A stretch of DNA of 10,759 nucleotides, taken from positions 1 to 10,759 of the forward strand of contig CAMNFW010000056.1 of the NCBI GenBank assembly GCA_946537565.1, written 5' to 3'. The position numbers and the translations under genes were made by a program. Positions 1-10,759 of this stretch are shown in pieces (the stretch's first letter is position 1; the number at the start of each line of letters is the position of its first letter). The notes beneath the pieces were generated by a model. The model was not told the origin of the DNA, searched no databases, and saw nothing but the letters and a program-made list of their open reading frames with translations. Origin of the DNA: an uncultured Ruminococcus sp. (GTDB taxonomy: Bacteria; Bacillota; Clostridia; Oscillospirales; Ruminococcaceae).

Positions 1-1
1 G

Positions 2-334
2 ACACCTGTTTACGGCGGCGGAGAGGTGCGCTTGCTGGGAAACGGCAGCTTTGAGCTGATAAATGAGGATTTCACAGCTGAGTACAGCGATGATGTACTT
101 GTGATAAGGCAGGGAGATTCAGAGGTCACAATTTCTGCTGCAAATTCCGGGAAAGGCTCTGACAGCGGACTTTCTGTATATTATGGAAATATCAATTCCG
201 GAAATATTCCTGACCGAAGCGGAAATGCAGTATACCTTGACGAAGATGAAAACACCGGAGAAAGCATATCCGGTATAAATGATTTTGAGATAACCTTCAC
301 TGACAGCAGCAGATTCAAGATAAGGAGGCTGTAA
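2..334 (+). CDS. C-terminal fragment of an upstream gene, possibly the ComEC tail
   Basis: The frame is open from the left edge (first full codon at base 2), so this is the last 110 residues of a longer protein; the GTG at base 26 is probably an internal Val. The visible part has no membrane segment. It is a beta-rich, acidic stretch (AEYSDDVLVIRQGDSEVTI, then VYYGNI, AVYLDEDENTG, FEITFTDSSRFKIRRL). No catalytic motif can be seen. In many Firmicutes comEC, encoding the DNA-uptake channel with a C-terminal metallo-beta-lactamase-like domain, lies directly before holA. The repeated short beta strands ending in a basic IRRL tail would fit the end of that domain. This identity is inferred from synteny and general style only. 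The stop codon overlaps the holA start (TAATG), so the two are translationally coupled. It could also be an unrelated extracytoplasmic protein. Confidence 0.8.
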   Translation, partial: TPVYGGGEVRLLGNGSFELINEDFTAEYSDDVLVIRQGDSEVTISAANSGKGSDSGLSVYYGNINSGNIPDRSGNAVYLDEDENTGESISGINDFEITFTDSSRFKIRRL

Positions 335-1431
335 TGCCAAGAGCTGATGTGAAAAATGTGCTTTCTCAGCTGAAAAAGGGCGAGCTGAGAAATATATATT
401 ATATATGCGGAAGCGATATAAACGGAGTAGAAAGCCTTACGAAAAAGATCATAAAAGCAGTAGCCGGTGATAATGATGAGCTGGCTGTTACAAAGCTTGA
501 CGGCAAGTATATTGATCCTTCGGAGCTTTATGATCAGATGCAGATAGTCCCGATGATGTCGGAGTATAATTGTATATTCATCAATGACTATGACTGTGAA
601 AGACCTTACTACGAAATGAACGGAAAAAAAGCCGATGATATCAACAAGAGGCTGTTTGAAACATTGAAGAATATCCCTGAGCAGACAGTGATAATATTCA
701 ATGTCACCGGCTTTGAGATACCTGTAAAGTTCAGCCGGAAGATAAGAGATGTTGAGATAGACACAAAAAACAAAAACCGTAAGCTGGCAGATATTGCAGA
801 AAAAAACGGTATACTCTGCATTGTTGAAAAGCAGGCGCCGGCTGTTCTGGCAAAGACAATTGCGGCAAAGGTCTCAGCAAGAGGCGGAATGATCTCAGTG
901 AGAAATGCACAGCTGGTGGCAGAGATCTGCACCTCTGATGAAATAGCGATCGGCAATGAGATCGACAAGCTCTGTGCATATGCCGGAGGCAGAGAGATAA
1001 CTGAAACAATGATACGGGATATGGTGCATTATTCCAGTGTGAACTTCACAGTTTACAACCTTGCAGATGCAATTGCTGAGGGAAGCAGGGACAATGCGCT
1101 GAACATTCTCAGTGACCTGGATCTCAGTGATGACAAAAAATGCCGCAGCGCACTCAGTGCAATTCAGTCAACGTTCATGGATTATTATCGTGTAGTGACT
1201 GCAAAAAGAGCAGGTGTTGGAGCTGAGCAGGTAATAAATGATTTTGGCTATTACAGCCGAAGGTTCATTATAGAAAAGCTTTACAATAAAAGCATCCGTC
1301 TTAGTCTGAAAAAGATAAGGAGCTGTCTGGATATACTCTGTGACACAAATGAAAGGCTCAATTCAACAGCAGCTGATATCCGTTCTGAGATAGAAACGGC
1401 TGTGATAAAAATGCTGACTGCACCGAATTGA
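334..1431 (+). CDS. holA: DNA polymerase III subunit delta
   Basis: Delta subunit of the clamp loader, which opens the sliding clamp and loads it on primed DNA; cytoplasmic. The protein has 365 residues, slightly longer than the usual 330-345. The N-terminal AAA+-like domain (about residues 10-150) begins with LKKGELRNIYYICGSD, the typical 'YxxxG' entry of this family, with no functional Walker A, as is normal for delta. The C-terminal part (about 225-340) holds the collar helices, with VYNLADAIAEGSRDNALNILSDL matching the family pattern of a 'f.l.dai..g....a...l..l' helix pair. The start ATG overlaps the preceding stop by one base, and AAGGAGG at 322-328 sits at good distance. The next gene, rnmV, follows after 25 bases. 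The assignment is secure by motif pattern and place. Confidence 0.9.
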   Translation: MPRADVKNVLSQLKKGELRNIYYICGSDINGVESLTKKIIKAVAGDNDELAVTKLDGKYIDPSELYDQMQIVPMMSEYNCIFINDYDCERPYYEMNGKKADDINKRLFETLKNIPEQTVIIFNVTGFEIPVKFSRKIRDVEIDTKNKNRKLADIAEKNGILCIVEKQAPAVLAKTIAAKVSARGGMISVRNAQLVAEICTSDEIAIGNEIDKLCAYAGGREITETMIRDMVHYSSVNFTVYNLADAIAEGSRDNALNILSDLDLSDDKKCRSALSAIQSTFMDYYRVVTAKRAGVGAEQVINDFGYYSRRFIIEKLYNKSIRLSLKKIRSCLDILCDTNERLNSTAADIRSEIETAVIKMLTAPN

Positions 1432-1456
1432 GCAGCTCCGTTAATGAGGTAAAGAA

Positions 1457-2056
1457 ATGATCAGATTAAAAGAGGCAGTGATCGTAGAGGGAAAGTATGA
1501 CAAGATCAGGCTTTCGTCACTGATAGATGCGGTCATGATCGTGACCAACGGCTTCGGGATATTCAAGGACAGGGAAAAGCTGGAGCTTATAAGATATTAC
1601 GCAGAAAAAACCGGCATAATCATACTCACGGACTCTGACAGTGCTGGCAGAAAAATACGCAGCTATATCCGCAGTGCTGTCAGCAGCGGAAAGATAATAA
1701 ATGTATATATACCGGATATTTTCGGAAAGGAAAGGCGCAAGGACAAGCCTTCATCCGAGGGAAAGCTTGGGGTCGAGGGAATAAGCACAGATTATCTTAT
1801 AGAAGCCTTCAGAAAATCCGGAGTTACAGCGGATGAAAGAAAGACAGCTCCTGATATCACAAAGCTGACCATGTTTGAGCTGGGACTCAGCGGAGGAAAA
1901 AACAGCAGTGAGCTGCGTCAGCGTCTTCAGAAGCGGCTTGGACTGCCTTCACTGCTTTCAGCCGGATCACTTTTAGAGGTGCTGAACACAATGATGAACG
2001 CAGAGGAGCTGGCAGAGCATACTGCTGCAATTAAGGAGGAGACAGATGATATATAG
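1457..2056 (+). CDS. rnmV: Ribonuclease M5-like TOPRIM protein (5S rRNA maturation)
   Basis: Ribonuclease M5 cuts both sides of the 5S rRNA precursor in Gram-positive bacteria. The protein has 199 residues, close to the family size. The TOPRIM domain covers about residues 4-100: the Glu of VEGKYD (E11) and the DxD in TDSDSAG (D59, D61) are the metal-binding acidic residues. TNGFGIF (30-36) and GKLGVEG (about 102-108) match the M5 pattern. Residues about 130-185 (ITKLTMFELGLSGGKNSSELRQ and LGLPSLLSAGSLLEVLN) match the DUF4093-type C-terminal region seen in Clostridia. The start follows GAGG at 1446-1449. The 3' end overlaps the next gene by 11 bases, which suggests coupled translation. It is found here beside holA rather than beside ksgA, its common neighbour elsewhere. 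No key residue is missing. Confidence 0.88.
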   Translation: MIRLKEAVIVEGKYDKIRLSSLIDAVMIVTNGFGIFKDREKLELIRYYAEKTGIIILTDSDSAGRKIRSYIRSAVSSGKIINVYIPDIFGKERRKDKPSSEGKLGVEGISTDYLIEAFRKSGVTADERKTAPDITKLTMFELGLSGGKNSSELRQRLQKRLGLPSLLSAGSLLEVLNTMMNAEELAEHTAAIKEETDDI

Positions 2057-3422
2057 CAGTCTGCTGTTTATATACGGCTTTTTTCCGTTATCGCTGCTGA
2101 TATATTTTTTACTGCCAAAGGGTATGCAGCGAACGGGACTGCTGTTAATGAGCATGGTATTCTGCGGAGCTTTTGGGACAAAGTATCTGCTTACATTTTT
2201 TGGCTGCACAGTGATAAACTATACTCTTGGAAGAATAATGGGGCAGATGCGGAAGAATGGCAGCCGTTTCACCTGGATACCGCTGGTAGCAGGACTGTCA
2301 GCGGATATGCTGATGTTATTTGTATTCAGGGCGAGGCTGCCGGGAATATTGAAGCCCTCGTTTGCGGAGAGCAGTTTTCCGCTGGGAGTATCGTTTCTCA
2401 GCCTGTCAGTGATGGGATATCTGATGGACGTATATCGGGGAAAATGCAATGCCGAGCGGAATATAGTAAGCTTTTGTCTTTACACAATGTATTTTCCGAG
2501 ACTGATAATGGGACCTCTGCTGAGGTATGATATTTTCAGGAAGGCAGTACGCAGCCGGGATCCCAGTCTTGAGGAGATAGGTGTAGGAATGTCACTGTTT
2601 GTGAAGGGACTGGCAAAGAAAGTTCTTGCAGCGGACAATCTGTTTATGATGTACAATGCGGTAAGGAGCGTAGAGATCAGCAAACTATCTGCACTTTCAG
2701 CCTGGCTGGGAGCGCTAGCGTATGTACTTTGCCTTTACTTTACACTTTCCGGCTTTGCTGATATGGGAACTGGCATCAGCTACTGTTTTGGAATAAAGCT
2801 TGTGCAGAGCTTCAACTACCCGATGCTGAGCAGCAGAATAAAATTTTTTGCATCAAAATGGCATATGCAGCTGATATGCTGGTTCAGGAGATATATCAGC
2901 CGTCCGCTGAAAACTTTGACGGAGAAGCCCTGGCTGAGAGATCTGATATTTGTATTCTCATGGTGCATGGCAGGTTTCTGGTATAAATTTGATCTTGGCG
3001 GTCTGATATGGGGAGCGATGATCGGCGGAGCGATGCTTCTGGAGTCAAAGATAATAAAGAAGAAGATATTAAAAGCCACAGGAATGATATATACTTTCCT
3101 GCTTGTGCAGATCTTCGGAGTATTTCTTGCCGGAGACAGTGCAGCAGGGTCGCTGCATTATATCATTGTAATGTTTGGCGGAACCCGTCAGCTGGCGGAC
3201 TCATTTACGATATATCTGCTCAGATCATATCTGGTAATACTGCTGGTATCGGTATATGCCTCAACAGATCTTTTCAGGAACATGATGATGAGGACTGGCG
3301 GAGCAGTGATCAGGAAGGTAATAACAGCTGCAACCCCGTTTATAGTGACAGCAGTTCTGCTGATATGTACAGTATTCATGTCATACAGCGGCAGCTCTGA
3401 GATGATACTCATGCAGTTATAG
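2046..3422 (+). CDS. MBOAT-family (AlgI/DltB-like) membrane protein lacking the second conserved His
   Basis: MBOAT proteins of this group carry an acyl (usually acetyl) group across the membrane for O-acylation of cell-surface polymers. The protein has 458 residues with about ten hydrophobic segments from residue 3 to the end, the usual size. Family landmarks in order: GVSFLSLSVMGYLMDVYRG, PRLIMGPLLRYDIF, GLAKKVLAADNL, SGFADMGTGISYCFG, FNYPMLSS, then KWHMQLICWFRRYISRPL, which keeps the first conserved His (H273). The second motif, normally GLWHG with the His regarded as catalytic, reads AGFWYKFD: the residue is Tyr313 (TAT at 2982-2984), one base from a His codon. The FW-RR before H273 is also changed (FFASKWH). 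The start has AAGGAGG at 2033-2039 and lies inside rnmV. The DHHW partner follows after 10 bases. Family is clear; activity is doubtful. It could be a pseudoenzyme, or use different chemistry. Confidence 0.88.
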   Translation: MIYSSLLFIYGFFPLSLLIYFLLPKGMQRTGLLLMSMVFCGAFGTKYLLTFFGCTVINYTLGRIMGQMRKNGSRFTWIPLVAGLSADMLMLFVFRARLPGILKPSFAESSFPLGVSFLSLSVMGYLMDVYRGKCNAERNIVSFCLYTMYFPRLIMGPLLRYDIFRKAVRSRDPSLEEIGVGMSLFVKGLAKKVLAADNLFMMYNAVRSVEISKLSALSAWLGALAYVLCLYFTLSGFADMGTGISYCFGIKLVQSFNYPMLSSRIKFFASKWHMQLICWFRRYISRPLKTLTEKPWLRDLIFVFSWCMAGFWYKFDLGGLIWGAMIGGAMLLESKIIKKKILKATGMIYTFLLVQIFGVFLAGDSAAGSLHYIIVMFGGTRQLADSFTIYLLRSYLVILLVSVYASTDLFRNMMMRTGGAVIRKVITAATPFIVTAVLLICTVFMSYSGSSEMILMQL

Positions 3423-3432
3423 GAGGCGGTAT

Positions 3433-4563
3433 ATGAAAAAGAAGACAAATGCTCTGACGGCAGTTTTTTCACTTACAGTCATGTTTGTATTTCTTCTGAC
3501 AACGATATTTATGCCAAAGAAAAAGACCTCTGAAAATGAGAACAGACCTCTGGCGGAGCTGCCTGAGTTAAGTTCAGATAATTTATCGGAGGGAGAATAT
3601 ACTCATGGTTTAAGCCGGTATTTTACTGATCATTTTGCAGGCAGGGACGTTTGGATATCAGCGCAGGCGCTGGCAGAGCAGCAGATATGTGAGAGTATAG
3701 TGAACGGAGTATACATTTCTGACAGCCGGCTGCTGGACGCAGGGGTTTCGCAGAGACAGGTATCAATGACGTATGCTGACTATATAAACCGTTATGCAGA
3801 GGAAAACTCCGGAGCTGTTTATATGGCGGCAATTCCTACATCAGTGGGAGTGTATGGTGATCTTCTTCCTGAGCATCTGCTGAGCAACTCTGAACGTGAC
3901 CAGATAAGTCGGTTTTATGACGGGCTTGCCGGAAGCATACGAAAGATAGATGCTTACAATATACTGAAAATGCTCAGTGATAATTATATTTATTACCGCA
4001 GTGATAATAAATGGACCAGTTATGGGGCATACTGTGTATACAGGACAGTTATCCAGAAGCTGGGATTCCAGCCTACGTCCTATGATAAATATACTATATC
4101 CCATATAACTGATGCATTTCGTGGTGAGCTTTACATCAAGTCGCAGTATATGAGATCAAAACCTGATATCATAGATGTTTACAGTTACCCGGAAGGAACG
4201 GAGATATTATCCTGTACAGGAACTGACAGCAGCGGAAATATACATGAGTGCAGCATCTATAACTCATCTGCACTGGAAACGCCGGATATGTACCGGTTTT
4301 ATATGGGATACGGATATCCGGAATACAATATAAAAACATCACTCAACAATGACCGCAGACTTCTTGTTATATGCGATGACACAGCGTATTGCTTTATACC
4401 TTTTTTAACCCAGCATTACAGTGAGATAGAGGTATTGTCACCGGAATATATGGAAGGCGGTATAGAAAGCTATACCGATACTGATGAGTATGAGCAGACG
4501 CTGTTCATTTTTGGTATAGACACTCTCTGCGAAAACGGAGAAGAGTTTAATTCGACTCCGTGA
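3433..4563 (+). CDS. DHHW/AlgX-like extracytoplasmic protein with a degenerate catalytic site
   Basis: Proteins of this type are anchored outside the membrane and work with an MBOAT protein to acetylate a surface polysaccharide, using a Ser-His-Asp site like that of AlgX/AlgJ. The protein has 376 residues, normal size. Basic MKKK is followed by one membrane segment (about 7-28), then the family N-terminal pattern ENRPLAELPEL (36-46), DHFAGRDVW (66-74) and NGVYIS (91-96). The naming motif, D-H-H-W-T, reads D191-N-K-W194-T: both His are lost. The later 'DSya..fipfL' motif reads C-D315-D316-TAYCFIPFL, so the expected Ser aligns without gaps with Asp316. The rest of the fold pattern (YGAY after the motif, then a 'hY.EIEVL' strand) is kept. 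RBS AGGAGG at 3421-3426 overlaps the stop of the MBOAT gene. Family membership is well supported; acetyltransferase function is not expected. Confidence 0.87.
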   Translation: MKKKTNALTAVFSLTVMFVFLLTTIFMPKKKTSENENRPLAELPELSSDNLSEGEYTHGLSRYFTDHFAGRDVWISAQALAEQQICESIVNGVYISDSRLLDAGVSQRQVSMTYADYINRYAEENSGAVYMAAIPTSVGVYGDLLPEHLLSNSERDQISRFYDGLAGSIRKIDAYNILKMLSDNYIYYRSDNKWTSYGAYCVYRTVIQKLGFQPTSYDKYTISHITDAFRGELYIKSQYMRSKPDIIDVYSYPEGTEILSCTGTDSSGNIHECSIYNSSALETPDMYRFYMGYGYPEYNIKTSLNNDRRLLVICDDTAYCFIPFLTQHYSEIEVLSPEYMEGGIESYTDTDEYEQTLFIFGIDTLCENGEEFNSTP

Positions 4564-4584
4564 TAAAGGAAACGAGGTAATGAT

Positions 4585-5337
4585 ATGAAAGCGCTAATAA
4601 CAGGAGCAACCTCCGGCATAGGAAAGAGCATGGCACGTCAGCTTGATAAGAGGGGCTGGTCGCTGATACTTACCGGACAGAATGAAAAAGTTCTTGAGGA
4701 GTTAAAGAACGAGCTTAAAGATGCAGAGGTGATCAAGGCTGATCTTTCTAAGAAAAGCGAAGTTTTCAGGGTATATGACTTTTGCCGGGACAAGGGAATA
4801 GATATGCTGGTAAACAATGCAGGATATGGACTTTACGGCAGATTTGAGGATATAGATATGGAGGACGAGCTTGGACTTATAAATGTCAATATAGTTGCAG
4901 TCCATATTCTTACGAAGCTGTTTCTCAGGGATTTCAAGAAGCATGATCACGGAATGATCCTCAATGTAGCGTCCAGTGCAGGTTTCATGACGGGACCGCT
5001 TATGGCATCATACTATGCTTCAAAGAATTATGTAGTTCGTTTATCAATGGCAATAGCAGAGGAGCTGAGACGTGACAAGTCAAAGGTCAGCATAACACTG
5101 CTCTGTCCGGGACCCGTGGACACAAACTTCAACAACAGGGCAGGGGTTTCGTTCAGTGTAAAGCCGATAACAGCTGACCAGGCAGCCGAATGTGCAATAA
5201 ACAGGGCAATAGCAGGAAAACTTCTGGCGATACCTGGATTTTATGTAAGGGCAGCGGTATGGGGCTCAAGATTTGTACCGCATAAGCTTCTTTCCGCAAT
5301 GGTATACAATATACAGCACAGCAAAAGCAGGAGCTGA
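4585..5337 (+). CDS. Short-chain dehydrogenase/reductase (classical SDR, COG0300-like)
   Basis: NAD(P)-dependent oxidoreductase of unknown substrate, 250 residues, the usual classical SDR size. The cofactor motif TGATSGIG is at residues 6-13, NNAG at 77-80 and the active site has S130 (NVASSAG), Y143 and K147 (YYASK). PGPVDT (175-180) is the usual segment after the catalytic helix. The pattern NVAS..GFMTGPLMASYYASK resembles the DltE/YqjQ-type subgroup. There is no signal peptide, so it is cytoplasmic. The ATG at 4585 follows GAGG at 4574-4577; an ATG at 4580 is out of frame. It lies 21 bases after the DHHW gene and 4 bases before the next gene, so it is co-transcribed. Whether it shares a pathway with the MBOAT-DHHW pair cannot be told. 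All catalytic residues are present. Confidence 0.92.
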   Translation: MKALITGATSGIGKSMARQLDKRGWSLILTGQNEKVLEELKNELKDAEVIKADLSKKSEVFRVYDFCRDKGIDMLVNNAGYGLYGRFEDIDMEDELGLINVNIVAVHILTKLFLRDFKKHDHGMILNVASSAGFMTGPLMASYYASKNYVVRLSMAIAEELRRDKSKVSITLLCPGPVDTNFNNRAGVSFSVKPITADQAAECAINRAIAGKLLAIPGFYVRAAVWGSRFVPHKLLSAMVYNIQHSKSRS

Positions 5338-5341
5338 TATA

Positions 5342-5881
5342 ATGAGGGACATAAGCTACAGAGTAGCACTTGGAGGCATTGTATCGGCATTGTGTCTGAT
5401 AACAATGTTTCTTGCAGGTATAATACCGGCGCTGTATTTGCTGCTTCCGATGGCAGCGGGGGTGCTGTTAATGGTGATAGCAGCGGAGGTCAGCATAGGC
5501 TGGGCAGCGCTGACATATCTTTCAGTGGGAATACTTTCGCTGTTTATCTGTGCAGACAAAGAAGCAGCACTGGTATTTATAATGCTGTTCGGACATTATC
5601 CGATAATACGATTTTATCTTGAGCGGATAAAAATAAAACCGCTCCGGGGAGCGGCAAAGCTTGTGGTGTTCAATCTGTGTGCGGCGTTATTTTTCTATGT
5701 AACGGTGTATATTTTCGGACTTGACCAGATGGTTGAAGAGATGAATGATATAGGGAAATACGGCGCACTGGTGATGCTTGGATTCTGCAATCTTATCTTC
5801 ATACTTTACGATTATAATCTTAAGGCAGCCTACAGCATATACATACGCAAGCTAATGCCTAAATTCAAGCGTAAAAAGTAA
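5342..5881 (+). CDS. Small polytopic membrane protein of unknown function
   Basis: The protein has 179 residues with about six hydrophobic segments (roughly 8-26, 28-49, 52-71, 74-90, 104-126, 140-158) and a basic tail (KFKRKK), which predicts a cytoplasmic C-terminus. The layout recalls the substrate-binding (S) components of ECF transporters, and similar uncharacterised proteins seem common in Clostridia, but no substrate motif can be named, and no T or A component lies in the window. The ATG at 5342 was chosen because GGAG lies 8-12 bases upstream. The same frame is open further upstream (from 5273), but that part lies within the SDR gene. It is the last gene of the long + strand operon and is followed by a terminator. 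Confidence 0.8.
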   Translation: MRDISYRVALGGIVSALCLITMFLAGIIPALYLLLPMAAGVLLMVIAAEVSIGWAALTYLSVGILSLFICADKEAALVFIMLFGHYPIIRFYLERIKIKPLRGAAKLVVFNLCAALFFYVTVYIFGLDQMVEEMNDIGKYGALVMLGFCNLIFILYDYNLKAAYSIYIRKLMPKFKRKK

Positions 5882-5894
5882 AAAACAAACAAAT

Positions 5895-7286
5895 TCAGCG
5901 TTTTACCGCAGGCTGGTCAGCGTGTGGGAAGGCGCTGTTTTTTTCTTTCATTTTTTTGAGTATAACGTTAAAAACAACAATTTCTGTCAGGAAGGTCAGC
6001 GACCATGAAATGGCATATGATATATATAAGCTTTGGAGAGAGTGAAACTGTGGCATACGGAAAACTGTGTATATCCAGGCTATTCTGAAAACACAAACTC
6101 CGGCAACAGTAATTATCATAGGCATAACTGAGTATCCGATACCTCTGAGAAGACCTGTAGCAACGTCCATAAGTCCGCACAGAAAATATGGCAGACAAAT
6201 GAAAGCGAGTCTTATCAAGCCATATTTCACAGCCTCATCAGAGTCGGTTATATAAATCGAAAGCAGGTGATCGCCCAGGAGATAAGCGGAATTTCCAAGA
6301 ACAGTGCCTGTAACGAAAACCAGTCCAAGACATATCAGCATTATTTTTCTTATCCTGTCGATCTTACCGGCACCGTGGTTCTGACCGGTAAAGTTAAGGG
6401 CGGTCTGGCTGACCGAGTTCATGCTTGTGTATACAAAGCCTTCGATATTCTGGGCAGCAGCATTTCCTGACATAACGACAGCGCCGAAGGAATTGACCGA
6501 AGACTGAATTATGACATTGGAGATAGAGAACAGCGCTCCCTGAATACCGGCAGGAAAGCCTATCTGGACTATTCTCAGAAGCTGACGCTTGTAGATTTTA
6601 AGCTTTTTCAGTTCAAGCTTGCAGCAGTCAGTACGTTTCATGAGGGCACGGAGTATAAGAACGGCAGAAACGGTTTGAGACAAGGCGGTTGCAAGTGCCA
6701 CACCTGCAACGTCCATTTTGAAAACTAATACGAATAATACATTCAGCGTAACATTAAGAATACCGGCAGCAGTGAGGTAATAAAGAGGGGATTTAGTATC
6801 ACCGGCGGCACGGAGTATAGCAGCGCCGAAATTGTAAAGGGTGCTGGGAATCATACCGCAGAAGTATATTCTCATATAGACAGCTGACAGACCGATAACA
6901 TCTTCCGGAGTAGCCATAAGCTCCAGTATTGGTCTTGCACATGAAACACCGATAATTGTCAGAACACCGCCGCAGATAATTGAAGCCGGAACAGCCGTAT
7001 GGATAGTTTTGTGAACGTCTTCGTCACGGTCAGCGCCAAGTCCATGAGCAACAGTAACACCTGCACCAACCGACAAGCCGATGAACAGATTTACCAGCAG
7101 GTTTATAACTGAGCCGCAGGCGCCTACAGCTGCAACGGAAATGCTTCCGCACCAGCGCCCGACAACTATCAGGTCAGCAGCGTTGAACAGAAGCTGAAGC
7201 ACACCGGTAAGCACAACAGGTATCGTAAAAAGAATGATTTTTTTAATCAGCGGACCTTCCGTCAGATCAGATTGTCCTTTCAGCAT
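5895..7286 (-). CDS. MATE-family multidrug/metabolite exporter
   Basis: Sodium- or proton-driven exporter of the inner membrane, 463 residues, the usual length, with about twelve membrane segments. The N-terminal signature reads LTEGPLIKKIILFTIPVVLTG, then NAADLIVVGRW, GLSVGAGVTVAHGLGA and AAILRAAGDTKSPL, all typical of MATE proteins. The second half repeats the fold from about residue 240 (IGFPAGIQGALFSISNVIIQ, then NAAAQNIEGFVY, TGQNHGAGK). The substrate cannot be told. Minus-strand RBS AGGAGG at 7295-7300 lies 8 bases before the start. It is convergent with the + strand operon, 13 bases apart, and downstream of plsY, but tandem terminators between them suggest separate transcription. No clear hairpin follows its own stop; the minus strand only becomes T-rich at 5881-5894. 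Confidence 0.92.
   Translation of the reverse strand: MLKGQSDLTEGPLIKKIILFTIPVVLTGVLQLLFNAADLIVVGRWCGSISVAAVGACGSVINLLVNLFIGLSVGAGVTVAHGLGADRDEDVHKTIHTAVPASIICGGVLTIIGVSCARPILELMATPEDVIGLSAVYMRIYFCGMIPSTLYNFGAAILRAAGDTKSPLYYLTAAGILNVTLNVLFVLVFKMDVAGVALATALSQTVSAVLILRALMKRTDCCKLELKKLKIYKRQLLRIVQIGFPAGIQGALFSISNVIIQSSVNSFGAVVMSGNAAAQNIEGFVYTSMNSVSQTALNFTGQNHGAGKIDRIRKIMLICLGLVFVTGTVLGNSAYLLGDHLLSIYITDSDEAVKYGLIRLAFICLPYFLCGLMDVATGLLRGIGYSVMPMIITVAGVCVFRIAWIYTVFRMPQFHSLQSLYISYAISWSLTFLTEIVVFNVILKKMKEKNSAFPHADQPAVKR
5918..5944 (+). terminator. Intrinsic terminator of the long + strand operon
   Basis: CAGCG (5918-5922) and CGCTG (5933-5937) form a 5-bp stem with a 10-base loop, followed at once by seven T (5938-5944). 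A second CAGCG at 5896-5900 could compete for the same right arm. The hairpin lies inside the 3' end of the convergent MATE gene. The stem is short, so the call is moderate. Confidence 0.5.
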
Positions 7287-7410
7287 AGAAAATGCCTCCT
7301 AAGATAAAAAATATAAGAAATGAATAGTTTTATATGGGAAGTTATATTATGCTGCTGAATACAGCTTTCACGGTAAGGTACACGCAATACAGTTATCAGG
7401 AATTCGTTAC

Positions 7411-7433
7411 AAAAAAACTCAGGCATCTGCCTG
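7411..7433 (-). terminator. Second intrinsic terminator downstream of plsY
   Basis: Read on the minus strand, CAGGC-AGAT-GCCTG (7433-7420) is a 5-bp GC-rich stem with a 4-base loop, followed by AG and seven T (7417-7411). It may back up the terminator at 7457-7481. A longer outer pairing (CTCAG with CTGAG) is an alternative fold. Confidence 0.55.
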
Positions 7434-7456
7434 TTCTGAGCATGAATGAAAGCTGC

Positions 7457-7481
7457 AAAAAAGCCCCTGAAACGGGACTTT
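7457..7481 (-). terminator. Intrinsic terminator of plsY
   Basis: On the minus strand AGTCCC-GTTTCA-GGGGCT forms a 6-bp stem with one G-U pair, extended by two A-U pairs into the following run of six T (7462-7457). The G-U pair exists only in minus-strand RNA, which fixes the direction. It lies 14 bases past the plsY stop. Confidence 0.75.
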
Positions 7482-7494
7482 CTGGCATAATATT

Positions 7495-8130
7495 TTAGTT
7501 GTCTGAATTATGTCTGATTCTTGTGATCTCCTCGTCTTTTTTCCAGAGAAAGCTGATATGAGCTTCTGTGCCGTTCTGTATTCTGCGGAGATTCTGGATA
7601 TGTTTAAAAAGGATAACAATAGTTACAGCGGAAAGGATCAGAGTGCCGGCAGAATCACCTGATATAAGCGCATAGACCAGAGTGAATAGAACCGAGCCGG
7701 TAATTGGAACAACACAAACATAGTCGATAGTGAAAGCAAGTACAGCTTCAATGCACAGCAGGAGAATGAAAACTATCGGACTATAAGCAACGATTGTACC
7801 AGCGAGACAGGCGAGACCTTTTCCACCGTGAAATTTCATAAGCACCGGATAAATGTGACCGATGATACAGGCAGCGCCGGAGAGGATCTTGGCGAAATTG
7901 ATCTGAGGAAAAAGGTAGTAGGCAATGAGAGCAGCGGCAGCAGCTTTAAGGATATCGAAGACAGCAGTAAATAATCCGGCTTTTTTTCCGATCGTAATAG
8001 CGACGTTTGAAGCACCGGCGTTTCCCGAACCCTTGTCACGGATATCGAAGCCTTTGATTCTGGAAATAATGTAAGCGGGGTTAATACCGCCGATAAAATA
8101 GCCGAGAAGTGTACATAAAATATACTCCAT
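7495..8130 (-). CDS. plsY: Acyl-phosphate:glycerol-3-phosphate acyltransferase PlsY
   Basis: PlsY transfers an acyl group from acyl-phosphate to glycerol-3-phosphate, the first acylation in phospholipid synthesis, at the membrane. The protein has 211 residues, the usual size, with about five hydrophobic segments. The three family motifs are all present: GSGNAGASN (34-42), GHIYPVLMKFHGGKG (91-105) and KHIQNLRRIQNGTE (176-189). The start MEYILC at 8130 is chosen over an in-frame ATG at 8154. GGGAGG lies at 8138-8143 just upstream of 8130, and the promoter's expected transcription start is at about 8153, which would exclude the upstream ATG. The basic C-terminal tail after motif 3 is slightly long. 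Divergent from the ABC operon. Confidence 0.93.
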   Translation of the reverse strand: MEYILCTLLGYFIGGINPAYIISRIKGFDIRDKGSGNAGASNVAITIGKKAGLFTAVFDILKAAAAALIAYYLFPQINFAKILSGAACIIGHIYPVLMKFHGGKGLACLAGTIVAYSPIVFILLLCIEAVLAFTIDYVCVVPITGSVLFTLVYALISGDSAGTLILSAVTIVILFKHIQNLRRIQNGTEAHISFLWKKDEEITRIRHNSDN

Positions 8131-8159
8131 AAATATCCCTCCCATCATTTTCATAAAGT

Positions 8160-8188
8160 ATTATATCATACTGTCAAACTCTTGTCAA
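8160..8188 (-). promoter_or_regulatory. Sigma-A promoter of plsY
   Basis: On the minus strand, TTGACA (8188-8183), a 17-base spacer and TATAAT (8165-8160) give a consensus match in both boxes, with an extended -10 (TGA before TATAAT). A second TTGACA-like box lies inside the spacer but is too close to the -10 to act with it. Transcription should begin near 8153. Confidence 0.88.
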
Positions 8189-8466
8189 TATTTTTTGATT
8201 TAGTTTTAAAGCACAAACTTTATTCAGACACGCCTGCTTGTATAAATAACAGCTGTCCTTACCTGTATATGCGGCGGAAAAACATTGCAGCTTCAAAACA
8301 CCACGGTATATTTCATACTGCTGATATATACTATATTAATATTTTCAGCTGTCCATCTAAAAAACGATCTGATCGGATGCTTTGTATGAATTGAACTGTT
8401 TTATTATTACTTATGCTAATTATGTGTATTCATCTGACAAAGTTGAAATATAATTACTGTATACTA
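8189..8466. other. AT-rich intergenic stretch between divergent promoters, no gene seen
   Basis: No convincing coding region: the only open frame of note (8182-8394, 70 codons) lacks a ribosome-binding site and overlaps the plsY promoter. Small structures seen: an odd palindrome CGATC-T-GATCG at 8365-8375, a 9-base direct repeat CAGCTGTCC at 8250-8258 and 8346-8354, and TATGCTAAT at 8412-8420, which recurs at the -10 of the ABC promoter (8485-8493). No tRNA or riboswitch could be recognised by eye. Confidence 0.55.
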
Positions 8467-8495
8467 TTGACAAAATGGTTTGCGTATGCTAATAT
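8467..8495 (+). promoter_or_regulatory. Sigma-A promoter of the ABC transporter operon
   Basis: TTGACA (8467-8472), a 17-base spacer and TAATAT (8490-8495), with an extended -10 (TGC before TAATAT). Transcription would start near 8502, leaving a leader of about 44 bases before the ATPase start. A further TATAAT at 8521-8526 has no usable -35. Confidence 0.75.
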
Positions 8496-8496
8496 A

Positions 8497-8518
8497 TGAA
8501 CAGACATTCATATGTTCA
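8497..8518. promoter_or_regulatory. Inverted repeat at the ABC promoter start site, candidate operator
   Basis: TGAACA (8497-8502) and TGTTCA (8513-8518) are perfect inverted arms separated by 10 bases, placed over the expected transcription start. A nested pair ATGAA (8496-8500) / TTCAT (8507-8511) is also present. The place fits a repressor site; no regulator gene lies in the window. Confidence 0.45.
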
Positions 8519-8545
8519 AATATAATATTTATCAGGAGGTTTATT

Positions 8546-9244
8546 ATGTACCTACAGCTTGAAGATATAAAAAAATCCTTTGGTGAAGGTGAAAACAAGA
8601 ACCAGGTTCTCAAAGGAGTATCCTGCGGTGTAGAGAAGGGAAATATCTGTGTTCTTCTTGGCCCGTCAGGTTCAGGAAAATCAACGCTTCTGAATATTAT
8701 CGGAGGCATTGAGACTGCCGACAGCGGTTCGGTAATCATTAACGGTGAAAGGGTCGAATCCATGAACGAGAAGCAGCTTTCACTCTATCGCCGCAGGCAT
8801 ATAGGCTATGTTTTTCAGTCTTATAATCTTATCCCTAATCTTACCGTCAAGGAGAATATTGAAGTCGGAGCATATCTCAGCGATTCACCTCTGGAGCTTG
8901 ATGAATTGATAAAGACTCTGGGGCTGTGGGAGCATAGGGATAAGATACCTTCACAGCTCTCAGGCGGTCAGCAGCAGCGTACAGCTATTGGAAGAGCGCT
9001 GATAAAAAATCCGGATATACTTCTTTGTGACGAGCCTACAGGTGCGCTGGACTACACCACATCAAAGGAAATTCTTAAGCTCATCGAAGAGGTGAACCAG
9101 AAATTCGGCAATACAATAATAATCGTAACTCACAACGATGCTATCAAGCTTATGGCTGATCAGATCATCAAATTCCGTGACGGCAACATAAGGCATAACG
9201 ATATGAATACCAACAAGGTACCGGCAGCAGAGCTTGACTGGTAA
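8546..9244 (+). CDS. ABC transporter ATP-binding protein (MacB/LolD type)
   Basis: ATPase of an ABC transporter, 232 residues, standard for the MacB/LolD/FtsE-like group. Walker A GPSGSGKST is at 39-47, the Q-loop at Q91, the signature LSGGQ at 138-142, Walker B ILLCDEPTGALD at 158-169 (E163 catalytic) and the switch His at 196 (THND). 'GALD' and the 'SYNLIPNLTV' segment are typical of this group, which pairs with FtsX-like permeases. The start at 8546 has AGGAGGT at 8534-8540. The same frame is open up to a TTG at 8480, but that lies between the -35 and -10 boxes and cannot be in the transcript. The permease follows 12 bases after the stop. Substrate unknown; such pairs often export peptides or lipids or defend against antimicrobial peptides. 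Confidence 0.95.
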   Translation: MYLQLEDIKKSFGEGENKNQVLKGVSCGVEKGNICVLLGPSGSGKSTLLNIIGGIETADSGSVIINGERVESMNEKQLSLYRRRHIGYVFQSYNLIPNLTVKENIEVGAYLSDSPLELDELIKTLGLWEHRDKIPSQLSGGQQQRTAIGRALIKNPDILLCDEPTGALDYTTSKEILKLIEEVNQKFGNTIIIVTHNDAIKLMADQIIKFRDGNIRHNDMNTNKVPAAELDW

Positions 9245-9256
9245 GGAGGCGAAAGC

Positions 9257-10759
9257 ATGAAAAATCCACTTCTGAAAAGGCTTCCCCGAGAGCTGAAAAC
9301 TGAAATTGGCAAATACATAGCATTGTTTTTGTTTCTTGCCCTGACCATAGGACTTGTATCGGGATTTCTTGTGGCAGGGGGAAGCATGATAAAGGCATAC
9401 GATGACAGCTTTGAAAAATTCAATATCGAGCATGGACATTTCACCACGGCATTTGAGCTGGAAAGTAAGCTGATATCAGACACAGAAGAAGAAAATGACA
9501 TTGACATTTATCCCCTTTTCAACCGCAACACTGAGAATCAGCATGGTCATTCCATGAGGATATTCCGTCCAAGAGAAGATATCAACAAGATCGACATGAT
9601 GAAGGGAGAGTTTCCGGAAACTGAACGGGAGATAGTGATAGACAGGCTTTATGCTGAAAACAACGGCATCTCTATAGGTGACACTCTCACCTTTGACGAA
9701 ATGGATTTTACAATAACAGGATTTGCTGCACTTTCAGATTACAGCGCTCTTTACAAAAACAATACTGACATGATGTTCAATGCTAATAAATTCACTGTAG
9801 CGATCGTAACAGACAAAGCCTTTGATGAAATAGCTGAGGATAAGAGAATTGAATACACCTATGCCTGGAGAAACCATGACGACAGCCTTGATGATGAAGG
9901 AATGAAGAACAAAGGCGATGACATAATGGAGTATCTTGCGGACAAGACGATGCTTACAGATTTTGTGTCAAGGCCGGACAATCAGGCTATATGTTTCACG
10001 GGTAATGACCTGGGAAATGACCATGCAATGATGGAATGGTTTTTGTATATAATCATAGCAGTTATGGCGTTTATATTTGCTGTAACAACAAGAAGCACAA
10101 TCGAGCAGGAGGCATCAGTAATAGGAACTCTCAGAGCTTCCGGATACACAAGGGGAGAGCTGCTGTGGCATTACATAGCATTACCGCTGGCAGTTACTTT
10201 TGCAGCAGCGATAGCCGGCAATATACTTGGATATACAGCCTTGAAGTATGTAGTAGCTGATGTTTACTATCACAGCTATTCTCTTCCAACATATACAACA
10301 GTATTCAGTTCAGAGGCGTTTATCAAGACCACACTTATACCGTGCATCATAATAGTAGTAATAAATCTGATAGTAATTGGTGCATCTCTTAAGCTTTCAC
10401 CGCTGCAGTTTCTGCGGCATGATCTTACAAAGAAGAGAAACCGCAATGCAGTGAAGCTGCCGTCATGGAAGTTTATGACCAGATTCAGAGTAAGGGTAAT
10501 ACTTCAGAATATTCCGACATATATCACAATGTTCGTTGGAATACTCCTTGCCACAGTACTGCTGATATTCGGACTTGCGATGAGACCGCTTCTGGACAAT
10601 TATAGGGAAGAGGTTCAGAATTCAGAGATATCGAAGTATCAGTACATTCTGAAAGCGCCTGTCGAGACATCATATGAGGACGCAGAGAAGTACAGTGCAG
10701 CTTCTCTTGAAAATGAAGAAGATGAAGAAATAACAATCTACGGAATCGCAAAGGATTCA
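9257..10759 (+). CDS. ABC transporter permease, FtsX-like, 3'-partial
   Basis: Partner permease of the preceding ATPase; the frame is open for 501 codons to the right edge. One N-terminal membrane segment (about 19-41), then a large extracytoplasmic region (about 45-258) rich in Asp, Glu and Lys, then the FtsX-type core: segments at about 261-282, 302-325 and 352-376, with the typical cytoplasmic stretch STIEQEASVIGTLRASGYTRGEL (about 285-307). A second unit begins with a segment at about 419-441, followed by a second acidic outer region up to the edge. This is the doubled layout of long Clostridia-type permeases, so several hundred residues are probably missing. RBS AAGGAGG at 9243-9249 overlaps the ATPase stop. 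Substrate unknown. Confidence 0.92.
   Translation, partial: MKNPLLKRLPRELKTEIGKYIALFLFLALTIGLVSGFLVAGGSMIKAYDDSFEKFNIEHGHFTTAFELESKLISDTEEENDIDIYPLFNRNTENQHGHSMRIFRPREDINKIDMMKGEFPETEREIVIDRLYAENNGISIGDTLTFDEMDFTITGFAALSDYSALYKNNTDMMFNANKFTVAIVTDKAFDEIAEDKRIEYTYAWRNHDDSLDDEGMKNKGDDIMEYLADKTMLTDFVSRPDNQAICFTGNDLGNDHAMMEWFLYIIIAVMAFIFAVTTRSTIEQEASVIGTLRASGYTRGELLWHYIALPLAVTFAAAIAGNILGYTALKYVVADVYYHSYSLPTYTTVFSSEAFIKTTLIPCIIIVVINLIVIGASLKLSPLQFLRHDLTKKRNRNAVKLPSWKFMTRFRVRVILQNIPTYITMFVGILLATVLLIFGLAMRPLLDNYREEVQNSEISKYQYILKAPVETSYEDAEKYSAASLENEEDEEITIYGIAKDS

Follow-up and report, generated by a model that had tools for sequence, protein, structure and literature searches.

PatA/PatB-type systems, represented by the Gram-negative PatAB and by B. 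cereus PatA1/PatB1 of the secondary cell wall polysaccharide, consist of adjacent MBOAT and SGNH genes, and the known MBOAT-SGNH pairs are acyl-transfer machines. PMC12148441 defines the acyl-shuttle motif FxYxxF and reports that His315 and the C-terminal Tyr of C. jejuni PatA are each needed for auto-acetylation, the replacement of His315 with Ala or of the shuttle Tyr with Phe abolishing labelling. In the SGNH partner, Arg359 of B. cereus PatB1 (BcPatB1) has an oxyanion-hole role according to PMC9487903. The MBOAT fold is common to DltB, which works with DltX and DltD in the D-alanylation of teichoic acid; its active residues are given as Asn289 and His336 in PMC11035591, whereas the 6bug chain shows His at position 289. 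In animals, HHATL, an MBOAT in which the catalytic His is replaced by Leu, is described in PMC5831804 as a negative regulator of the Hedgehog pathway.

The MBOAT and DHHW genes of the window

The window, i.e., the whole analysed stretch of 10,759 nucleotides from an uncultured Ruminococcus sp., carries an MBOAT gene and a DHHW gene downstream of holA and rnmV (Table 1). The end of rnmV overlaps the MBOAT start, the MBOAT and DHHW genes are separated by 10 bases and Shine-Dalgarno-like sequences are found at 2033-2039 (aaggagg) and 3421-3426 (aggagg). The coordinates, intact frames and 10-base gap given in an earlier sequence-only reading of this DNA were correct. The 179-aa ORF had no match in Pfam or NCBIfam.

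Table 1. Features of the locus in the window
Feature	Position	Strand	Basis or remark
holA (DNA polymerase III delta), upstream syntenic neighbour	334..1431	+	TIGR01128, 163 bits
rnmV (ribonuclease M5-like), upstream syntenic neighbour	1457..2056	+	TIGR00334, 86.5 bits (below cut-off 110.65); DUF4093, 68.9 bits; synteny
MBOAT ORF, 458 aa	2046..3422	+	MBOAT-fold membrane protein without catalytic His and acyl-shuttle Tyr
His273 codon CAT, site of second MBOAT active-site residue (DltB 289), retained	2862..2864	+	alignment
Tyr313 codon TAT, site of MBOAT catalytic His (DltB H336)	2982..2984	+	alignment to 6bug/8jem
MILMQL, final six residues, at place of FxYxxF motif of intact MBOATs	3402..3419	+	
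DHHW ORF, 376 aa, PatB1/AlgX-like SGNH with N-terminal helix	3433..4563	+	lacks the Ser, the oxyanion Arg and the catalytic His
DNKW (residues 191-194) replacing DHHW; Lys193 (4009-4011) at catalytic His, Asp191 kept	4003..4014	+	
Asp316 codon GAC at nucleophile Ser (BcPatB1 Ser337)	4378..4380	+	alignment
Ser336-x-Glu338 where BcPatB1 has oxyanion-hole Asp357-x-Arg359	4438..4446	+	family alignment, equal spacing from nucleophile (+20, +22)
SDR oxidoreductase, downstream in most Ruminococcus loci	4585..5337	+	PF00106, synteny
179-aa ORF, downstream in most Ruminococcus loci extending that far	5342..5881	+	

The MBOAT protein is predicted to have the MBOAT fold and matches the superfamily profile (Pfam PF03062, 34.7 bits, cut-off 27), while its score with the NCBIfam DltB equivalog model TIGR04091 is 87.5 bits against a cut-off of 375. 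The invariant His of active enzymes is replaced, as the sequence-only reading had claimed, and this holds for all Ruminococcus MBOATs read. The terminus, which lacks the Tyr-containing FxYxxF motif of PatAB-type proteins, had been overlooked. At the position of His273, His is found in 34 of 53 Ruminococcus MBOATs.

The DHHW protein matches its family profile (Pfam PF14286, 98.6 bits, cut-off 25) and has a predicted PatB1-like fold. Only Asp191 is left of the Asp-His-Ser triad (D-x-H and KDS). Glu338 falls on the oxyanion-hole Arg by family alignment and spacing, the HMMER pairwise alignment having a gap at this Arg; the change of the oxyanion-hole pair was also missed earlier. The reported loss of both His and Ser is true of the window; across the genus, however, the His is lost in 54 of 54 proteins and the Ser only sporadically, in 18 of 54. 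H224, which is invariant in the genus, was considered as a relocated catalytic His; since it was not flagged as newly conserved relative to 38 intact orthologs, this idea was given up.

In gene order, domain content and predicted fold the pair resembles MBOAT-SGNH transferases, His273 is retained and database names still read AlgI, all of which would suit an ordinary O-acetyltransferase with merely variant active sites. However, several elements are missing together, and either of the single PatA replacements mentioned above (PMC12148441) was enough to abolish labelling, so that we give this explanation hardly any credence.

Conservation in Ruminococcus and selection

The catalytic His is absent from all 55 Ruminococcus MBOATs read, with Tyr in 54 and Phe in one (locus L040), and none of them carries the FxYxxF shuttle. 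In the 54 Ruminococcus DHHWs, Lys (50) or Arg (4) replaces the catalytic His, Asp191 is always kept, the oxyanion Arg is never present and the nucleophile Ser is retained in 36. Syntenic orthologs from other genera of the family possess the MBOAT His, the shuttle, the DHHW His and the oxyanion Arg in 38 cases out of 38. Losses at the sites of the MBOAT His, the C-terminus, the DHHW His and the Arg also agree in 119/119 database relatives listed per protein, part of which are identical to genus genes already counted. The two genes lie side by side in every Ruminococcus locus where both were found, and the pair is present in all 36 Ruminococcus genomes among those listed at a completeness of at least 90%. 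The MBOAT of locus L057 is apparently frame-shifted near the C-terminal end. Recurrence of the same losses in 55 genus loci and in database relatives, together with the open frames, led us to reject random decay and sequencing error.

The mean retention of MBOAT residues 449-458 is 0.01, and the DHHW has lost only seven invariant positions, including both motif His, Asp336 and Arg338; the losses therefore concentrate on the acetyl relay. In the MBOAT, 56 formerly invariant positions have been lost in Ruminococcus. Newly conserved in the genus are 13 MBOAT positions (among them S36, C40, R95, D197 and S451) and six DHHW positions (among them R170 and D218), and only 28 of 456 MBOAT columns, that of Tyr313 included, are as conserved as Tyr313 or more. 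Such strong conservation of Tyr313 (54/55) and of a basic residue at position 193 (54/54), the newly conserved positions and the fold, predicted to be kept, would be expected if Tyr313 and Lys193 were new catalytic residues that transfer another group or use another mechanism. However, the Phe found at the MBOAT site in L040 and in the genera g68 (two of four) and g142 can act neither as a nucleophile nor as a base, conservation of the SGNH Ser is lacking (36 of 54) and both the oxyanion Arg and the shuttle motif are absent; new chemistry is thus considered unlikely.

In Ruminococcus, the MBOAT gave dN/dS values of 0.079-0.192 and the DHHW values of 0.098-0.186, with medians of 0.12-0.13 close to those of intact pairs, in a dS-limited comparison of few, partly overlapping species pairs. 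Relaxed selection, sought against catalytically intact pairs as the sequence-only reading had proposed, was not apparent. For rnmV and holA the median is about 0.07, so that the pair evolves faster than these two neighbours. Single-chain predictions gave high-confidence folds matching DltB for the MBOAT and PatB1 for the DHHW, and both folds are predicted to be intact. Simple decay of the pair is unlikely, because of the predicted folds, the dN/dS of about 0.12 and the presence in all listed genomes of sufficient completeness.

The faster evolution, the 56 lost MBOAT positions and the frameshift apparent in L057 might still mark a non-functional relic, retained for now through its position inside a housekeeping operon. 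Against this stand the open frames and purifying selection across species only about 50% identical, the 36/36 retention and the conservation of the replacement residue itself. Moreover, in relatives of other dead pairs (loci L157 and L163-L165) neither of the two genes was detected downstream of rnmV, so dead pairs can be lost and the location does not force their retention. We therefore hold a relic to be very improbable.

Joint loss and its repeated origin

The sequence-only reading had asked whether the MBOAT His and the DHHW residues always disappear together. Both states could be read in 85 rnmV-linked tree rows; of these, 38 have both His and 41 have lost both, and loss in the DHHW only was found in none. 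Exceptions to joint loss are six rows, all from the genus g61 and all without the oxyanion Arg, in which the MBOAT His is lost and the DHHW His kept, and a non-linked pair (L170) that combines a dead DHHW with an MBOAT possessing His and shuttle. Strictly joint loss is rejected, as g61 keeps the DHHW His in six of seven cases and g142 keeps the shuttle Tyr. Independent losses of the kind that the reading had set against itself do exist, although most of them take the form of joint losses that recur. The tree offers only four independent contrasts, three or four concordant and none opposed, too few for a significance test.

A single clade of dead loci is rejected by the neighbour-gene tree (p-AU 6.5e-46). 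Horizontal spread of one dead pair was rejected as well, on the neighbour-gene tree and on the placement of two dead loci in the DHHW tree built without motif columns, where L129 groups with the intact L103 (98) and L166, a long branch, with the intact L126/L127 (96). The neighbour genes reject descent of the g104/g68 and Ruminococcus groups from one origin (p 3.4e-4), but in the DHHW tree these groups stand together weakly (79), so that five origins are not certain, and the pair may have passed between these groups by transfer. On these trees, a single origin of the double loss is rejected, at least three origins are supported and five are probable. In other genera, every dead pair whose genes are adjacent has Tyr or Phe where the MBOAT His would be. 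Replacements recur, with an aromatic residue at the MBOAT base, usually a basic one at the SGNH His, the oxyanion Arg lost and the shuttle nearly always lost. Orphan dead DHHWs with no MBOAT neighbour (L116-L118) indicate that both proteins need not always act together.

Possible roles and relation to known systems

The MBOAT base, the shuttle, the SGNH His and the oxyanion Arg are gone, whereas the predicted fold, adjacency and purifying selection are kept, which implies a useful role without acyl transfer. The pair has presumably lost acyl-transfer activity and would retain a non-catalytic role, as the sequence-only reading had proposed, through complex formation, polymer binding or regulation. 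We consider it likely that the two proteins form a PatA/PatB-like complex that is dead as an enzyme and is maintained as a polymer-binding scaffold anchored in the membrane, regulation of intact paralogs being a close alternative.

Intact paralogs do exist in the same cells. The sequence-only reading had suggested looking for a second intact pair, and the genome of the window does contain a further MBOAT, which possesses the His and the shuttle motif and adjoins a Lipase_GDSL_2 (SGNH-type) gene. All 21 paralogous MBOATs, namely this copy and 20 from 20 other Ruminococcus genomes picked non-randomly from the listed matches, keep the His (GxWH) and FxYxxF and have an SGNH-type ORF alongside or nearby. 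All six partners with the DTHWRQ motif keep the oxyanion Arg, and the 14 with DTHWNN align ambiguously. By analogy with HHATL (PMC5831804), the dead pair might act as a regulator or decoy that binds the polymer substrate, or else partners of the intact paralogs, and thereby lowers or positions the activity of these paralogs. However, the paralogs share only about 26-32% identity with the window MBOAT and are accompanied by other SGNH partners, which makes mixed complexes not obvious, and 20 of them were chosen non-randomly. Taken alone, a regulator or decoy is a tentative and rather doubtful option.

In the scaffold reading, the pair would descend from a working PatA1/PatB1-like MBOAT/DHHW envelope O-acetyltransferase, whose genes follow holA-rnmV in many genera of this family. 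Removal of the acetyl-relay stations (MBOAT base, by His to Tyr; C-terminal shuttle Tyr; oxyanion Arg; SGNH catalytic His) would have begun in the ancestor that Ruminococcus shares with two sister genera, with the SGNH His becoming Lys or Arg in Ruminococcus itself and in a single sister genus. The polytopic MBOAT fold, the SGNH domain with its N-terminal helix and the gene adjacency would have been retained. An aromatic side chain would now plug the former MBOAT tunnel, a basic/acidic pair would have replaced the His/Arg active site, and the membrane-anchored complex would bind or guide an envelope polymer in the DHHW pocket without acyl transfer. The correlation of MBOAT and DHHW distances after removal of neighbour-gene distances is weak (partial r 0.17, p 0.05) and does not establish co-evolution specific to the pair, which counts against the scaffold.

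On balance, it seems somewhat probable that in the Ruminococcus family the whole MBOAT-SGNH relay was repeatedly turned into a two-component pseudoenzyme complex at the membrane surface. Such complexes would have a new function in common, either as a conduit or anchor for a polymer or in the regulation of intact paralogs. The repeated origin of the double loss provides natural replicates and, if the scaffold or repurposing reading is true, separate lineages reached the same re-use. A pair without these residues throughout a genus implies that the architecture is useful without acyl transfer, and raises the question of whether MBOAT-SGNH complexes can in addition bind envelope polymers, thread them or place them in position. 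Labels such as 'alginate O-acetyltransferase complex protein AlgI' are probably wrong for these Ruminococcus genes.

Unlike PatA/PatB-type pairs, the window and genus pairs lack the MBOAT His, FxYxxF, the SGNH His and the oxyanion Arg, and often the Ser. In comparison with DltB, the window MBOAT has no catalytic His, a DHHW partner that is not DltD and a model score far under the cut-off. In alginate O-acetylation (AlgI/AlgJ/AlgX), AlgJ and AlgX carry the Asp-His-Ser triad, whereas the window DHHW does not. No dead MBOAT-SGNH pair was described in the titles and abstract openings of the papers listed in searches of openly licensed PubMed Central text. The closest precedent in the literature searched is HHATL, an animal pseudo-MBOAT for which we know of no SGNH partner. 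The window MBOAT shares with HHATL the fold and a replaced catalytic His, Leu in HHATL and Tyr here; in contrast to HHATL, both members of a bacterial two-protein relay are disabled, and the change recurs in several genera.

The rnmV-linked pair and its active-site residues

Contig C56 belongs to a 2.16-Mb draft genome of 310 contigs. The gene order in the window is holA, rnmV, MBOAT, DHHW, SDR and a 179-aa ORF with no family match. The intact frames, 10-base spacing and ribosome-binding-like sequences ascribed to the MBOAT and DHHW genes in the sequence-only reading were confirmed on the window sequence.

Features of the window and of loci with orphan DHHW genes
Locus	Feature	Position	Strand	Remark
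Window	MBOAT	2046-3422		open ORF
Window	DHHW	3433-4563		open ORF
Window	SDR and 179-aa ORF	4585-5881		
L116	orphan DHHW	3786-4895		DDRW/GSDY
L117	orphan DHHW	2034-3134	(-)	DTRW/TDEF
L118	orphan DHHW	within 3441-4670		DPCW/TDAY

That reading also held that both partners lack their key residues, and this proved correct. PatA is described as requiring His315 and the Tyr of its C-terminal FXYXXF motif, the carrier of the acetyl group to PatB (PMC12148441). Tyr313 of the window MBOAT aligns with DltB H336, His273 aligns with DltB position 289, and the C-terminal end reads MILMQL. For the partner, AlgJ D190, H192 and S288 are reported as the corresponding D-x-H and Ser triad (PMC4148444), and PatB1 is reported to use Ser337 and the oxyanion-hole Arg359, kept in place by Asp357 (PMC9487903). 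Alignment with B. cereus PatB1 gives the window DHHW the motif DNKW, with Lys at the His site, and Asp316 at the Ser position. The family alignment, with equal spacing, puts Glu338 and Ser336 at the places of PatB1 Arg359 and Asp357; the HMMER pairwise alignment instead has a gap at the oxyanion Arg.

Conservation of the losses in Ruminococcus and intact pairs elsewhere

The MBOAT ortholog was found in 53 of 60 Ruminococcus genomes, the window's own included, and in all 36 listed at ≥90% completeness; the seven genomes without it are listed at 64–88%. rnmV lies upstream in every locus whose contig reaches far enough. The SDR and 179-aa ORF follow the pair in most loci and were not found after DHHW in L044, L053 and L056; since two of these are deep branches within the genus, both ORFs may be later additions.

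After the inclusion of two extra genomes, residues were counted in 55 MBOATs and 54 DHHWs, some incomplete (the L055 DHHW, past the contig end, is outside the counts). The MBOAT His site is Tyr in 54 and Phe in one. FxYxxF occurs in 0/55, a set in which L057 seems to carry a frameshift close to its end and atypical ends are seen in L041, L044, L055 and L056. The DHHW His site is Lys (50) or Arg (4), and the oxyanion Arg is found in none (Glu 41, Asp 6, Ser 5, Lys 2). Ser is retained in 36/54, Asp191 in 54/54, and basic 193 together with acidic 338 in 47/54.

Database searches found 259 and 439 relatives; among the best 120 of each, 119 were read, excluding the query, and these overlap in part with the genes of the genus loci. 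The MBOATs have Tyr at the His site in 119/119 and the C-terminal Tyr in none, and the DHHWs have Lys/Arg at the His site in 119/119, Ser in 74/119 and Arg338 in none. Named relatives are Ruminococcus, save one Alistipes MAG. The His-less MBOATs P0032, P0027, P0070 and P0093 bear the public name 'alginate O-acetyltransferase complex protein AlgI', probably a misannotation.

Sixty loci of other genera were drawn from the upper DHHW match list, in part for odd-looking matches. Among them, 38 are rnmV-linked with the MBOAT His, six are rnmV-linked with His lost, three have dead-motif DHHWs with no MBOAT found, and 13 show no rnmV link in the stretch examined. All 38 His-bearing loci possess FxYxxF and the DHHW His, Ser and Arg, so the rnmV locus of other genera in the family is predicted to encode complete enzymes. 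The 24 further His-bearing MBOATs located elsewhere all contain FxYxxF, and 15/15 of their DHHW neighbours have the three residues His, Ser and Arg.

Inside Ruminococcus, paralogous MBOATs carry GxWH and FxYxxF in 20/20 cases from 20 other genomes, and their neighbours have D-T/S-H-W and RDS in 20/20. These pairs (L180-L199) appear to be functional acetyltransferases of Ruminococcus; their partners are of two kinds, six of a DTHWRQ/RDSFG type and 14 of a longer D[TS]HWNN/RDS type. An intact MBOAT was also sought in the window's own genome and was found on contig C270, with GxWH and FxYxxF, beside Lipase_GDSL_2 (56.1 bits); the only DHHW found in this draft is the window's. The main alternative to a non-catalytic complex would be that the dead pair regulates such intact paralogs. 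Because the paralogs are intact and the locus in other genera is complete, the loss, judged from sequence, is specific to the rnmV-linked pair.

Dead pairs in other genera and their origins

DNA patterns for the D-x-R and D-x-K forms of the DHHW motif hit eight and five, respectively, of 396 family genomes. The D-x-K matches are confined to Ruminococcus, yet L149 of genus g60 likewise reads Lys. Dead pairs occur in 6/6 loci of g60, 7/7 of g61, five of g104 and three of g68 (which adds an MBOAT without linked DHHW), with single dead loci in g63, g142 and g132; sampling was aimed at these genera, and the tallies are not frequencies. Every dead pair with both genes side by side has Tyr or Phe at the MBOAT site. 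The g142 MBOAT retains the shuttle Tyr (FLYLRL), and the g61 DHHWs have His in 6/7 and Arg in none. L170 (g82), with no rnmV link in the stretch examined, is the only pair seen in which a DHHW without His and oxyanion Arg adjoins an MBOAT with His and FxYxxF.

Diverged MBOAT-like ORFs lie behind rnmV without a linked DHHW in L171, L172, L176 and L177 (g141) and L175 (g68), as if the partners had separated. The four g141 MBOATs are very diverged, with Phe (2), Leu (1) or a gap (1) at the His site and Tyr four residues from the end in 3/4. Orphan dead-motif DHHWs with no MBOAT neighbour found are present in L116, L117 and L118; the latter two adjoin a GNAT acetyltransferase, with Pfam scores of 32.2 and 45.6 bits, and an ORF whose match to a PPIC-type rotamase is borderline, at 23.0 and 22.0 bits. 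Neither MBOAT nor DHHW was found at the rnmV loci L157 (the sixth g104 locus), L160, L163, L164 and L165 of g104, g82 and g63 genomes. As close relatives of the L157 and L163-L165 genomes carry a dead pair, the pair can apparently be lost from this locus.

All trees were quick searches with SH-aLRT supports only. The holA+rnmV tree (97 rows) demands at least five state changes for MBOAT and at least six for DHHW. The expectation that both partners lose their residues together held in one direction: among 85 rows, MBOAT/DHHW states were His/His in 38, lost/lost in 41 and His/lost in none, while six lost/His rows depart from it. Independent contrasts on this tree number four, below what significance needs.

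In the DHHW tree, the g63 and g142 loci fall among intact neighbours (support 98 and 96; the g142 row is long), and the g104/g68 group is placed weakly (79) beside Ruminococcus. Three origins of dead pairs are supported by both trees, and five are likely. A single clade of all dead loci was rejected at p-AU 6.5e-46, its cost being 292 log-likelihood units; this test used 65 rows, after removal of most Ruminococcus rows and of 15 rows whose data were missing, short or long. Joining Ruminococcus/g60/g61 with g104/g68 costs 55 units (p 3.4e-4).

Possible function and comparison with known systems

Acyl transfer by the dead pair is very unlikely on sequence grounds, because all relay stations checked are altered, with architecture and selection kept. 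Most likely the dead pair would instead form a non-catalytic complex, in which the aromatic residue of MBOAT would fill the former tunnel and the charge-swapped DHHW pocket (basic 193/acidic 338) would be fixed structurally. The DHHW domain would present a polymer-binding surface, and MBOAT would keep it at the membrane.

The open literature searched yielded no description of a two-protein relay with both members disabled. Survival of an MBOAT without the catalytic His is possible, as described for HHATL (PMC5831804), and HHATL and the MBOAT of the window pair are alike in lacking this residue.
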